From: Rhodobacteraceae bacterium S2214
Lineage (GTDB): Bacteria > Pseudomonadota > Alphaproteobacteria > Rhodobacterales > Rhodobacteraceae
Assembly: GCA_025141675.1 (NCBI GenBank)
Contig: CP081161.1
Location: 1,338,001 to 1,402,000, forward strand
DNA length: 64,000 nt
Direction: 5' to 3'
Each line of letters starts with the position of its first letter. Position 1 is the first letter of the stretch. Under the pieces are notes generated by a model. It worked only from the letters and a program-made list of their open reading frames with translations, was not told the origin of the DNA and ran no database searches. Made by a program: the position numbers and the translations under genes. Below, one piece after another: positions 1-64,000 of the stretch.

Positions 1-309
1 GCGATCACAGGACCGCCTGTGTCGCTGACGCGGGATGATTTGCACTGGCAACTGACGGTTCCGGATGATGGTTCGCTGCCGATGCAAGGCGGGTATCCGT
101 CGCTGTTGAAATGGGGGGCAGGGATTACGCCGCCGTCCGGATCATTGCCTGCCAGCGGTGTACGCCTGACCAAATGGGAGGTGTGGCACCCGCAAGCCGA
201 TTGGCTGCGCGAGGTGATCACCCTTGATACCGACGTTGTTTGTTTCCAGTCTGGTCCGGTCGGTTTCAAAGCTACCTTCGAGACGCCCAACGGGACCGTT
301 GTGCTGTGA
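1..309 (+). CDS. VOC/glyoxalase-like domain protein, C-terminal part (5' end outside window)
   Basis: The frame is open from the first base of the window, so the start lies upstream and only the last 102 residues are visible. The pattern of a proline-leucine-tryptophan core (PSLLKW) followed by a leucine-rich strand ending in a W-x-x-W-H-P motif resembles the second half of the glyoxalase-like domain (PF13468, VOC superfamily). The substrate cannot be read from the sequence. The stop overlaps the start of the downstream GNAT gene by four bases, so the two are probably co-translated. Family assignment is moderate because half of the protein is missing. Confidence 0.6.
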   Translation, partial: AITGPPVSLTRDDLHWQLTVPDDGSLPMQGGYPSLLKWGAGITPPSGSLPASGVRLTKWEVWHPQADWLREVITLDTDVVCFQSGPVGFKATFETPNGTVVL

Positions 310-782
310 TCATTCGCCCCGCTACCCGCGCTGATGCGCCCAAGGTGGCGGAGATCATGAACCAGATCATTACCGATACGACTGCGACCTTTACGACCGT
401 GACAAAGACCGTAGATCAGGTCGCGACAGAAATTTCGCCGCCGCAACCCTGTCTGGTTGTTGATTTTGACGGTGAGGTTGCGGGCTACGCGCGTTATTTC
501 AGTTTCCGCACTGGCCCCGGCTATGCGCATGTCGCCGAATATTCGATTGCTTTATCAGAAGCGGCGCAAGGGCACGGTACGGGGCGGGCATTGCTGAATG
601 GACTATGTGATCTGGCGCGTTCTAATACGATAAAGCAGATCATCGGTGCCGTAAGCAGCGACAATGATGCCGCAATCAAGTTTCATCTTTCCAACGGGTT
701 TGCGCAGGTCGGGCGACTGCCTGACGCGGGGCAAAAGTGGGGCAAATCGCTTGATCTCATTTTTATGCAAAAACGGCTCTGA
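306..782 (+). CDS. GNAT family N-acetyltransferase
   Basis: This 158-residue protein should transfer an acetyl group from acetyl-CoA to an amine. It has the GNAT layout: an N-terminal IIRPAT strand, a central beta strand (VAEYSIAL), the pyrophosphate-binding loop QGHGTGRALL near residues 87-96, and a late N-x-x-A-I-x-F-x-x-x-N-G-F segment that normally packs against CoA. The general look is that of phosphinothricin/methionine-sulfone acetyltransferase-like proteins, but the substrate is unknown. I chose the GTG at 306 because it overlaps the stop of the VOC gene (GTGA) and places the IIRPAT strand at the N terminus; the longer open frame back to 240 runs inside the upstream gene. Confidence 0.8.
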   Translation: MIIRPATRADAPKVAEIMNQIITDTTATFTTVTKTVDQVATEISPPQPCLVVDFDGEVAGYARYFSFRTGPGYAHVAEYSIALSEAAQGHGTGRALLNGLCDLARSNTIKQIIGAVSSDNDAAIKFHLSNGFAQVGRLPDAGQKWGKSLDLIFMQKRL

Positions 783-813
783 CATCCGGGGCACAAACCG
801 CTAAACTTGGGTC

Positions 814-1518
814 ATGTCGATTTGGTCCCGCATTGCTGACGCGCTTTCTGCCCTTACCTCTGGTGAAGGGTTGTCTGCTGTGTTTGATCGGTTGCGGACG
901 TCGCCGGACAAATCGGTGGCGTTTACCATCGCCGTCATCGCTTTGGGCGCAAAAATGGCCAAAGCGGACGGCCACGTGACCCGTGATGAGGTCACGGCCT
1001 TTCGCGAAGTGTTCCACATCGCGCCCGAAGATGAACACAAAGCTGCCCGCGTTTTCAACCTCGCGCGGCAGGATGTGACCGGTTTCGACGACTACGCACG
1101 GCGAATCAAAGCGATGTACGCGCAGGACGACGCGCCGTTGTGTGATTTGATGGAAGGGTTGTTCCACATTGCGTTGGCGGACGGTGAATACCATCCGAAC
1201 GAAAACATCTTCCTTGAAGAAGTCGCTGGTATTTTCGGGTTCAGCCACCAAAGATTTACACGCATTCGGTCGCAATTCGTACCTGATGCTGATCGCGATC
1301 CTTATGACGTCTTGGGGGTGCCTACAGGCGCAGACATGGCAGCCGTGCGCAAGGCGTGGCGCCGATTGGTGCGCGAAAGCCACCCAGACCAGCTGCGCGC
1401 ACGCGGGGTGCCGGAAGAGGCCGTGAAACTAGCTGAGGCACGCCTGATTGCCGTGAATAAAGCATGGGAACAGATCAACGCGGCGCGATCCAATCATGAC
1501 GATTTCACACCCGCATGA
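814..1518 (+). CDS. TerB-like and DnaJ-domain co-chaperone (DjlA type)
   Basis: The protein has 234 residues. Residues about 30-130 form a TerB-like helical domain (tellurite-resistance/DjlA fold) with two acidic A-D-G-x-x-x-x-x-E motifs. A C-terminal J domain starts at DPYDVLGV (about 162) and contains the HPD tripeptide near residue 190, which in this family stimulates the ATPase of DnaK. Unlike E. coli DjlA there is no obvious N-terminal membrane helix, so a soluble co-chaperone is the simplest reading. Its stop overlaps the next start by four bases (ATGA at 1515-1518), which indicates translational coupling with the EEP-fold protein. Confidence 0.85.
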   Translation: MSIWSRIADALSALTSGEGLSAVFDRLRTSPDKSVAFTIAVIALGAKMAKADGHVTRDEVTAFREVFHIAPEDEHKAARVFNLARQDVTGFDDYARRIKAMYAQDDAPLCDLMEGLFHIALADGEYHPNENIFLEEVAGIFGFSHQRFTRIRSQFVPDADRDPYDVLGVPTGADMAAVRKAWRRLVRESHPDQLRARGVPEEAVKLAEARLIAVNKAWEQINAARSNHDDFTPA

Positions 1519-2537
1519 CGAAGCAACTGCGCATCGCCACCTATAACGTGGAATGGTTCAACACCTTGTTCGATGATGCGGGTGCTTTGCATAATTCCGA
1601 CGAATGGTCGGGGCGGTGGGATGTGACGCGCGCCCAACAAACAGCGGCGCTGGGGCTGGTTTTTCAGGCGATGGATGCAGACGGCATCATGATCATCGAA
1701 GCGCCCGACAGTAGCCGTAACCGCGACGGTGTCACCGCGCTGGAAACATTTGCTGCGCATTTTGGGTTGCGGGCACGCAAAGCGGTCATCGGGTTTACGA
1801 ATGATACGCAGCAGGAAATTGCGTTTCTCTACGATCCTGATGTGATTACGGCGGTGCATGATCCGATCGGCGATCTGGACGTCGAAAGTCCTGCGCCGCG
1901 TTTTGATGCCGAATTGCGTGTCGACCTTGATTCTGACGCGGCGCTTGATGTGGTCAGGTGGTCAAAACCGCCGTTGGAAATTGCAGCGAAGGTCGAAGAA
2001 AAAGCGTTTCGTTTCATAGGGGTGCACGCGAAATCAAAGGCCCCGCATGGTGCGCGCAATGATGCGGAAGCTGCACGGATTTCCATTCAGAACCGCCGCA
2101 AACAACTCGCGCAATGTATCTGGCTGCGGCAGCGGGTGAACCAACACCTTGATGCGGGCGACGACCTGATCGTGATGGGCGACTTCAATGATGGTCCGGG
2201 GCTGGATGAATTCGAAAAGCTGTTTGGCCGTTCAAGTATCGAAATTGTGCTGGGCGAAGAAAACGCAGCCCCGCTGTATGATCCGCACGCGGCGCTTGTT
2301 CTTGGACGCCGGATCGGCGTGGCCCCTGCGACGTCACGATTCAAGCAGCGCAACGGGACTTATCTGAACGCGCTTTTGGATTACGTTATGGTGTCACCGG
2401 ACCTGCGCAAAATGGATCCAAACTGGCAGATTTGGCACCCTTTTGATCACCCCGCCTGTTATGACAATTTGCCTTTGCGCGAAGCACTGCTTGCCGCGTC
2501 TGATCATTTTCCTGTCACGCTTGACCTGACGCTCTGA
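1515..2537 (+). CDS. Endonuclease/exonuclease/phosphatase-fold hydrolase
   Basis: This 340-residue protein belongs to the metal-dependent EEP superfamily (DNase I, sphingomyelinase and inositol phosphatase relatives). It opens with the strand ATYNVEWFN (residues 8-16), has the catalytic GDFND motif around residue 222, and ends with the S-D-H-F-P-V motif that carries the general-base histidine. There is no signal peptide, so it is probably cytoplasmic. Whether the substrate is a nucleic acid, a phospholipid head group or a sugar phosphate cannot be decided here. It is coupled to the upstream DnaJ-domain gene by a four-base overlap. Confidence 0.8.
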   Translation: MTKQLRIATYNVEWFNTLFDDAGALHNSDEWSGRWDVTRAQQTAALGLVFQAMDADGIMIIEAPDSSRNRDGVTALETFAAHFGLRARKAVIGFTNDTQQEIAFLYDPDVITAVHDPIGDLDVESPAPRFDAELRVDLDSDAALDVVRWSKPPLEIAAKVEEKAFRFIGVHAKSKAPHGARNDAEAARISIQNRRKQLAQCIWLRQRVNQHLDAGDDLIVMGDFNDGPGLDEFEKLFGRSSIEIVLGEENAAPLYDPHAALVLGRRIGVAPATSRFKQRNGTYLNALLDYVMVSPDLRKMDPNWQIWHPFDHPACYDNLPLREALLAASDHFPVTLDLTL

Positions 2538-2567
2538 TTTGGAAAACCTGCATCGTGTCCCTATATT

Positions 2568-2948
2568 ATGGGTATGAAACAGATATTGATCCCCGTTTTC
2601 GCCCTGTCACTTGCTGCAAGCCCGCTTGCTGCGCAAACCGATGCCCCCGCACCCGAAGATGATGGTGTGAGCCTGATGGAAGAGGGGGCCAAGCTGTTGT
2701 TGCGCGGGCTTTTGACGGAAATGGAACCCGCATTGGATGATCTGCAGGGCCTCGCCGAAGAGATGGGGCCGCGGATGCAAATGCTGACGGATCAAATGGG
2801 GCCTGCCTTTGCCGATCTGTTGGATCAGATCGACGATATCGCCCAGTATCAGGCACCAGAGTTTCTGCCGAACGGGGACATTATCATTCGCAGACGCGAT
2901 GACGCGCCGGAATTTACGCCTGAACTGCCTGAGGACATCGAACTTTAG
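2568..2948 (+). CDS. Small exported protein of unknown function
   Basis: The 126-residue product begins with a short signal peptide (MKQILIPVFALSLAASPLAAQ, cleavage after AxA). The mature part is acidic and mostly helical, with repeated methionine-glycine steps (EMGPRMQMLTDQMGPAFADLLDQI) followed by a proline-rich tail. Similar short periplasmic proteins occur in Rhodobacteraceae, sometimes with misleading ATPase labels; no ATPase motif is visible here. A start at 2574 (second methionine) is equally possible because neither start has a clear ribosome binding site. It ends four bases before the convergent ppx gene. Confidence 0.6.
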   Translation: MGMKQILIPVFALSLAASPLAAQTDAPAPEDDGVSLMEEGAKLLLRGLLTEMEPALDDLQGLAEEMGPRMQMLTDQMGPAFADLLDQIDDIAQYQAPEFLPNGDIIIRRRDDAPEFTPELPEDIEL

Positions 2949-2952
2949 CGGG

Positions 2953-4503
2953 CTATTTCGCGAACTTGACCTTGCCCGTGCCGTTTAGCGCTGTTGCGAG
3001 CGCATTAAATCGGGCCTCGGCGACTTCACCGAACAAAGGTTCGGCGTCTTTGGTCAGCCGTAGATGCAATTCGGCCGATTTTGGCTTCCACTTCAGCGTG
3101 CCGGGGTCCTGTTTTCCATCGACCCACAGCATGGCCCCCAAACGCATGGCCCGCCCAAGGATTTCAGCGTCTTTGATTTGCCGATCATCCAGCATGTCGA
3201 TCAGATCACTAAACCGCCCGCCGCCGGGTTTCGACGTGTAGCGATACATCAAAGCCAAGCCCATGAAGACCCGTTCGTAGTGCTTCAACCCACCAAGATT
3301 GGCGCGGGTCGCGTTGTCGAACGTCACCTCTGCGCGATAATCCGGGTGCGCACGCCAACTGACATCATGCAGCAAGCAGGCAGCCTTAATGATCCTTTTG
3401 CGTTGCCAATTTGCACGTGGAAACAATGGCTTGACGAAATCGTACAGGATGCGGCCAAAGCCGGGCAGGCGCGCATCTTTGCTTTCGGCAAAACGGCAAG
3501 CTTCGATCAACGGATCACGTTCGCGCAGTTCGCGCGGCATTTGTTCGTACAGCATTCCTTCGCGGATGCCGTAGGATGAAATGGCGATGTCTTTGGGTTT
3601 GAATTTGCGGACCAGTGATTTCAAAACAAGAATGGCCAACGGCACCAGCGACATCCGGCTGTCAGAGATATGGCATTTCGCCCGCAATTCCTGCAGGTCG
3701 GATTTGGCGATGTAATCCGCTGTTTTCGACACCTGACGCGCTGTCATCCGATATTCATGAAGAACGGTCAGCGGATGACCGCGCCGTTCCATATCGATCC
3801 GTGCAATGGCCCGCCATGATCCACCGACCAGAAAGAGACGCATCGCTTTGGGCGTGCCCATTTCGGCGTGCAATTGGGTCATGACATCGTTGATGTGAGC
3901 CTTTTTCGCTTTCTTGCCGCCTTTGATATCTCGCAGTTTAAGCGGGCCAAGCGGCGATGTCACACGTCGGCCAACGCGCCCTTCGGCAAGATCGGCTAGT
4001 TCTAGGGAAGACCCGCCAATGTCACAAACCAGACCGTAGGATCCGGGCCAGCCGAGCAAGACACCTTGGGCTGACAAACGTGCCTCTTCACGCCCATCAA
4101 TGATCCAGATTTTGATGCCTGTTTTGCGTTCAACTTCATCGCGGAAGTCGCGGCCATCGGATGCTTCGCGCACCGCTGCTGTAGCGACGGCTGTGAGCGG
4201 GGTAATGCCCATGCCTTCGGCTAATGCGGCGAAGCGGCGGATGGCGGATAGGGCGCGAACGCGGCCTTCGGGGTTCAGACGTCCGGATTCCGACAGGCCA
4301 GCGCCCAAGCCGCACATGATTTTTTCGTTGTAAAAATAGGCGGGCGACCGCGCTGCGCCATCAAACACAACCATCCGGACAGAGTTGGACCCAACGTCGA
4401 TCACACCAACGCGGCCAAGTCCCATGGCGGCTGCATCTTCGAACAAAGGTCTGCCAAATCCGCCCCAGTCGATGGCGTCGTCAGAGCTGTCAGGTCCCAG
4501 CAT
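2953..4503 (-). CDS. ppx: Exopolyphosphatase, Ppx/GppA family
   Basis: The enzyme removes terminal phosphates from polyphosphate and may also act on pppGpp. The N-terminal half has the actin-like phosphate-binding signature V-I-D-V-G-S-N-S-V-R-M (about residues 34-44) and the second glycine motif CDIGGSSLEL near residue 165. The 516-residue length includes a C-terminal helical region with an HD-like H-D-V-S-W segment. A GGGGAGA ribosome binding site precedes the ATG at 4503. It lies 68 bases downstream of ppk1 on the same strand, so synthesis and breakdown of polyphosphate are probably encoded in one transcript. Confidence 0.9.
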   Translation of the reverse strand: MLGPDSSDDAIDWGGFGRPLFEDAAAMGLGRVGVIDVGSNSVRMVVFDGAARSPAYFYNEKIMCGLGAGLSESGRLNPEGRVRALSAIRRFAALAEGMGITPLTAVATAAVREASDGRDFRDEVERKTGIKIWIIDGREEARLSAQGVLLGWPGSYGLVCDIGGSSLELADLAEGRVGRRVTSPLGPLKLRDIKGGKKAKKAHINDVMTQLHAEMGTPKAMRLFLVGGSWRAIARIDMERRGHPLTVLHEYRMTARQVSKTADYIAKSDLQELRAKCHISDSRMSLVPLAILVLKSLVRKFKPKDIAISSYGIREGMLYEQMPRELRERDPLIEACRFAESKDARLPGFGRILYDFVKPLFPRANWQRKRIIKAACLLHDVSWRAHPDYRAEVTFDNATRANLGGLKHYERVFMGLALMYRYTSKPGGGRFSDLIDMLDDRQIKDAEILGRAMRLGAMLWVDGKQDPGTLKWKPKSAELHLRLTKDAEPLFGEVAEARFNALATALNGTGKVKFAK

Positions 4504-4571
4504 GGTGTCTCCCCTTATTCGTAGAACGACCTTGTGACAGGCATGCCCCGCATGTCAATTCACAGCGAAGG

Positions 4572-6749
4572 TTAAGCTGGGTCTTCTTCGGTATGCGTCA
4601 ACTGTGGCACGTCGGATGCACCCGCTGATCCGCGCCCTGACAGCGACGGGTTTTCCATGAAGAAGCGGTGGCAGTTAAACGCAAATTCGCCATCGGGGAT
4701 GATCGGACGGGCGAAATCGCCTTCCGGCCCCATGACCCAGCTTTGCGCCACATCATGAAGGTTTGCAGCCATAATCTGACTGACGATCTGGGCTTTAACG
4801 GTGTTGTTCTTGATTTCGACCAGCGTTTCGACACGGCGGTTCAGGTTCCGGCTCATCCAATCCGCAGAGGAAATGAACACGGCGGCCTTTTTCGACGGCA
4901 GCTTGTGACCGTTTCCGAAACAAACAATCCGGGAATGTTCCAGAAAACGCCCGACAATTGATTTCACACGGATATTTTCGGACAATCCAATCACGCCGGG
5001 CCGCAGGCCACAGATGCCGCGGATCACCAGATCGATCTTCACGCCCGCCTGTGATGCTTCGTACAAGGCGTCAATCACGTCGCGTTCGATCAGCGAATTC
5101 ATCTTGGCCCAAATTACGCCTGGTTTGCCGTTTTTGACGTTCTCGATTTCGCCTTTGATCCGTTCAATCAATGTCTTTTTGAGATCAATCGGTGAAATGG
5201 CGAGATTTTCCAGACCTTCGGGTTGGGCGTAACCAGATAGGTAATTGAACACTTTTGTGGCGTCGCGTCCAAGTTTAGCGTCACATGTGAAAAGACTAAG
5301 GTCGGTGTAAATCCGCGCGGTGATCGGGTGGTAATTGCCGGTACCAAAGTGCGTGTAGGTGACCAATTTGCTGCCTTCGCGGCGCACAACGGTGCTGATC
5401 TTGGCGTGGGTTTTGTAGTTCAGGAAGCCGTACACGACATGCGCGCCGGCCCGTTCCAGACGCCGCGACTGGCGGATGTTGGCGGCTTCGTCAAAGCGGG
5501 CCTTGAGTTCGACGAGCGCTGTGACCGATTTGCCGTCTTCGGCGGCTTCGCATAGTGCCTCGACAATCGGGGACTTGCGCGATGTCCGGTACAGCGTCTG
5601 CTTAATCGCGACGACGTTAGGGTCGCGAGCAGCTTGGCGCAGAAACCGCACGACCATGTCGAAGGTTTCGTAGGGATGGTGCAGCAGCATGTCTTTTTTG
5701 CGGATGGCTGCGAACATGTCGCCGTCGTGGTCTTGCACTCGTTCAGGCACGCGTGGCGTGAACGCGGGCCAAAGCAGGTCTGCGCGGTCGTCGATGACCA
5801 GTTCCTTGAGGTCAGCGATGCCGATGAGCCCGTTTACCTCGACCATTTCATCTGCCGTCAGGTGCATTTCGGCCATGATAAACGCCTTGAGCGTATCGGG
5901 CGCACGCGCCGCCATTTTCAGCCGCACGACTTCACCACGACGCCGGCGTTTCAGGGCGGTTTCAAATTCGCGGACCAGATCTTCGGCTTCGTCCTCGACC
6001 TCCAGGTCGCTGTCACGCAGCACACGGAACGCGCCGTGGCCCTTTAGTTTGTAGCCTGGGAAAAGCTGTCCCACATGCATCAACAGCAGTTCTTCGAGCG
6101 GCAGGAACCGGTGGCCTTTTTCGGTTGGCAGCGAAATGAAGCGGTCAATCTGCGCGGGCACAGGTAGCAGGGCGCGCAACGGGCGTTTGTCGCTTGCGCG
6201 TTCCAGATCGAGCGCCAGCGCGTACCCTTCATTCGGCAAGAACGGGAACGGGTGCGCCGGATCAATTGCCAAGGGCGATAGGACCGGAAACACCTGATCC
6301 AAGAACATTTCGCTTAGGAAGGGTTTGTCGTCTTCGGTGATCGTGGCGCGGCTGAGCAGATGCATGTCTTGCTCGGCCATCTCGGCAATCAGGGTCCGGA
6401 ACACGTCCTGCTGACGGTGCAACAGCGCGCGCGCATCGACGTCGATCAGTTTCAGCTGTTCGGCTGGCGTGCGACCGTCCAAACCTGGGGTCACGTTGCC
6501 AGCAAGGGCCAATTCACGCAGGCCTGCCACGCGCACCGTATAGAATTCATCAAGGTTGGTCGCCGAAATCGATAGGAAACGTAGGCGTTCTAACAATGGC
6601 ACGCGCGGGTTTTCGGCTTCTTCGAGCACGCGGTTGTTGAAGCTAAGCCAGCTTAATTCGCGGTTCACGAACCGCGCGTCAGAGGTCATATCGAGATCAA
6701 GCGATTGCGGCGTGGCCGTATCGCTTTCTAGGAAGTCTGCGTTAATCAT
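4572..6749 (-). CDS. ppk1: Polyphosphate kinase 1
   Basis: PPK1 polymerises the gamma phosphate of ATP into polyphosphate, reversibly. The 725-residue length and domain order (N-terminal helical domain with the family signature FVNRELSWLSFNNRVLEEA, head domain, two phospholipase-D-like C-terminal domains) are typical. The autophosphorylated histidine is the one in Y-K-T-H-A-K-I, and the second catalytic histidine lies in the G-N-G-H-K segment just before the S-S-A-D-W-M-S-R-N motif. It sits between hdaA and ppx in a - strand run starting with an AI-2E-type transporter, an arrangement common in this family. Confidence 0.95.
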   Translation of the reverse strand: MINADFLESDTATPQSLDLDMTSDARFVNRELSWLSFNNRVLEEAENPRVPLLERLRFLSISATNLDEFYTVRVAGLRELALAGNVTPGLDGRTPAEQLKLIDVDARALLHRQQDVFRTLIAEMAEQDMHLLSRATITEDDKPFLSEMFLDQVFPVLSPLAIDPAHPFPFLPNEGYALALDLERASDKRPLRALLPVPAQIDRFISLPTEKGHRFLPLEELLLMHVGQLFPGYKLKGHGAFRVLRDSDLEVEDEAEDLVREFETALKRRRRGEVVRLKMAARAPDTLKAFIMAEMHLTADEMVEVNGLIGIADLKELVIDDRADLLWPAFTPRVPERVQDHDGDMFAAIRKKDMLLHHPYETFDMVVRFLRQAARDPNVVAIKQTLYRTSRKSPIVEALCEAAEDGKSVTALVELKARFDEAANIRQSRRLERAGAHVVYGFLNYKTHAKISTVVRREGSKLVTYTHFGTGNYHPITARIYTDLSLFTCDAKLGRDATKVFNYLSGYAQPEGLENLAISPIDLKKTLIERIKGEIENVKNGKPGVIWAKMNSLIERDVIDALYEASQAGVKIDLVIRGICGLRPGVIGLSENIRVKSIVGRFLEHSRIVCFGNGHKLPSKKAAVFISSADWMSRNLNRRVETLVEIKNNTVKAQIVSQIMAANLHDVAQSWVMGPEGDFARPIIPDGEFAFNCHRFFMENPSLSGRGSAGASDVPQLTHTEEDPA

Positions 6750-6810
6750 GGGCCCTGCTTAAAGCTGAAAAGCGATGGTTTTATGACGGTTTAGCGGTGA
6801 TCTTTGCAGG

Positions 6811-7479
6811 TTAGACTTCGGCCTCTACTTGCGCAAGGACCTGACCTGCCAGCTTTTCGTTCACGTCCCGTTTGTGGGTCAATGCCGCGGCATCCATCGC
6901 TTCGACAATTTCAGCAGCGGCGCGGAAAGATCGTTCAATCCGCAGTGTCAGATAAGACGGCAGTTTCGGCGACGGCATGATTTGCCGGTCGGCGAACAAT
7001 TTCATGATGATCGCCGTCAGCAGGTCATCGTCAGGATCACCGATCACAGTCGGGGTCGCAGCCTGCATACGGCTTGCCAGATCGGGCAGCGCGATGTTCC
7101 AACGCGTTGGTGCGCTGCGGGCGGTGATCAGCAGCGGCAAACCAACGTCGCGCATATGGTTATGCAGATGGAACAGGGCCGTTTCGCCCGATGCGGTCAG
7201 GGTTTCGATATCTTCGATCACGACGGGTTTCTTCGGGCGTGTCATTTCACCGGTCAGGGTCGCCGCGGGAATGATGATGGCGTCTTCGTTGGTCGCAAAA
7301 ACACGGGCCAGATGGCTTTTGCCGGACCCTTCGGGACCTGTCAGAACCAGTTTACGTTCAGGCCAGCTGTCGACATGGGTGACCAGCACGTAGGCCGCAG
7401 CATTTGCTTCGGACACGAAGAAATCCCCAGCCGTCAACGCGACCCCAGCCGGAAGGTCGAATGTAAGTTGCTCTGCCAT
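6811..7479 (-). CDS. hdaA: HdaA-type DnaA-related AAA+ ATPase (regulatory inactivation of DnaA)
   Basis: The 222-residue protein matches the AAA+ part of DnaA but lacks the DNA-binding domain IV, which is the Hda architecture. It has a beta-clamp-binding-like N terminus (QLTFDLP, residues 4-10), a Walker A loop G-P-E-G-S-G-K-S-H at about residues 49-57 and a Walker B-like VVIEDIE strand. In Caulobacter and E. coli, Hda proteins bind the clamp and trigger hydrolysis of DnaA-bound ATP. The gene begins three bases after the stop of the upstream transporter gene, so it is in the same operon. Confidence 0.88.
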   Translation of the reverse strand: MAEQLTFDLPAGVALTAGDFFVSEANAAAYVLVTHVDSWPERKLVLTGPEGSGKSHLARVFATNEDAIIIPAATLTGEMTRPKKPVVIEDIETLTASGETALFHLHNHMRDVGLPLLITARSAPTRWNIALPDLASRMQAATPTVIGDPDDDLLTAIIMKLFADRQIMPSPKLPSYLTLRIERSFRAAAEIVEAMDAAALTHKRDVNEKLAGQVLAQVEAEV

Positions 7480-7482
7480 CTA

Positions 7483-8541
7483 TTAGGTGCCTGACTTGCC
7501 GCGATACAGCAGGCTTTCTTTGTATTTTGTGATCCCGAAGCGGATCAGTACGCCGATCATCGCCGCCACGGGCACTGCAACCAGCATCCCAACGAATCCG
7601 AACAATGCGCCAAAAACCGACAATGCGAAGATCAACCAGACAGGATGAAGGCCCACAGAATTACCAACAAGGCGCGGCGTGATGATGTTGCCTTCTAGGA
7701 ATTGGCCCAACGCAAAGATCGCAGCGACGGCGGCCATCCAGCCCCATTCGCCCCAGAACTGGAAGATGGCCAGACCAATCGCCAATGCGCCGCCAACCAA
7801 CGCACCGACGTATGGGATGAACGTGATCAAACCCGCAAAAGACCCGACGACCAGCCCGAAGTTCAGCCCAACGGCCATCAGCCCAACGGCATAGAATGTG
7901 CCCATCACGAGGCACACGGTGCCCTGACCCCGGATGAACGACGCCAGCGTGCTGTCAATTTCGCGGGCCAAATGGCGCAGTGTGTCTGCGTGATCCAGCG
8001 GGATCAGGTCGTCAATGCGCGCAACCATGTTGTCCCAGTCAAGCAGAAGGTAGAATGCGACAACAGGCACAACGACCAACAAAACAAGGACGTTCAGAAG
8101 CCCTGCGGCAGAGCTTAGCAAGCCGCTGATCAGTTCGCCGCCTTTGGCTTGGATCGTTTCACCAATCGCGAGCAGCTGTTTATAGATCGTGCTTTCCTCG
8201 TCCAGCAAGGCGGGGAAGTTTGTCGTCAGGAATTCGCGTAGACGTGCGGGCGCGTCTGGAGCCGCTTCGATCAACGCGGTAGCTTGGGTGACAAGCGTCG
8301 GGATGACCAAGAGCACCAATAGAATGAAGATCAGGAATGCGGCGAGGGTGATCAGCGTGACGGATAATACACGACTAAGACCCATTTTTTCAAGCCGGTC
8401 CGCTACCGGATCAAGGCAATATGCAATCGCCCCGCCAAGGATGAACGGCATGATTACGTCGCCCAAGACCCACAACACACCGCAGAACACCGCTGTCGCG
8501 ACGCCCCAATAGACCGTTTGTTGTTGCACGCTCAGCGCCAT
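7483..8541 (-). CDS. AI-2E family membrane transporter (PerM/YdiK type)
   Basis: This 352-residue integral membrane protein has about seven to eight hydrophobic segments, with two N-terminal helices, a soluble central region (about residues 80-140) and a C-terminal cluster containing the conserved F-I-P-Y-V-G-A-L-V-G-G motif and the loop L-E-G-N-I-I-T-P-R-L-V-G. These are hallmarks of the AI-2E exporter family. Members export varied substrates; autoinducer-2 export should not be assumed. It is the first gene visible in the operon with hdaA, ppk1 and ppx. Confidence 0.88.
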   Translation of the reverse strand: MALSVQQQTVYWGVATAVFCGVLWVLGDVIMPFILGGAIAYCLDPVADRLEKMGLSRVLSVTLITLAAFLIFILLVLLVIPTLVTQATALIEAAPDAPARLREFLTTNFPALLDEESTIYKQLLAIGETIQAKGGELISGLLSSAAGLLNVLVLLVVVPVVAFYLLLDWDNMVARIDDLIPLDHADTLRHLAREIDSTLASFIRGQGTVCLVMGTFYAVGLMAVGLNFGLVVGSFAGLITFIPYVGALVGGALAIGLAIFQFWGEWGWMAAVAAIFALGQFLEGNIITPRLVGNSVGLHPVWLIFALSVFGALFGFVGMLVAVPVAAMIGVLIRFGITKYKESLLYRGKSGT

Positions 8542-8662
8542 GTGTCTTCATCCCCTGCCAATTCCCTAACAAATGGGACAAAGGGGCCGGAGGCGCAAGT
8601 CTGGACGTGTATTCAAGTCTCGGACTGACCATCCCGAAATACGGCCAGCCCGATCGTTCGGC

Positions 8663-9178
8663 TTAGTGGCAAGCAGGGCGCGTGCCTGGCAGCAGTACTT
8701 TGTCGATGACGTGGATCACGCCGTTGCTGGCTTGGATATTTGCGACGACAACGTTGGCCGTGTCGCCTGTCCCGTCAGCGATTGAAACGCCACCGTGGCT
8801 GGTGATGCAAAGACGTTCGGATGCCAAAACGGGTTTGTAGTAGTTCGAACCGGCTGCGAAATCGGACGCCTGCAGTTCACGGTCATCTACGTGGTACAGC
8901 AAGACGTTGGTCAATTGGTCTTTGTTTTCAGGCTGAAGCAATGTGGTGACGGTGCCCGCTGGCAGTGCGTCAAACGCATCGTTCAATGGCGCGTAAACTG
9001 TGAATGGACCCGGACCGGACAGCGTTTCGGCAAGGCCTGCGGCACCGACGGCTGCGACGAGTGTTGAGAACCGGTCGTCCGCGGCAGCGATGTCGACGAT
9101 TGTGTTGGCTTTGGCTGATCCTGCGAACATGGTCAGCGCGGCTGCTGCGGCGATTGCGAAGGTTTTGGTCACGGTCAT
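8663..9178 (-). CDS. Secreted fasciclin-domain protein
   Basis: A signal peptide (MTVTKTFAIAAAAALTMFAG, cleavage after SAKA-N) is followed by one FAS1 domain filling the rest of the 171 residues. The FAS1 H1 motif (GPFTVYAPLNDAF) and the H2 region (ASNGVIHVIDKVLLP) are both clear, as is the Y-H-V-D-D link between them. FAS1 domains mediate adhesion or matrix binding. Two cysteines, one in R-L-C-I and one in the last residues (P-A-C-H), could form a disulfide. The gene stands alone between the AI-2E gene and the divergent proS. Confidence 0.88.
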   Translation of the reverse strand: MTVTKTFAIAAAAALTMFAGSAKANTIVDIAAADDRFSTLVAAVGAAGLAETLSGPGPFTVYAPLNDAFDALPAGTVTTLLQPENKDQLTNVLLYHVDDRELQASDFAAGSNYYKPVLASERLCITSHGGVSIADGTGDTANVVVANIQASNGVIHVIDKVLLPGTRPACH

Positions 9179-9392
9179 TTGTCTTCCCCTAAAAATTTCC
9201 CGTCATGCGTTGTTGCATGTGATAAGGGTTACGCGGGTTCAGTGGGGCTGGTTCACTTGGCTGACAACAATGTCAGGCCTGTGAAATCTTTGATCCAAAA
9301 CCACGCTAGATACGTCGCGCGACCTTGCCACGCTGGCGTGCGGCCCTTAAACCCGTTCGCTGAAACATCCCTCGTGATAAAGGTCGCCTCCC

Positions 9393-10730
9393 ATGCGCAT
9401 GAGCCGCTACTTCTTGCCCGTCCTCAAAGAAACCCCGCGCGAGGCGCAGGTCGTGTCGCACCGCTACATGCTGCAAGCAGGCATGATCAAACAGGCCAGT
9501 GCTGGTATCTATTCTTGGCTGCCATTGGGCTACAAAGTCCTGAAAAAGATCGAAAACATCGTGCACGAAGAACAGGCCAAGGCCGGTCATCACGCGATGC
9601 TGATGCCAACGATCCAGTCGGCTGATCTGTGGCGCGAAAGCGGGCGCTATGATGCCTACGGCGATGAAATGCTGCGGATCAAAGACCGTCACGACCGCGA
9701 TATGTTGTTCACGCCAACGGCTGAAGAACTGATCACCGATATCTTCCGTGCCAACGTAACGTCTTACAAAGATCTGCCGCTGACGATGTACCAAATCCAG
9801 TGGAAGTTCCGCGACGAAGTCCGCCCGCGTTTTGGCGTGATGCGCGGCCGTGAATTTTACATGAAGGACGGCTACAACTTTGATCTGACAAAAGAAGATG
9901 CGCTGCACGCGTATAACCGCCACCTCGTGTCGTACCTGCGGACATACGAACGCATGGGCCTGAAGGCGATCCCGATGCGGGCTGATTCCGGTCCGATTGG
10001 TGGCGAAGATACGCATGAATTCCTCGTGCTAGCGGAGACCGGTGAATCCGAAGTGTTCTATGATAGCGCCGTTACTGACCTGACCTTCGGCGACCGCGAG
10101 ATCGATTTTGATGACAAAGCGGCCTGCGCGGCAGTGATGGAAGAATTCACCACGAAGTATGCCCGTACCGACGAAACGCATGACGAGGCGTTGTTCAACG
10201 AGGTGCCGGAAGAGCGTCGCAAGACGGCCCGAGGCATTGAAGTTGGTCAAATCTTCTACTTCGGGACCAAGTATTCTGACGCACTGAACGCTGCTGTCGA
10301 TGACGGTCAGGGTGGTAAGGTGAACGTTCACATGGGGTCGCACGGTATCGGCGTGTCCCGTCTGCTTGGCGCGATCATCGAAGCGTCACACGACGACAAA
10401 GGTATCATCTGGCCAGAAGGCGTGACACCGTTCGACGTTGGTATTCTGAACATGCGTGCGGGCGATGAAGCTTGCGACGCGGCGTGTGAAGATCTGTACA
10501 AGCAGTTCATCGCGGCTGGTCTCGATCCGCTTTACGATGACCGTGATGAACGTGCAGGGGCCAAGTTTGGCACCATGGATATGATCGGCCTGCCATGGCG
10601 GATCACTATTGGCCCGCGCGGCATCAAAAACGGCGTTGTCGAAGTTACATCGCGCCGCACCGGCGAAAGCGAAGAGATGCCTGCCGCCGATGCAATCGCG
10701 AAGATCAAAGCGATCTACGCGGCGCTTTAA
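9393..10730 (+). CDS. proS: Prolyl-tRNA synthetase, short alphaproteobacterial form
   Basis: ProS charges tRNA-Pro with proline. The 445-residue length lacks the large editing insertion of the E. coli type, which is normal for Alphaproteobacteria. Class II motif 2 is visible as [17 protein letters not shown] near residues 147-163 and motif 3 as [12 protein letters not shown] around residue 315. The C-terminal anticodon-binding domain starts near residue 350. The stop codon overlaps the stop of the convergent methyltransferase gene by four bases. Confidence 0.96.
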
Positions 10731-11341
10731 ACCGCCTTTGCGATGACAAAAGCTGAGCGGCCCGGTTCGGGCCGCCAGTTTTCGACGATTTCGAAACCGG
10801 CGTCGCGGATATCCTGAGCCAACGTGTCCGACGCGATCGGCACCACCTTTGGGATGAGCCTTGTGGCTGAAAGTAGCGGCAACAGCCGTGGCAAGACACC
10901 GGACATTTCACCCAGACAAACTGTGGTGCTGACGAAATAGCCTCCCGTTTTGATCAGGCGTCGGACATCGGCCAAAGCCGCGTGATGATCAGGTAGCAGG
11001 TGCAGAATGTTCATGCCTAGAATGATGTCGTAGCTGGCATTACTTGCCGGCCAATTGCCCAATTCGGACACTTCAAACTGCAGGTTTTGCACCGTCTCCG
11101 CCTTGGCCCGCGCGATTTCGATCATGTTTCGTGAATAGTCGATACCGGTCATCTGTTTCACAAATGGTGCATGGATCACGGCGGTTGATCCCGTGCCACA
11201 GCCGAATTCTAGCGCGTCCATGTCAGGGTGCATGACCGCTTGCGTCATTGCCAGTTTCCGTTCGTAGGCGGCGACATCCGCGATGTCGGACTTTGCATAA
11301 CGTTTGGCCATCAGGTTCCAAAATGTAACGTCGCGGCTCAT
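10727..11341 (-). CDS. Class I SAM-dependent methyltransferase
   Basis: The 204-residue product has the Rossmann-like methyltransferase fold: motif [12 protein letters not shown] (about 44-54), a post-I acidic strand ([19 protein letters not shown]) and motif IV-like [13 protein letters not shown]. The substrate is unknown. I set the start at 11341 because its ATG overlaps the stop of the upstream DUF2306 gene (ATGA) and the sequence MSRDVTFWN starts the homologous region; the longer frame reads through that upstream gene. It is the last gene of a four-gene - strand group. Confidence 0.82.
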
Positions 11342-11982
11342 GCTATTGCTCCTGCTGCTGTGCGGGGCTGCGCCCTGCGAATGATCCATTCTGCGAACAC
11401 AATGCACGCGGCCCAAGATCCGATAAAGATAACGTCAGACATCAAACCTGACGGAGGCGTTCCCGTGATCAGAAAGATCGGTAGGAAGGCGACAGACACC
11501 AATGTAGCGCCCATTCCAATCGCATAGGCGCGGATCATCCAGTCGCGGTGACGCGGGATATTGCGGGCGCGGATGGCCTGTATGGCGATGCCTAATGCAA
11601 TTGCCAATGTGATCCCGAATACCAAACGACCTGTGTTCACGAGGTCGCCTGCAGCGTTGGGAAACGCCCACAATAGGCTCAGCGAACTGAGTGCCAGACA
11701 TGCGCCTGCCAAGACGAAAACGCGGCCCATGATGCGGTGAAGCCTGCCGAATTTGCGGGCCAAAACGCGGCCAAATTGAATTGGGCCCAATACACCGAAG
11801 ACGATCCCGCCGATTACATGGGCGAAGTGACTGATTGGGGCGGTGGAGATCCGTGCGTTTTCCGCGGGCAGGGTGCCTGTTGGGATTTGAACGGCTTGGA
11901 CTGACGCGAAAAGAATTGTCATGCCGCTGATCAGAAACAGTACCAACGGCACCACAATAGGGCGCACAAAAATGCGTTTCAT
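11338..11982 (-). CDS. DUF2306-type multi-pass membrane protein
   Basis: The 214-residue protein has about six predicted transmembrane segments (roughly 8-28, 52-75, 87-107, 116-138, 152-174, 183-200). The conserved pattern H-R-x-x-G-R-V-F-V-L-A-G and a later H-R-D-W-M-I-R-A-Y match DUF2306 membrane proteins, in which the histidines are thought to bind haem or metal; that role is inference. An AAAGG-type ribosome binding site precedes the ATG. It follows the small XRE regulator by 22 bases and is coupled to the methyltransferase gene downstream. Confidence 0.75.
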   Translation of the reverse strand: MKRIFVRPIVVPLVLFLISGMTILFASVQAVQIPTGTLPAENARISTAPISHFAHVIGGIVFGVLGPIQFGRVLARKFGRLHRIMGRVFVLAGACLALSSLSLLWAFPNAAGDLVNTGRLVFGITLAIALGIAIQAIRARNIPRHRDWMIRAYAIGMGATLVSVAFLPIFLITGTPPSGLMSDVIFIGSWAACIVFAEWIIRRAQPRTAAGAIA

Positions 11983-12004
11983 AGGAATAACCTTTGTTGG
12001 TTGA

Positions 12005-12217
12005 CTAAGGGTCGTACTTAAAAATTTCGTCTAGGTTTTTGCCAAAGACAGCCGCGATCTGGAAAGCGAGTTCTAACGTCGGGGAATATTTTGCGTTCTC
12101 GATAGCCATGATGGTTTGGCGGGTGACGCCGACCTTTTCGGCCAAGGCTTTTTGGGTCATTTCATCCGCGTCAAAGCGGCATTTGCGGATCGTATTGGTG
12201 ATATGCGACTTGGCCAT
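12005..12217 (-). CDS. Small XRE-family transcriptional regulator
   Basis: Nearly all of the 70 residues form one helix-turn-helix: M-T-Q-K-A-L-A-E-K-V-G-V-T-R-Q-T-I-M-A-I-E is the recognition unit, followed by P-T-L-E-L-A-F-Q-I-A. The C-terminal ending (GKNLDEIFKYD) is typical of the YozG-like subgroup. Such mini-regulators usually control the membrane-protein gene beside them. The start lies three bases after the stop of the membrane protein gene at 12221-12670, so the pair is co-translated. Confidence 0.88.
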   Translation of the reverse strand: MAKSHITNTIRKCRFDADEMTQKALAEKVGVTRQTIMAIENAKYSPTLELAFQIAAVFGKNLDEIFKYDP

Positions 12218-12220
12218 GCT

Positions 12221-12670
12221 TTAGATGCCAAACCGGTAGGCTGCGACCTTGGTAACGTTCCCGACCAGATCAGCCACCGCGAAGCTGACCAAGATCATGT
12301 TGAGACCACCCAGCGCCGTCCAGCCCATCGCCATACCGATCAGTGCTGCGATAAATCCCATGCTGGCGACGATCATCGTCGCAATGGACCCCCGCCGCCC
12401 GATCATAGTGTCGCGTTCGTCAGTGAGAGAGCTGGGGTTCGGCGTGTTCGTGATGATCGCGTGCAGGATATTGAACGCGATTGTCAGGGCAATCATCAGA
12501 ACGATGCAGACGGGGATCATCCACAAAACATCTTGCGCCCAAACGCTTGCGCCATTCGGCCCATCGTAAAGACCGGCACCCCAGTTACTGCGGATTTTGC
12601 TGCCGAAATAAAGGATGACAATCAGGCTGGTGATGATGCCTGCAAAGGTATTGCGTTCTTCGTGGGACAT
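12221..12670 (-). CDS. Membrane protein with DERD motif, partner of XRE regulator
   Basis: The protein has 149 residues and four hydrophobic segments (about 9-24, 46-70, 97-118, 120-140). Between the second and third there is the sequence L-T-D-E-R-D-T-M-I-G-R-R-G, a motif seen in DUF2178/DUF3796-like membrane proteins that are commonly paired with a tiny XRE regulator. No enzymatic function can be assigned. It is the first gene of the - strand group that continues with the XRE gene, the DUF2306 protein and the methyltransferase. Confidence 0.65.
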   Translation of the reverse strand: MSHEERNTFAGIITSLIVILYFGSKIRSNWGAGLYDGPNGASVWAQDVLWMIPVCIVLMIALTIAFNILHAIITNTPNPSSLTDERDTMIGRRGSIATMIVASMGFIAALIGMAMGWTALGGLNMILVSFAVADLVGNVTKVAAYRFGI

Positions 12671-12843
12671 GGCGGCCTCGGGTTAATGATTCTGTACTCA
12701 AGGTATAAAATCTTTTACACGGAGTCAATAATATCAAACACGGTGCCCCAAAATCGATCTCCCCGAATCTGATTTTCATGGTAAAGTTTTCAAAAATACA
12801 GGCAGGCAAACATGACACTTTCCCATACCCGTTGGGCGGATCG

Positions 12844-13437
12844 ATGATCCGCGTCCTTTCATTATGTGCAGGGCTTTGCGGGGCAGGTGTTTTGTCCCAA
12901 TATCCTGAATTTGCACAGCAATATGTCCAGCGTTTGGCCGGACAAGTTGATGCGTTGGATGTGATCGTCGCGGATTTTGACCAGTCTGCGTTGGACGCTG
13001 GGCTGACGCGGTCGCAGGCTTTGGCGCAATTGTCCGGCACTGCATTTCTGGATGCCCGCCAAGCGGATATGCAAACGACATTTGCGCGGCATACAGCGTT
13101 GACGACGGCGCTGAGCCAGCTGCGCAGTGCGACAGAAATGGAGCGTTTGGCCCTGTTCCATCGGATGAACGATGCGGAAATTCTGCGTAATACGTGGTCT
13201 GATTTCGCGCCTGCAGTGCCCATGACGACAGCGGGGCTGGCGTCTGCCGCTGCTGGCTTTCTGGGTGGTTGGGCTGGCTTGGGGGTCATCCTGTCAGTGT
13301 TCGCGCGGCCCTTCCGCCGTCGCCGGACAAAACCCGCAAAATCTGATCAAGATTCAATTCGCCGCGATCCGCCGATCCGGCGACCACATCAAAACGTAAG
13401 TCAGGCTCCGCGCCTGATGGGGGAGACAAGACCATGA
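12844..13437 (+). CDS. DUF2937 family membrane protein
   Basis: The 197-residue product starts with a hydrophobic helix and the family-typical S-Q-Y-P-E-F-A-Q-Q-Y-V-Q-R-L-A-G motif (about residues 18-33), continues with a long helical periplasmic or cytoplasmic stretch and ends with a second transmembrane segment (about 130-155) and a basic tail. This is the DUF2937 layout; function is unknown. I chose the ATG at 12844 over the upstream ATG at 12778 because it places the first hydrophobic helix at the N terminus. The stop overlaps the ThuA gene start by four bases. Confidence 0.75.
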   Translation: MIRVLSLCAGLCGAGVLSQYPEFAQQYVQRLAGQVDALDVIVADFDQSALDAGLTRSQALAQLSGTAFLDARQADMQTTFARHTALTTALSQLRSATEMERLALFHRMNDAEILRNTWSDFAPAVPMTTAGLASAAAGFLGGWAGLGVILSVFARPFRRRRTKPAKSDQDSIRRDPPIRRPHQNVSQAPRLMGETRP

Positions 13438-14141
13438 AAGCATTGATCACATGGGGCGGCTGGGATGGCCATGAGCCCGACAAAGTTGCCGAGATTTTCC
13501 GGTCCATCATTGCGGATGCTGGCGGCACGCCGGACGTTACTGACAGCCTCGATTGCTTCGACGATGCGGACAAGTTGAAGACTTACGACCTGATCATTCC
13601 GGTCTGGACCATGAGCGATATTAGTCGTGATGCCGCCACCAACGTGTCCGAAGCCGTTGCACATGGCACAGGTCTGGCAGGCTGTCATGGCGGGATGTGT
13701 GACGCTTTTCGTGGGGTGCCGTTGTGGCAGTTCATCACGGGGGCCAATTGGGTGGCGCATCCGGGCGGTGACGGGGTGAAACATCGGGTGCAAATCACAT
13801 CTGACGATCCGCTTGTTGCGGGTATCGGCGATTTTGACGTCGAGACAGAGCAATATTACCTGCACGTCGATCCGGCGAACACCGTGCTTGCGACCACTCG
13901 TACCGATGTCGTCGACTGGTATCACACGCCGAACGGCGCTGTTGATATGCCGGTGGCTTGGACGCGGACTTGGGGGCTTGGCCGCGTTTACTACAACGCG
14001 CTGGGCCATCAGGCGAATGTTGTGGCCACTGGACCCGCGTTTGAAATGATCAAACGCGGTGTGCTTTGGGCGGCTGGTAGTAAAGAGGCCGCGAAGGGGC
14101 GTGATCTTAGCCCGCTGCAAACGGCTGGCAATCACTGGTAA
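13434..14141 (+). CDS. ThuA-domain protein (class I glutamine amidotransferase-like fold)
   Basis: The 235-residue protein has the ThuA pattern: an N-terminal A-L-I-T-W-G-G-W-D-G-H motif, an L-A-G-C-H-G-G-M-C-D turn (about residues 82-91) in the place of the amidotransferase nucleophile elbow, and a C-terminal G-R-V-Y-Y-N-A-L-G-H strand. ThuA proteins are linked to disaccharide (trehalose) catabolism in rhizobia, where they act on 3-keto sugars; here no sugar operon is adjacent, so the substrate is open. A GGGGGAGA ribosome binding site precedes the ATG, which overlaps the DUF2937 stop. A strong terminator follows. Confidence 0.85.
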   Translation: MKALITWGGWDGHEPDKVAEIFRSIIADAGGTPDVTDSLDCFDDADKLKTYDLIIPVWTMSDISRDAATNVSEAVAHGTGLAGCHGGMCDAFRGVPLWQFITGANWVAHPGGDGVKHRVQITSDDPLVAGIGDFDVETEQYYLHVDPANTVLATTRTDVVDWYHTPNGAVDMPVAWTRTWGLGRVYYNALGHQANVVATGPAFEMIKRGVLWAAGSKEAAKGRDLSPLQTAGNHW

Positions 14142-14146
14142 TGTAG

Positions 14147-14179
14147 CGCCCCGACTTTGTGGTCGGGGCGTCGTTTTTT
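14147..14179 (+). terminator. Rho-independent terminator after the ThuA gene
   Basis: A perfect 9-base-pair stem (CGCCCCGAC at 14147-14155 with GTCGGGGCG at 14162-14170) has a six-base loop and is followed by TCG and a run of six T. The T run touches the stop codon of the convergent membrane protein gene. Confidence 0.9.
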
Positions 14180-14576
14180 AAGTGTCGCGGCGATACGGCA
14201 ATGCCTGTAGAACGCCGAACGTCACTTCGAATGCCAGAAACCCGTACAGAATTGGGCTGCCCCCGTTGCTAAGTGCCACGATCATCCACGTTGAAAACGC
14301 GAAACGCCCGACAGCATCGTAACGCGCTAGCCGCAAGTCGTCCCACCTGATCCGCAGCACGGTCCAGATCAGGACAACCGTGCCAGCCATGTTGGCGAAA
14401 AGGACCGCGTAGGTGTCCAATGTGGGTAAGGGCGCGAGCCCGAATTGGCTGTGAATGCCGCCCATAGTGGCCCACAGCATGGCCAAGGTGAACGGCGTGG
14501 CGAGCGGCCATGTGACGATCAAATCGTACCACGATCCTATCCGGTAAATCCGCCGGAATGTTGTCTCCGATAGCAT
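14178..14576 (-). CDS. Small multi-pass membrane protein, likely target of divergent MerR regulator
   Basis: The 132-residue product has about four transmembrane helices (roughly 15-37, 48-70, 85-105, 108-125). I do not recognise a named family. The start at 14576 is supported by an AGAAAGGA ribosome binding site ten bases upstream; a start at 14597 would leave almost no leader after the predicted promoter. It is divergent from a MerR regulator, and the shared intergenic region holds a MerR-type operator whose -35 element reads toward this gene, so it is probably the regulated gene. Confidence 0.65.
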   Translation of the reverse strand: MLSETTFRRIYRIGSWYDLIVTWPLATPFTLAMLWATMGGIHSQFGLAPLPTLDTYAVLFANMAGTVVLIWTVLRIRWDDLRLARYDAVGRFAFSTWMIVALSNGGSPILYGFLAFEVTFGVLQALPYRRDT

Positions 14577-14615
14577 CTGCAATTTCCTTTCTTGCAATTG
14601 ACCGGATAGCCCTAC

Positions 14616-14637
14616 ACCTTGGAGTATGATCCAAGGT
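14616..14637 (-). promoter_or_regulatory. MerR-family operator and promoter between divergent genes
   Basis: Two perfect 8-base arms (ACCTTGGA and TCCAAGGT) are separated by six bases. On the - strand the left part overlaps a TTGACC -35 hexamer, and a TAGGGC -10-like hexamer follows after about 20 bases. An over-long spacer with a dyad inside it is the signature of MerR-activated promoters. The direction suggests activation of the membrane protein gene at 14178-14576, with autoregulation of the MerR gene. Confidence 0.8.
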
Positions 14638-14650
14638 CAAGAGGTTTATC

Positions 14651-15013
14651 ATGCGTATCGGGGAACTTGCAGATTCACTGGGTGTCAGCACGGACACGAT
14701 CCGGTTCTACGAAAAACGCGGATTGATCGCGGCAGACAGGCGGGCCAATGGGTACCGCGATTTCAGCCCTGCGACGGTGCAATTGCTTAAAATGATCCGG
14801 CTCGCGCAGCAGCTTGGATTTACACTGCGCGAAATCGCGGATCTGACGTCAGCATTGCAAGATGCACAGATGTCGGCGGACGATGTGGGCGGATTGCTGC
14901 AAGCCAAGATCACTGAACTCGAAGCGAAAGCTGCGAACATCCTGTCTTTGCGTGATATTCTGCAAACGCGGCTGAATGACGTTTGTCCGCTTGGGCTGCA
15001 TCCCAGCGCTTGA
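14651..15013 (+). CDS. MerR-family transcriptional regulator
   Basis: The 120-residue regulator starts with the canonical MerR winged helix (MRIGELADSLGVSTDTIRFYE followed by K-R-G-L-I) and continues with a coiled-coil dimerisation helix (about 78-112). A single cysteine-containing tail (DVCPLGLHPSA) lacks the Cys-x7-Cys loop of copper sensors and the three cysteines of MerR itself, so the inducer is uncertain. The nearest family look is to heavy-metal/redox-type members. It is divergent from the membrane protein gene it probably controls. Confidence 0.88.
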   Translation: MRIGELADSLGVSTDTIRFYEKRGLIAADRRANGYRDFSPATVQLLKMIRLAQQLGFTLREIADLTSALQDAQMSADDVGGLLQAKITELEAKAANILSLRDILQTRLNDVCPLGLHPSA

Positions 15014-15064
15014 CCTTGCACCCCGCAAGCCCCAGTTTGCAATCCGAGCAGTAGGAGGCCGAAA

Positions 15065-16354
15065 ATGGCAGGCAAAACAGCCCCATTTGCGAAATTTGAG
15101 TGGATGATCGCGTGGCGTTACATTCGGGCGAAACGGGCCGAAGGTGGTGTCAGCGTCATGACGTGGATCAGCCTGATCGGCGTGACGCTTGCTGTGTTTG
15201 CGTTGATTGCGACTTTGGCCGTGCGGTCCGGGTTTCGGGCGGAATTTGTCGACACGATCCTTGGCTCGAACGCCCATGTCGCCGTTTACCGCCAGTCCGA
15301 GGTGGTACCGGATTCGGGCCGCTACACGCAGCTGATTAAGGGCTACGACGAATTGGCGACTGACCTTGCCGCTATCCCGGGTGTCACGCGGACAGCACCG
15401 TTGGTGCGCGGTCAGGTGATGGGCAACTACGGTGATAACAACGCGGCTGTGGATGTTTACGGCATTTCTTTTGACAATCTTCTAACGATCCCACGTATCG
15501 CAAATCCTGAGGATTCGTCCGGCGATATCAACAACTTCGAAGACGGTATCGCGATTGGATCGGCGTTAGCCAAAGACCTTGGCGTTGGGGTTGGCGACCG
15601 GATCAAGATTATTTCGCCCAACGGGGCACGCACTGCACTTGGCACCACGCCACGGGTGAACGTCTATGACGTGGTCTATATCTTCACGGCTGGCCGCTAC
15701 GACATCGACAAAATCCGCGCTTATCTGCCGATCGCAGAGGCGCAGTTGTTCTTTAACCGCGATGGCGTCGCAACCGAGATCGAAGTCATGGTCGAAGACC
15801 CCGACGAGATTGAAAAGTACCTGCCACAGGTCATGGCGACCATCGGTGAAGGCGGCTACGTCTGGACATGGCGCGACAGCGCTGGCGCATTTTTGCGCGC
15901 GCTTGAAGTCGAGGACAACGTGATGTTCGTCATTCTGTCGATCCTCGTCCTGATCGCGTCGATGAACATCATTTCCGGCTTGATCATGCTCGTTAAAAAC
16001 AAGGGCCGCGACGTCGGTATTCTGCGCACAATGGGCCTGACCGAAGGGTCGATCCTGCGGATTTTCTTCATCTGCGGGGCAGGGATCGGAACGGCGGGCA
16101 CGTTGTTTGGTGTGATCTTGGGCTGTTTTTTTGCTCTTTATATCGACCAAATCTTTGGCTTCGTGAATTCCATCGGCAACGGCGGCGTTTGGGACCCGTC
16201 CATCCGGGGCATTTACCGATTGCCTGCGGAACTGCAGTTGAAAGACGTGATCTCTGCTGTGACCTTGTCGCTGTCGTTGTCGTGGATCATCACCATTTTC
16301 CCTGCGCGTCGTGCGGCACGGATGAACCCCGTTGAGGCGCTGCGCTATGAATAA
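15065..16354 (+). CDS. lolC: Lipoprotein-releasing ABC transporter permease LolC/LolE
   Basis: LolC/E with LolD extracts outer-membrane lipoproteins from the inner membrane and hands them to LolA. The 429-residue protein has the expected layout: transmembrane helix 1 near residues 32-54, a large periplasmic MacB-PCD-like domain (about 55-275), and three C-terminal helices ending in the F-P-A-R-R-A-A-R-M-N-P-V-E-A-L-R-Y-E signature. GGAGG precedes the ATG. The stop overlaps the lolD start by eight bases. Alphaproteobacteria usually have a single permease (LolF-like), so this may form a homodimer. It is functionally relevant to the surface lipoproteins in this window. Confidence 0.92.
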   Translation: MAGKTAPFAKFEWMIAWRYIRAKRAEGGVSVMTWISLIGVTLAVFALIATLAVRSGFRAEFVDTILGSNAHVAVYRQSEVVPDSGRYTQLIKGYDELATDLAAIPGVTRTAPLVRGQVMGNYGDNNAAVDVYGISFDNLLTIPRIANPEDSSGDINNFEDGIAIGSALAKDLGVGVGDRIKIISPNGARTALGTTPRVNVYDVVYIFTAGRYDIDKIRAYLPIAEAQLFFNRDGVATEIEVMVEDPDEIEKYLPQVMATIGEGGYVWTWRDSAGAFLRALEVEDNVMFVILSILVLIASMNIISGLIMLVKNKGRDVGILRTMGLTEGSILRIFFICGAGIGTAGTLFGVILGCFFALYIDQIFGFVNSIGNGGVWDPSIRGIYRLPAELQLKDVISAVTLSLSLSWIITIFPARRAARMNPVEALRYE

Positions 16355-17027
16355 CGTGTTGAATGTGGCTGGGATCACAAAGACCTATAACAAAGGCAAA
16401 CCCAACGCGGTGACCGTGCTTCAAGGCGCCGATTTGGCTGTTGCATCGGGCGAAGTTGTGGCGTTGGTGGCCCCGTCCGGTGCCGGTAAATCGACGCTTT
16501 TGCACATCGCGGGCCTGCTCGATAGTCCGGACGACGGCACGGTGACGATCAATGGCACCGATATGACGAAACTGTCGGATCGCAAACGGACGGCGGTGCG
16601 ACGGTCGGAGGTCGGTTTCATTTATCAATTCCACCACTTGCTGCCGGAATTCACAGCGCTGGAAAACATCGTGCTGCCGCAACTGGCGAATGGCGTTGCG
16701 GAAGGTCTTGCGACAGAACACGCGATGGACCTGCTTGGCAGGGTTGGTGTTGATACGCGGGCCAAACACCGCCCCGCTGCTTTGTCGGGCGGTGAACAGC
16801 AACGGGTCGCGTTTTGCCGCGCATTGGCGAACAATCCGTCGCTTTTGTTGGCGGATGAACCGACAGGCAATCTTGACCCTGACACATCGGATCGGGTGTT
16901 TGACGCGCTGATGGAATTGGTGCGTGGGACTGGTCTGTCTGCTGTGATCGCGACACATAACCTCGAATTGGCCGCACGGATGGACCGGACGGTACGGATG
17001 ACCGCAGGCACGTTGGCACCTGTCTGA
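16347..17027 (+). CDS. lolD: Lipoprotein-releasing system ATP-binding protein LolD
   Basis: The 226-residue ABC ATPase has a Walker A loop A-P-S-G-A-G-K-S-T at residues 42-50, the Q-loop, the signature L-S-G-G-E-Q-Q-R-V-A, and Walker B L-L-L-A-D-E-P-T-G-N-L-D. The position directly after lolC and the H-L-L-P-E-F-T-A-L-E-N motif identify it as LolD rather than another MacB-class ATPase. I use the ATG at 16347, which overlaps the lolC stop and gives the normal N terminus; the frame extends a few codons further upstream. Confidence 0.93.
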   Translation: MNNVLNVAGITKTYNKGKPNAVTVLQGADLAVASGEVVALVAPSGAGKSTLLHIAGLLDSPDDGTVTINGTDMTKLSDRKRTAVRRSEVGFIYQFHHLLPEFTALENIVLPQLANGVAEGLATEHAMDLLGRVGVDTRAKHRPAALSGGEQQRVAFCRALANNPSLLLADEPTGNLDPDTSDRVFDALMELVRGTGLSAVIATHNLELAARMDRTVRMTAGTLAPV

Positions 17028-17051
17028 CGAAACCGCAAAGGAAGAGACGAC

Positions 17052-18026
17052 ATGCAAGTGACTGTGCCTGAAATCTATGACGCCTCGTACGCCGCATTGA
17101 TCCATCACGGCGCGGGCACAGAACAGGCGGCCCATGTTGCCAAGGCCGTCGCGCGGGCCGAAGAAACAGGCAATGTCATCTGCGGTCTGTATTACCTTGA
17201 AAGCTACTGCACGCAGCTGAAGTCGGGACGGGTCGATGGCCAAGTCACGCCGGTTGTGTCAGCGCCGCGCCCCGCGTCCATCATGGCAGATGCGAAATTC
17301 GGTTTTGCGCAACCCGCCTTTGCCGCAGGGCTGCCCCGCGCGATAGAGGCCGCGCGCGAAATGGGTGTTGCGACTTTGTCGGTCGCGCATGCGCATACGT
17401 GTACATCGCTGGGCTTCTTTACCGAACAAATCGCGGCGGCGGGTTTGATTGGGATCGGGATGACCAACGCGTCACCCGTGGTCGCACCACCTGGTGGGAA
17501 CAAGGCCGTGATCGGCACAAACCCGATTGCGATGACGGTGCCGGGCGATCCCGCGCCTGCAATGCATTTCGACTTTTCAACCTCTGCCGTGGCATTGGGC
17601 AAGATCACGATGGCGAAAGCCGCCGGCGAGACTATCCCGCTTGGCTGGGCCGTTGATCAAGATGGGCAACCGACCACCGACCCAGAGGCGGCTTTGAAAG
17701 GCGCATTGGTTTCTGCTGGGGGGTACAAAGGCTGGGGTTTTGGCCTGATGGTGGAACTGTTGGCCGCTGGCCTGACGGCAAGCGTCAATTCGCTTGACGT
17801 AAGTGGGTTAAAACTGCCGGACGGCGCGCCCCACGGGCTTGGTCAGTTCTACATTCTGATTGATCCGGCAACCCACGGGGACCATTTCGCGGATCGGTTT
17901 GCCCGTGTGGCGGACGCGATTGCAGAACAAGACGGCGGACGCATTCCCGGCGCGAACCGCAAGGTTCTGGTCGATGTTGAAGTACCCGACGCGCTTTGGG
18001 CGTCTGTGAAGGGCCTGTCTGCTTAG
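17052..18026 (+). CDS. Ldh-family (type 2 malate/lactate/sulfolactate) NAD(P)-dependent dehydrogenase
   Basis: The 324-residue protein matches the second malate/L-lactate dehydrogenase family, unrelated to classical LDH. Visible family features are the substrate motif S-V-A-H-A-H-T-C-T-S-L-G near residues 109-120 with the catalytic histidine, T-N-A-S-P-x-V-A-P-P-G-G, and the G-T-N-P-I-A cofactor region followed by D-F-S-T-S. Members reduce 2-oxo acids such as pyruvate, 2-oxoglutarate, sulfopyruvate or piperideine-2-carboxylate; substrate is not readable. AAAGGAAGAG precedes the ATG. The stop overlaps the convergent DMT gene stop by four bases. Confidence 0.85.
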   Translation: MQVTVPEIYDASYAALIHHGAGTEQAAHVAKAVARAEETGNVICGLYYLESYCTQLKSGRVDGQVTPVVSAPRPASIMADAKFGFAQPAFAAGLPRAIEAAREMGVATLSVAHAHTCTSLGFFTEQIAAAGLIGIGMTNASPVVAPPGGNKAVIGTNPIAMTVPGDPAPAMHFDFSTSAVALGKITMAKAAGETIPLGWAVDQDGQPTTDPEAALKGALVSAGGYKGWGFGLMVELLAAGLTASVNSLDVSGLKLPDGAPHGLGQFYILIDPATHGDHFADRFARVADAIAEQDGGRIPGANRKVLVDVEVPDALWASVKGLSA

Positions 18027-18457
18027 GCTTTTTGTGTAATGAAAACGCCTGCCGCCATGACGCAAATGCCTGCGGCACGTGTTGCGTTTAGCGGTGCGAC
18101 GTTAGCACCAAATAAACCAAAGTGATCAATCGTCGCCGCAGCAATCATTTGTCCAATCAGGACGAGAAACACCGCGTTACCAACACCGATAACCGGTGCG
18201 ATCCAAGTGATAGACAGGACGTAAAACGCGATTAGCACGCCGCCAAGCAGCAGATGTTTGGGGGCTGTCGCGATTTTTGCAGCGGCCTGCGGAGCGGTCA
18301 AAAGCGCCACTATGGCCGCCGATGCAAAGGCGACCAAGAACAACGTGGCTGCTGCAACAGCAGGTGACCCAATCGTCCGGCCAAGCGCCGCGTTCAATGC
18401 GGCCAGCACGGGCACGCCGATACCAGCGGCGAGCATGATAAGATAGGAATTGTGCAT
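18023..18457 (-). CDS. DMT-superfamily (DUF606/YdcZ) membrane transporter
   Basis: The 144-residue protein has five hydrophobic helices (about 5-22, 33-54, 68-90, 92-110, 124-141), the size and layout of the DUF606/YdcZ single-domain DMT proteins, which are thought to work as dimers. The G-x-P-V-L-A-A-L-N-A-A-L-G-R motif in helix 1 is typical. A GGAG ribosome binding site lies six bases before the ATG. It is divergent from the cytochrome c gene. Substrate unknown. Confidence 0.85.
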   Translation of the reverse strand: MHNSYLIMLAAGIGVPVLAALNAALGRTIGSPAVAAATLFLVAFASAAIVALLTAPQAAAKIATAPKHLLLGGVLIAFYVLSITWIAPVIGVGNAVFLVLIGQMIAAATIDHFGLFGANVAPLNATRAAGICVMAAGVFITQKA

Positions 18458-18565
18458 CTGGGCTCCTCATATATGACTAGCTTAGAAGCAGTCTGATCCA
18501 TATCAAAGTAACAACTGCCAATTTCGGCGACGCTCGGAAAAACGAACAAAAACAGGGAGGCCAAG

Positions 18566-18961
18566 ATGCGATTATCGGCACTTTTCATTCCACTCATGCT
18601 GGCGGCATGTGTTGAAGAACTTGAAATTCCAGATGGACGTGCATCGTTCATGGAAAATTGCGCAGGTTGTCATGGTGTTGACGGCAAAGGGTCGGGTCCG
18701 CTTGTCACAGGCGTTGGGCTTATCGCGGCGGATCTGACAATGATTTCTGCGCGCAACGGGGGAACCTTCCCACGTCAGGACATTATGGCGATCATCGACG
18801 GTTTGGACCGCGATCCGCACTTTTCCAATGCGATGCCGGAATTTGGCGCAGGTGATCTCGGCGAAGCTGTGATTGTCGAGGGTGAAGATGGTCTTGGGAC
18901 GCCAACGCCAGTCGGGTTGATCGCGCTCGCCGATTACCTTGAAAGCATCCAAGAGCTTTAA
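18566..18961 (+). CDS. Lipoprotein c-type cytochrome
   Basis: The 131-residue product has a lipoprotein signal peptide with the lipobox L-A-A-C (modified Cys15) and one haem c site C-A-G-C-H (Cys32, Cys35, His36) very close to the lipid anchor. The distal methionine is probably the one in N-A-M-P-E-F-G near residue 94. This is a class I monohaem cytochrome tethered to a membrane on the periplasmic side. GGGAGG precedes the ATG. No oxidoreductase partner is adjacent, so its redox chain is unknown. Confidence 0.85.
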   Translation: MRLSALFIPLMLAACVEELEIPDGRASFMENCAGCHGVDGKGSGPLVTGVGLIAADLTMISARNGGTFPRQDIMAIIDGLDRDPHFSNAMPEFGAGDLGEAVIVEGEDGLGTPTPVGLIALADYLESIQEL

Positions 18962-19049
18962 CATTCCCGTGACCCACGCAAACGTGTGGTGAAACTTTGG
19001 GTGATCCTGTTACGTGACTTGTTCAACAGGTCACCTAAAGGAGCACCCC

Positions 19050-19691
19050 ATGACGTTTTTCCGTACTTTAGCGATTGCAGCGACTTTGGTCGCAAACACC
19101 GCGGCCGCGGGCCCGGTCAGCTTTTCCAGCGGCTGGTCCGAGCAGAAGTTGTCGCTGTTTTCCAACAATCGCTACAGCTTTGGAAACACGTTGAGCATGA
19201 CGTCCGACGGCGGCGTATCAATTGCGTGGAAACGCATTCCACAAAGCGACTGGCAGGCGACAAACGGGCGGTGGAACTGGACGGTTGAACAATCCGTGCC
19301 AGCGACGGACCTGCGCCAAAAAGGCGGCGATGATCGCAATATGTCGCTCTACTTTGTATTTGTGCCCGATGATCAGGCGGCAGGTCTGCAAAACGCGAGC
19401 ATCCGGCAACTACTCGGCAATGACGACGTCCGCGTTCTGCTGTACGTGTGGGGCGGAAACCATGCACGTGGATCACAGTTCCAGTCACCGTATCTGCGGG
19501 GCCAAGGCGTGAATGTGATGCTGCGGCAGGCGGGCACAGGATCGTATAGCGAAAACGTCAATCTGGCTGCGGACTATGCGCAGGCGTTTGGTGGTCAGCC
19601 GGGATCGCTTGTGGGCATTGCCGTGTCCGGCGACAGCGATGACACGGACAGTACGATCCGGGCCGCCATCGGCAACCTGACGCTTAACTGA
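19050..19691 (+). CDS. Exported DUF3047-like protein
   Basis: A signal peptide (MTFFRTLAIAATLVANTAAA) precedes a mature beta-rich domain of about 190 residues. The K-G-G-D-D-R-N-M-S-L-Y-F-V-F block and the tryptophan-containing strand V-L-L-Y-V-W-G resemble DUF3047 proteins, which have a jelly-roll-like fold and unknown function. I chose the ATG at 19050 because AAAGGAG stands in front of it and it starts the signal peptide. The stop shares a base with the start of the esterase gene (TGATG), so the two are probably made and secreted together. Confidence 0.75.
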   Translation: MTFFRTLAIAATLVANTAAAGPVSFSSGWSEQKLSLFSNNRYSFGNTLSMTSDGGVSIAWKRIPQSDWQATNGRWNWTVEQSVPATDLRQKGGDDRNMSLYFVFVPDDQAAGLQNASIRQLLGNDDVRVLLYVWGGNHARGSQFQSPYLRGQGVNVMLRQAGTGSYSENVNLAADYAQAFGGQPGSLVGIAVSGDSDDTDSTIRAAIGNLTLN

Positions 19692-20482
19692 TGCGGTGGT
19701 TTGCTGCATTGGCCCTTGCGATCCTTCCGACAGGAGGGATGGCATGCGGCGCTGACACGGATTGTGTGGTGGGCGACCGTAGCTACCGGATCGCAATGCC
19801 GGACACCGTGGAAAACCCCGGTGCTATCGTGTTTTCGCACGGGCATCGTGGGTCAGCGCGCGGGGTTATGAACAATGGCGGGCTGCGCAGACTTGCGGCG
19901 GACATGGGTTATGCGCTGATCGCGGCAAATGGTGTGGATGGGACGTGGGACCTGCCGGGTAGCCCGTCAAATCCGTCATCGGACGGGGCAGGGGAACTGG
20001 CCTATTTCGAAGCTGTCTTAGACGATGCAGCAACGCAGTTTGGCATCAATCAAGACAACATCATCGCAACTGGTTTTTCGGCGGGCGGGATGATGACGTG
20101 GAACTTAATCTGCGACCGATCCGATCTGCTGCGGGCGGCTGTGCCGATGTCCGGCACGTTCTGGGAAGACATCCCAAACACCTGCGATACGCCACCCATC
20201 AGCGTTGTCCACATTCACGGCGACAACGACCCAACCGTACCGCTATCAGGCCGCGCGATCAGGACGTCGCATCAAGGCGACGTCCCGACGGCCCTTGGCA
20301 TGTACGCACGCCACGGAGGCTTTGGGAACGCGGTTTCACAGCAAGTGGGCGGACTTGACTGTGCTGTGCGCGATAATGCCGAAGATCAAACGTTGGGATT
20401 CTGCATGTTTGAAGGGGGACATTCGTTCCGGCTTGAACATCTGCGTGCAGCGATCGAGATGGTGGATAAGGGGCGCCCTTAA
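19691..20482 (+). CDS. Secreted PHB-depolymerase/feruloyl-esterase-like hydrolase
   Basis: The 263-residue enzyme has a signal peptide ending near residue 18-20 and an alpha/beta-hydrolase fold of the LpqC/poly(3-hydroxybutyrate) depolymerase type. The nucleophile elbow is G-F-S-A-G-G with Ser130, the acid is likely an aspartate in H-I-H-G-D-N-D (about 176-180), and the base is the histidine in E-G-G-H-S-F-R. Six cysteines suggest disulfides, consistent with export. It is translationally coupled to the DUF3047-like gene. Whether it cleaves polyester, feruloyl esters or other esters is not decidable. Confidence 0.85.
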   Translation: MRWFAALALAILPTGGMACGADTDCVVGDRSYRIAMPDTVENPGAIVFSHGHRGSARGVMNNGGLRRLAADMGYALIAANGVDGTWDLPGSPSNPSSDGAGELAYFEAVLDDAATQFGINQDNIIATGFSAGGMMTWNLICDRSDLLRAAVPMSGTFWEDIPNTCDTPPISVVHIHGDNDPTVPLSGRAIRTSHQGDVPTALGMYARHGGFGNAVSQQVGGLDCAVRDNAEDQTLGFCMFEGGHSFRLEHLRAAIEMVDKGRP

Positions 20483-20500
20483 CGCGCGCCCCGACCCGGA

Positions 20501-21391
20501 TTAATCTTGCGTCGTGACGAAAACGCCGGTTTCGGTCTGGTCGCGCGTTGTGCCAGTGTACGCGTGATTGATCGAAACTGAACCCGTGATTGCTTCAGCC
20601 GCATCGCCGGACGCTGCCGCATTCCATGACCCGTTGATCGTGGAATTCTGCGGCGTATATCCGGACGCCTGAATTGTACCACCTAACGTGCCACCACCAT
20701 AAGGGGCATTGCTGCGTCCGCCCGTTAGCTCCAATCGACCAAGCGTCACATCCGCAAGATCGAAAATCTCATTGTTGCTTGCCGTTCTGTACGCGGTACG
20801 GTTCGAAATGCGCCCATCCAACACTTCGTTTCCGAAATCGGCGGTGATAGAGACGTCACCGGTCACATAGTTCGAAGTATAATTCGGGTTTAGCGTGCCC
20901 GATCCCAAGGTCAACGTGCCCACATAATCGCCGCTATAATTGGCGTTGCCGGTCAAGGGGATGGATCCGCCTGTCGTGATAAATTCGGATTGGGGGGCGT
21001 AAGACAGGTTGCCCCGATCATCCATAAATCCGGTCAAACGGGCCACAGCGCCTCCTGGACCCTTTGCTTCGAACATCCGCCAGCGGGGGCCGCTATCGGT
21101 GTTGGAAAATGATGAAAACGTGGAACCGTTCAAAGCATCCACATCCTCAAGGGTCAACGCATAGGTGGTCGTGTCCCCATCCGATGGACGGGTGCGCAAA
21201 ACCGTACGGGTATCACCTGCCTCGACCCAATCGGAAAAGACCGACGCAGAGGCAACATCGGCGCGGGCCACCGCCTGGGTTGTCGGGGCAGGGGGATCAG
21301 GATTGTCGAATTCGGGTTGCGTCGTCGTGCCGCCACAAGCGGCGAGGGTTAAGGGGACGAGTAATAGCGCGAAATTGCGTGAAAATGTCAT
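20501..21391 (-). CDS. TbpB-like surface lipoprotein 1 (predicted Slam/type XI cargo)
   Basis: The 296-residue protein has a lipoprotein signal with lipobox L-A-A-C followed by glycine-threonine-rich linker. The rest is beta-rich with alternating glycine and aromatic residues, and the second half shows the repeated pattern of TbpB/factor-H-binding-type eight-stranded barrels (G-D-V-S-I-T-A-D-F-G-N, L-D-G-R-I-S-N-R-T, T-L-G-G-T-I, S-I-N-G-type strands). It ends in E-T-G-V-F-V-T-T-Q-D, matching the ends of the two other lipoproteins in this window. The ATG at 21391 is preferred because a GGAAGG site lies eight bases upstream; the frame itself opens at a TTG six bases earlier. No translocon gene is adjacent. 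Confidence 0.75.
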   Translation of the reverse strand: MTFSRNFALLLVPLTLAACGGTTTQPEFDNPDPPAPTTQAVARADVASASVFSDWVEAGDTRTVLRTRPSDGDTTTYALTLEDVDALNGSTFSSFSNTDSGPRWRMFEAKGPGGAVARLTGFMDDRGNLSYAPQSEFITTGGSIPLTGNANYSGDYVGTLTLGSGTLNPNYTSNYVTGDVSITADFGNEVLDGRISNRTAYRTASNNEIFDLADVTLGRLELTGGRSNAPYGGGTLGGTIQASGYTPQNSTINGSWNAAASGDAAEAITGSVSINHAYTGTTRDQTETGVFVTTQD

Positions 21392-21397
21392 GATCAA

Positions 21398-21424
21398 AGC
21401 CTTCCGTAATAAGTTGATACGGAA
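21398..21424 (-). promoter_or_regulatory. Leader hairpin overlapping the ribosome binding site of TbpB-like lipoprotein 1
   Basis: On the - strand two perfect 7-base arms (TTCCGTA and TACGGAA, at 21418-21424 and 21402-21408) are separated by nine bases. The 3' arm contains most of the GGAAGG Shine-Dalgarno sequence of the lipoprotein gene at 20501-21391. If folded in the mRNA, the hairpin would hide the ribosome binding site. A DNA operator is the alternative reading. Confidence 0.5.
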
Positions 21425-21488
21425 AGTGTTAACGATTCTGACGGGGGAGGGATGTGACGGGCGTCACAGGGGGCAAGCATTAGCTCAG

Positions 21489-21509
21489 GTGTCGGGCAGC
21501 GCCCGACAC
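21489..21509. terminator. Strong hairpin downstream of the parE operon
   Basis: A perfect 9-base-pair stem (GTGTCGGGC and GCCCGACAC) closes a three-base loop. It lies 26 bases past the last gene of the - strand parE unit and upstream of the TbpB-like gene. There is no T run, so it may act as a pause or mRNA-end structure rather than an intrinsic terminator. Confidence 0.5.
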
Positions 21510-21534
21510 ACAAGGTCATTCAAGGTAGCGTAAT

Positions 21535-21788
21535 TTATTCTTGATGATTTGGGTCTTTTTCTGACGCAGTGATCAGGGCCTCAGCGAGTTCTAGCGCTTC
21601 GTGCCTCTTTAGATCGTAATAAGATACAGCACCCATCTTTGATGTGCGCAAGCAGTAGTTCGTTTTTCCATCCGCGTAGCGCATTTGGACTTTCATACGT
21701 ACCGAAGAAGTCGGAACTTCAAACTCAAGGTCTGGCTTGGAGAAAGATCGAAGGAATCCTGCAAATGAGCTAAAATTAAATGTGAAAC

Positions 21789-21792
<4 letters not shown>
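21535..21792 (-). CDS. Hypothetical protein coupled to parE
   Basis: The 85-residue reading frame starts in an ATGA overlap with the parE stop codon, which is the main reason to accept it. The sequence is beta-strand-like in the middle (VRMKVQMRYADGKTNYCLRT) with a helical C-terminal segment. I see no signal peptide, membrane helix or known motif. Codon use is less GC-biased than in parE. It may be a real small protein of unknown role or a marginal reading frame kept open by chance. Confidence 0.5.
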
Positions 21793-23756
<1,964 letters not shown>

Positions 23757-23846
23757 ACTGCCGCCCCTTATTTGTTTGGACGCATTATGATGTGCGGCGT
23801 GGATAAGGGCAATCGCATCCTTGCCCTTATCCACAAGATGTTGGGT

Positions 23847-25142
23847 CTACTCGCCTTGGGTGAGCGTTTCGAACCGTAGCCCAACGGCTGTTCGATCCGC
23901 AAAACCGGCCCAATAGGTGTGATCCGCACCGACGGTGCCGTCTTCCGCGATATCCCAAACACCGTCAGTGGCGTTTGGTGTCAGGTCGAAGAATTCAGCG
24001 GTATCCGCCCCCTTGAGATGTTGATCAAGGTAAGCAGTGACAAAATGCTGGGTGATATTGTTCATCCGCACGTTATCCCAAACCGCATCGCTGTAGTGAT
24101 CAAAGGTGCTGCGCCCCAAGGTGTCCGAAATGCCGTAGCTTTCGGCGGGGGCAGGGATTGGCGCTGCGGCGTTGTGGTTGGCGTTGTCAAAGGTCAGCAG
24201 GTGACGCGTTGTGTTGACTGTACCTGTGAAAATTTCGCGGATTGCGCCGTAGATGGACACGTCATCAATGCCACCAGCAATCAACATCAAGGGCTTGGTG
24301 ATGCCTGCAAGACCCGTATCGTCCCAGAACCCCGTGTTCTTGCCCCACGGACCGATGGCCACGAATGCTTTCACGCGGTTATCGTCCAGTGCAGCATGGC
24401 TTTCTGATCCGGCGAGGTTCCGGCCAAGCAACCCTTGCGGCGCGCCCCATTCGTAGGTCGTGCTGACCTCGGTCACGCCTGCGCCTGCATAGATCAACGC
24501 CCCGTATCCGCCCATCGAATAGCCTACAACGGCAGCGTTATCCGCGTCCGTCATCGCGCCTAAATCACCGTCGAGCGCCGCGATTTGGTCCAATACAAAC
24601 CGTTGGTCCCATGGTCGGTTTACGAGTGTCGATCCAAACGCTGCCTGATCCGAATAAGTGCTGTCTGTGTGGTCAATCGACGCTACGACGTAGCCCTTGG
24701 ATGCCAGGTTTTCGCCCAAATGGGACATCAGGAAGCGGTTGCCCGGATAGCCGTGGCTGAGGATCACAAGCGGATAGGTTTCGCCCGTCATCGGTGCTGC
24801 ATCACGCGCGGCCTGACCGTGAAGTACGACGGGCGTGACGCCGTCGCGGGTGACGGTTTCATAGGTGCCGCCCGCCTGTGTCGTCGCCTCGGCTGGATAC
24901 CAGATTTCTACGTCCAATGTCCGATCCGCGCGGGCGATGTCACCTTCTGCGGCCGTGTTGACGATGTCGATCTGATCGGGATTGGTGAAGCTGAATGTCT
25001 GCACCCCCACATTATGATCGCCGAGTGCTGCAAGTGCTGGCGCATCGGGTCGCATCCCGTCAACGCGGTTCGTGGCATGGCCATCGGCAAGGGCAGAACC
25101 TGCCATAAGGGACAAGGCAAGGGCCGTGGTCTTGGTTTGCAT
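23847..25142 (-). CDS. Exported alpha/beta hydrolase (PAF-acetylhydrolase/dienelactone-hydrolase-like)
   Basis: The 431-residue protein begins with a signal peptide (cleavage near A-L-A-D-G, about residue 20). The hydrolase fold shows a strand L-V-I-L-S-H-G-Y-P-G-N-R with oxyanion-hole features, the elbow V-V-G-Y-S-M-G-G-Y-G with the catalytic serine near residue 220, a D-D-V-S acid turn and a D-N-A-N-H-N histidine. The start at 25142 is supported by GGAGGAAG. It stands alone downstream of an oxygenase gene on the other strand. Substrate unknown; secreted esterase or lipase activity is inferred. Confidence 0.85.
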   Translation of the reverse strand: MQTKTTALALSLMAGSALADGHATNRVDGMRPDAPALAALGDHNVGVQTFSFTNPDQIDIVNTAAEGDIARADRTLDVEIWYPAEATTQAGGTYETVTRDGVTPVVLHGQAARDAAPMTGETYPLVILSHGYPGNRFLMSHLGENLASKGYVVASIDHTDSTYSDQAAFGSTLVNRPWDQRFVLDQIAALDGDLGAMTDADNAAVVGYSMGGYGALIYAGAGVTEVSTTYEWGAPQGLLGRNLAGSESHAALDDNRVKAFVAIGPWGKNTGFWDDTGLAGITKPLMLIAGGIDDVSIYGAIREIFTGTVNTTRHLLTFDNANHNAAAPIPAPAESYGISDTLGRSTFDHYSDAVWDNVRMNNITQHFVTAYLDQHLKGADTAEFFDLTPNATDGVWDIAEDGTVGADHTYWAGFADRTAVGLRFETLTQGE

Positions 25143-25317
25143 CGGGTATCTTCCTCCAAAGATGAGACATGAGCGGCACACCGACAAGCATTGCTATTCG
25201 GGGCGTGCGCTGCTCAGATAACCAGAACGATAGTACAAAGCTGAAGGATATCTAGATGCGTGTTTTGACGATCGGCTGTCGTGACGTGACGCAACTGCCA
25301 TGCGGCGGGGCAAAAGC

Positions 25318-26256
25318 GTGAGCATTGGGGCATTTGATCTTGCAGCATTCGAAGCTGCGACAGGGGCTGACCGTAAAACGCGTGCTGCCGCTCTTGACGA
25401 AATGTGCTGCATGACGGGGTTTATCGTGCTGTCAGGTCACGGCGTCGCAGCAAAAACGATCCACGACATGTGGGCTGCAGCCGATGCGTTTTTTGCACTT
25501 GATAACGCATCAAAACAGGCGGTCCGTCCTCCGGTAGCTGGTGGCCCTTATGGTTACCTTGGTCCCGATCAAGAAGCGTTGGCGAAAAGCAAAGGCGTGG
25601 ATACCCCGCCTGACCTCAAGGAGAGCTTTAACGGACGTGCGTTTCCGCTTCAGGTTCAAGTCGATGATCCGCAATCGCAGGCATTTGCGTCCGCGCGAAC
25701 GCCTTGGCCCGAATTGGTAGGGTTTCGCGAGGCATGGGCGGCCTATTATCAGGCCGTCGAAGATCTAGGTGGCCGCATCATGTGTGCCTTTGCCGAAGCA
25801 CTTGATTTGCCGACGGATTTCTTTGCCCCCTTCGGCACAGAACCGGCGTCCGCCTTACGTGCTTTGCATTATCCAGCCACACGGGGGCAGGCGCTCGTCG
25901 GCCAGCAACGGGCGGGCGCGCATACGGACTATGGCGCACTGACAATCCTGTTGCCGCAGCAGGGATCGCAAGGCCTGCAGGTAAAGCAAGATGACGGTTG
26001 GATTGATGTCAATGCGCCGAAAGATACGTTTGTGATCAATATCGGTGACCTTATGGCGCGTTGGACCGCGGACCGTTGGGTCAGCACATTGCACCGTGTT
26101 GTGGCCAAACCTGACCAGCCGAAACGCCTGTCGCTCGCCTACTTTTACCAACCGAACTGGGACGCGGTGATCAAGCCGCTGGATGGATCAGCGGCGTATC
26201 CGCCTATCGCCTTTGGGGATTACCTGATGGGCAAATTCAACGCGGCATCGGGGTGA
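25318..26256 (+). CDS. 2-oxoglutarate/Fe(II)-dependent oxygenase, isopenicillin-N-synthase-like
   Basis: The 312-residue enzyme has an N-terminal DIOX_N domain (I-G-A-F-D-L-A-A-F to the F-F-A-L-D segment) and the C-terminal jelly roll with the iron triad H-T-D-Y (His and Asp, about residue 202-204) and S-T-L-H-R-V (His near 258), followed by the R-L-S-L-A-Y-F oxoglutarate-binding arginine-serine. Members hydroxylate or desaturate small molecules, often in oxidation of nucleosides, amino acids or hormones-like compounds. The GTG at 25318 has a GCGGGG site; an ATG at 25300 would add six residues. Confidence 0.85.
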   Translation: MSIGAFDLAAFEAATGADRKTRAAALDEMCCMTGFIVLSGHGVAAKTIHDMWAAADAFFALDNASKQAVRPPVAGGPYGYLGPDQEALAKSKGVDTPPDLKESFNGRAFPLQVQVDDPQSQAFASARTPWPELVGFREAWAAYYQAVEDLGGRIMCAFAEALDLPTDFFAPFGTEPASALRALHYPATRGQALVGQQRAGAHTDYGALTILLPQQGSQGLQVKQDDGWIDVNAPKDTFVINIGDLMARWTADRWVSTLHRVVAKPDQPKRLSLAYFYQPNWDAVIKPLDGSAAYPPIAFGDYLMGKFNAASG

Positions 26257-26335
26257 ATCTGTCGCACCCGAAGACCGTTGTTATCTGATCAGCGTGGGAG
26301 CATCGTGCGCCTGTACATGATGAGAGGATCAATCG

Positions 26336-26833
26336 ATGCCTGCCAACACCGCCGTACACGCAATCCCGTTACCAGCAGACGCGCTGCTGCAACGCTACAC
26401 AGCAGACCCGAAAAACTACACTGATTGCTACGTGAAGGACATCGCGGGGCATGTTAGTCTGTCAGACTTTATCACCGCTTTTTACACGACGCCGTTGTTC
26501 AGGGCGGAACGGCTGATCCTTAAATATGCCGTCCGTCGGCCATCGACAGACGAAGATGTCCACGCCGTTGCACATGGCGACACCCAAGAATTCGCAGCAT
26601 GGACCGTCGAAGATCGCACCGAAGACCAAGTGCTGCTGTGCGACATGGCTGGACACACACGGTCGTGGTTTATGGTTTCGCCCATAGAGGGTGGTACGCG
26701 GCTACATTTTGGATCGGCGGTCACACCGGGTGATGGGGTTGTCGTGCGGGCCATTACTACGCTTCACAAACTATACGCACGCTCGCTGTTGCGCGGTGCC
26801 AATCCCGCGCAATCGGTTTCGATCATGCAATAG
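26336..26833 (+). CDS. Hypothetical protein of about 165 residues
   Basis: No family is recognised with confidence. The protein lacks a signal peptide and membrane helices. The middle has alternating strands (E-F-A-A-W-T-V, V-L-L-C-D-M, S-W-F-M-V-S-P, T-R-L-H-F-G-S-A-V) around a short R-P-S-T-D-E-D linker, which would fit a small beta-sheet ligand-binding fold such as SRPBCC, but this is a guess. The C terminus is helical and basic. It follows the oxygenase gene by 79 bases and precedes the MATE gene by about 100 bases on the same strand. Confidence 0.65.
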   Translation: MPANTAVHAIPLPADALLQRYTADPKNYTDCYVKDIAGHVSLSDFITAFYTTPLFRAERLILKYAVRRPSTDEDVHAVAHGDTQEFAAWTVEDRTEDQVLLCDMAGHTRSWFMVSPIEGGTRLHFGSAVTPGDGVVVRAITTLHKLYARSLLRGANPAQSVSIMQ

Positions 26834-26934
26834 GCCTGATCGGGTTCCTGGCTGCAGGCTGGACAGCATCCAAAATTTGCGCCCATAGGGCGATAGGGCT
26901 GGACGCATACCAACCCTAGGCCTAAGCCTACGGC

Positions 26935-28296
26935 ATGCAACAAATAGCCACCACATATCCGGAACATTCACGCGCTATTATGAAGCTCGGGATGCCGTTG
27001 ATCCTTAGTAATCTTGCGCAATTCGCGATCCACATCACGGACACTGTGATGCTGGGGTGGTATTCGGTCACCGCACTTGCAGCATCAACGATTGCGGGGA
27101 CATTTTTCTTTCTGACCTTCATCGTTGGATCCGGCTTTGCGCAGGCCGTGACACCATTGGTCGCAGCCGCCGCAGAGGCAGGCGACGACCAGCAGGTCCG
27201 CCGCGCAACACGCATGGCACTGTGGTTGTCGATTATTTATGGCGGGGTGATCATGATCCCATTTATCTGGACTGAGGCGCTCTTGATCGCGATTGGCCAA
27301 GACCCGGCTGTCGCTGCAGAAGCCCAGATTTACCTGCACATCGTGGCATTCCAGATGATCCCGGCTTTGCTGGTGATGACGCTAAAGAGCTTTCTTGCGG
27401 CACTGGAAAAAACGGCCATTATTCTATGGTCGACGATTGGATCAGCGGTTCTGAACGGGTTCGTGAACTACGCACTGATCTTCGGTAACTGGGGTGCACC
27501 TGAACTTGGGATCAAAGGGGCCGCGATTGCATCGCTGAGCCTGACGATCTTGAACGTCGTGATCCTGTTGATTTACGCATTGTGGAAAACGCCGCAGTTT
27601 CAACTGCTGCGCAATGTCTTTGCGCCAGACACAGAGGTCATGAAGCGGGTCTTTGCGCTGGGCTGGCCCATTGGTTTAACGGCCTTGGCAGAAGGCGGAT
27701 TGTTTAGTGCGTCGGCTGTGATGATCGGATGGCTGGGGCCGTTGCCATTGGCGGCACACGGCATCGCAATCCAGTTGGCAAGCCTGACGTTCATGGTTCA
27801 CATCGGATTTTCCCAAGCAGCAACTGTGCGGGCGGGACGCGCATTGGGGCGGCGCGACGAAGACGGTCTGCGGCGGGGCGGTAAGGTTGCGATCACATTG
27901 TCGGCTGTCTTTGCCGTGTTCACAATGTTCGTCTTCTTATTATTCCCCGAACCCCTGATTTCAGCCTTTATCGATCCGGATGAACCAGCCAAAGCGGAGC
28001 TGTTGAAAATTGGGGTCGCCTTGCTGGCTTGCGCCGGATTGTTCCAAGTTGTGGACGCATTGCAAGTCATGGCGCTTGGCCTGTTGCGCGGGGTTCAGGA
28101 TACACGCGTGCCGATGGTCATGGCGACGATCAGCTACTGGGTGATTGGACTGCCGATCAGTTACATCCTGGCCTTCCCGCTTGGCCTAGAAGGCGTAGGG
28201 CTATGGCTCGGGCTGGTCGTGGGGCTGGCGGTTGCGGCGGTTCTGCTGTTGTGGCGGTTTTGGGGACGGTCGGTGCGGATCAACAGTCACGCCTAA
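26935..28296 (+). CDS. MATE family multidrug/cation efflux transporter
   Basis: This 453-residue protein has twelve hydrophobic segments in two six-helix halves, the typical NorM-like MATE size. The first half starts L-G-M-P-L-I-L-S-N-L-A-Q and contains D-T-V-M-L-G; the second half begins near residue 235 with V-F-A-L-G-W-P-I-G. MATE pumps export drugs or metabolites in exchange for sodium ions or protons. There is no adjacent regulator, and a bidirectional hairpin separates it from the convergent HdeA-like gene. Confidence 0.92.
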   Translation: MQQIATTYPEHSRAIMKLGMPLILSNLAQFAIHITDTVMLGWYSVTALAASTIAGTFFFLTFIVGSGFAQAVTPLVAAAAEAGDDQQVRRATRMALWLSIIYGGVIMIPFIWTEALLIAIGQDPAVAAEAQIYLHIVAFQMIPALLVMTLKSFLAALEKTAIILWSTIGSAVLNGFVNYALIFGNWGAPELGIKGAAIASLSLTILNVVILLIYALWKTPQFQLLRNVFAPDTEVMKRVFALGWPIGLTALAEGGLFSASAVMIGWLGPLPLAAHGIAIQLASLTFMVHIGFSQAATVRAGRALGRRDEDGLRRGGKVAITLSAVFAVFTMFVFLLFPEPLISAFIDPDEPAKAELLKIGVALLACAGLFQVVDALQVMALGLLRGVQDTRVPMVMATISYWVIGLPISYILAFPLGLEGVGLWLGLVVGLAVAAVLLLWRFWGRSVRINSHA

Positions 28297-28305
28297 AACG
28301 ATAAA

Positions 28306-28329
28306 GGGCGCACCATTGCTGGTACGCCC
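28306..28329 (-). terminator. Hairpin between MATE and HdeA-like genes
   Basis: Arms GGGCGCACC (28306-28314) and GGTACGCCC (28321-28329) form a 9-pair stem, with one G-U wobble when transcribed from the - strand and one mismatch from the + strand. On the - strand it is followed by TTTAT, so it most likely ends the HdeA-like transcript. Confidence 0.7.
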
Positions 28330-28360
28330 CATAATATCTCACTTGCGCGAGACGCTGGAT

Positions 28361-28636
28361 TTAGGAATCCGCATCATCGTCAAGGATTTCCGCAAGGTTA
28401 TCGTCGTCACGTCCGTTACACAGTACCGCGATCTCTGCGATTGAATCGTCGTCTTTCATTACGCCGTCAACTTCGCCAGTCAGCGCGTTCAGTGCCTGTG
28501 TCTGGTCAATGCGTTCCATTTCCATGAATTCAGCACATGTCAAATCAGTTGCTGTTTCGTGTGCGTCGGCAAATGCTGAATTAGCAGCAGTAATTGCAAA
28601 AAGGCTCAGGGCAGCTGGTTTAATAAGGTTTTTCAT
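28361..28636 (-). CDS. Small periplasmic HdeA-like protein
   Basis: The 91-residue product has a signal peptide (cleavage after A-N-S-A-F-A) and a short acidic mature domain with exactly two cysteines (in L-T-C-A-E-F-M-E-M and in V-L-C-N-G-R), about 46 residues apart. This matches the HdeA/HdeB layout of acid-activated periplasmic chaperones, where the two cysteines form a disulfide. The mature part ends in an acidic tail (DDDADS). GGAG precedes the ATG at 28636. Assignment rests on size, cysteine spacing and composition. Confidence 0.6.
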   Translation of the reverse strand: MKNLIKPAALSLFAITAANSAFADAHETATDLTCAEFMEMERIDQTQALNALTGEVDGVMKDDDSIAEIAVLCNGRDDDNLAEILDDDADS

Positions 28637-28959
28637 TTTCGTCTCCGTTAGTTCGTTATCCGCTTGCTGCGGTTGATATAGCAACTGGGCGGAACGAAAA
28701 TGGTTGCGGTGAAATTCAAGAAAAAGGTGGGGAGGATGGGATCTTTTCTTTAATATCTTGATTTTTAACGATTAAAAACTTTAAGCGTTCAGTTTTCACG
28801 GGCGGCCATCTTGAGCGCTGGAAATTCTATTGAAGGCAACGACCTGAATTCGTCTATTACAGATTTCAATTCGCGTCGTCGTTTTGGGCGATTGTGATGC
28901 GCTAATAGAATTAAAAGAACCGCGGCATCTGGATAGAGATATACAGCGCAGGAGCTGAA
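28637..28959. other. Gene-free stretch, relatively AT-rich
   Basis: This 323-base interval lies between two - strand genes and should hold the promoter of the HdeA-like gene. It is more AT-rich than its surroundings, especially around 28740-28790. I see a GGAG ribosome binding site at its left edge but no confident promoter, hairpin or small reading frame. Confidence 0.5.
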
Positions 28960-29373
28960 TTATTCATTGCTGCTTTCGCGCAAAAGACGGTCTGCCTTTT
29001 TCCGTACAAGCACAGTCCGAAGATCATGCATCGCCAGCAGTAAGGAATCCGTCACCTGATCCAGTTGCTCTTCTGTTGCCCGTGATTGAACCCATTGCGT
29101 TGTCAGGTTCATGTGATCCACGGCGCGCAGAATGTCATCGACATCACGTTCGGCCAGCAAAGCGACGCGGTCGTTTAACCAGTCTTGGATGGCTGCAATG
29201 TCCGCTTCTGATAGTACGCGGTCGCCGTGTGGTTTGACCTCGCCGTTGCGCACATTCACGACCGCAATCTGATCCATCTCGATCCGACGCTGACGGTTTT
29301 CCGTGTCGACACGAAACACAAACGCGCCGTTTTCGCGAACGCGGAAGTAGTAGTCTGGTAATTCGGCGGACAT
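28960..29373 (-). CDS. Hypothetical protein conserved-looking, 137 residues
   Basis: The N-terminal half has a beta pattern (Y-Y-F-R-V-R-E-N-G-A-F-V-F-R-V) and a V-V-N-V-R-N-G-E-V-K-P-H-G motif; the C-terminal half is helical and amphipathic with a basic end. There is no signal peptide or membrane segment. I do not recognise the family. Codon use and the absence of overlapping genes support a real gene. It lies 79 bases after the aspartate aminotransferase gene on the same strand and may share its transcript. Confidence 0.7.
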   Translation of the reverse strand: MSAELPDYYFRVRENGAFVFRVDTENRQRRIEMDQIAVVNVRNGEVKPHGDRVLSEADIAAIQDWLNDRVALLAERDVDDILRAVDHMNLTTQWVQSRATEEQLDQVTDSLLLAMHDLRTVLVRKKADRLLRESSNE

Positions 29374-29452
29374 GGCGAAACTCGTGTGATCAACAGGACT
29401 TATGCATGAACCTTAGCAGTAGGATGATGCACAAGCTACCTTGCTTTGCTGA

Positions 29453-31119
<1,667 letters not shown>

Positions 31120-31123
<4 letters not shown>

Positions 31124-31395
31124 TGACAGAGACACGAGACACCAAAATCAAGCGGCTTCATATGCGGTCGATCCGCCGTGGGATCAAGGAAATGGACTTG
31201 ATCCTGACGGCCTATGCCACGGACTATATGCCGGATCTGTCGGATGCAGAGCTTGAGACGTACGACAGCTTTCTCAAAGAATACGATCACGATATTTACG
31301 GTTGGATCACGGGTCAAGGCGAGGCACCGGAAGAATACGCAGGTATTATGACCGTGATCATGGGCCTCGCGTCAGGATTGACCCGACCAAATTAG
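31120..31395 (+). CDS. sdhE: FAD assembly factor SdhE
   Basis: SdhE (Sdh5/YgfY family) promotes covalent attachment of FAD to succinate dehydrogenase. The 91-residue size and the diagnostic motif M-R-S-I-R-R-G-I-K-E-M-D-L-I-L (about residues 15-29, containing the R-G-x-x-E core) are clear, followed by the L-L-x-x-x-D-x-D-I-Y-G-W helix. The start overlaps the stop of the XRE gene (ATGA). The sdh operon itself is not in the window. Confidence 0.93.
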
Positions 31396-31479
31396 GCCCC
31401 CCGTTTTTGGGGAAAATTTAACGAAATGTTGGGATTCTCCTGTCATTGCTCAATGAAGCAGTGATTGACGGAGATAGTG

Positions 31480-31998
31480 ATGAGCATTCATTCCCATTTG
31501 GCGACAGAAGAAAAAGCGCCCGAACAGGCCAGCACCGTCGCGTTTATGGCCAGTTACCTTGAAGGTCTGACGCTGGTGGAACGGCTGCATCGGCTATTGC
31601 TCGATGTGATCAAAGACGAATTTGAACGTGTCGGGGTATTGGAAATTAATGCGGTGCAGGCGCTGCTGTTGTTCAATATCGGCGACAACGAAGTGACGGC
31701 AGGCGAACTGAAGTCCCGCGGGTATTATCAGGGATCTAATGTCAGCTATAACCTGAAGAAACTCGTTGATATGGGATACATGCACCATCAACGTTCCGAA
31801 GTTGATCGCCGGTCAGTGCGGGTTAGTTTGACGGAAAAAGGGCGGCACATCCGAACTATCGTGGCGAAACTATTTGCGACACATGCCGATGGTCTGATGG
31901 GACGCGGCGTGCTTGATCATCAGGGTATGGACGACATCACGACAGCTTTGCGTCGAGTCGAACGTTATTGGACTGAACAAATCCGCTATATCTATTGA
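31480..31998 (+). CDS. MarR-family winged-helix regulator, LdtR-like
   Basis: The 172-residue regulator shows a MarR winged helix with the recognition region K-S-R-G-Y-Y-Q-G-S-N-V-S-Y-N-L-K-K-L and the wing R-S-E-V-D-R-R-S-V-R-V-S-L-T. The Y-Y-Q-G-S-N-V-S segment is characteristic of the alphaproteobacterial LdtR group, which in Liberibacter and Sinorhizobium controls L,D-transpeptidase and cell-envelope genes. Start at 31480 follows GGAGA. The window holds no L,D-transpeptidase gene, so any target lies elsewhere. Confidence 0.85.
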   Translation: MSIHSHLATEEKAPEQASTVAFMASYLEGLTLVERLHRLLLDVIKDEFERVGVLEINAVQALLLFNIGDNEVTAGELKSRGYYQGSNVSYNLKKLVDMGYMHHQRSEVDRRSVRVSLTEKGRHIRTIVAKLFATHADGLMGRGVLDHQGMDDITTALRRVERYWTEQIRYIY

Positions 31999-32739
31999 TC
32001 AACCGCGTGGATTAGGGGATGGCGGTGGTGCCGCATCCCCGATCATTTGAGATAGAAGTTCTCTGATCAATTTCCGACGCATTGTGTCTTCGTAATCAGC
32101 AAAGCCATCGGCGACTTCGGTGAACGATCCTGGTCCCCGAATGACTTCGTCTTGGAAGAAAGCCACAAGGTCGTCCCGCGTTTCAAGAATGGACGCATCG
32201 ACGACCAAACCATTCACCGTCACGTTGTCAAACGCAAAAGCATTGTAGGCTTCGGCAGGGCCAAAACCGTCATTGTTTTTACCGTCTCCGGCGATATCAA
32301 CGGTTTTTGCGAAACAATCAGGCCGTTCGCGTAGCCGCGTTGCGGCATAGCCAAGCGCGTAGCCCATTGCGGTTGGGAAATCGCGCTGACCGCGCGTCGA
32401 ATTTGCGATATTTCTCGATACGTCCTGCAAATCTTGTTCACGCGTTATGTCACGCCATTCGACCAAGACTTTTTGGTGATAACGCCCGCTCCATTCATAG
32501 ACCAGCAAAGCAACGGGATCGTCTGTCACGAAAAACGCGCTTTGTACGTCAGGGGCAAGTAGGGCGCTGGCAAGACCTTGGCGCTGTAATTGATCTTCGG
32601 CTTCGTCGACAGAATTCGAGACATCAATCGCGAGAACCAGCGCCAAACGGCAGGCTTGCGCGGGCAATGCTGCCCACGCAAATATCAAACAAAAGACAGC
32701 GTGTCTTACCAATGGCCGGTGTTTTCCATGCTCGCCCAT
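31999..32739 (-). CDS. Exported DUF1194 (von Willebrand A-like) protein
   Basis: The 246-residue protein has a signal peptide (hydrophobic core near residues 12-28, cleavage around A-Q-A) followed by a VWA-type domain. The MIDAS metal site motif D-x-S-x-S is visible as A-I-D-V-S-N-S-V-D near residue 37, with the later threonine/aspartate motif in D-I-A-G-D-G-K-N-N-D-G. DUF1194 proteins are periplasmic or secreted metal-binding modules of unknown role. The start lies within the last codons of the gloA gene; a TTG at 32712 is an alternative start. Confidence 0.82.
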   Translation of the reverse strand: MGEHGKHRPLVRHAVFCLIFAWAALPAQACRLALVLAIDVSNSVDEAEDQLQRQGLASALLAPDVQSAFFVTDDPVALLVYEWSGRYHQKVLVEWRDITREQDLQDVSRNIANSTRGQRDFPTAMGYALGYAATRLRERPDCFAKTVDIAGDGKNNDGFGPAEAYNAFAFDNVTVNGLVVDASILETRDDLVAFFQDEVIRGPGSFTEVADGFADYEDTMRRKLIRELLSQMIGDAAPPPSPNPRG

Positions 32740-33134
32740 GGTTCTTGAGCGGGTAGGTTTTCACCTTCTTGCAGCAGTTCGATAGACACATTGTCTGGTG
32801 AGCGGACAAAAGCCATATGGCCATCGCGTGGCGGTCGGTTAATTGTCACGCCATTGTCCATAAGATGCTGGCACAACGCATAAATATTGGATGTGCGATA
32901 GGCGAGGTGACCAAAGTGGCGGCTGTCGGATGGCAGGCCATCGTCGCCGTCCCAGTTATACGTTAGCTCAACCGGACAATCTTCGTCGCCGGGGGCGGCC
33001 ATGAATAGTAGCGTAAAGCGACCACCTTCATTTTCGTGCCGCTTTGTTTCTTTCATCCCGAGCAGTTCAAAAAACGCGATAGACGCGTCTAGGTCTTTCA
33101 CGCGCACCATGGTGTGCAAATATTTAAGTGACAT
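32706..33134 (-). CDS. gloA: Lactoylglutathione lyase (glyoxalase I)
   Basis: GloA converts the methylglyoxal-glutathione adduct to lactoylglutathione. The 142-residue size and the metal ligands are all visible: the histidine in Y-L-H-T-M-V-R-V (about residue 6), the glutamate in V-E-L-T-Y-N-W, the histidine in H-F-G-H-L-A-Y and the C-terminal glutamate in V-S-I-E-L-L-Q. AAGGAG precedes the ATG at 33134. The C-terminal extension after the last ligand is short. It overlaps the DUF1194 gene downstream. Confidence 0.93.
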   Translation of the reverse strand: MSLKYLHTMVRVKDLDASIAFFELLGMKETKRHENEGGRFTLLFMAAPGDEDCPVELTYNWDGDDGLPSDSRHFGHLAYRTSNIYALCQHLMDNGVTINRPPRDGHMAFVRSPDNVSIELLQEGENLPAQEPWASMENTGHW

Positions 33135-33197
33135 TAAAGGCTCCTTGATTGTGGTCACAACCTAGGGCGCTGTTGCGCTTTGGCCAAGCGCAATCGG

Positions 33198-34580
33198 TCA
33201 GAACGATGACGTGATATCAAACCCAAAGTTCGTGAATTCGCGGTCAAACAGGTCGATCGACGATTCTTGAACTGTGCGTTCGATGTTCACAACCGGCTGG
33301 AAGCCAAGATATTCGATATCAGTGAAAACCGCACGAACGCTGGCGGATTTGATCGTCTCATCTCGCCCAAATAAAGGACTAAAGCGGGACGCTTCGAAAT
33401 CGCGTGCTTCGTAGCTGAAGGTCGTGCCGATTTGCACACCGAATAGCGGCTCTGGGAAATCATAGTTGATGCCAACGCGGGCGGAATCATAGTCCGCGTC
33501 ACGGTTGTTTGACTGGCTATCGCGCACCGCAATCGACACCGCCAAGTTACCATAGTCGGCAAGGTCACGCGCCCAAACCGTTTGCAGGTTATAGGTCATG
33601 ACCGGATCACTGTCTTCGAGGCTGGTTTGCTTTTGCGCAAAGCCGGACAGCAGGATCGTATCTCTATCCGACAACTTCCACGACTGGGATGCCGATGCTG
33701 TTACAAAGCGCGCGTTCGCATCGCCGCCATACCAGCTTTGTCCAAAGGACAGCGTCGCACTGGTCGGTTGCATGTCTGGCGAAAGGATGAAGCGGTGCGT
33801 AGCGCCAAGACTGAGCGTCGCGTTTGAAAAATCACTGCCTGTGACGCCTTCGCCAGCTTGGTCTTTTGCATTTTCCGTTAGCCAATAGGTGCGGCCGGAA
33901 AACCCGAGGTCCAAGAATGTCGCTGACGTTTCATTCGTATGGGCGCGATAACGCAAGTTTGCACTCGCTGAGGCTTCCCAACCGGATAACGCGCGTGCAT
34001 CGCCGTTGAGTACGAAGGGCAGACCAAGATCGAAAAGATCGGTCGTCTCGCTGGAGCTGCCATTGTTTACGTTTGTCGATGGCGTGATGCCGAAACGCAA
34101 ATTGACGGACAGCGGATTGCGCGACCGAACGGCGCGGAAATCGCGTGCGACCGCTTCACGCGCCTGATCGTTTGGCGCATCTTGCCGCGCCAAACGCAAC
34201 CAAGCTTGGGACCGCGTATAGTTTTCTTGTTCGACGTGCGCGAATGCGACCAAACGTGCCGCCGAGAACCGTTGATTTGCTGTCGCTGCATTCCAATGTG
34301 CACGGCTACCGAATTCAACAGCACCCGCAAAATCCTCCGCAAGTAGTGCAGCTTCGGTGCGTAAAATGAGCGCGCCTGCGTTTTGGGGATCACGTTCAAG
34401 GAGCGCGTTGGCCGCTTGTGCGGCTACGCGTGCATCACCTTGTTGCAGAGCGGCAAGCGCGATTTGCTGAACTTGTCCTGCAGTCAATTGCACCTGCTGG
34501 GATACAGCCGGTGAAACGCTTAGGGTTGCCGCAACAATGGCGGCGCAGACGCGCCGCCCCAATTGTTTAACGTGTGGCAA
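33198..34580 (-). CDS. Slam-like outer-membrane lipoprotein translocon (type XI secretion, DUF560 barrel)
   Basis: The 460-residue protein has a signal peptide (cleavage near S-P-A-V-S-Q), a periplasmic TPR-like helical region (about 30-145, with A-A-Q-A-A-N-A-L-L-E-R-D-P-Q-N-A-G-A-L and similar repeats) and a C-terminal beta-barrel of about 300 residues ending in phenylalanine, as expected for BAM substrates. TPR followed by a 14-strand DUF560 barrel is the surface lipoprotein assembly modifier (Slam) architecture; Slam proteins move specific lipoproteins to the cell surface. Late barrel strands such as A-R-V-G-I-N-Y-D-F-P and Y-L-G-F-Q-P-V-V-N-I-E fit the family. It starts with TTG behind a GGAGG site and overlaps the lipoprotein gene upstream by 14 bases. 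Confidence 0.85.
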   Translation of the reverse strand: MPHVKQLGRRVCAAIVAATLSVSPAVSQQVQLTAGQVQQIALAALQQGDARVAAQAANALLERDPQNAGALILRTEAALLAEDFAGAVEFGSRAHWNAATANQRFSAARLVAFAHVEQENYTRSQAWLRLARQDAPNDQAREAVARDFRAVRSRNPLSVNLRFGITPSTNVNNGSSSETTDLFDLGLPFVLNGDARALSGWEASASANLRYRAHTNETSATFLDLGFSGRTYWLTENAKDQAGEGVTGSDFSNATLSLGATHRFILSPDMQPTSATLSFGQSWYGGDANARFVTASASQSWKLSDRDTILLSGFAQKQTSLEDSDPVMTYNLQTVWARDLADYGNLAVSIAVRDSQSNNRDADYDSARVGINYDFPEPLFGVQIGTTFSYEARDFEASRFSPLFGRDETIKSASVRAVFTDIEYLGFQPVVNIERTVQESSIDLFDREFTNFGFDITSSF

Positions 34581-35688
34581 TAAAGCCTCCGGTCTCTTGG
34601 AAGTTTACACCCTGAAAACGCGAATCTTCGGATTCGATCACGATCACACCAACAATTTCACCACCATCAGCCGCATCGGTCAGGTCACCTGCGATGATAC
34701 CAGCGTATGTTCCCGTTTCGTAGACACGGATCGCGCCAGTACGGTCGATAATTGTGTTGGAAAGGTTGCCGCCAATTTCGCCATTCTCGGAAATTGTCGT
34801 GCCGCCTTCGCGGATAATGAATGGCAGGTTCGGCAGTTGGACTGCATTTGTGCTGCCAAGCGACGCATCAATGTTGCGGTTCGTTTCAATGGCAGAACCG
34901 AATTCGTTATAGGCCTGGCGGTTGCTAAGGACGCCTTTGATACCAGGTGTTCCGTTAAAGTCGTCAAAATCGATATCAATATTGATGTCAGCGGACGTCA
35001 GGATATCACGCACGGGCAAGTCAGACGTTGAGAACGTGTCCGAAACGCGAAGTCCGGCATATGTGCCGTTGAACGTGGCTTGGCCTGTCGTCGGAACGGT
35101 GAAATCACCCGCGCGCTGATACGCAAAGGTACCAAAACCGTAGTCGCCATATCCGCCGGTCCGTACAACTGCGAATGATGTCCGGAAAGCTTGATCATCT
35201 TCACCTTCGCCAACGATGACGTCACTGACGTCGTATAAAGCAAAATATGGAACGATCTGGTCGATTTGGTTACCTGACAAGGAATCCGTAACTTGAAGAT
35301 CGCCTTGATAGACCGCAACCGTACCAATTTGCGGCAGCGCTTCGAACCGTTCGTATTGGTTCAGGCCATCAAATGCGATGCCGTCGATGACAAAAACGTC
35401 GCCATCGCCGCTATAGTTGAACAGTGATGTAACGCCCCCACCGATTTCATTCGGGGCCTCGACACGCACAATGTCGCCGCGATCAGACAATACGCCGCGC
35501 AGCGGTGGCGCAATGGTACCGGCGTTCAAGACGTCTTCTGGTTCGTCAACGTCATCCGGCTCTACGTCCTGAAAGGGGATGTCTGTTTCGGTCCCATCTG
35601 TCGCGTCTTCGACATCAAAAAGCGGCTGTCCATCGCCACAAGCCGCGAGAACGGCCAGCATGGCCAGTGTAAGTGGGGTGCGTGTCAT
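34567..35688 (-). CDS. TbpB-like surface lipoprotein 2, Slam-linked cargo
   Basis: The 373-residue product has a lipoprotein signal (MTRTPLTLAMLAVLAACGDG, lipobox L-A-A-C) and an acidic linker rich in Asp/Glu. The C-terminal two thirds are beta-rich with TbpB-type barrel strands (Q-A-T-F-N-G-T-Y-A-G-L, D-I-N-I-D-I-D-F-D-D, G-V-L-S-N-R-Q-A-Y, G-T-Y-A-G-I-I-A-G-D-L) and the end E-T-G-G-F-I-A-T-R. Being directly upstream of and overlapping the Slam gene is the classic cargo position. In other bacteria such cargos bind host or environmental ligands (transferrin, haem carriers); the ligand here is unknown. The upstream extension of the frame to 35790 has no family match. Confidence 0.85.
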   Translation of the reverse strand: MTRTPLTLAMLAVLAACGDGQPLFDVEDATDGTETDIPFQDVEPDDVDEPEDVLNAGTIAPPLRGVLSDRGDIVRVEAPNEIGGGVTSLFNYSGDGDVFVIDGIAFDGLNQYERFEALPQIGTVAVYQGDLQVTDSLSGNQIDQIVPYFALYDVSDVIVGEGEDDQAFRTSFAVVRTGGYGDYGFGTFAYQRAGDFTVPTTGQATFNGTYAGLRVSDTFSTSDLPVRDILTSADINIDIDFDDFNGTPGIKGVLSNRQAYNEFGSAIETNRNIDASLGSTNAVQLPNLPFIIREGGTTISENGEIGGNLSNTIIDRTGAIRVYETGTYAGIIAGDLTDAADGGEIVGVIVIESEDSRFQGVNFQETGGFIATR

Positions 35689-36070
35689 AGGTGGCGTCCG
35701 CTTTTTCTGCAAAGTCAAGATTTGTGTCACTCTCGTGTTTGGGGGGCTGCGTGTCAACGTGCGAGAGGCGAAAATATACGCATTTTCCACGTGATATCGC
35801 GGATTTTCGGCAACGCCGCCCTATATGTAGTTGTCTGATGACAGATCAAAATGGCAATTTTTAGGCCTGAAATAGCTGTAGCAAGACATTTCCATTCCAC
35901 CACACGTTGCGCGAAAATGGTTAATTATTCATGTGTTTGCACGGTGTTTTTGTCTGGATCGGCGGTAAATCGCGGGTCTTGATTCCAGTAGTACCCTTGT
36001 CGGTCCTGCCTGCTCCGTTAAGTCTTGCCCTCACAAGGCGCCGCGATTCGAGCGTCACAAGGGGACCGGC
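35689..36070. other. Divergent promoter region between the Slam operon and thyA-folA
   Basis: This 382-base interval must hold promoters for both directions. It is AT-rich around 35760-35930. I searched by eye for Fur, Irr-type or RirA-type iron boxes and saw none that I would defend. A TTGACA hexamer on the - strand lies near 35752-35757 but lacks a good partner -10. A 90-codon + strand frame running into thyA is not convincing. Confidence 0.45.
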
Positions 36071-36877
36071 ATGCAAGAATATCTTAACGCACTTCGAACC
36101 GTTCTGGACAAAGGGGTGCCGTCTGATGACCGGACCGGCACCGGCACGACGTCGTACTTCGGGATGCAATGTCGCTACGATCTGCGCGACGGCTTCCCAC
36201 TAGTGACGACGAAGAAGCTGCATCTCAAGTCCATTATCCATGAACTGCTGTGGTTTCTCGCTGGTGATACAAACATCGGGTATTTGACGGAAAACGGTGT
36301 CCGCATCTGGGATGAATGGGCCGATGCCGATGGTGATTTGGGGCCGGTATACGGTTACCAATGGCGGCACTTTCCACAGGTGAAGAACGGGGCGCTAGTG
36401 GGCGAGATCGACCAGATTTCAGCGCTGGTGGAGGCGATCAAAACCAACCCATCGTCGCGCCGTCATATCGTGTCCGCATGGAACCCCGGCGACGTTGACG
36501 ACATGGCGCTGCCGCCGTGCCATACGTTGTGGCAGGTGCGCGTGCAGGGCGACACGATGCACATGCAGCTTTATCAACGCTCTGCCGATATGTTCCTTGG
36601 GGTGCCGTTCAACATCGCGTCCTACGCACTGCTGCTGGAAATGCTGGCCCATGTGACGGGATACAAAGCGGGTGAATTCATCCACACGATGGGCGACGCG
36701 CATATCTATTCGAACCACATGGATCAGGTCGCGACCCAGCTTGCGCGCACGCCGCACGAAGCCCCGCGTTTGGTCATAAAACGGAAAGTCGACAGCATCT
36801 TTGACTTCAAGTTCGACGACTTTGCGTTCGAAAACTACAATCCAGAACCGGTGATCAAAGCGCCGGTGGCGGTTTAG
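36071..36877 (+). CDS. thyA: Thymidylate synthase (ThyA)
   Basis: ThyA methylates dUMP to dTMP with methylene-tetrahydrofolate. The 268-residue size fits. The phosphate-binding D-D-R-T-G-T-G-T arginine loop is near residues 20-27, the catalytic cysteine is in L-P-P-C-H-T-L-W-Q (about 150), and the [16 protein letters not shown] motif is present. AAGGGGA precedes the ATG. folA follows after three bases, which pairs dTMP synthesis with the regeneration of the tetrahydrofolate it consumes. The thymidine kinase gene for salvage is also in this window. Confidence 0.96.
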
Positions 36878-36880
36878 ACC

Positions 36881-37363
36881 ATGATTTCACTGATCGTAGC
36901 ACGGGCCAAAAACAACGCAATCGGGCGAGACGGGGACATGCCTTGGCACCTGCCGGAAGATCTCGCGATGTTTCAACGCGAGACGCGGGGCGGGGCGGTC
37001 ATCATGGGACGGCGGACATGGGACAGCCTGCCCGAAGCCTACCGCCCGCTCAAAGGGCGCCATAATGTCGTGGTCACGCGGTCTGCGCTTGATGGACCCG
37101 ATGATGTCGTCGAATCAATCGAAGCGGCCATCGCGGCATGCCATGCAGCAGGCTACACCCGCGTCTACGGGATTGGCGGCGCGGGTATCTATGCGGCGCT
37201 GCTTCCATTAGCGGACAGGCTTTTGATCACAGAAGTAGACCTGACTGTGTCGGACGCCGATACGTTTTTCCCTACATTCGATGAAACCGAATGGCGTCAG
37301 ATCGGCCAGCACGTGTTGCGCCCTGAAGGACCAGCCTGCGTGTTGCGCGAATTAATTAAGTGA
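36881..37363 (+). CDS. folA: Dihydrofolate reductase
   Basis: FolA reduces dihydrofolate with NADPH. Family marks in the 160-residue protein are the N-terminal A-I-G-R-D-G-D-M-P-W-H-L-P-E-D-L (the aspartate/glutamate at about residue 27 is the proton donor region), M-G-R-R-T-W-D-S-L-P, and the late Y-G-I-G-G-A-G-I-Y loop for NADPH. It is three bases downstream of thyA in an operon. Length is normal for the chromosomal enzyme. Confidence 0.95.
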   Translation: MISLIVARAKNNAIGRDGDMPWHLPEDLAMFQRETRGGAVIMGRRTWDSLPEAYRPLKGRHNVVVTRSALDGPDDVVESIEAAIAACHAAGYTRVYGIGGAGIYAALLPLADRLLITEVDLTVSDADTFFPTFDETEWRQIGQHVLRPEGPACVLRELIK

Positions 37364-37429
37364 GGCGACCATCACCTCCGCACTTTTGGGTGCCATATGG
37401 ACTAGGGCGCTGACAGGCCCGCAATAGTC

Positions 37430-37636
37430 TTATTGCTTCACAATGTTCCCGGCCATCTGACGACCATCGCGTCCGTCGATCAGTTCGTAGGTGACCTTTT
37501 CGTCATCTGCCAAGCCCGTCAGGCCTGATTGTTCAACCGCAGAGATATGCACGAAAACGTCGGCGCCGCCTTCTTCAGGGGCAATGAACCCGAAACCCTT
37601 GGCTGTGTTGAACCATTTTACTGTCCCGCTTGGCAT
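37430..37636 (-). CDS. cspA: Cold-shock domain protein
   Basis: The 68-residue protein is a single OB-fold cold-shock domain with both RNA-binding motifs: RNP1 K-G-F-G-F-I and RNP2 V-F-V-H-I. It begins G-T-V-K-W-F-N, the usual N terminus. Such proteins bind single-stranded RNA or DNA and melt mRNA structure. GGAGA precedes the ATG. It is monocistronic and divergent from the ArsC-family gene. Whether it is cold-inducible cannot be judged; several paralogs are usual per genome. Confidence 0.94.
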   Translation of the reverse strand: MPSGTVKWFNTAKGFGFIAPEEGGADVFVHISAVEQSGLTGLADDEKVTYELIDGRDGRQMAGNIVKQ

Positions 37637-37773
37637 TTGGACGTCTCCCAGTCATTCGATGTTGTCTTCAAATTTGATATTGCTTCACGTAAGGATAGGG
37701 CGATTTTTGAGAAGGCAAATCTGAGCGACAATAAAATCTAAAGGCGCTCGAATTGCCTAAAAAGGAGGCGGAA

Positions 37774-38100
37774 ATGCGCTTTATTGGACTAAAAACCTGC
37801 GACACGTGCCGTAAAGCGCTGAAGGCGTTAGAGGCTGCTGGAATTGATGTGCAGGTCACCGATGTCAGGGCCGATGGATTGACCGACGCCGAAATTGAGC
37901 AAATCGTCGAGAAATTCCCCGCTAAGGCGATTAACAAGGCATCAACCACGTGGCGTGGGTTGAGTGATGCCGAAAAAGAAAGCGATCCCAAAGACTTGCT
38001 GCGGGCCCATCCAACATTGATGAAACGCCCGGTGGTGATCGGTGACGATTGGACCATCGGCTGGGACAAAGCCACGCAGGCCAAATGGCTTGGCGCATGA
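37774..38100 (+). CDS. ArsC/Spx-family thioredoxin-fold protein
   Basis: The 108-residue protein has the ArsC/Spx fold with an N-terminal redox pair C-D-T-C (Cys9, Cys12) and the late R-P-V-V-I-G-D-D-W strand. It lacks neighbours for arsenate resistance, and the family (YffB-like) in most proteobacteria has no proven arsenate reductase role. AAGGAGG supports the ATG at 37774 rather than the longer frame. It is 36 bases upstream of a small membrane protein gene. Confidence 0.82.
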   Translation: MRFIGLKTCDTCRKALKALEAAGIDVQVTDVRADGLTDAEIEQIVEKFPAKAINKASTTWRGLSDAEKESDPKDLLRAHPTLMKRPVVIGDDWTIGWDKATQAKWLGA

Positions 38101-38136
38101 ACATGCCATGCATATCTGCAGGCAAAGGAGAACGAC

Positions 38137-38505
38137 ATGCGTAATGCTGCTGGCATTTTAGGAATTATCGCGGGCCTGATGGGGATCGTGGTTGGATTGG
38201 TGGGCTACGGCTATGCCGAACTGACTGCGAATGTACCTGAAGTAGGCGAGACATTCTGGTTGCTTGAAAACCCTGATTACATTCGCGCGATGAGCTTTCT
38301 AGCCCCGCTATTAGCGATTGCGGGTGGTGCGATGGCCAAGACCCGCGCCTTGTGGGCCGGGATCGCGTTGCTGCTGTCTTGTGCGGCGTTCTACACGGCG
38401 TTCGGGTTCAACATCGGTACGATGTTCCCGATCGGGTTCGCTGGTTTGGGCGGTCTGTTGGCGATTGCTGCGGGTAAACCTGACGAAGAAAAGGCCCACT
38501 TTTAG
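38137..38505 (+). CDS. Small membrane protein of unknown function
   Basis: The 122-residue product has about four hydrophobic helices (4-28, 50-66, 70-88, 92-113) with glycine-rich packing (G-I-L-G-I-I-A-G-L-M-G-I). An AAAGGAG ribosome binding site is good. A charged tail (DEEKAHF) lies at the C terminus. No family is recognised; similar small proteins are often labelled as hypothetical integral membrane proteins. It is downstream of the ArsC-family gene on the same strand. Confidence 0.7.
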   Translation: MRNAAGILGIIAGLMGIVVGLVGYGYAELTANVPEVGETFWLLENPDYIRAMSFLAPLLAIAGGAMAKTRALWAGIALLLSCAAFYTAFGFNIGTMFPIGFAGLGGLLAIAAGKPDEEKAHF

Positions 38506-38531
38506 GGGCTGTATTTTGGCGCAAGCGGTGA

Positions 38532-38571
38532 TTGGGGGCCGGCCCCCAAACCCCCGAGATATTTATGACCA
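38532..38571. repeat. Palindromic intergenic element with GC-rich dyad
   Basis: A perfect 18-base palindrome (arms TTGGGGGCC and GGCCCCCAA, 38532-38549) is followed by a C-run and the sequence CCGAGATATTTATGACC. I recall a similar GC dyad plus C-run plus GAGATATTT block as a frequent intergenic element in Roseobacter-group genomes, but I see only one copy here and that recollection is not checked. Confidence 0.5.
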
Positions 38572-38575
38572 AAAG

Positions 38576-38602
38576 AAAAGGGGGCCGCGGTGGCCCCCTT
38601 TT
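38576..38602 (-). terminator. Terminator of thrS
   Basis: An 11-base-pair stem (AAAAGGGGGCC at 38576-38586 with GGCCCCCTTTT at 38592-38602) closes a five-base loop. On the - strand the stem is followed by TTTTCTTTT. It lies just past the thrS stop and can also act on the + strand. Confidence 0.85.
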
Positions 38603-38605
38603 GCG

Positions 38606-40555
38606 TCAGCTTCGTAGGTCGGGTGGGGTGGCTTCTAGGCCGAGATCTTTGACGATCTCGTCGAGGGCAATCACCTTGGTCTGCTTTTCACCCAAACGAC
38701 GCAGGTTGACGGTCCGTTCTTCAACTTCACGCGCGCCGATCGCGAGGATCGCAGGCACCTTGCCAAGCGAATGTTCGCGGACCTTATAGTTGATCTTTTC
38801 GTTGCGAATGTCGGCTTCAGCCCGCACGCCCGCAGCTTTCAGCGCCGCAACAACTTCATGCACGTAGTCATTGGCGTCCGAGATGATCGAGGCCACGACG
38901 ACCTGACGCGGTGCCAGCCAGAACGGCAGTTTGCCCGCGTGTTCCTCGATCAGAATGCCGATAAAGCGTTCAAAGGATCCGAGGGTCGCGCGGTGCAGCA
39001 TGACCGGCTGATGTTTGTTGCCATCCTGTCCGATATAACTCGCGTCGAGCCGTTCGGGCAGGTTTGCGTCCACCTGAAGTGTGCCACATTGCCAGTCGCG
39101 GCCAATCGCGTCGGTTAGTGTGAATTCAAGCTTTGGCCCGTAGAACGCGCCTTCACCTTCGAGGATTTCAAACTCATGCCCTGCCGCACGACATGCATCG
39201 CCAAGCGCTGCTTCCATCTGGTCCCAAGTCTCGTCCGACCCGATCCGTTTTTCAGGACGTGTGGACAGTTTGATGGTCCAGTCGTCAAAGCCGAGATCGC
39301 TGTAGACGCGGGACAGGAAGTCGATGAAGACCTTGGTTTCCGCAGTGATCTGGTCATCGGCGCAGAAGATGTGCCCATCGTCTTGGGTAAAGCCGCGCAC
39401 GCGCATGATGCCGTGCAGCGCGCCTGACGGCTCATACCGTGCGCAAGACCCGAATTCGGCCATGCGCAGCGGCAGGTCGCGGTAAGATTTCAAGCCTTGG
39501 TTAAAGATTTGCACGTGGCACGGGCAGTTCATCGGCTTGAGCGCGTTGACCGCTTTTTCACGTGCATGATCTTCGTCAACTTCGACGATGAACATGTTTT
39601 CTTGGTACTTTTCCCAGTGACCTGACGCTTCCCACAATTTGCGGTCCACGACTTGTGGCGTGTTCACTTCGACGTAGCCGCCTTTGCGCTGTTGGCGGCG
39701 CATGTAGTCTTGCAGTTCGGTGTACACCTGCCAGCCGTTAGGGTGCCAGAAGACCTGACCGGGCGCTTCTTCTTGCATATGGAACAAGTCCATTTCGCGA
39801 CCCAACTTGCGGTGATCACGCAAGGCAGCTTCTTCCAGACGGTGCAAGTGTTGTTTCAGACCTTCTTTGTTGGTGAAGGCCGCGCCGTAGATACGTTGCA
39901 ACATCGGACGGTCGCTGTCGCCGCGCCAGTAGGCACCTGCGATGGACATCAGTTTGAAGCAATCACCCGCGATCTGCCCAGTGTGCTGCAGGTGCGGTCC
40001 ACGACACAGGTCTTGCCAGTCGCCATGCCAATACATGCGTAGCGGTTCATCACCCGGGATGCTTTCGATGAGTTCGACCTTGTACGGTTCGCCCTTATCT
40101 TTGTAGTGCTGGATTGCCCGTGGGCGATCCCAAATCTCGGTTCGGACTTCATCGCGCTTGTTGATGATTTCCTTCATCTTCTTTTCAATAGTCGCGAGAT
40201 CTTCGGGAACGAAAGGTTCTTTGCGATCAAAGTCGTAGTACCAACCGTCTTTGATCACAGGCCCGATAGTGACCTGCACATCTGGCCACAATTCTTGGAC
40301 TGCACGCGCCATGATGTGCGCTAGATCGTGGCGAACAAGTTCCAGTGCTTGCTCTTCATCTTTCATGGTGTGCAGCGCGATGGACGCGTCTTCCTCAATC
40401 GGCCAATGCAGGTCGAAATGCTGCCCGTTCACGGTCGCAGAAATCGCCTTTTTGCGCAGGCTGCTTGATATATCAGCAGCTACGTCAGCGGCAGTGATGC
40501 CAGCCTCGTATTGGCGCGCGTTGCCGTCAGGAAATGTAAGAGAGATTTGGGCCAT
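38606..40555 (-). CDS. thrS: Threonyl-tRNA synthetase
   Basis: ThrS charges tRNA-Thr and edits serine. The 649-residue length is full. The order is TGS domain (residues 1-60), editing domain with [10 protein letters not shown] (near 77-86), a class II catalytic core with the zinc-ligand cysteine in L-K-P-M-N-C-P-C-H and G-S-C-A-R-Y-E, and a C-terminal anticodon-binding domain. No T-box or leader gene is evident upstream, as expected for Alphaproteobacteria. The ATG follows a GGAG-like site; the gene is monocistronic in this window. Confidence 0.97.
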
Positions 40556-40790
40556 GCTATTGGGCTCCTCGTCAGTTTGGCGCCTACGAAGCGCCCGGTT
40601 GCGGGTTATGTGTTTGGCCTAAATGGCGAAACTTCGCGAAGCGGTCAAGGCACCACCTGTGCGCCCGCGGTCCGCCATCTTGAAAGGTGACGGCGCGCGA
40701 CACGCAATCGCCATTCAGCATCCGTCCTTGCGCCACAATTGGGCGGCAAAACGACCCCATGCAGTATTCTTATGAGCAAGGTGTCATCTA

Positions 40791-41384
40791 ATGAGAGAGA
40801 TTTTACTGGGTTTTTTCGCTTTGGCGATCCTGTCGGCCTGTGGCGGGGGAAGTACGTCAAATCCGCCGCCAATATCTGGGATTAATGCGCTCCGCGCGGA
40901 AACGTCCCGACTTGCCGCAATAGGCGAGACGCTTGATGTCACGCCCGCCGATTCAGTTGCAGTCACCGGACGCGCCGAATTTAAAGGCGTTTTGGCGGTT
41001 GGATTGCTGCCTGACTCATATGGTGGGATCGGGTTGGGCGGTGATATGATCATGGGCGTCGACTTCGATACCGGCGATGTGACTGGCGAAGTAGTCGACT
41101 TTTACAGCCGCGATGGTGATGCACTTGACGGTGCATTGGCCCTATCGAATGGCGCGGCTTTTGCCTTTGCTGATGGCGTTTTCGTCGGTGCTGAGGTATC
41201 CGGTGACCTAGAGATTTACGGCGAAGTGAAAGACGTGGAAGGCATCATAGCCGGAGGTGTCGCAGGCGACAGCGGCGATATCGTGGCTGGGCTTGTCGAA
41301 TTGGACTATGACTGGCAACTGCCAGGCGACGGGCCAATCATTACTACGACGCTTGAGGGTGGATTCATCGTCGAACGTCAGTAG
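40791..41384 (+). CDS. TbpB-like surface lipoprotein 3, short form (predicted Slam cargo)
   Basis: The 197-residue product has a lipoprotein signal (MREILLGFFALAILSACGGG, lipobox L-S-A-C) and a single beta domain of about 150 residues. Strand patterns G-R-A-E-F-K-G-V-L-A-V-G, G-D-V-T-G-E-V-V-D-F, V-S-G-D-L-E-I-Y-G-E and the end L-E-G-G-F-I-V-E-R-Q resemble the C-terminal barrel of the two longer lipoproteins in this window. An AAGGTG site lies seven bases before the ATG. No Slam gene is adjacent; the nearest is at 33198-34580. Surface export is inferred from family resemblance. Confidence 0.7.
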   Translation: MREILLGFFALAILSACGGGSTSNPPPISGINALRAETSRLAAIGETLDVTPADSVAVTGRAEFKGVLAVGLLPDSYGGIGLGGDMIMGVDFDTGDVTGEVVDFYSRDGDALDGALALSNGAAFAFADGVFVGAEVSGDLEIYGEVKDVEGIIAGGVAGDSGDIVAGLVELDYDWQLPGDGPIITTTLEGGFIVERQ

Positions 41385-41443
41385 TCGCACAACCTGCACA
41401 ATACGATCTTGCGGGGCGGTGGGCTGTGTGGTCATTTGGCCCC

Positions 41444-42202
41444 ATGACACAGACATCTGATCCCGCATTTTTCGTGACGCCGCAGGGGCGTCGTATTGCT
41501 TATCACCTGACGGACGGCGCCGCGCCTGCGGTTGTTTTCCTAGGCGGTTTCAAATCCGATATGATGGGCACAAAGGCCATCCACCTTGAAGAATGGGCGC
41601 GTCGTGAAGGTCGCGCTTTTTTGCGGTTCGATTATTCGGGGCATGGAGAAAGCGACGGCGCGTTCACGGACGGCGCGATTGGCGATTGGTTCGAAGATGC
41701 CCGCGCCGCCATCGGTTTGATCGCTGGCAAGGTTGTCTTGGTCGGGTCCTCCATGGGCGGGTGGATTTCGTTGCTTTTGGCCCGCGATATGCCTGAACGG
41801 ATTGCAGGGTTAGTGACCATCGCTGCCGCTCCTGATTTTACCGAAGACAGCATGTGGGCCGGATTTGATGATACGCAAAAGGCGGCGCTGGAAACTGACG
41901 GGCAGGTCGCATTGCCGTCAGAGTATGGTGATCCCTACATCATCACGAAGCGCCTGATCGCCGAAGGGCGTGATCGCCTTGTCCTGCGTGATCCGCTGGA
42001 TCTGCCATTCCCGACGCGTTTCTTGCAGGGTACGGCGGATGCCGATGTGGATATGTCCGTCGCATTGCGCCTGCTTGATCATGCCAGTGGCCCTGACATG
42101 CGGCTGACGCTTGTGGATGGGGCGGATCACCGGTTTTCTGATGAGACCTGCCTTGATCTGATCCAAACTTCCGTCACAGACGTTCTGCAATCCCTGACCT
42201 AA
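41444..42202 (+). CDS. Alpha/beta hydrolase, intact triad
   Basis: The 252-residue cytoplasmic hydrolase has a lid-less fold: strand A-V-V-F-L-G-G, oxyanion region F-D-Y-S-G-H-G-E-S-D-G, elbow V-G-S-S-M-G-G-W with the serine near residue 106, an aspartate in G-T-A-D-A-D-V and the histidine in G-A-D-H-R-F-S. These fit palmitoyl-thioesterase/ABHD10-like carboxylesterases of bacteria. The ATG at 41444 begins MTQTSDPAFF; an upstream frame extension of six codons has no support. The following gene is a transporter on the same strand. Confidence 0.82.
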   Translation: MTQTSDPAFFVTPQGRRIAYHLTDGAAPAVVFLGGFKSDMMGTKAIHLEEWARREGRAFLRFDYSGHGESDGAFTDGAIGDWFEDARAAIGLIAGKVVLVGSSMGGWISLLLARDMPERIAGLVTIAAAPDFTEDSMWAGFDDTQKAALETDGQVALPSEYGDPYIITKRLIAEGRDRLVLRDPLDLPFPTRFLQGTADADVDMSVALRLLDHASGPDMRLTLVDGADHRFSDETCLDLIQTSVTDVLQSLT

Positions 42203-42287
42203 AGCCGATCAAACGTGACGTCACGCTAGGGACAGCGCCACAGACCGCTTAGGCACGATCCAACCAAATACGTGGGAGGATTGGGGC

Positions 42288-43628
42288 ATGGCGTTATCTT
42301 TGGGACAAAAGGCGGGCTGGGGGCTGGCCGACATGGGCATCGTGGTCTTTGTCGTGGTCAAACAACTGCTCGTGCTGGTTTTTCTGACGTCCGTTTTGGG
42401 GGTCCCTGTCGGGATCGCGGGATTTGTCACCACGGCTGTGTTGATCTTCGATATGATTACAGACCCGCTTGTTGGTCACTACAGCGACAGAACCCATAGC
42501 CGGTTCGGGCGACGCGCCCCGTGGATGGCGGTTGGCGCGGTTGTGATGGCAGCAGGAATGGCCGCATTGTTTGCTGTGCCCGATGGGCTGCCGTTGGCCG
42601 GCGATCTGGCCTGGGTCATCGCATTTTTTGGTGTCGCCACCATTGGCTTCACGATGGTTGCGATCCCGTTTAGTGCGCAAGCGGGCGAAATGACCCAGGA
42701 TCCGCGTGAACGGTCCGCCATGACCGGCTGGCGCATGGGGTTCGCGAGTGTTGGTATCCTAATCGGCGGCGCATTGGTGCCCGGATTGGCCGCAAACATG
42801 GGATACGCCATGGCTGCTGTGGCTGTTAGCCCCCTCATCATCGGTGCGATCTGGATATCCCTGTTTGCGACGCGCAAAGCCCCGCGACTGGCGCAAACCG
42901 CCCCGATCCCATTGAAAAAAGCCTATCGTTTGGTTTTCGACAACCGCGCCTTCATGGTGTTGGTCGCGTTATATGGCGTGATGACTCTTGCAATTGCACT
43001 GATCACCGCCGGATTGCCGTTTGCTGCGATCTATCTCATCGTTGATGCGGGGGACAACGCGCTGTCAGGCGTGGCCGAGGCGTTGACGACGCTCAGCTTG
43101 ATGTTCGCGGCCTTTGTTGTCGGTTCTATCGTCAGCCAAGCGTTTTGGGTTCGGCTGTCTAATCGGATCGGCAAATTAGCGGCGTTGCAAGGCGGGCTGG
43201 TTTTGTATGTGACGTTGCTGTGCGGGCTGTTTTCTGTGCTGCCGTCGGTCAATGTCACGGCGATGGCGGGGATGTTTGTGCTCGCTGGTTTTGCGAACGG
43301 ATCGTACCAGCAAATCCCTTGGGCGTTGTACCCTGATCTGATGGATGTCACGCGGGCCAAGACGGGGGCTGCGATCGAAGGTGCGTTTTCTGCGGTCTGG
43401 CTGTTCGGTCAGAAATTGGCAAACGCGTTGGCACCGCTGGTGTTGGGGCTTTTCTTGCAGGCAGCGGGCTGGTTAGAGACAACAGCAGGCGTGGTCACCC
43501 AAGAACCGAGCGCGATCACAATGCTGCATGTCGCAATCACATTGATGCCTGCTGCCATTTTGGTGATTTCTCTTTTGGGGCTGGCTTTGGTATACCGACC
43601 GTTGGCACAGGCAGCACTTGGCAGATAA
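42288..43628 (+). CDS. MFS transporter of the GPH (MelB-like) sugar/cation symporter type
   Basis: The 446-residue protein has twelve hydrophobic helices. The N-terminal G-W-G-L-A-D motif, the D-P-L-V-G-H-Y-S-D-R-T loop with the H-S-R-F-G-R-R basic cluster, and the central L-F-A-T-R-K-A gap match the glycoside-pentoside-hexuronide:cation symporter family. A GGGAGGA ribosome binding site precedes the ATG. The gene is followed immediately by an alpha/beta hydrolase gene, which suggests uptake of an ester or sugar-like substrate, but this is inference. Confidence 0.85.
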   Translation: MALSLGQKAGWGLADMGIVVFVVVKQLLVLVFLTSVLGVPVGIAGFVTTAVLIFDMITDPLVGHYSDRTHSRFGRRAPWMAVGAVVMAAGMAALFAVPDGLPLAGDLAWVIAFFGVATIGFTMVAIPFSAQAGEMTQDPRERSAMTGWRMGFASVGILIGGALVPGLAANMGYAMAAVAVSPLIIGAIWISLFATRKAPRLAQTAPIPLKKAYRLVFDNRAFMVLVALYGVMTLAIALITAGLPFAAIYLIVDAGDNALSGVAEALTTLSLMFAAFVVGSIVSQAFWVRLSNRIGKLAALQGGLVLYVTLLCGLFSVLPSVNVTAMAGMFVLAGFANGSYQQIPWALYPDLMDVTRAKTGAAIEGAFSAVWLFGQKLANALAPLVLGLFLQAAGWLETTAGVVTQEPSAITMLHVAITLMPAAILVISLLGLALVYRPLAQAALGR

Positions 43629-44498
43629 ATGTATGAGATCCAAACGCTAGAAGCGGACATCGCGGCGGCGGAAGCAAAGGTAGACCATCTGCGTGATGGA
43701 TGTGCCAAATGTATCAGTTGGGCAGGGGACGCGGGCGTACAAACGGATTTAGCGGTCGTGTTTATCCACGGGTTTTCTGCGACATGCGGTGAATTGCGCC
43801 CATTGCCCGAAATGATAGCAGAGGCGCTGGGCGCAAATCTGTTTTGCACGCGTTTGATGGGGCATGGCCTAGACGGCGACGCAATGGGCCGCGCCACCTT
43901 GGAAGGATGGCGCGCTGATGTGCGCGAGTCAGCAGCCATCGGGCAAAGCCTTGGCAAAAAAGTGCTCTACATCGGCTGTTCGACCGGGTGCACGCTGACG
44001 ACCTTGGGGCTGACGAATGGTGACATTCCGACAGACACGGCGCTGGGCGCGGTGTTTGTGTCACCCAATTTCGGACTGCGGCACAAGGCGGCACAGGCCG
44101 TGTTGGACATCCCGTTCTCGGAATACTGGGCCCCTTATTTAATTGGTAAAGAACGCAAATTCGACGTTATCAGTGACGGGCACGCTCAGTTCTGGACGAC
44201 ACGCTATCCGACCAAGGCGGTGAAACCGATGGGGGATGCGGTGCGGGCGGCAATGCGATCTAAATTGTCGGGCATTCACACACCAATGTTTATGGCCGTG
44301 AACCCGGATGATCAGGTGATTAACCCGACGCGTGCCCGCAAAGTGATGATGGAATGGGGCGGTCCGACGTATAAGTTGGCGCTGAAACAGACCAAGGACG
44401 ACGACGCCATGGGGCACGTCATGGCGGGTGATGTCTTTAGTCCCGGCCAAACTGCGCCACTTGCGGCACGTATTGTCGAATGGGCACATAATCTCTGA
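43629..44498 (+). CDS. Alpha/beta hydrolase (serine aminopeptidase/lysophospholipase-like)
   Basis: The 289-residue hydrolase starts with the base after the transporter stop. It contains F-I-H-G-F-S-A (oxyanion strand), the elbow Y-I-G-C-S-T-G-C with the serine near residue 118, an aspartate in V-N-P-D-D-Q-V and the histidine in A-M-G-H-V-M-A, so the triad is complete. The family look is that of monoacylglycerol-lipase-like hydrolases. The tight coupling with the GPH-type transporter points to shared substrate handling. A hairpin lies downstream. Confidence 0.8.
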   Translation: MYEIQTLEADIAAAEAKVDHLRDGCAKCISWAGDAGVQTDLAVVFIHGFSATCGELRPLPEMIAEALGANLFCTRLMGHGLDGDAMGRATLEGWRADVRESAAIGQSLGKKVLYIGCSTGCTLTTLGLTNGDIPTDTALGAVFVSPNFGLRHKAAQAVLDIPFSEYWAPYLIGKERKFDVISDGHAQFWTTRYPTKAVKPMGDAVRAAMRSKLSGIHTPMFMAVNPDDQVINPTRARKVMMEWGGPTYKLALKQTKDDDAMGHVMAGDVFSPGQTAPLAARIVEWAHNL

Positions 44499-44616
44499 CT
44501 TTCCCCCTTCCATTGGGGAAAGACTTGCGCCTAAAGAATGCGGACGGCAGTGTCGTCACAATCAAAAAAGTATCAGGCAAGCAGACCCATGAAATTGTTC
44601 AAGGCCCTCAAATAGT

Positions 44617-45327
44617 ATGGGCGATCCGGTAGTCTTTATTCCGCCAATGTTGTGCGATGCCCGTGTTTTTGCGGATCAAATCGCCGAATTGTCGCGCGAT
44701 AATCCCGTCCTGTTTGCGCCGACGCGCGGGATGGATACGATCGAGGCGATCGCGGCCCAGATTTTGTCATGGGCACCGCAGGAATTTGCTTTGGCTGGCG
44801 GTGGCATGGGCGGCATGGTTGCGCTTGAATTGCTGCGACGCGCGCCCAAACGTATCACGCGTGTGGCGTTCATCAATGTGAATGCCCAAGCCGATACACC
44901 TAAAACCGCCGCAGACCGCGAACCGATCATCATTGCCGCCAAGGCCGGCCGCTTTAACGATGTGATCGCCGAACGCTTCGCACCAGAACGGTTTTGCGAA
45001 GACACCGATGTCACAGCCTTGATGCCGTTGCTGCATGATATGGCAGAGGGCATTGGCGCAGAGGCGTTCGTAAAGCAGGCGCGTGCGGTCCAGCGCCGCA
45101 AAGACCAACAAGCAGTGCTGCGCAAGATCAAGCAGCCTGCGTTGGTGATATCAAGCGACAGCGACCCAGATAACACGAAACGCAGGCAAGATTTCGTGGC
45201 CGAGATGATCCCGTATGCCAAACACGAGGTGATCAAAGGCGCAGGGCTTTTGCCATCGCTTGAACAGCCCGCGCAGTTGTCGAAAATACTCAGGGACTGG
45301 TGCCGCCAGCCGCTGGTGCTGCGCTAA
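44617..45327 (+). CDS. Alpha/beta-hydrolase-fold protein lacking the catalytic serine and histidine
   Basis: The 236-residue fold is clear (P-P-M-L-C-D-A-R-V-F strand and a K-R-I-T-R-V-A-F-I-N-V helix-strand), but the nucleophile elbow reads G-G-G-M-G-G: glycine 63 stands where the serine of G-x-S-x-G should be. The usual C-terminal histidine is also absent, since the segment reads K-G-A-G-L-L-P-S-L-E-Q-P where relatives have a G-H-L-P type turn. The C-terminal S-S-D-S-D-P acid region persists. The reading frame is intact, so this looks like a pseudoenzyme, a ligand-binding derivative or a decaying gene. A small frame ending one base earlier (44590-44616) may be a leader. Confidence 0.75.
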   Translation: MGDPVVFIPPMLCDARVFADQIAELSRDNPVLFAPTRGMDTIEAIAAQILSWAPQEFALAGGGMGGMVALELLRRAPKRITRVAFINVNAQADTPKTAADREPIIIAAKAGRFNDVIAERFAPERFCEDTDVTALMPLLHDMAEGIGAEAFVKQARAVQRRKDQQAVLRKIKQPALVISSDSDPDNTKRRQDFVAEMIPYAKHEVIKGAGLLPSLEQPAQLSKILRDWCRQPLVLR

Positions 45328-45332
45328 AGAAA

Positions 45333-45355
45333 AAGGCGGTCACTGGGACCGCCTT
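45333..45355. terminator. Bidirectional terminator between hydrolase-like gene and phaZ
   Basis: A 9-base-pair stem (AAGGCGGTC at 45333-45341 with GACCGCCTT at 45347-45355) with a five-base loop lies between two convergent genes. T and A tracts on both sides allow use from both strands. Confidence 0.8.
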
Positions 45356-45358
45356 CTC

Positions 45359-46801
45359 TTATTTCTTGCTGTTTGCCGCTTTGCGTCCGGCCCTTGTTTT
45401 GGGGGCTGCTTTCGCTTTGGTCGGTTTCTTTTCCGTCTTTTCCGCAGCTTTCACCGGTTCGGCCTTTGGGGCAGCTTTGGTCTTTTTGGCGGCAGGCTTC
45501 TTCGGTGGATTGTCTGCGACGACTTTCAGGTCAGCCTTAGCTGGTGCTGGCTTGGCCGCGGGTGCAGGGTCTTCGGAATTGGCATCGATGAAATCCAACA
45601 CCAACGGGCGGATGTTGTCCCGCCAGCTGCGCCCCGCAAAGATACCGTAGTGACCAGCGCCCGGTTCGAGATGTGACGCTTTTTTACTGTCGTCCAATCC
45701 GGTCAAAAGCCCCAACGCCGCAAGGCATTGGCCCGGCGCAGAGATATCGTCTTCTTCACCTTCGACAATCTTCACCGCGACATTATCAATTTTGCCAATA
45801 TCGACCTGTTGGCCGTTCACAACAAAGGCATTACGCGCAATGTCGCGGCCTTTGAAAATACGTTCAACCGTCGACAGGTAGAATTCGGCGGTCATGTCCA
45901 TCACGGCAAGGTATTCGTCGTAGAAGATGTTGTGTTTGTCATGATCGCGGGCTTCGCCCTTGGCGGACTTGATGATCTGGTCGCGGAATGCGTTTGCGTG
46001 GGTTTCGCCGTTCATCGAAATGAAGGACGCCAATTGCAGCAAACCTGGGTACACCATGCGGCCAACGCCTGCATATTTGAAGCCAACGCGCTGGATCATA
46101 GTCTGTTCAAGCTGGCCCATGGTGACGGACCGACCAAAATCTGTGACTTCAGTATGGTTCGCTTCGGGGTCAACTGGGCCGCCGATCAACGTCAGGGATT
46201 TAGGCTGGGCAGTTGGATCTTCGCCAGCGAGATAGGCGGTCGCAGCAAGCGCAAGAGGCACGGGCTGACAAACAGCAATCACGTGGATGTCTGATCCAAG
46301 CTCTTTCATGAAATCGACGAGGTATAATGTGTAGTCTTCGACGTCGAACTTGCCTGCGCTGACGGGGATGTCGCGCGCATTGTGCCAGTCGGTCACATAT
46401 ACTTCGCAATCGGGCAAAAGGCTGATCACCGTTTTGCGCAGCAATGTCGCGTAGTGGCCGGACATCGGCGCGGCCAGCAGAACACGACGCTTCATCGGTT
46501 CGCGGCCTTGGACCTCGATATGGATCAAATCGCCAAAATCGCGTTCCAGCACAACTTTGACGTCGACAGGGTGGTCGCGGCCGTCGCCTGTCGGGACAGG
46601 CGGGATATTCCAATCCGGTTTTACAACCATGCGACCAAATGTCCGCTCAGTTACTTCGCCCCAAGCGCGCAACCAGTCCATTGCGGGGTTTGTGGTAAGC
46701 GACATCATCGGGTAGTCTGCAAATGCGCGTGCTGTTGCGCCCAACCATTGGTTGGTGTTGCGAGTGGCTTCCATGAGGTCGTATGTCATCATGTATTTCA
46801 T
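45359..46801 (-). CDS. phaZ: Intracellular polyhydroxyalkanoate depolymerase with basic tail
   Basis: PhaZ mobilises stored PHA granules. The catalytic domain (residues 1-405) carries the cysteine elbow V-I-A-V-C-Q-P (Cys178), typical of intracellular PhaZ, and a Y-L-V-D-F-M-K region plus the P-G-A-G-H-Y-G-I-F histidine near residue 389. Known family members end near here (about 420 residues). This protein continues for some 72 residues of lysine, alanine and proline (409-480, 19 lysines), resembling the low-complexity tails of histone H1-like or PhaM-type DNA/granule-binding proteins. It is divergent from phaC with a PhaR-like box between them. Confidence 0.92.
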   Translation of the reverse strand: MKYMMTYDLMEATRNTNQWLGATARAFADYPMMSLTTNPAMDWLRAWGEVTERTFGRMVVKPDWNIPPVPTGDGRDHPVDVKVVLERDFGDLIHIEVQGREPMKRRVLLAAPMSGHYATLLRKTVISLLPDCEVYVTDWHNARDIPVSAGKFDVEDYTLYLVDFMKELGSDIHVIAVCQPVPLALAATAYLAGEDPTAQPKSLTLIGGPVDPEANHTEVTDFGRSVTMGQLEQTMIQRVGFKYAGVGRMVYPGLLQLASFISMNGETHANAFRDQIIKSAKGEARDHDKHNIFYDEYLAVMDMTAEFYLSTVERIFKGRDIARNAFVVNGQQVDIGKIDNVAVKIVEGEEDDISAPGQCLAALGLLTGLDDSKKASHLEPGAGHYGIFAGRSWRDNIRPLVLDFIDANSEDPAPAAKPAPAKADLKVVADNPPKKPAAKKTKAAPKAEPVKAAEKTEKKPTKAKAAPKTRAGRKAANSKK

Positions 46802-46869
46802 TTGAGACGGCTCCTGTTCGCGCGCACTTGGTATTTATTAACGCCTGTTAATACAAAAGTAACGAAATG

Positions 46870-46881
46870 CTGCAACTGCAC
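46870..46881. promoter_or_regulatory. PhaR-like operator between phaZ and phaC (imperfect)
   Basis: The 12 bases CTGC-AACT-GCAC match CTGC-N3-GCAG except for one extra spacer base and the last base. The site lies about 21 bases before the phaC ATG and 70 bases before the phaZ ATG, so one bound repressor could affect both genes. Assignment rests on resemblance to the two perfect sites near phaP and phaR. Confidence 0.55.
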
Positions 46882-46901
46882 GGTAGGACGCATAGATTAA
46901 G

Positions 46902-48695
46902 ATGACAACAACTGAATCAGACGACCGCGCAATAAATGAAACAAATGCAACGACGCTTGAAGCGAATCTTTCGCGAATAGAAGAGCTTACCCAGCGGTTG
47001 CTTGTTGCAATGAATCCCAAACGGCACGTCCCAACGTCGTTGCAAGGTCCGTCTCCAGATCTTTATGCAAAGGCAGCATCCGCATACGTCACCGAAATGA
47101 TGAACAATCCGGGCAAGATTATCGAACAGCAGGTCGCGTTCTGGGGCAAATCGGTCAAACACTATATTGAGTCGCAGCATCTGCTTGCCCAAGGCAAATT
47201 GGCGCATCCTGTAGATGAAACCGCACCGGACCGCAGGTTTGCCCATGAACTGTGGGACACGAACCCGTATTTCAATTTTATCAAGCAGCAGTATCTGATG
47301 AACGCGGACGCCGTACGTGATGCGATTTCCGCGATTGATACGATGGACGATGGCGAAAAGCGCCGTCTTGAATATTTCGGCGAACAGATTGTCGATATGT
47401 TCAGTCCGACAAACTTTCTTGCCACCAATCCCGAAGCATTAAGTCTCGCCGCTGAGACAGAAGGTGAAAGCCTTGTCGCGGGGTTAGAAAACCTGATCCG
47501 TGATCTTGAAGCAAACGACGGCGATCTGGTTGTGACGCTAGCCGATAAGGAAGCGTTTGAGGTGGGGCGCAACCTTGCCACGTCGCCCGGAGAGGTCGTG
47601 TACCGCAATCACCTGTTTGAATTGATCCAGTACACCCCGAGCACCGAAAAAGTGCATGAAATCCCGTTGGTGATCTTCCCGCCGTGGATCAACAAGTTCT
47701 ACATCCTCGATCTGAAACCAGCCAACAGCATGATCAAATGGGCGGTAGAGCAGGGGTACACGGTCTTTGTGGTGTCTTGGGTCAACCCAGACGCAACCTA
47801 CCGTGACACGTCGATGACAAACTATGTCGAAGACGGTTACCTGACGGCGATTGATCAAGTGAAATCGATCTGCGGCGTCAAGAAGGTGAACGCAGTTGGT
47901 TATTGTATCGCAGGCACAACCCTGTCGATCACACTGGCTTTGATGGCGCAGCGTGGCGATAAATCGATCAATTCAGCCACCTTGTTCACAACTCTGACCG
48001 ATTTCTCGGATCGGGGCGAAGTTGGTGTGTTCTTGGATGACGATTTTGTTGACGGGATCGAAGCCGAAGTTGCGGAAGCAGGCGTGCTTGACCGGTATTA
48101 TATGTCGCGGACTTTCAGCTTCTTACGTTCGAATGACTTGATCTACGGTCCGGCGATCAAAAGCTACATGCTGGGCAAAGCCCCACCTGCGTTTGATCTG
48201 CTGTATTGGAACGGGGACGGGACGAACTTGCCTGCGAAAATGTCGGTCGAATATCTACGGGGCCTCTGCCAAGGCGATAATTTCGCGACGTCCGGTTTTG
48301 ATATCGCGGACACGACTGTGCGCCTGTCAGAGGTGACTGTGCCGATCTGCGCGATTGCTTGCGAAACCGATCATATTGCGGCTTGGAAAAGCAGCTACCG
48401 TGGGGTTCAGGGGATGGGGTCGAAGGATAAGACGTTCATTCTGTCAGAGTCTGGTCACATCGCGGGTATCATCAATCCGCCGTCCAAGAAGAAGTATGGA
48501 CACTATACCAACCCCGAACTGGGGCTGACGCCTGATGATTGGCTTGCTGATGCGGACAAACACGAAGGGTCTTGGTGGCCACGTTGGGATGCATGGCTTG
48601 CGCCACGGTCAGGTAAACAGGTGAAGGCGCGCACGCCGGGGGACAAGAACCACCCGGTTCTTGGGCCTGCTCCGGGGACATATGTGGCCAAGTGA
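46902..48695 (+). CDS. phaC: Poly(3-hydroxyalkanoate) synthase, class I
   Basis: PhaC polymerises hydroxyacyl-CoA to PHA granules. The 597-residue length fits class I. The catalytic cysteine is in the modified lipase box G-Y-C-I-A-G (about residue 335), the acid in the C-E-T-D-H-I-A-A-W region, and the catalytic histidine in S-E-S-G-H-I-A-G-I. The N-terminal 180 residues are poorly conserved, as usual, and there is no PhaE partner, so it should work alone. It is divergent from phaZ. The next gene on the strand is phaP after 238 bases. Confidence 0.95.
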   Translation: MTTTESDDRAINETNATTLEANLSRIEELTQRLLVAMNPKRHVPTSLQGPSPDLYAKAASAYVTEMMNNPGKIIEQQVAFWGKSVKHYIESQHLLAQGKLAHPVDETAPDRRFAHELWDTNPYFNFIKQQYLMNADAVRDAISAIDTMDDGEKRRLEYFGEQIVDMFSPTNFLATNPEALSLAAETEGESLVAGLENLIRDLEANDGDLVVTLADKEAFEVGRNLATSPGEVVYRNHLFELIQYTPSTEKVHEIPLVIFPPWINKFYILDLKPANSMIKWAVEQGYTVFVVSWVNPDATYRDTSMTNYVEDGYLTAIDQVKSICGVKKVNAVGYCIAGTTLSITLALMAQRGDKSINSATLFTTLTDFSDRGEVGVFLDDDFVDGIEAEVAEAGVLDRYYMSRTFSFLRSNDLIYGPAIKSYMLGKAPPAFDLLYWNGDGTNLPAKMSVEYLRGLCQGDNFATSGFDIADTTVRLSEVTVPICAIACETDHIAAWKSSYRGVQGMGSKDKTFILSESGHIAGIINPPSKKKYGHYTNPELGLTPDDWLADADKHEGSWWPRWDAWLAPRSGKQVKARTPGDKNHPVLGPAPGTYVAK

Positions 48696-48776
48696 GTCGC
48701 GAAATCACGTTCGCCTGAAGCGTGTTTTTTCCAATTTTTCTGTGTGTTTGATCCCTGTTTTTTAGGGCTATACGGC

Positions 48777-48804
48777 TTAACCCTACGTAAAGATTGGATA
48801 ATAT
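48777..48804 (+). promoter_or_regulatory. Predicted promoter of phaP
   Basis: A TTAACC -35-like hexamer (48777-48782) and a TAATAT -10-like hexamer (48799-48804) are 16 bases apart, 130 bases before the phaP ATG. The CTGC-N3-GCAG site begins about 20 bases downstream of the -10, where a repressor would block initiation or early elongation. The hexamers are only moderate matches. Confidence 0.4.
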
Positions 48805-48824
48805 GCAGGTGCAGAATTTTTATG

Positions 48825-48835
48825 CTGCAATGCAG
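48825..48835. promoter_or_regulatory. PhaR operator upstream of phaP
   Basis: The perfect palindromic motif CTGC-AAT-GCAG matches the CTGC-N3-GCAG operator reported for the Rhodobacter PhaR repressor (my recollection of the published motif). Additional TGC-rich half sites flank it (GCAGGTGCAG at 48805-48814, GCAGCATGCA near 48859). The same 11-mer occurs before phaR at 51737-51747. Confidence 0.8.
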
Positions 48836-48933
48836 AAAAAGACTTGAAATGCCGCATCGCAGCATGCATATTGGTGTCAGACGAAATGATGCGGTCCTCC
48901 CCCGCGAAACCATTTACCTGAAAGGTCAGTACC

Positions 48934-49383
48934 ATGGCTAACACACAAGATTTTACAGCTGTTTTCAAAGACATGATGGGTTCTTTCCCAATCGACACAA
49001 AAGCAGTTGAAGAGCAGTTCAAGTCTTCTACGACATTGGCTGAAAAAATGTCCGGCGTTGCAATCGACGCTGCTGGCAAATCTGCTGAGCTGTCCGCAAA
49101 ATGGACACAGGACACACTTGCTAAAGTTGAAGCAATGTCCAAAGCAAAGGCAGAGCCTGCTGATTACGCAAAAGCAATGACAGACTTCGCGTCTACATCT
49201 GCCGAAGCTGCTGCAGAGCACATGTCAGCATTCGCTGAAATCGCGAAAAAAGTTCAGACTCAGACAATGGAACTGATGATGGCTGCTGGCAAAGACATGT
49301 CCGAAGACATGACTGCTGCTGCGAAGAAAGCACAGACAGAACTGACAACAGCTGCGAAAAAAGCGACTGCTTCTGCAAAGTAA
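48934..49383 (+). CDS. phaP: Phasin (PHA granule-associated protein)
   Basis: The 149-residue protein is predicted almost fully helical and amphipathic, with Ala, Lys and Met-rich heptad-like segments (E-M-M-A-A-G-K-D-M-S-E-D-M-T-A-A-A-K-K-A) and no cysteine or tryptophan pattern beyond one W. This is the phasin 2 layout; phasins coat PHA granules. AAAGG lies before the ATG. Codon choice favours GCA/GCT, ACA and GAA far more than its neighbours, a sign of high expression or of a different history. A terminator follows directly. Confidence 0.9.
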   Translation: MANTQDFTAVFKDMMGSFPIDTKAVEEQFKSSTTLAEKMSGVAIDAAGKSAELSAKWTQDTLAKVEAMSKAKAEPADYAKAMTDFASTSAEAAAEHMSAFAEIAKKVQTQTMELMMAAGKDMSEDMTAAAKKAQTELTTAAKKATASAK

Positions 49384-49434
49384 GCGTTGTAAGAAATTAA
49401 CCGCGCCTCTCCTCCCTTAGGTGTCGGTATTTCG

Positions 49435-49464
49435 AGGCGGTCTGCAATGCGGGCCGCCTTTTTT
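49435..49464 (+). terminator. Rho-independent terminator of phaP
   Basis: Stem AGGCGG (49435-49440) with CCGCCT (49454-49459) is followed by six T. The 13-base loop contains CTGC-AAT-GCGG, one base from the PhaR operator palindrome. Confidence 0.88.
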
Positions 49465-49621
49465 CGTACAGAACAGCCGTCACATCCGGTTAACGATTTG
49501 TGAAGGTTGTTCGTGCAAAACAATCCAGATCACGTCGCGCTGAAGTGCTGTGATTTGCAACTTTTGTCGTAAGTGCGTATAACGTTTCCAATAAAAATAA
49601 TGACTTGAGCGGTTTCTTCGA

Positions 49622-50080
49622 ATGTTCACAATTTTAAACAGCGTCTGGGATAACATCCTCGGCCCGCTTTTGCAGCGTCCTAAACGCCAGCAAGTTGCTG
49701 CCCTTTGCTATCGTGGCGATGGGGCTGACAAAGAGGTATTGCTGATCTCTAGTCGTGATACCGGCCGCTGGATTATTCCAAAGGGCTGGCCGATCCGCGG
49801 CAAAAACGGCCCGCAATCTGCGATGCAGGAAGCATGGGAAGAAGCTGGTGTGCGTAAAGGCACAACTGATGCTGATGCGATTGGCACGTATACATACGAC
49901 AAACGCCAGTCGACCGGTTGGTCCTTTCCCGTTGAGACGATGGTATATCCTGTCGCTGTGGAAACCATCGAGGATGAATTTCCAGAGGTGGCACAGCGCA
50001 AACGTCAATGGGTAAGCCCAGACGACGCCGCTGATCTGGTGCAAGAACCGGAATTGCAGAGCATCCTGCGCAGCATCTGA
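49622..50080 (+). CDS. NUDIX hydrolase
   Basis: The 152-residue protein has a NUDIX box-like segment G-x-N-G-P-Q-S-A-M-Q-E-A-W-E-E-A-G-V (about residues 61-78) that fits the DIPP-type form, where the first glutamate is shifted, and the surrounding strands W-I-I-P-K-G-W-P-I-R. Members cleave diadenosine or inositol polyphosphates, diphosphoinositol or capped nucleotides. It lies between phaP and the phosphate transporter gene. The substrate could be linked to phosphate metabolism, but that is inference. Confidence 0.85.
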   Translation: MFTILNSVWDNILGPLLQRPKRQQVAALCYRGDGADKEVLLISSRDTGRWIIPKGWPIRGKNGPQSAMQEAWEEAGVRKGTTDADAIGTYTYDKRQSTGWSFPVETMVYPVAVETIEDEFPEVAQRKRQWVSPDDAADLVQEPELQSILRSI

Positions 50081-50150
50081 AACGCTAGGCTTTTGTTGCT
50101 TTATTGCGAATAATCGTTGAAAGCTGCCCCCGAATAGACGGGAGTGGGAC

Positions 50151-51635
50151 ATGACCAACAGAAACGATGACGGGCGTCACTTAGATACGCTTGATCGTGA
50201 TTTAGCACGATTTTCAAATTTGGAACTTGCGACGCAATACGTGTCCCGCCCGATGGTCGGGCCCGGGATTTCGATCTTGTTCGTCGTATTGGCCGGCCTG
50301 TTGGCCTTGTTGTTTCTGGGACAGACGACGAACACCTTGATCGTTGTGATCGCAGCATGTTTGGGCGCCTACATGGCCTTGAATATCGGTGCGAACGATG
50401 TTGCCAACAATATGGGGCCAGCCGTTGGTGCCAATGCGTTGTCGATGGGCGGCGCGATCGGGATCGCGATTGTCTTTGAAAGTGCTGGCGCGTTGATTGC
50501 TGGTGGCGATGTGGTGTCCACAATTGCAAAGGGCATCATTGAACCAGAAAGCATGGGCGACGCCCAAACGTTTATGTGGGCGATGATGGCAGCGCTTTTG
50601 TCTGCCGCACTTTGGGTGAACCTTGCCACGTGGGTCGGCGCACCTGTGTCCACGACCCATTCGGTCGTTGGCGGTGTAATGGGTGCGGGGATCGCTGCGG
50701 CTGGCTTTGCTGCGGTGACTTGGCCGACAATGGGCGCGATTGCCGCAAGCTGGGTGATTTCGCCTGTGCTGGGTGGTGCGATTGCCGCCGGTTTCTTGTG
50801 GTTGATCAAGGCTAAGATCATCTACACGCCTGATAAAATCGCCGCTGCACGCAAGTGGGTGCCAATTTTGGTCGGCATCATGGCGGCTGCTTTCGCCGCG
50901 TATCTGGCGCTGAAAGGCATCAAGAAGCTGATCAAAATCGACATCCTGACAGCCTTGATGATTGGTGCTGCGATTGGTGTGATCACGTGGCTGGTAATGA
51001 TCCCCGTCATCAAAAAGCAGTCCGAAGGTCTAGAAAATCGCAACAAATCCCTGAAGGTTTTGTTCGGTATTCCGTTAGTCGTGTCGGCTGCATTGCTCAG
51101 CTTTGCGCACGGTGCGAACGATGTTGCGAACGCCGTTGGCCCATTGGCTGCGATTGTGCAGGTGGCTGAATCCGGTGATTTTACGCAGGCGTTTAGCATC
51201 CCTGCTTGGGTTATGATCATCGGTGCCTTCGGGATTTCCTTTGGTCTGTTCCTGTTCGGGCCGAAACTGATCCGCATGGTGGGTGGTCAGATCACAAAGC
51301 TGAACCCGATGCGTGCGTATTGTGTGGCGCTGTCCGCGGCGATCACCGTGATCGTGGCCAGCTGGCTGGGGCTGCCCGTTAGCTCTACTCACATTGCCGT
51401 CGGTGGTGTGTTTGGTGTTGGTTTCTTCCGCGAATGGGACGCGGAACGCCGGATCAAAGCCGCACGTCAAGCAATGCCAGATCGGCCAAGCTATGGACCA
51501 GAAGAACGCCGTCGCCGCAAATTAGTACGCCGTTCACACTTCATGACGATCATCGCCGCATGGGTCATCACTGTGCCTGCTGCCGCGATTTTGTCTGCGC
51601 TGATCTTCTTCGGGATCACTGCGATCGTTGGTTAA
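50151..51635 (+). CDS. pitA: Low-affinity inorganic phosphate transporter, Pit family
   Basis: The 494-residue protein has about ten to twelve hydrophobic helices and the duplicated PHO4 signature, G-A-N-D-V-A-N-N-M-G-P-A near residue 80 and G-A-N-D-V-A-N-A-V-G-P-L near residue 320. Pit carriers import neutral metal-phosphate complexes with protons. A GGGAGTGGGAC region precedes the ATG. A perfect bidirectional terminator follows. Its place between the NUDIX gene and phaR in a PHA locus is unusual. Confidence 0.92.
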   Translation: MTNRNDDGRHLDTLDRDLARFSNLELATQYVSRPMVGPGISILFVVLAGLLALLFLGQTTNTLIVVIAACLGAYMALNIGANDVANNMGPAVGANALSMGGAIGIAIVFESAGALIAGGDVVSTIAKGIIEPESMGDAQTFMWAMMAALLSAALWVNLATWVGAPVSTTHSVVGGVMGAGIAAAGFAAVTWPTMGAIAASWVISPVLGGAIAAGFLWLIKAKIIYTPDKIAAARKWVPILVGIMAAAFAAYLALKGIKKLIKIDILTALMIGAAIGVITWLVMIPVIKKQSEGLENRNKSLKVLFGIPLVVSAALLSFAHGANDVANAVGPLAAIVQVAESGDFTQAFSIPAWVMIIGAFGISFGLFLFGPKLIRMVGGQITKLNPMRAYCVALSAAITVIVASWLGLPVSSTHIAVGGVFGVGFFREWDAERRIKAARQAMPDRPSYGPEERRRRKLVRRSHFMTIIAAWVITVPAAAILSALIFFGITAIVG

Positions 51636-51645
51636 GTAAACCAAA

Positions 51646-51669
51646 AAAGGGGGCCGCGCGGCCCCCTTT
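51646..51669. terminator. Perfect palindromic terminator after pitA
   Basis: Arms AAAGGGGGCC and GGCCCCCTTT are perfectly self-complementary around a GCGC centre. The hairpin separates pitA from the phaR promoter; its length and symmetry allow action from both strands. Confidence 0.88.
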
Positions 51670-51736
51670 GCTATCTCCAAAACGACCCCTCCCGTTTTCT
51701 TTTCTTTTCTTTTGCGGCACTGCCGCTTAGGCTTTG

Positions 51737-51747
51737 CTGCAATGCAG
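51737..51747. promoter_or_regulatory. PhaR operator upstream of phaR
   Basis: The 11-base sequence CTGC-AAT-GCAG is identical to the site before phaP. It ends 22 bases before the phaR ATG, the position expected for autoregulation by the repressor. It lies inside the longer open frame that begins at 51734, which argues against that upstream start. Confidence 0.82.
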
Positions 51748-51769
51748 TACGTCTAGGGAGGGACAGCAT

Positions 51770-52324
51770 ATGGCCGAGGCTAACAAACCATTGCTTATCA
51801 AGCGCTACGCGAGCCGTCGTCTCTACAACACCGAGACGAGCGATTACGTGACGCTGGAAGATATCGCGACGTTCATTCGTGAAGGGCGTGAGGTCCAGAT
51901 CGTTGACCTCAAATCAGGTGATGACCTGACCCGTCAGTACCTGCTGCAAATTATCGCAGAACACGAAAGCCGCGGCGAAAGCGTGTTGGGCGTTGATATT
52001 CTGACCGATCTCGTGCGCAGCTACACCAGTCAGGCGTCTTCCGTCGTTCCGGATTTTCTGCGGGCGAGCTTTGAGATGCTACAAAACGGTCAATCCAAGG
52101 CGATGGAGAACATGACCAAGGTGAACCCGATGGCCGCGATGCCCGGGTTTGACGCGATGCGTGCGCAGCAAGAAATGTTCATGAAGGCGATGACCGGTGG
52201 CATGATGCCTGGTGGCACCACACCGGACAGTTCGTCCCCTGAAAAATCATCCGGCGACGACCTGAGTGACATCAAGGACCAGCTGTCCGCATTGCAAGAA
52301 AAACTAGCCAAAATGGGCAAATAA
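51770..52324 (+). CDS. phaR: PHA accumulation regulator PhaR (repressor)
   Basis: PhaR binds PHA granules and DNA and represses phaP and itself until polymer titrates it. The 184-residue protein has the PHB-accumulation-regulator N-terminal domain (I-K-R-Y-A-S-R-R-L-Y-N-T-E-T-S-D-Y, about 10-26) followed by a linker and a Gly/Met-rich middle (A-M-T-G-G-M-M-P-G-G) and a C-terminal coiled coil. GGAGGGA stands in front of the ATG at 51770. A LysR gene follows 27 bases later on the same strand. Confidence 0.94.
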   Translation: MAEANKPLLIKRYASRRLYNTETSDYVTLEDIATFIREGREVQIVDLKSGDDLTRQYLLQIIAEHESRGESVLGVDILTDLVRSYTSQASSVVPDFLRASFEMLQNGQSKAMENMTKVNPMAAMPGFDAMRAQQEMFMKAMTGGMMPGGTTPDSSSPEKSSGDDLSDIKDQLSALQEKLAKMGK

Positions 52325-52351
52325 CGCCTTTTCGGCGCGAAGGATAAAACG

Positions 52352-53314
52352 ATGGTTACGACGGCCGGACGTGTCACCTTATGGGGGATCGAAGTCTTTG
52401 TGGCGACGGCAGAAGAAGGGGCGATTTCAGCAGCTTCGCGCCGGCTGGGCACTTCTGCAGCGACGGTCAGCCAACAGTTGACGAACCTTGAAGGCGCGAT
52501 TGGCACGACCCTACTTGATCGGGGCGCACGTCCTGTGACGTTGACACCTGCTGGCGAAATGTTCCTTCGCCGCGCGAACACCATCTTGAACGAAGCAGAG
52601 CAAGCCCGCGCTGAATTGGCGATGGCAGATTTGTCGCGTCTGACGCGGTTACGTCTGGGGATGGTCGAAGATTTCTCGGCGGATGTGACGCCAGCGCTGC
52701 TCGCTGAAATGTCCGCTGATCTGATGAACTGCCACTTCCTGCTTGAGACGGGCGCGACCCATCAACTGACCGAACTTCTCGATTCTCGGGCCTTGGATAT
52801 CATCGTTGCTGCTGAGACAGGTCGCCATGATCCGGGCGTTGAAGTTTACCCGCTGATGGAAGAACCGTTTGTCGCCGCTGTGCCAAAGGGCCGGATCAAG
52901 GAAGGCGACATCGCCAAACAGCTACGCCGCATGCCGTTGATCCAATACACGACGCGCCATCATATGGGGCGCATGGTCAAAGCGCACTTGGATGAAGAAG
53001 GCATCACATTGTCCCACAGGTTCGAACTGGACAGCTACCACGCGATTATGGCTATGGTCGCTGAAGGGGCAGGGTGGTCCATCCTGACGCCGCTGGGTTG
53101 GATGCGGGCTGCGCGGTTCCGCGATGATGTGGATCTGATTGAACTGCCATTTGCGCCAATTTCACGCAAAATCACACTGACATCCCGCAAAGATGTGCTG
53201 TCAACGATGCCCGCGACGATCGCCGAACGGTTGCGCCCGTTGCTCAAAGACATGATTGTTGATCCGGCTGTCGCAGAGCATCCTTGGTTGGCTGAAAAAC
53301 TCCGCCTGATTTGA
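52352..53314 (+). CDS. LysR-family transcriptional regulator
   Basis: The 320-residue regulator has a typical N-terminal winged helix (E-G-A-I-S-A-A-S-R-R-L-G-T-S-A-A-T-V-S-Q-Q-L, about 25-46) and a full LysR substrate-binding domain (about 95-300). AAGGA precedes the start. It follows phaR closely and may be part of the PHA transcript, but it has no divergent target of its own. The effector is unknown. Confidence 0.9.
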   Translation: MVTTAGRVTLWGIEVFVATAEEGAISAASRRLGTSAATVSQQLTNLEGAIGTTLLDRGARPVTLTPAGEMFLRRANTILNEAEQARAELAMADLSRLTRLRLGMVEDFSADVTPALLAEMSADLMNCHFLLETGATHQLTELLDSRALDIIVAAETGRHDPGVEVYPLMEEPFVAAVPKGRIKEGDIAKQLRRMPLIQYTTRHHMGRMVKAHLDEEGITLSHRFELDSYHAIMAMVAEGAGWSILTPLGWMRAARFRDDVDLIELPFAPISRKITLTSRKDVLSTMPATIAERLRPLLKDMIVDPAVAEHPWLAEKLRLI

Positions 53315-53362
53315 TTGCCGTTTGTGCGGCGACCCCTTAGACATTTTGAAAAGGGGGACGTG

Positions 53363-54178
53363 ATGCAAAACAACGATGTCGCTGAACGGGGTTTGGTCTT
53401 GCTGGGATGCGGTAAGATGGGATCTGCAATGCTGGCCGGATGGCTGGCGGGTGGTTTACCTGCTGCGTCGGTCTGGGTGTTGGACCCGCATCCGTCGGAT
53501 TGGGTGAAGGCCCAAGGCGTTCATATCAATACAGATTTACCCGCTAACCCCGCGATCATTTTGGTCGCTGTGAAGCCGCAGATGATGGGCGATGCTTTGC
53601 CCAGCCTAAAGGCGCTTGGCAATGGCGAAACATTGTTCGTGTCCGTTGCTGCGGGCACCTCAATTACGACATTCGAAGACGTCTTGGGGGCGCAAACCCC
53701 GATCGTGCGCGCCATGCCAAATACACCGGCGGCCATCGGGCAGGGGATCACTGCACTGATCGGCAACGCCCGTGTGACGGACGCCCAGCTTGATCTCGCG
53801 GATCAGTTTTTGGCGGCCGTAGGCCAGACAGTGCGTTTGGAAAATGAAGGACAGATGGATGCGGTGACGGCTGTGTCGGGATCAGGCCCAGCTTACGTCT
53901 TCCACCTGATAGAGACCTTGGCCGCAGCGGGGACTGCGCGTGGTCTGCCCGCGGACATGGCGATGCAACTGGCGAAAGCGACAGTCGCGGGCGCGGGTGC
54001 ACTGGCCGCGCAAGCAGAAGAACGACCGGATCAATTGCGGGTAAACGTGACATCGCCGGGTGGTACGACGCAGGCGGCACTCAATGTGCTTATGAATCAA
54101 AATGATGGTTTTCCCGCGCTATTAATGCGTGCAGTTGATGCAGCTGCCGACAAATCAGAGGAATTGGGCCGTGACTGA
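53363..54178 (+). CDS. proC: Pyrroline-5-carboxylate reductase
   Basis: ProC makes proline from pyrroline-5-carboxylate with NAD(P)H. The 271-residue size fits. The Rossmann motif G-C-G-K-M-G-S-A-M is at residues 16-24, and the family-typical A-V-S-G-S-G-P-A-Y-V-F and V-T-S-P-G-G-T-T signatures are present toward the C terminus. GGGGG stands before the ATG at 53363. The csaA gene overlaps its end by eight bases, so the three genes from proC to the 2-hydroxyacid dehydrogenase are one tightly packed unit. Confidence 0.95.
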   Translation: MQNNDVAERGLVLLGCGKMGSAMLAGWLAGGLPAASVWVLDPHPSDWVKAQGVHINTDLPANPAIILVAVKPQMMGDALPSLKALGNGETLFVSVAAGTSITTFEDVLGAQTPIVRAMPNTPAAIGQGITALIGNARVTDAQLDLADQFLAAVGQTVRLENEGQMDAVTAVSGSGPAYVFHLIETLAAAGTARGLPADMAMQLAKATVAGAGALAAQAEERPDQLRVNVTSPGGTTQAALNVLMNQNDGFPALLMRAVDAAADKSEELGRD

Positions 54179-54512
54179 CGAGATTACATTTGATGATTTC
54201 CTGAAGGTGGATGTGCGTGTCGGCACCGTCCGACGCGCCGAAGCCTACCCAGAGGCACGCGTGCCCGCGATCAAGCTTTGGATCGATTTTGGCGAAGAGA
54301 TCGGCGAGAAAAAAACGTCTGCCCAGATCACTGCGCATTACGATCCCGATATGATTATTGGCAAACAAGTTCTGGCCGTTGTGAACTTTCCACCGCGCCA
54401 GATTGGTAAGTTCATGTCAGAGGTTCTTGTGCTTGGCATGCCTGACAAAGATGGTGGCGTGGTGCTTGTTGGGCCAGACCAGAATGTACCCGTGGGAGGG
54501 CGACTGCATTGA
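54171..54512 (+). CDS. csaA: CsaA tRNA-binding-domain protein
   Basis: The 113-residue protein is a single EMAPII/Trbp111-type OB fold (D-F-L-K-V-D-V-R-V-G-T-V near residues 7-18, K-T-S-A-Q-I-T, L-A-V-V-N-F-P-P-R-Q-I and the end G-G-R-L-H) as in CsaA secretion chaperones. It starts with GTG at 54171 inside the last codons of proC, an eight-base overlap. It is followed by the dehydrogenase gene with a TTGA overlap. The role of CsaA in Alphaproteobacteria is not settled; it may bind tRNA or unfolded proteins. Confidence 0.9.
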   Translation: MTDEITFDDFLKVDVRVGTVRRAEAYPEARVPAIKLWIDFGEEIGEKKTSAQITAHYDPDMIIGKQVLAVVNFPPRQIGKFMSEVLVLGMPDKDGGVVLVGPDQNVPVGGRLH

Positions 54513-55462
54513 AAACACTTCTGATAACGCGCCCGATTGCCGAAGCGGTGATCGACCAAGCCCGCGAATTGTTTGATGTGACCGTCAGCGAAACGGGCGC
54601 ATTGGACGAAGCCGCAGCAGAACAAGCGTTACAAAGCTACGATGCTATTTTGCCGACTTTGGGCGATCTATTCAGCGCGCAGGCGTTTGCAGGTGCGGCT
54701 GGAAATATGCGTTGCAAAATGCTGGGCAATTTTGGCGTGGGCTACAACCATATCGACGTGGCCGCTGCGAAACAGGCCGGCGTTCTGGTGTCCAACACGC
54801 CTGACGTGCTGACCGACGCGACAGCAGATATCGCGATGACGTTGCTTCTGGCAACCGCGCGGCGTGCAGGAGAAGGCGAACGACTTGTCCGGTCTGGCAA
54901 CTGGGCCGGCTTTGGCCCGAAGGACCTGCTTGGCACGCATGTGACAGGGAAAACCGTCGGGATCGTTGGTATGGGCCGGATCGGCCAAGCGATTGCGCGA
55001 CGGTGTCACTACGGTTTTGGAATGGACGTCGTGTTCTACAACCGCTCCGCGAAGGCTGTCGATTTCCCCGCGACGCAACTGCCAACGCTCGCAGACACGA
55101 TGGGGGGCGCTGATTTTGTCGTTGTGGCAACCCCTGGAGGTGCCGCGACAACCCACCTGATCGACGGCGCCGCCCTATCGGCGATGAAACCGTCCGGCAT
55201 TTTTGTGAATATCAGCCGTGGCGAAGTTGTTGATGAACCTGCGTTGGTCGCGGCGCTTGAAACGGGGCAGATTGCGGGTGCTGGTTTGGACGTCTACGAA
55301 AACGAACCGGCCGTGCCTGAGGCGCTGAAAGCAATGGATCACTGTGTGCTACTGCCGCATCTTGGCAGCGCGACAGTCGAAACACGGCAGGCGATGGGCC
55401 AAATGGCTTTGGACAATATTATTGCGTGGTCAAATGGAAACGTTCCGCCGCAATCCGTTTGA
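54509..55462 (+). CDS. D-isomer-specific 2-hydroxyacid dehydrogenase (glyoxylate/hydroxypyruvate type)
   Basis: The 317-residue dehydrogenase has a TTG start overlapping the csaA stop, with a GGGAGGG site about seven bases upstream. The NAD(P) motif is G-M-G-R-I-G-Q-A near residues 151-158, and the catalytic arginine (I-S-R-G-E), glutamate (E-N-E-P) and histidine (L-P-H-L-G-S-A-T) are present. Substrates of close relatives are glyoxylate and hydroxypyruvate (D-glycerate formation), which would fit marine alphaproteobacterial C2/C3 metabolism, but the exact one is unresolved. Confidence 0.88.
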   Translation: MKTLLITRPIAEAVIDQARELFDVTVSETGALDEAAAEQALQSYDAILPTLGDLFSAQAFAGAAGNMRCKMLGNFGVGYNHIDVAAAKQAGVLVSNTPDVLTDATADIAMTLLLATARRAGEGERLVRSGNWAGFGPKDLLGTHVTGKTVGIVGMGRIGQAIARRCHYGFGMDVVFYNRSAKAVDFPATQLPTLADTMGGADFVVVATPGGAATTHLIDGAALSAMKPSGIFVNISRGEVVDEPALVAALETGQIAGAGLDVYENEPAVPEALKAMDHCVLLPHLGSATVETRQAMGQMALDNIIAWSNGNVPPQSV

Positions 55463-55546
55463 ATTGAAACGATTGTTGCGCAGAACAAACAAATTTCCGT
55501 GACCGACGGAAATTCTTACGGCTAGGGTCGCTATTCTTTTGGGTAG

Positions 55547-56131
55547 TTAATTCGTGTCGCCAACGGCGGCGCGCCAATGGCGCCTGCACAAAGAAACATA
55601 GCGTTCATTTCCGCCGATGGATACTTGATCCCCGTCCGTTAATACGCGGCCAGTGTCGTCTTTGCGAACGACCATCGTCGCCTTTCTCCCGCAATGACAA
55701 ATCGTGCGGACTTCGCGCATTTCGTCACAAATCGCGAGCAATGCGGCAGAGCCCGGAAATAGTTTTCCTTGGAAATCGACCCGCAGGCCAAAGCACATAA
55801 TCGGCACTTTCAGATCGTCCACTGCACGGGCCAATTGCCAAACCTGATCTTCACCTAGGAATTGTGCTTCGTCGATAAAGACGCAGGCGCATGGACCTGC
55901 GTCGAGGCGCGTTTTGAGCTTAGAAAAAAGGTCTTCGCCGGGGCAGAACGTGTCGGCGTCTTCGCCAATACCAATGCGGCTGGCAATACGTCCTTCGCCC
56001 GCACGATTGTCGAATTGGGCGGTCAGCAAATAGGTCTGCATGCCCCGTTCGATGTAGTTATGGGATGCCTGCAAAAGGACAGTCGATTTGCCTGCGTTCA
56101 TTGTCGAGTAATTGAAATAGAGCTTTGCCAT
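55547..56131 (-). CDS. tdk: Thymidine kinase
   Basis: Tdk phosphorylates deoxythymidine for salvage. The 194-residue type II enzyme has a Walker A-like S-T-M-N-A-G-K-S-T at residues 9-17, an F-I-D-E-A-Q-F-L motif near residue 86, and a zinc-binding cluster I-C-H-C-G ... S-L-C-R-R-H toward the C terminus. The ATG is the first of the reading frame. It is alone on its strand. A short palindrome lies about 14-26 bases upstream of the start. Together with thyA in this window, both routes to dTMP are encoded here. Confidence 0.95.
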   Translation of the reverse strand: MAKLYFNYSTMNAGKSTVLLQASHNYIERGMQTYLLTAQFDNRAGEGRIASRIGIGEDADTFCPGEDLFSKLKTRLDAGPCACVFIDEAQFLGEDQVWQLARAVDDLKVPIMCFGLRVDFQGKLFPGSAALLAICDEMREVRTICHCGRKATMVVRKDDTGRVLTDGDQVSIGGNERYVSLCRRHWRAAVGDTN

Positions 56132-56432
56132 GCGCCCAAATAGCGTCGCCTGGCGACTAAATGCAAGATCGTCATCTGCGCTTTAGCCACCAGACGTCAG
56201 ACCCTTACCACCAACCGTGAGTGGCCAGTTGTTGGAAACTGGCTGCACCGCGTTTCAAATCAGAAAGCGAATGCAATAGATGGTCGGGTCTTCTGTGTGC
56301 CCCCGTCCCAAGGACACTTTCCAAATGACAAACAACCGTGATTTGAATAATGGGAATGACAGAATGCTTTTCCCCTCCATTGCCTATACGTGGTGGGGTG
56401 CGTAAAGTGCATGAAACACCTTGGGGGACGCG
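56132..56432. other. Gene-free stretch with two small hairpins
   Basis: This interval separates divergent tdk and the gene at 56433. It contains GTCGCC-T-GGCGAC (56145-56157) close to the tdk start, and a 7-base-pair stem GCCAGTT/AACTGGC (56224-56230 and 56237-56243). Neither has a T run. A promoter for the gene at 56433 should lie near 56370-56410. I see no reading frame of substance. Confidence 0.5.
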
Positions 56433-56885
56433 ATGGCCGAATATAACGGTTACCTAAAGAAGCACACCGAAGCCTTGGTCAAGGATGTCGGTATTGAAAA
56501 CGCATGTAAGCTAACTGGTCGGTCCAAGGCGACGTTGGGACGGTACTATTCGGACAGCGAAGAACATTCTGATCGGTTCATGCCTGTTGATGCTGTTGCC
56601 GCATTGGAAGCAGCTGCATCCTATCCGCATGTCACGTCAGCATTGGCAGAAATGCGCGGCATTACAATGTCTTACAATGATGAACGCCCGAATAAAGAAG
56701 GCGGCATCAATTCTGATGTGATCATGCTGAGCCAACGTTTTGCGATGTTGATGGGTGAATACAACCAGTCGATAGAAGACGGTGTGATCTCTGCAAACGA
56801 AGCAAAGCGCCTGCTGCGCGAAACGCTCGCTTTGCAAAAAGTTCTGATCGAAATGAAGTTGCATCTTGAAGATGAGCACGAGTGA
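56433..56885 (+). CDS. Hypothetical protein, possible helix-turn-helix N terminus
   Basis: The 150-residue acidic protein is mostly helical. Residues about 17-36 ([20 protein letters not shown]) look like a helix-turn-helix of the kind found in phage CII-like regulators, but the match is weak. The second half is a long charged helix with [11 protein letters not shown]. The ATG at 56433 follows GGGGGAC. It overlaps the start of arsH by 14 bases, so the two are co-translated. No family is assigned. Confidence 0.65.
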
Positions 56886-57612
56886 TTACGATCCATCCGC
56901 ACCGATCGATCTAGCCGATCTTCCCTTGATTGTGCCGGATGCGCTGCATCCAATCGACGTTACGTCACTCGCTGGGCCGGATGGGCCGCAACATCCGCCA
57001 CGCATCCTGATTCTATACGGAAGCCTGCGTTCTGGTAGCTATTCGCGGCTTGCCGCCGAAGAAGGGGCGCGTGTTTTGCGTGTTCTGGGCTGCGATGTGC
57101 GCTTTTTTGATCCGACGGGTCTTGGCGCGCCGGATGATCCAACAGCGGACGAAGGCAAGGTTCAAGAATTGCGTGATCTGGTCATGTGGTCCGAAGGAAT
57201 GGTTTGGTCCAGCCCCGAACGGCATGGCGCGATGACGGGTCTGATGAAGACGCAGATCGACCATATTCCGTTATCTCCGATTGGCGGAATTCGCCCAACG
57301 CAAGGCAAGACGCTTGCTGTGATGCAGGTGTGTGGCGGTTCGCAATCGTTTAACACTGTGAACCAGCTTCGCATTCTGGGGCGCTGGATGCGTCTGATCA
57401 CGATCCCGAACCAGTCGTCCGTACCAGCCGCTTACAACAAGTTTGAAAAGGGCCGGATGCTGCCCGGGTCGCATTACAACCGGATCGTTGACGTCATGGA
57501 AGAACTCGCGCGTTTCACGATCATGACGCGGGGTCGTCCGCAATTAACGGATCGCTATTCCGAACGCGTTGAAACGCTGGAACAGACGCACGAGCGTGTC
57601 ATCAAGCTTTAG
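56872..57612 (+). CDS. arsH: ArsH-like NADPH-dependent FMN reductase
   Basis: The 246-residue flavoprotein has the ArsH layout: the FMN-binding [11 protein letters not shown] near residue 45, [12 protein letters not shown] near residue 103, and a C-terminal T-D-R-Y-S-E-R-V-E segment. ArsH can oxidise trivalent organoarsenicals, reduce quinones or make peroxide. No arsR, arsB or acr3 gene is adjacent. Start at 56872 (ATG) lies within the upstream reading frame. Its stop overlaps the stop of the convergent FabH-like gene by four bases. Confidence 0.9.
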
Positions 57613-58727
57613 CTGCGTGTGACGATCACGGAACCGACGGAATAGCCCGCGCCGAACGAACAGATGATTCCAGTGTCACCTGCCTGCAAATCCTTAGAAT
57701 TCTGAGAAAACGCAATGATCGATCCCGCAGAGGACGTGTTGGCGTAATCTTGCAGGATGTTCGGTTGTTCACCCTCGGCAGGTTCACGGCCCAGTACCTT
57801 TTTGCCAATATAATCGTTCATCGTCTTGTTGGCTTGGTGCAGCCAGAGGCGGTTCAGATCGTCCGCTTGAACGCCTTCGTCGGCCATGTGTTCTGCAATA
57901 TGTCGGCTGACAAGCGGCAGGACCTCTTTGAAGACTTTCCGACCGTTCTGCATGAATTGCATGTCGCGCTGATCATCCATTTGGTCATGGGCGCGGCGCA
58001 AGAATCCATTGTTGTTGCGAATGTTGTTCGAAAACTGTGTAGCGCACCGCGTCGACTTGACTTTGAAATGCGGCTTGGTCAGGCGTTCGTCGCGTTCCAG
58101 CAAAGTCGCTGTGGCGACGTCGCCAAAGATGAAGTGGCAGTCGCGGTCGCGCCATTCCAGATGCGCCGAACAAATCTCTGGGTTCACGACCAACGCGCGG
58201 CGGATCGATCCGGATTTGATCATGTCGGCGGCTGTCTGGATGCCAAAGGTGGCAGAGGAACAGGCGACATTCATATCGAAGGCAAAGCCGCTCGCACCAA
58301 GAAGCTGTTGGATTTCAACCGCAATGGCTGGGTAGGCGCGTTCATGGTTGGACGCTGCACAGATCACCAGATCCACATCTGCGGCATCGATGCCTGCTTC
58401 GTCCAACGCCTTTTGACAGGCGTCGACACCGATCTCTGCCATGATGCTTGGTGCGTCGTCGTCGCGTGGCGCCAGTGATGGGGACATGCGGTCCGGATCA
58501 AGAATGCCTGACTTATTCAAGACATAGCGCTGTTCAATGCCCGATGCCGCAAGGATGAAGTCCGCAGATGAATGCGGTACGGGGTCCATATCACCGGCCG
58601 CAATCGCGTCTGCGTTTTTGGCGTTCTGCTTATCCGCATAGGCGTTAAATGCGACGACCAATTCGTCGTTGGTGATCGCGTCTTTAGGGGTAAAGACGCC
58701 GGTGCCGGTGATTGCAACTTTGAACAT
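57609..58727 (-). CDS. FabH-like beta-ketoacyl-ACP synthase III, long form
   Basis: The 372-residue thiolase-fold protein has the KASIII triad: Cys in [10 protein letters not shown] (about residue 149), His in L-W-L-H-Q-A-N-K and Asn in Y-A-N-T-S-S-A-G-S. It is some 50 residues longer than E. coli FabH, mainly in the N-terminal half (an [10 protein letters not shown] region). Such long forms often condense acyl-CoA or acyl-ACP in specialised lipid or secondary metabolism rather than general fatty-acid initiation. The start at 58727 begins [10 protein letters not shown]; a start at 58739 is possible. Confidence 0.88.
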
Positions 58728-58794
58728 GTGACCATCCATTTTAGGTCCGCAAACCTTATGCGCGGTTGGGCGAAGCGTCCATCTTAACGACACG

Positions 58795-60009
58795 TTACTC
58801 TACGTTACGTATGCGCCAAAATGTACCGTCGCCAAAGGGAACGGGGGACAGCATAGGGCGACTTGCCGCTGGCAGTCCGTCGTTGATCAATCCGCTCATG
58901 TCGTCGATGATCCGCGCATTATCCCCGAAATACGTGTGTCCAAAGAAATCGCTTTCCGCACCTGTTGCATCGACGATCTCAATCCCATCGATCAGAACAA
59001 GCCCGTCACTACTATCGCCAATTCGTGGAAAACCGCGTGCGGCCTGTGATGCCTTCAGGGCGGTGTCTTCGGACGATGCGTATAGCGTGACGGTCGCGTT
59101 GGTCATGGCGGTCAGGCGCGGCGCGATATCGTCGATGAAAACCGCTTTGTCGATGTCAGGGGCGGCAAGGATGACTGTTGTGATCCGGTCCGCCGCCGGG
59201 TTTCGTTCGGCGACAAGTTCTTGCAACGCGCGGCTTAAAACCCGCGTCCCCATCGAATGTGCGATCAGAATGATCCGGTCGGCATCTGCGGACGTTCCGA
59301 GGTCAGTCAGCACTTGTTTCATCACCCTGACGGATCGTTCTGCCGTCGTGTCATCAACCAGATAATCTTTCGCCTGACCCTGCGATGGCCAGCTGTAAAA
59401 GAACGTCCCGCCCGTCCAATTCAGGTCATACGCCATCTGCCCCATGCGCCGCGCCGCTTTGTCAAAACTGGTGTTGTAGCCATGGATATAGGCCAGAATT
59501 GCACGGTTCCCATCGGCGGCTTGACCGTTCAGGATCGACAAAACAGTGTCGCGGTCAATGACTGCAAGGTCTTGGACCAATACATGGCTTTCCGGATTAG
59601 GCGCGACGATCAGCGACATGAACCAGTTCTGACTTTCCAGCACGCCGGGTTCGTGGTCGTGTGGGATCGATACCGTCGCAGTACCATAGACGAGTTCAGC
59701 CAGTTCCCCGCCAAAGCGTTCGGGGAGTGGGGCGTTGGGAATTTCCGCCCGGTTTGTTGCAAAGGTCAGATCAACGGTCGCGTAGTTTTCGTCTTGCACT
59801 GGCGGCGGCGCGGCAGCCACCGGTGGTGGTGGCACCGCTTGGGGGAATAGTTCGGCGATTGGGGGCTCCGAGCCGCGGTTGATATCGCCGCCATCCCATG
59901 GCGCATCTGGCACCACGATCATTGCCTCAGGCACAACGGGTTGCGGGCTGGCTGTCCAGTTGTACCCCAAGAGGGCCGCAATCATTGTAATCAGTCGCAA
60001 AAGGATCAT
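58795..60009 (-). CDS. Membrane-anchored DUF900 alpha/beta hydrolase
   Basis: The 404-residue protein starts with a hydrophobic signal-anchor (about residues 4-20) and a proline-rich linker. The DUF900 hydrolase domain has A-Y-I-H-G-Y-N-T-S-F, the elbow L-I-A-H-S-M-G-T-R with the serine near residue 245, D-I-D-K acid and a C-terminal histidine in F-F-G-H-T-Y-F. It should act in the periplasm or at the membrane face. I chose the start at 60009 because a TATAGT/CTGCCA promoter overlaps the upstream extension of the frame, whose codons look non-coding. Confidence 0.82.
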   Translation of the reverse strand: MILLRLITMIAALLGYNWTASPQPVVPEAMIVVPDAPWDGGDINRGSEPPIAELFPQAVPPPPVAAAPPPVQDENYATVDLTFATNRAEIPNAPLPERFGGELAELVYGTATVSIPHDHEPGVLESQNWFMSLIVAPNPESHVLVQDLAVIDRDTVLSILNGQAADGNRAILAYIHGYNTSFDKAARRMGQMAYDLNWTGGTFFYSWPSQGQAKDYLVDDTTAERSVRVMKQVLTDLGTSADADRIILIAHSMGTRVLSRALQELVAERNPAADRITTVILAAPDIDKAVFIDDIAPRLTAMTNATVTLYASSEDTALKASQAARGFPRIGDSSDGLVLIDGIEIVDATGAESDFFGHTYFGDNARIIDDMSGLINDGLPAASRPMLSPVPFGDGTFWRIRNVE

Positions 60010-60027
60010 GATAATGCCAAGCGTCTT

Positions 60028-60057
60028 ACTATAATTGGAATGTATGGAGTTTGGCAG
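60028..60057 (-). promoter_or_regulatory. Predicted promoter of the DUF900 hydrolase gene
   Basis: On the - strand CTGCCA (-35, 60052-60057) and TATAGT (-10, 60028-60033) are separated by 18 bases, with initiation about a dozen bases before the ATG at 60009. Both hexamers are moderate matches. Confidence 0.4.
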
Positions 60058-60092
60058 CGACAGCTGTGATTGCATAGGGGGCATTTTGCTGC

Positions 60093-60148
60093 CACCAGTG
60101 AACACCTGTGTAGTAATGCTTGAAATTTTACACCAGTGTTGCTATGTT
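60093..60148 (+). promoter_or_regulatory. Promoter and repeated operators of the Xre/RES module
   Basis: A TTGAAA -35 (60120-60125) and TATGTT -10 (60143-60148) with a 17-base spacer stand 21 bases before the antitoxin ATG. Three related palindromes are arranged in and upstream of it: CACCAGTG (60093-60100), ACACCTGTGT (60102-60111) and ACACCAGTGT (60130-60139, between the two hexamers). Centres are 10 and 28 bases apart, which fits repressor dimers on one DNA face. Confidence 0.75.
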
Positions 60149-60168
60149 GATCCTGTAAAGGAGCACCA

Positions 60169-60549
60169 ATGACCTTACAATTGAAACCACGTGACGTTGA
60201 TCAAAGGGCAACTGTGTTGACCAAGGCGGTGTTGCGCGCTGCGGCATTGTTAAAGGTCACGAATAGGGAACTGTCTGAAATTATTGGCGTTTCCCCCTCG
60301 TTTGTCAGTAACCTGAAATCTGGGTCCGCCGTTTTGGCGATGGAAAGCAAACCTGCGGAACTTGCGGCTCATTTTATCCGTGCGTATCGGTCATTGGATG
60401 CGATCGTTGGTGGCGATGAAGCGACTGCTGCTGCTTGGTTGCGTCATGAAAACACGGCATTGGGTGCACCGCCATTGCAGTACATGAAATCTGTTTACGG
60501 GCTCGTTGATACCGTCAGCTACCTTGACCAACGCCGCGCCCCCCTTTGA
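60169..60549 (+). CDS. Xre/MbcA/ParS-type antitoxin
   Basis: The 126-residue antitoxin has an N-terminal Xre-like helix-turn-helix (V-T-N-R-E-L-S-E-I-I-G-V-S-P-S-F-V-S) and the C-terminal toxin-binding domain (A-A-A-W-L-R-H-E-N-T-A-L-G-A-P-P-L-Q-Y-M to Y-L-D-Q-R-R). This pairs with RES-domain toxins of the NAD+ phosphorolysing/hydrolysing type. AAAGGAG lies before the ATG. The toxin gene overlaps its end, and its own promoter region carries operator repeats. Confidence 0.92.
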   Translation: MTLQLKPRDVDQRATVLTKAVLRAAALLKVTNRELSEIIGVSPSFVSNLKSGSAVLAMESKPAELAAHFIRAYRSLDAIVGGDEATAAAWLRHENTALGAPPLQYMKSVYGLVDTVSYLDQRRAPL

Positions 60550-61240
60550 ATTAAGCCCCTATCTGGGGGCCTGTTGGCGGTTTGTGGAGGATCAGAATAC
60601 ATCCTCCACGATGAAACTTGTCGATAGTGTGGATGAACAGGCGTTGCTGGAAGACATGCTGGATCTGTCCAAACCGCCTGTGCCTGCGGCCTGCCAACAC
60701 CTGCACTATCTGCAATACACGCCCTTCAGATACACAGCCCGCCATGCTACGCGATTTCGCGAAAAGGGGGACCGGCGCGGTGTCTATTACGCCTCTGAAA
60801 AGGTCGAAACATGCGCGACCGAAGTCGCCTTCTATCGTGTGCTATTTTACCTCGAAAGCCCCGATACTTCCCCATCACCACGCCCCTTTGAGATGACGGC
60901 GTTTCGAACGCAAGTAGGCGGGGCAACTGTAGACATCACAACTTTTGACGACGTTGGGCCATATGTGGACCCTACGAATTATGCGGCACCTCACACGTTG
61001 GCAGCACAAGTTCGCGCAGCGGATGGACAGATTATCCGGTTCCCGTCGGTTCGCGATAAAGGCGGGGTCAACCTTGCCGTGCTCACATGTGCCGCGTTCA
61101 AATCTGGCATCGGTGAAACCCAAGGGTGGTGGTTTCGATTTGGGGAACACGGCCTTTTCGCGACCCAACGGTTCGGGGAAGGGCGGTTAGAATTCCCGTT
61201 TACCATGTTCGCGGACGACCCGAGGATCATCATCCCATAA
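60506..61240 (+). CDS. RES-domain NAD+-degrading toxin
   Basis: The protein is up to 244 residues. The family marks are the arginine/tyrosine-rich R-Y-T-A-R-H-A-T-R-F and G-V-Y-Y-A-S-E-K-V-E-T-C-A-T-E segment (about 78-105), which carries the conserved Arg and Glu of the active site, and late serine residues. In known systems such toxins deplete NAD+. The start is a TTG within the antitoxin gene; 60506 and 60524 are both possible. The overlap of more than 25 bases indicates coupled expression. Confidence 0.88.
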   Translation: MIPSATLTNAAPPFELSPYLGACWRFVEDQNTSSTMKLVDSVDEQALLEDMLDLSKPPVPAACQHLHYLQYTPFRYTARHATRFREKGDRRGVYYASEKVETCATEVAFYRVLFYLESPDTSPSPRPFEMTAFRTQVGGATVDITTFDDVGPYVDPTNYAAPHTLAAQVRAADGQIIRFPSVRDKGGVNLAVLTCAAFKSGIGETQGWWFRFGEHGLFATQRFGEGRLEFPFTMFADDPRIIIP

Positions 61241-61242
61241 AA

Positions 61243-61270
61243 AATGGCCATGCTTTTCAGCACAGCCATT
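61243..61270 (-). terminator. Terminator of carB
   Basis: On the - strand an AATGGC...TGCT stem with a GAAA loop (10 of 12 pairs) is followed by a run of T. It lies 23 bases past the carB stop and just after the RES toxin stop. Confidence 0.78.
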
Positions 61271-61292
61271 CTTCAAACCGATTGTTGTCAGG

Positions 61293-64000
61293 TTAGCCCT
61301 GCAAAGACCGCACACCAACTTCACCACCTGCTTGTTCGCGCAGGGCCAAGGCGGCAGCGTGGGAAGCCGCAGCCGTAGTGAAGTACGGGATCTTGTCGTA
61401 AAGTGCGACGGCGCGGATTTCACGACTATCTTCAACAGCTTGCGCACCTTCGGTGGTGTTCATGACAAGCGCAATATGCCCGTCTTTCAGGCGGTCAACG
61501 ATCGTCAATCCGCCTTCATAGACCTTGTTCACAACTTCGCAGGTAACGTTGTTCTCTGACAGCCACGATGCTGTCCCGCGCGTCGCCACGATGTCATAGC
61601 CAAGCGATGTCATAATGGTGCAGGCTTCGATCATCGCGTCGGTTTTGTCCATATCTTTGATCGACAGGAACACGGTGCCTTCAGTTGGCAGATCAACGCC
61701 TGCGCCCATCTGCGCTTTCAGAAATGCGCGGGCAAAGTTACGATCCCAGCCCATGACTTCACCAGTCGACCGCATTTCTGGCCCAAGGATCGTATCCACG
61801 CCGGGGAAGCGTGCGAATGGCAGCACGGCTTCTTTCACAGAGAACCACGGTGTTTTTGGATCGGCCAATGTAAACGCGTCGCCCATCGGCAGCACATCCA
61901 TTGGATTTTCAGACACAGGATATGGCTCGCGCAGCGGGAAGTTGGACAGCGGTTCACCCGCCATCAGACGCGCAGCGATAGATGCGATTGCGCTGTCCGT
62001 TGCTTTCGCGACAAACGGTACGGTACGGGATGCGCGTGGGTTCACCTCGATCAGATAGACCTCTTCGTCTTTCACCGCGAACTGAATGTTCATCAGGCCA
62101 ACAACGTTCAGCGCCTTTGCAAGTGCTTCTGTTTGCTTGCGAATTTCAGCAATCATCGCGTCGGACAAGCTGTGCGGCGGCAGTGAACAGGCACTGTCAC
62201 CGGAATGAACGCCAGCTTCTTCAATATGCTGCATGATGCCTGCAACATGGGTCGCTTTGCCATCAGACAGGCAGTCAACATCGACCTCAACAGCGCCAGA
62301 CAAGTAGCTGTCGAGCAGAACAGGGCTGTCGCCAGACACCACAACGGCCTCAGAAATATAACGGCGCAGCTGGTCCATATCGCGCACGATCTCCATCGCG
62401 CGGCCACCCAGAACAAAGGACGGACGAATGACCAGCGGGAAGCCGATGCCTTCAGCAATTTCGAGCGCCTCAGCATCTGTCGATGCGATGCCGTTCACAG
62501 GCTGCTTAAGACCAAGTTTGTTCACAAGCTGTTGGAAACGCTCACGGTCTTCCGCCAGATCAATTGCGTCTGGCGTGGTGCCAAGGATCGGAATACCTTC
62601 GGATTCCAGCGCGTTCGCCAGTTTCAACGGCGTCTGACCGCCAAATTGGACGATCACACCGTGAAGCGTGCCATTTTCCTGCTCAACCCGCAGAATTTCC
62701 ATCACGTGTTCGAACGTCAGCGGTTCAAAATACAAACGGTCAGAGGTGTCATAGTCAGTCGACACGGTTTCTGGGTTGCAGTTGATCATGATCGTCTCAT
62801 AGCCCTGATCGGTCAGCGCAAAACAGGCGTGACAGCAGCAGTAATCGAATTCGATCCCTTGGCCGATCCGGTTTGGACCACCGCCAAGAATGACGACTTT
62901 CTTACGATCAGACGGACGCGCCTCGCATTCCACGTCGCCCATCACGGGGGCTTCGTAGGTGGAGTACATATAAGGCGTTTGCGCCTCAAATTCTGCCGCA
63001 CAGGTGTCGATCCGTTTGAACGATGCATTCACGCCGAGGTTCTGACGCGCGCGGCGCACGTTATCTTCATCGCGACCCGTCAGCTTTGCAAGGCGGGCGT
63101 CGGTAAAGCCCATCATCTTAACGGCACGCAAACCAGACTCGGTCACGGGCAAGCCGTTCACCGCGATTTCGGCTTCTTTCTGAACGATCTCGCGAATACG
63201 CGCGAGGAACCAAGGGTCGAATTTGGTGACCGCATGGATATCGTCGTCGGACAAGCCGTGCCGCATGGCTTGGGCGATCACGCGGATACGATCCGGAGTT
63301 TGTTTGGCCAGCTCTTTGGTGATCGCAGGAATTTCAGGTGCACCGGGGATGTCGATTTCGTCAAAACCGGTCAGACCCGTTTCCATCGACGCGAGCGCCT
63401 TTTGCATGGATTCGTGGAACGTCCGACCAATTGCCATCGCTTCGCCAACGGACTTCATCGCTGTGGTCAGATGTGGTTCAGAGCCAGCGAATTTCTCAAA
63501 CGCGAACCGCGGGATCTTTGTGACGACATAGTCGATTGTAGGTTCAAATGACGCAGGGGTGACGCCTGTGATGTCATTGTCCAGCTCGTCCAACGTGTAA
63601 CCAACCGCCAGTTTCGCGGCGATTTTCGCAATCGGGAAACCTGTGGCCTTGGATGCCAAAGCAGACGAACGCGACACCCGCGGGTTCATTTCGATGACGA
63701 CCATACGACCGTCAGCAGGGTTCACAGCCCACTGTACGTTAGACCCGCCAGTCTCGACCCCGATCTCGCGCAGAACGTTGATCGAATGGGTCCGCATGAT
63801 CTGATATTCTTTGTCAGTCAGCGTCAGGGCAGGGGCCACCGTGATCGAATCGCCGGTGTGCACACCCATTGGGTCGACGTTTTCGATGGCACAGACGATG
63901 ATCGCGTTGTCGGCTTTGTCCCGGACGACTTCCATCTCGAACTCTTTCCAGCCGAGCAGTGATTCATCGACGAGGATCTGACCGACGGGGGACGCTTCCA
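61293..64000 (-). CDS. carB: Carbamoyl-phosphate synthase large subunit, 5' end outside window
   Basis: CarB makes carbamoyl phosphate from glutamine-derived ammonia, bicarbonate and two ATP, for arginine and pyrimidine synthesis. About 900 residues are visible and the frame stays open to the edge at 64000, so about 200 N-terminal residues are outside the window. Visible features are the first ATP-grasp half, the central oligomerisation region, the [12 protein letters not shown] junction starting the second half, its V-L-G-G-R-A-M-E motif, and the C-terminal MGS-like allosteric domain. It ends before the RES toxin with a terminator between them. Confidence 0.97.

Follow-up and report, generated by a model that had tools for sequence, protein, structure and literature searches.

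A probable Slam-type (T11SS) lipoprotein operon in Rhodobacteraceae bacterium S2214 and unlinked lipoproteins resembling its cargo

Introduction

The closest described relatives of the locus reported here are the type XI (T11SS) or Slam translocons, a little-studied kind of exporter. In Neisseria a single Slam can have more than one cargo, and PMC5449769 describes Slam1 as exporting TbpB, LbpB and fHbp; the proteoliposome experiments of PMC9090332 report uptake of unfolded TbpB by Slam1 alone, with Skp helping. According to the survey of Grossman et al. (2025; PMC12282271), experimentally verified T11SS belong to the animal-associated cluster 1. Where that survey treats cluster 3, it counts among 145 loci a glyoxalase in 89, a DUF1194 protein in 102 and a thymidylate synthase in 77, reports a hybrid locus with a barrel lipoprotein of 282–375 aa in 10 of 11 genomes, and speaks of a 'dearth' of co-occurring cargo, put at 0.21 per outer-membrane translocon protein (OMP); its main text contains none of the terms 'unlinked', 'orphan' or 'CAP domain'. 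Among the papers listed by our literature searches there was no T11SS experiment on cluster 3.

Here we analyse a 64,000-nucleotide stretch (the window) of the 3.86-Mb genome of Rhodobacteraceae bacterium S2214. The kind of locus that it contains is already published, since Grossman et al. (PMC12282271) describe the same neighbourhood: in their account, cluster 3 of Rhodobacteraceae/Roseobacteraceae has the same OMP, an eight-strand-barrel lipoprotein (282–375 aa there, 373 aa here), a glyoxalase, DUF1194 and a thymidylate synthase. This marine cluster 3 gene set is complete in the window, with thyA replacing the flavin-dependent thyX found there. New here are a cargo profile that tracks the OMP across 198 genomes, unlike the published dearth; the finding that loci lacking the OMP usually still have DUF1194, gloA and thymidylate synthase grouped; and the co-existence of one detected OMP with unlinked barrel lipoproteins, of which three are well supported and several others weaker. 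The locus offers a clean non-pathogen test case for possible lipoprotein export by marine cluster 3.

Results

The pair consists of two minus-strand open reading frames, a 373-aa lipoprotein (34567..35688) and, directly downstream, a 460-aa OMP with a TTG start (33198..34580), whose positions and order are as initially annotated; the stop of the first and the start of the second overlap by 14 nt (34567..34580), and a GGAGG read by eye at 34590–34586 lies 5 nt ahead of the TTG. On one side are thyA (36071..36877, plus strand; PF00303, 394 bits) and folA, and on the other a gloA-like glyoxalase (32706..33131, minus strand; PF00903), which we consider to be outside the system, a DUF1194 protein (31999..32739, minus strand; PF06707, 223 bits), a MarR-type regulator, SdhE, an HTH protein and an aminotransferase. 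A promoter and terminator scan of 32900–36200 gave one promoter-like site, fewer than the shuffle mean of 2.0 and on the plus strand, and is uninformative; neither Rfam (at the gathering threshold) nor ARAGORN had a match in the window.

The proposed architecture of the OMP, a TPR region followed by a DUF560-like barrel, was borne out. PF04575 (SlipAM/DUF560) scored 22.7 bits, a marginal match that passes the Pfam gathering cut-off of 22 by only 0.7 bits, and was matched at E ≤ 0.01 by 33 of 50 aligned homologues. In an AlphaFold2 model from the 50-sequence alignment (pLDDT 92.7, pTM 0.80), seven predicted periplasmic TPR-like helices (residues 34–154; 34119..34481, minus strand) precede a predicted outer-membrane barrel of 14 strands, each of at least 10 residues (residues 157–458; 33207..34112, minus strand). 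TPR_16 gave 20.6 bits with the single protein, under its own cut-off of 32.7, and the OMP profile (A2) matched consensus TPR structures in the PDB with a best E of 8.7e-20. The OMP of Yoonia ponticola, of the same genus, is 66% identical. In a Foldseek search with the model, the best rows were BcsC and PelB/PelBC, which are TPR-barrel exporters, and then porins, at low TM-scores (≤0.39 by query length among the 50 matches listed), and no Slam structure was among those 50. One could therefore argue from the leading BcsC and PelBC rows and the marginal SlipAM match that the OMP is another TPR-barrel exporter, a BcsC/PelB-like polysaccharide secretin that merely resembles Slam. We consider this highly unlikely: the ten neighbours scanned include no polysaccharide synthesis genes, the OMP is tightly paired with lipoproteins of TbpB/HphA fold (see below), the TM-scores are low, and Slam, given its absence from the matches listed, may have been unable to win this comparison. 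By analogy with Slam, the OMP is very probably a T11SS translocon that moves its cargo over the outer membrane.

The signal peptide of the upstream lipoprotein ends in the lipobox L-A-A-C (35638..35649, minus strand), whose Cys17 falls in a column at least 90% identical across 60 cargo homologues; among 77 cargo–OMP pairs of at least 230 aa, 76 of them from other genomes, 71 have a lipobox by a loose definition and 52 by a strict one. Its AlphaFold2 model (60 sequences; pLDDT 84.9, pTM 0.84) comprises an N-terminal strand-rich domain (residues 73–182; 35143..35472, minus strand) and a C-terminal eight-strand barrel (residues 186–373; 34570..35133, minus strand), the latter a putative export signal. 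Homologues are on average 30% identical to the window cargo in the N-terminal domain versus 36% in the barrel, and the modelled N-terminal domain is likely to be the ligand-binding part. When the model was compared with the PDB, all 12 chains matched at E ≤ 0.001 were HphA/hemophilin, TbpB or LbpB, HphA being the best, with TM-scores that are low (0.25–0.32 by query length). Searches with the window cargo itself gave nothing in Pfam at E ≤ 1, TbpB_B_D and FHBP_C included, nothing useful in NCBIfam and none of the PDB sequences at E ≤ 1, and a homologue profile reached factor H binding proteins as its best PDB sequences at an E of only 0.06; among the 60 homologues, Pfam at E ≤ 0.1 identified TbpB_B_D in 14 and FHBP_C in 14. 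The TbpB-like barrel of the initial annotation is thus upheld by predicted fold and PDB matches but not by Pfam. In profile and fold comparisons the OMP was not placed in an unrelated porin family and the predicted cargo fold was TbpB/HphA-like, and the SlipAM match, the OMP model and the cargo fold support the Slam-type identity first suggested for the pair.

The comparison set for co-occurrence comprised 198 family genomes, one per genus, of which 101 have the OMP. Profile A1, built from 60 cargos with 50 family genomes represented, found a match in 93 of the 101 OMP-bearing genomes (window genome included) versus 2 of the 97 that lack the OMP; its sensitivity is higher in the represented genomes because it was built from their cargos, and in a control with OMP-bearing genomes that contributed no sequence to it, 42 of 50 have a match. 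For local context we took gloA loci of other genomes, the best 120 of 192 by gloA similarity, dropped 10 with short flanks, and judged gene adjacency in the remaining 110 from stop-codon positions. Of these 110 loci (from the best 120 of 192 genomes), 63 have the OMP immediately upstream of gloA. A cargo-family lipoprotein is upstream of the OMP in 59 of the 63, but beside gloA in only 2 of the 47 in which no OMP is adjacent (Fisher p 1e-23, a value that ignores shared ancestry). Across 57 loci, OMP and cargo distances are correlated (r 0.56, reached by 0 of 2000 permutations; partial r 0.56), and the corresponding correlation with gloA is 0.10 for the OMP and 0.02 for the cargo. This argues that the upstream lipoprotein is the cargo of the OMP. 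The 59 of 63 gloA-linked loci (same best 120 of 192) differ from the 0.21 cargos per OMP given in PMC12282271, a lower count that is likely due to most cargos falling under Pfam thresholds.

Among the 101 OMP-bearing genomes, 8 are without a cargo match by A1 and 6 (G067, G079, G140, G155, G160 and G180) by either A1 or A4, a second profile described below; the G180 contig begins just before the OMP. Within the genus, the OMP is found in 55 of 56 genomes and the cargo at E ≤ 0.001 in 44 of 56, with 11 of the 55 OMP-bearing genomes having no cargo match at that threshold. G115 (81% complete) and G176 (99% complete), at L135 and L160, have a cargo beside gloA and no genome-wide OMP match at E ≤ 0.001. 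In G184 (L133:8335–10874), OMP and cargo are each split into two frames and are apparently decaying jointly.

Outer-membrane barrels can have lipoproteins of the same membrane as partners, and this pair co-varies; the lipoprotein might instead face the periplasm and plug or gate a porin. Such an arrangement is extremely unlikely: the fold matches of the lipoprotein are surface or secreted T11SS cargo, and further unlinked lipoproteins of the same fold alongside one detected OMP would be odd for a one-to-one plug.

We then asked what ties the flanking genes to the OMP. At E ≤ 1e-25 gloA is found in 192 of the 198 family genomes; DUF1194 is in 162 and, as stated, the OMP in 101. A reading in which DUF1194 takes the role of cargo or partner to the OMP, and the lipoprotein is an accessory, has some precedent in the partner role that Grossman et al. 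(2025) considered for it in the cluster 3 section of PMC12282271 (102 of 145 loci), and DUF1194 is indeed somewhat commoner beside gloA where the OMP is present (50/63 versus 28/47 in loci from the best 120 of 192 genomes; Fisher p 0.03, again ignoring ancestry). It nonetheless remains in those 28 OMP-less loci, and the contrast for the lipoprotein is far steeper (59/63 versus 2/47). With longer flanks, for which 22 of the 120 gloA loci were dropped to leave 56 with and 42 without the OMP, DUF1194 was present in 46/56 versus 26/42, no more of an excess than that of the housekeeping flanks marR and aspC (each 46/56 versus 24/42), and better-kept synteny is therefore its best reading; a thymidylate synthase gene was upstream of gloA in 55/56 versus 37/42. 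The partner reading is accordingly very unlikely, and we rejected DUF1194 as cargo, since its retention in loci lacking the OMP is much like that of the other flanks. DUF1194, gloA and thymidylate synthase look like bystanders tied to the OMP by a shared chromosomal address, and the cargo–OMP pair, placed between thyX or thyA and gloA, resembles either inserted DNA or a unit that is often lost. The initial annotation took the neighbours to give no hint. Together, thyA, gloA and DUF1194 do mark the locus as cluster 3, but they are a poor guide to function, because the block is usually kept at loci from which the T11SS pair is missing. At this locus thyA sits where most relatives carry an unrelated thyX-type gene (PF02511), and among the gloA loci with longer flanks it occurs in 8/56 with the OMP and 8/42 without.

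Other cargo-like lipoproteins, overlooked by the initial annotation, occur elsewhere in the window and the genome, in which PF04575 has one match at E ≤ 10. A second, unlinked one in the window (20501..21397, minus strand; = C1:1358507) scored 117.9 bits with an iterated cargo profile and E 6e-20 with A1, and 20.5 bits with TbpB_B_D, under the cut-off of 26; it adjoins a type II topoisomerase B-subunit gene (21789–23834) and has no OMP next door. In G221, of the same genus, a similar lipoprotein with the same topoisomerase neighbour lies ~13 kb from the OMP. A possible third, small one of 197 aa (40791..41384, plus strand) adjoins a tRNA synthetase gene (38606–40555, thrS-like domains); its match to the cargo profile is weak (16.4 bits), its hhalign probability to the unlinked-cargo profile is 95 and it has no barrel match in Pfam. 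Profile A1 further identified C1:2408931 (E 1e-39), C1:577910 (5e-9) and C1:2618687 (8e-4) in the same genome, and C1:3020290 at chance level (E 0.8). We regard as well supported by A1 the unlinked lipoproteins at window 20501–21397, C1:2408931–2409647 and C1:577910–578395, and as weaker up to five small ones, namely three in tandem in C1:2617767–2620135, one at ~C1:3020290 and window 40791–41384. Lipobox-like starts are present in all unlinked A1 matches of the genome, and single-sequence Pfam searches found sub-threshold T11SS cargo domains (TbpB_B_D, FHBP_C or HphA_C) in six of seven unlinked proteins, the seventh, L231:4986–5747, having no cargo-domain match. The tandem trio (L231:4168–6536) is near transhydrogenase genes, and two of its three members have sub-threshold cargo-barrel Pfam matches.

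Profile A4 is an alignment of 21 unlinked lipoproteins of the window genome and of related genomes, its members chosen by A1-type profiles, a choice that should be kept in mind when reading its hhalign score of 99.9 against A1. At E ≤ 0.001 the PDB entries matched by A4 were those of LbpB and factor H binding protein. Matches to A4 were found in 86 of the 101 OMP-bearing genomes versus 4 of the 97 others, and are mostly linked cargos that share the barrel, so that these sequence matches at most suggest that the unlinked lipoproteins depend on the OMP. In both the A1 and A4 scans at most 11 or 12 candidates were scored per genome, and weak unlinked cargo is under-counted. The four genomes with an A4 match and no OMP are G115, G182, G195 and G196, the last (64% complete) with three close together. 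G060 has two unlinked cargo-like lipoproteins, and G061 has an OMP without adjacent cargo and one unlinked candidate, read with a stop in the A1 scan and none in the A4 scan.

Discussion

We conclude with considerable confidence that the pair is a Slam-type (T11SS) operon whose lipoprotein is carried to the surface by the OMP. Sequence and prediction underlie the lipobox, the domain order, both folds, the gene overlap, the co-occurrence and the co-variation; the translocation steps and surface exposure are inferred from Slam1–TbpB experiments in other bacteria. By that analogy, the lipoprotein would be exported through Sec, acquire its lipid at Cys17 and be transferred to the outer membrane. 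The TPR part of the OMP would take it up in the periplasm, and the 14-strand barrel would thread it outward unfolded, recognizing the C-terminal eight-strand barrel as the signal. It would then refold outside, lipid-anchored on the surface, with the N-terminal domain offered to a ligand that, as a guess, is an environmental nutrient.

The Neisseria pairs Slam1/TbpB and Slam2/HpuA, as presented in PMC5449769 and PMC9090332, likewise combine a TPR–DUF560 barrel protein with an eight-strand-barrel lipoprotein cargo. The window cargo differs from the Neisseria cargo in having one lobe with an unrelated N-terminal domain, and the ten neighbours scanned include no host-iron receptor genes. It is not a TbpB proper, with two lobes and a TbpA partner gene, as it has a single barrel and no TonB-dependent receptor is among the ten neighbours scanned. 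Its single lobe is shared with the cargo of hemophilin systems (HphA, HrpBC) as reported in PMC8406197, but HphA is described there as soluble whereas the window cargo is lipidated, and no haem receptor gene is among the ten neighbours scanned here.

The single PF04575 match and the dispersed barrel lipoproteins suggest, from sequence, that one translocon serves scattered cargo in the window genome. A broader proposal, in which the single T11SS OMP acts as a general surface-display hub for dispersed lipoproteins of a free-living marine bacterium, with a CAP lipoprotein as another cargo type in the genus, is a tentative one that we rate at slightly less than even. Should export of the unlinked lipoproteins prove to require this OMP, it would be an example of a free-living bacterium building a diverse surface with one translocon.

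The CAP lipoproteins, by their adjacency to an OMP, may possibly be cargo of a kind that lacks the eight-strand barrel. In the window genome, where the methyltransferase that flanks them is at C1:2935234, none of the best 4 of 5 CAP matches is nearby and there is no second OMP. Many other genomes of the genus have a second T11SS OMP adjoining a CAP superfamily lipoprotein (for example at L187:4203–6368), and PF00188 was found in the CAP lipoproteins of L187, L189, L199, L201 and L220. Of 27 CAP matches at E ≤ 1.7e-37, a count by eye gave 26 with an OMP no more than 1.2 kb away, 21 of them divergent and 5 convergent.
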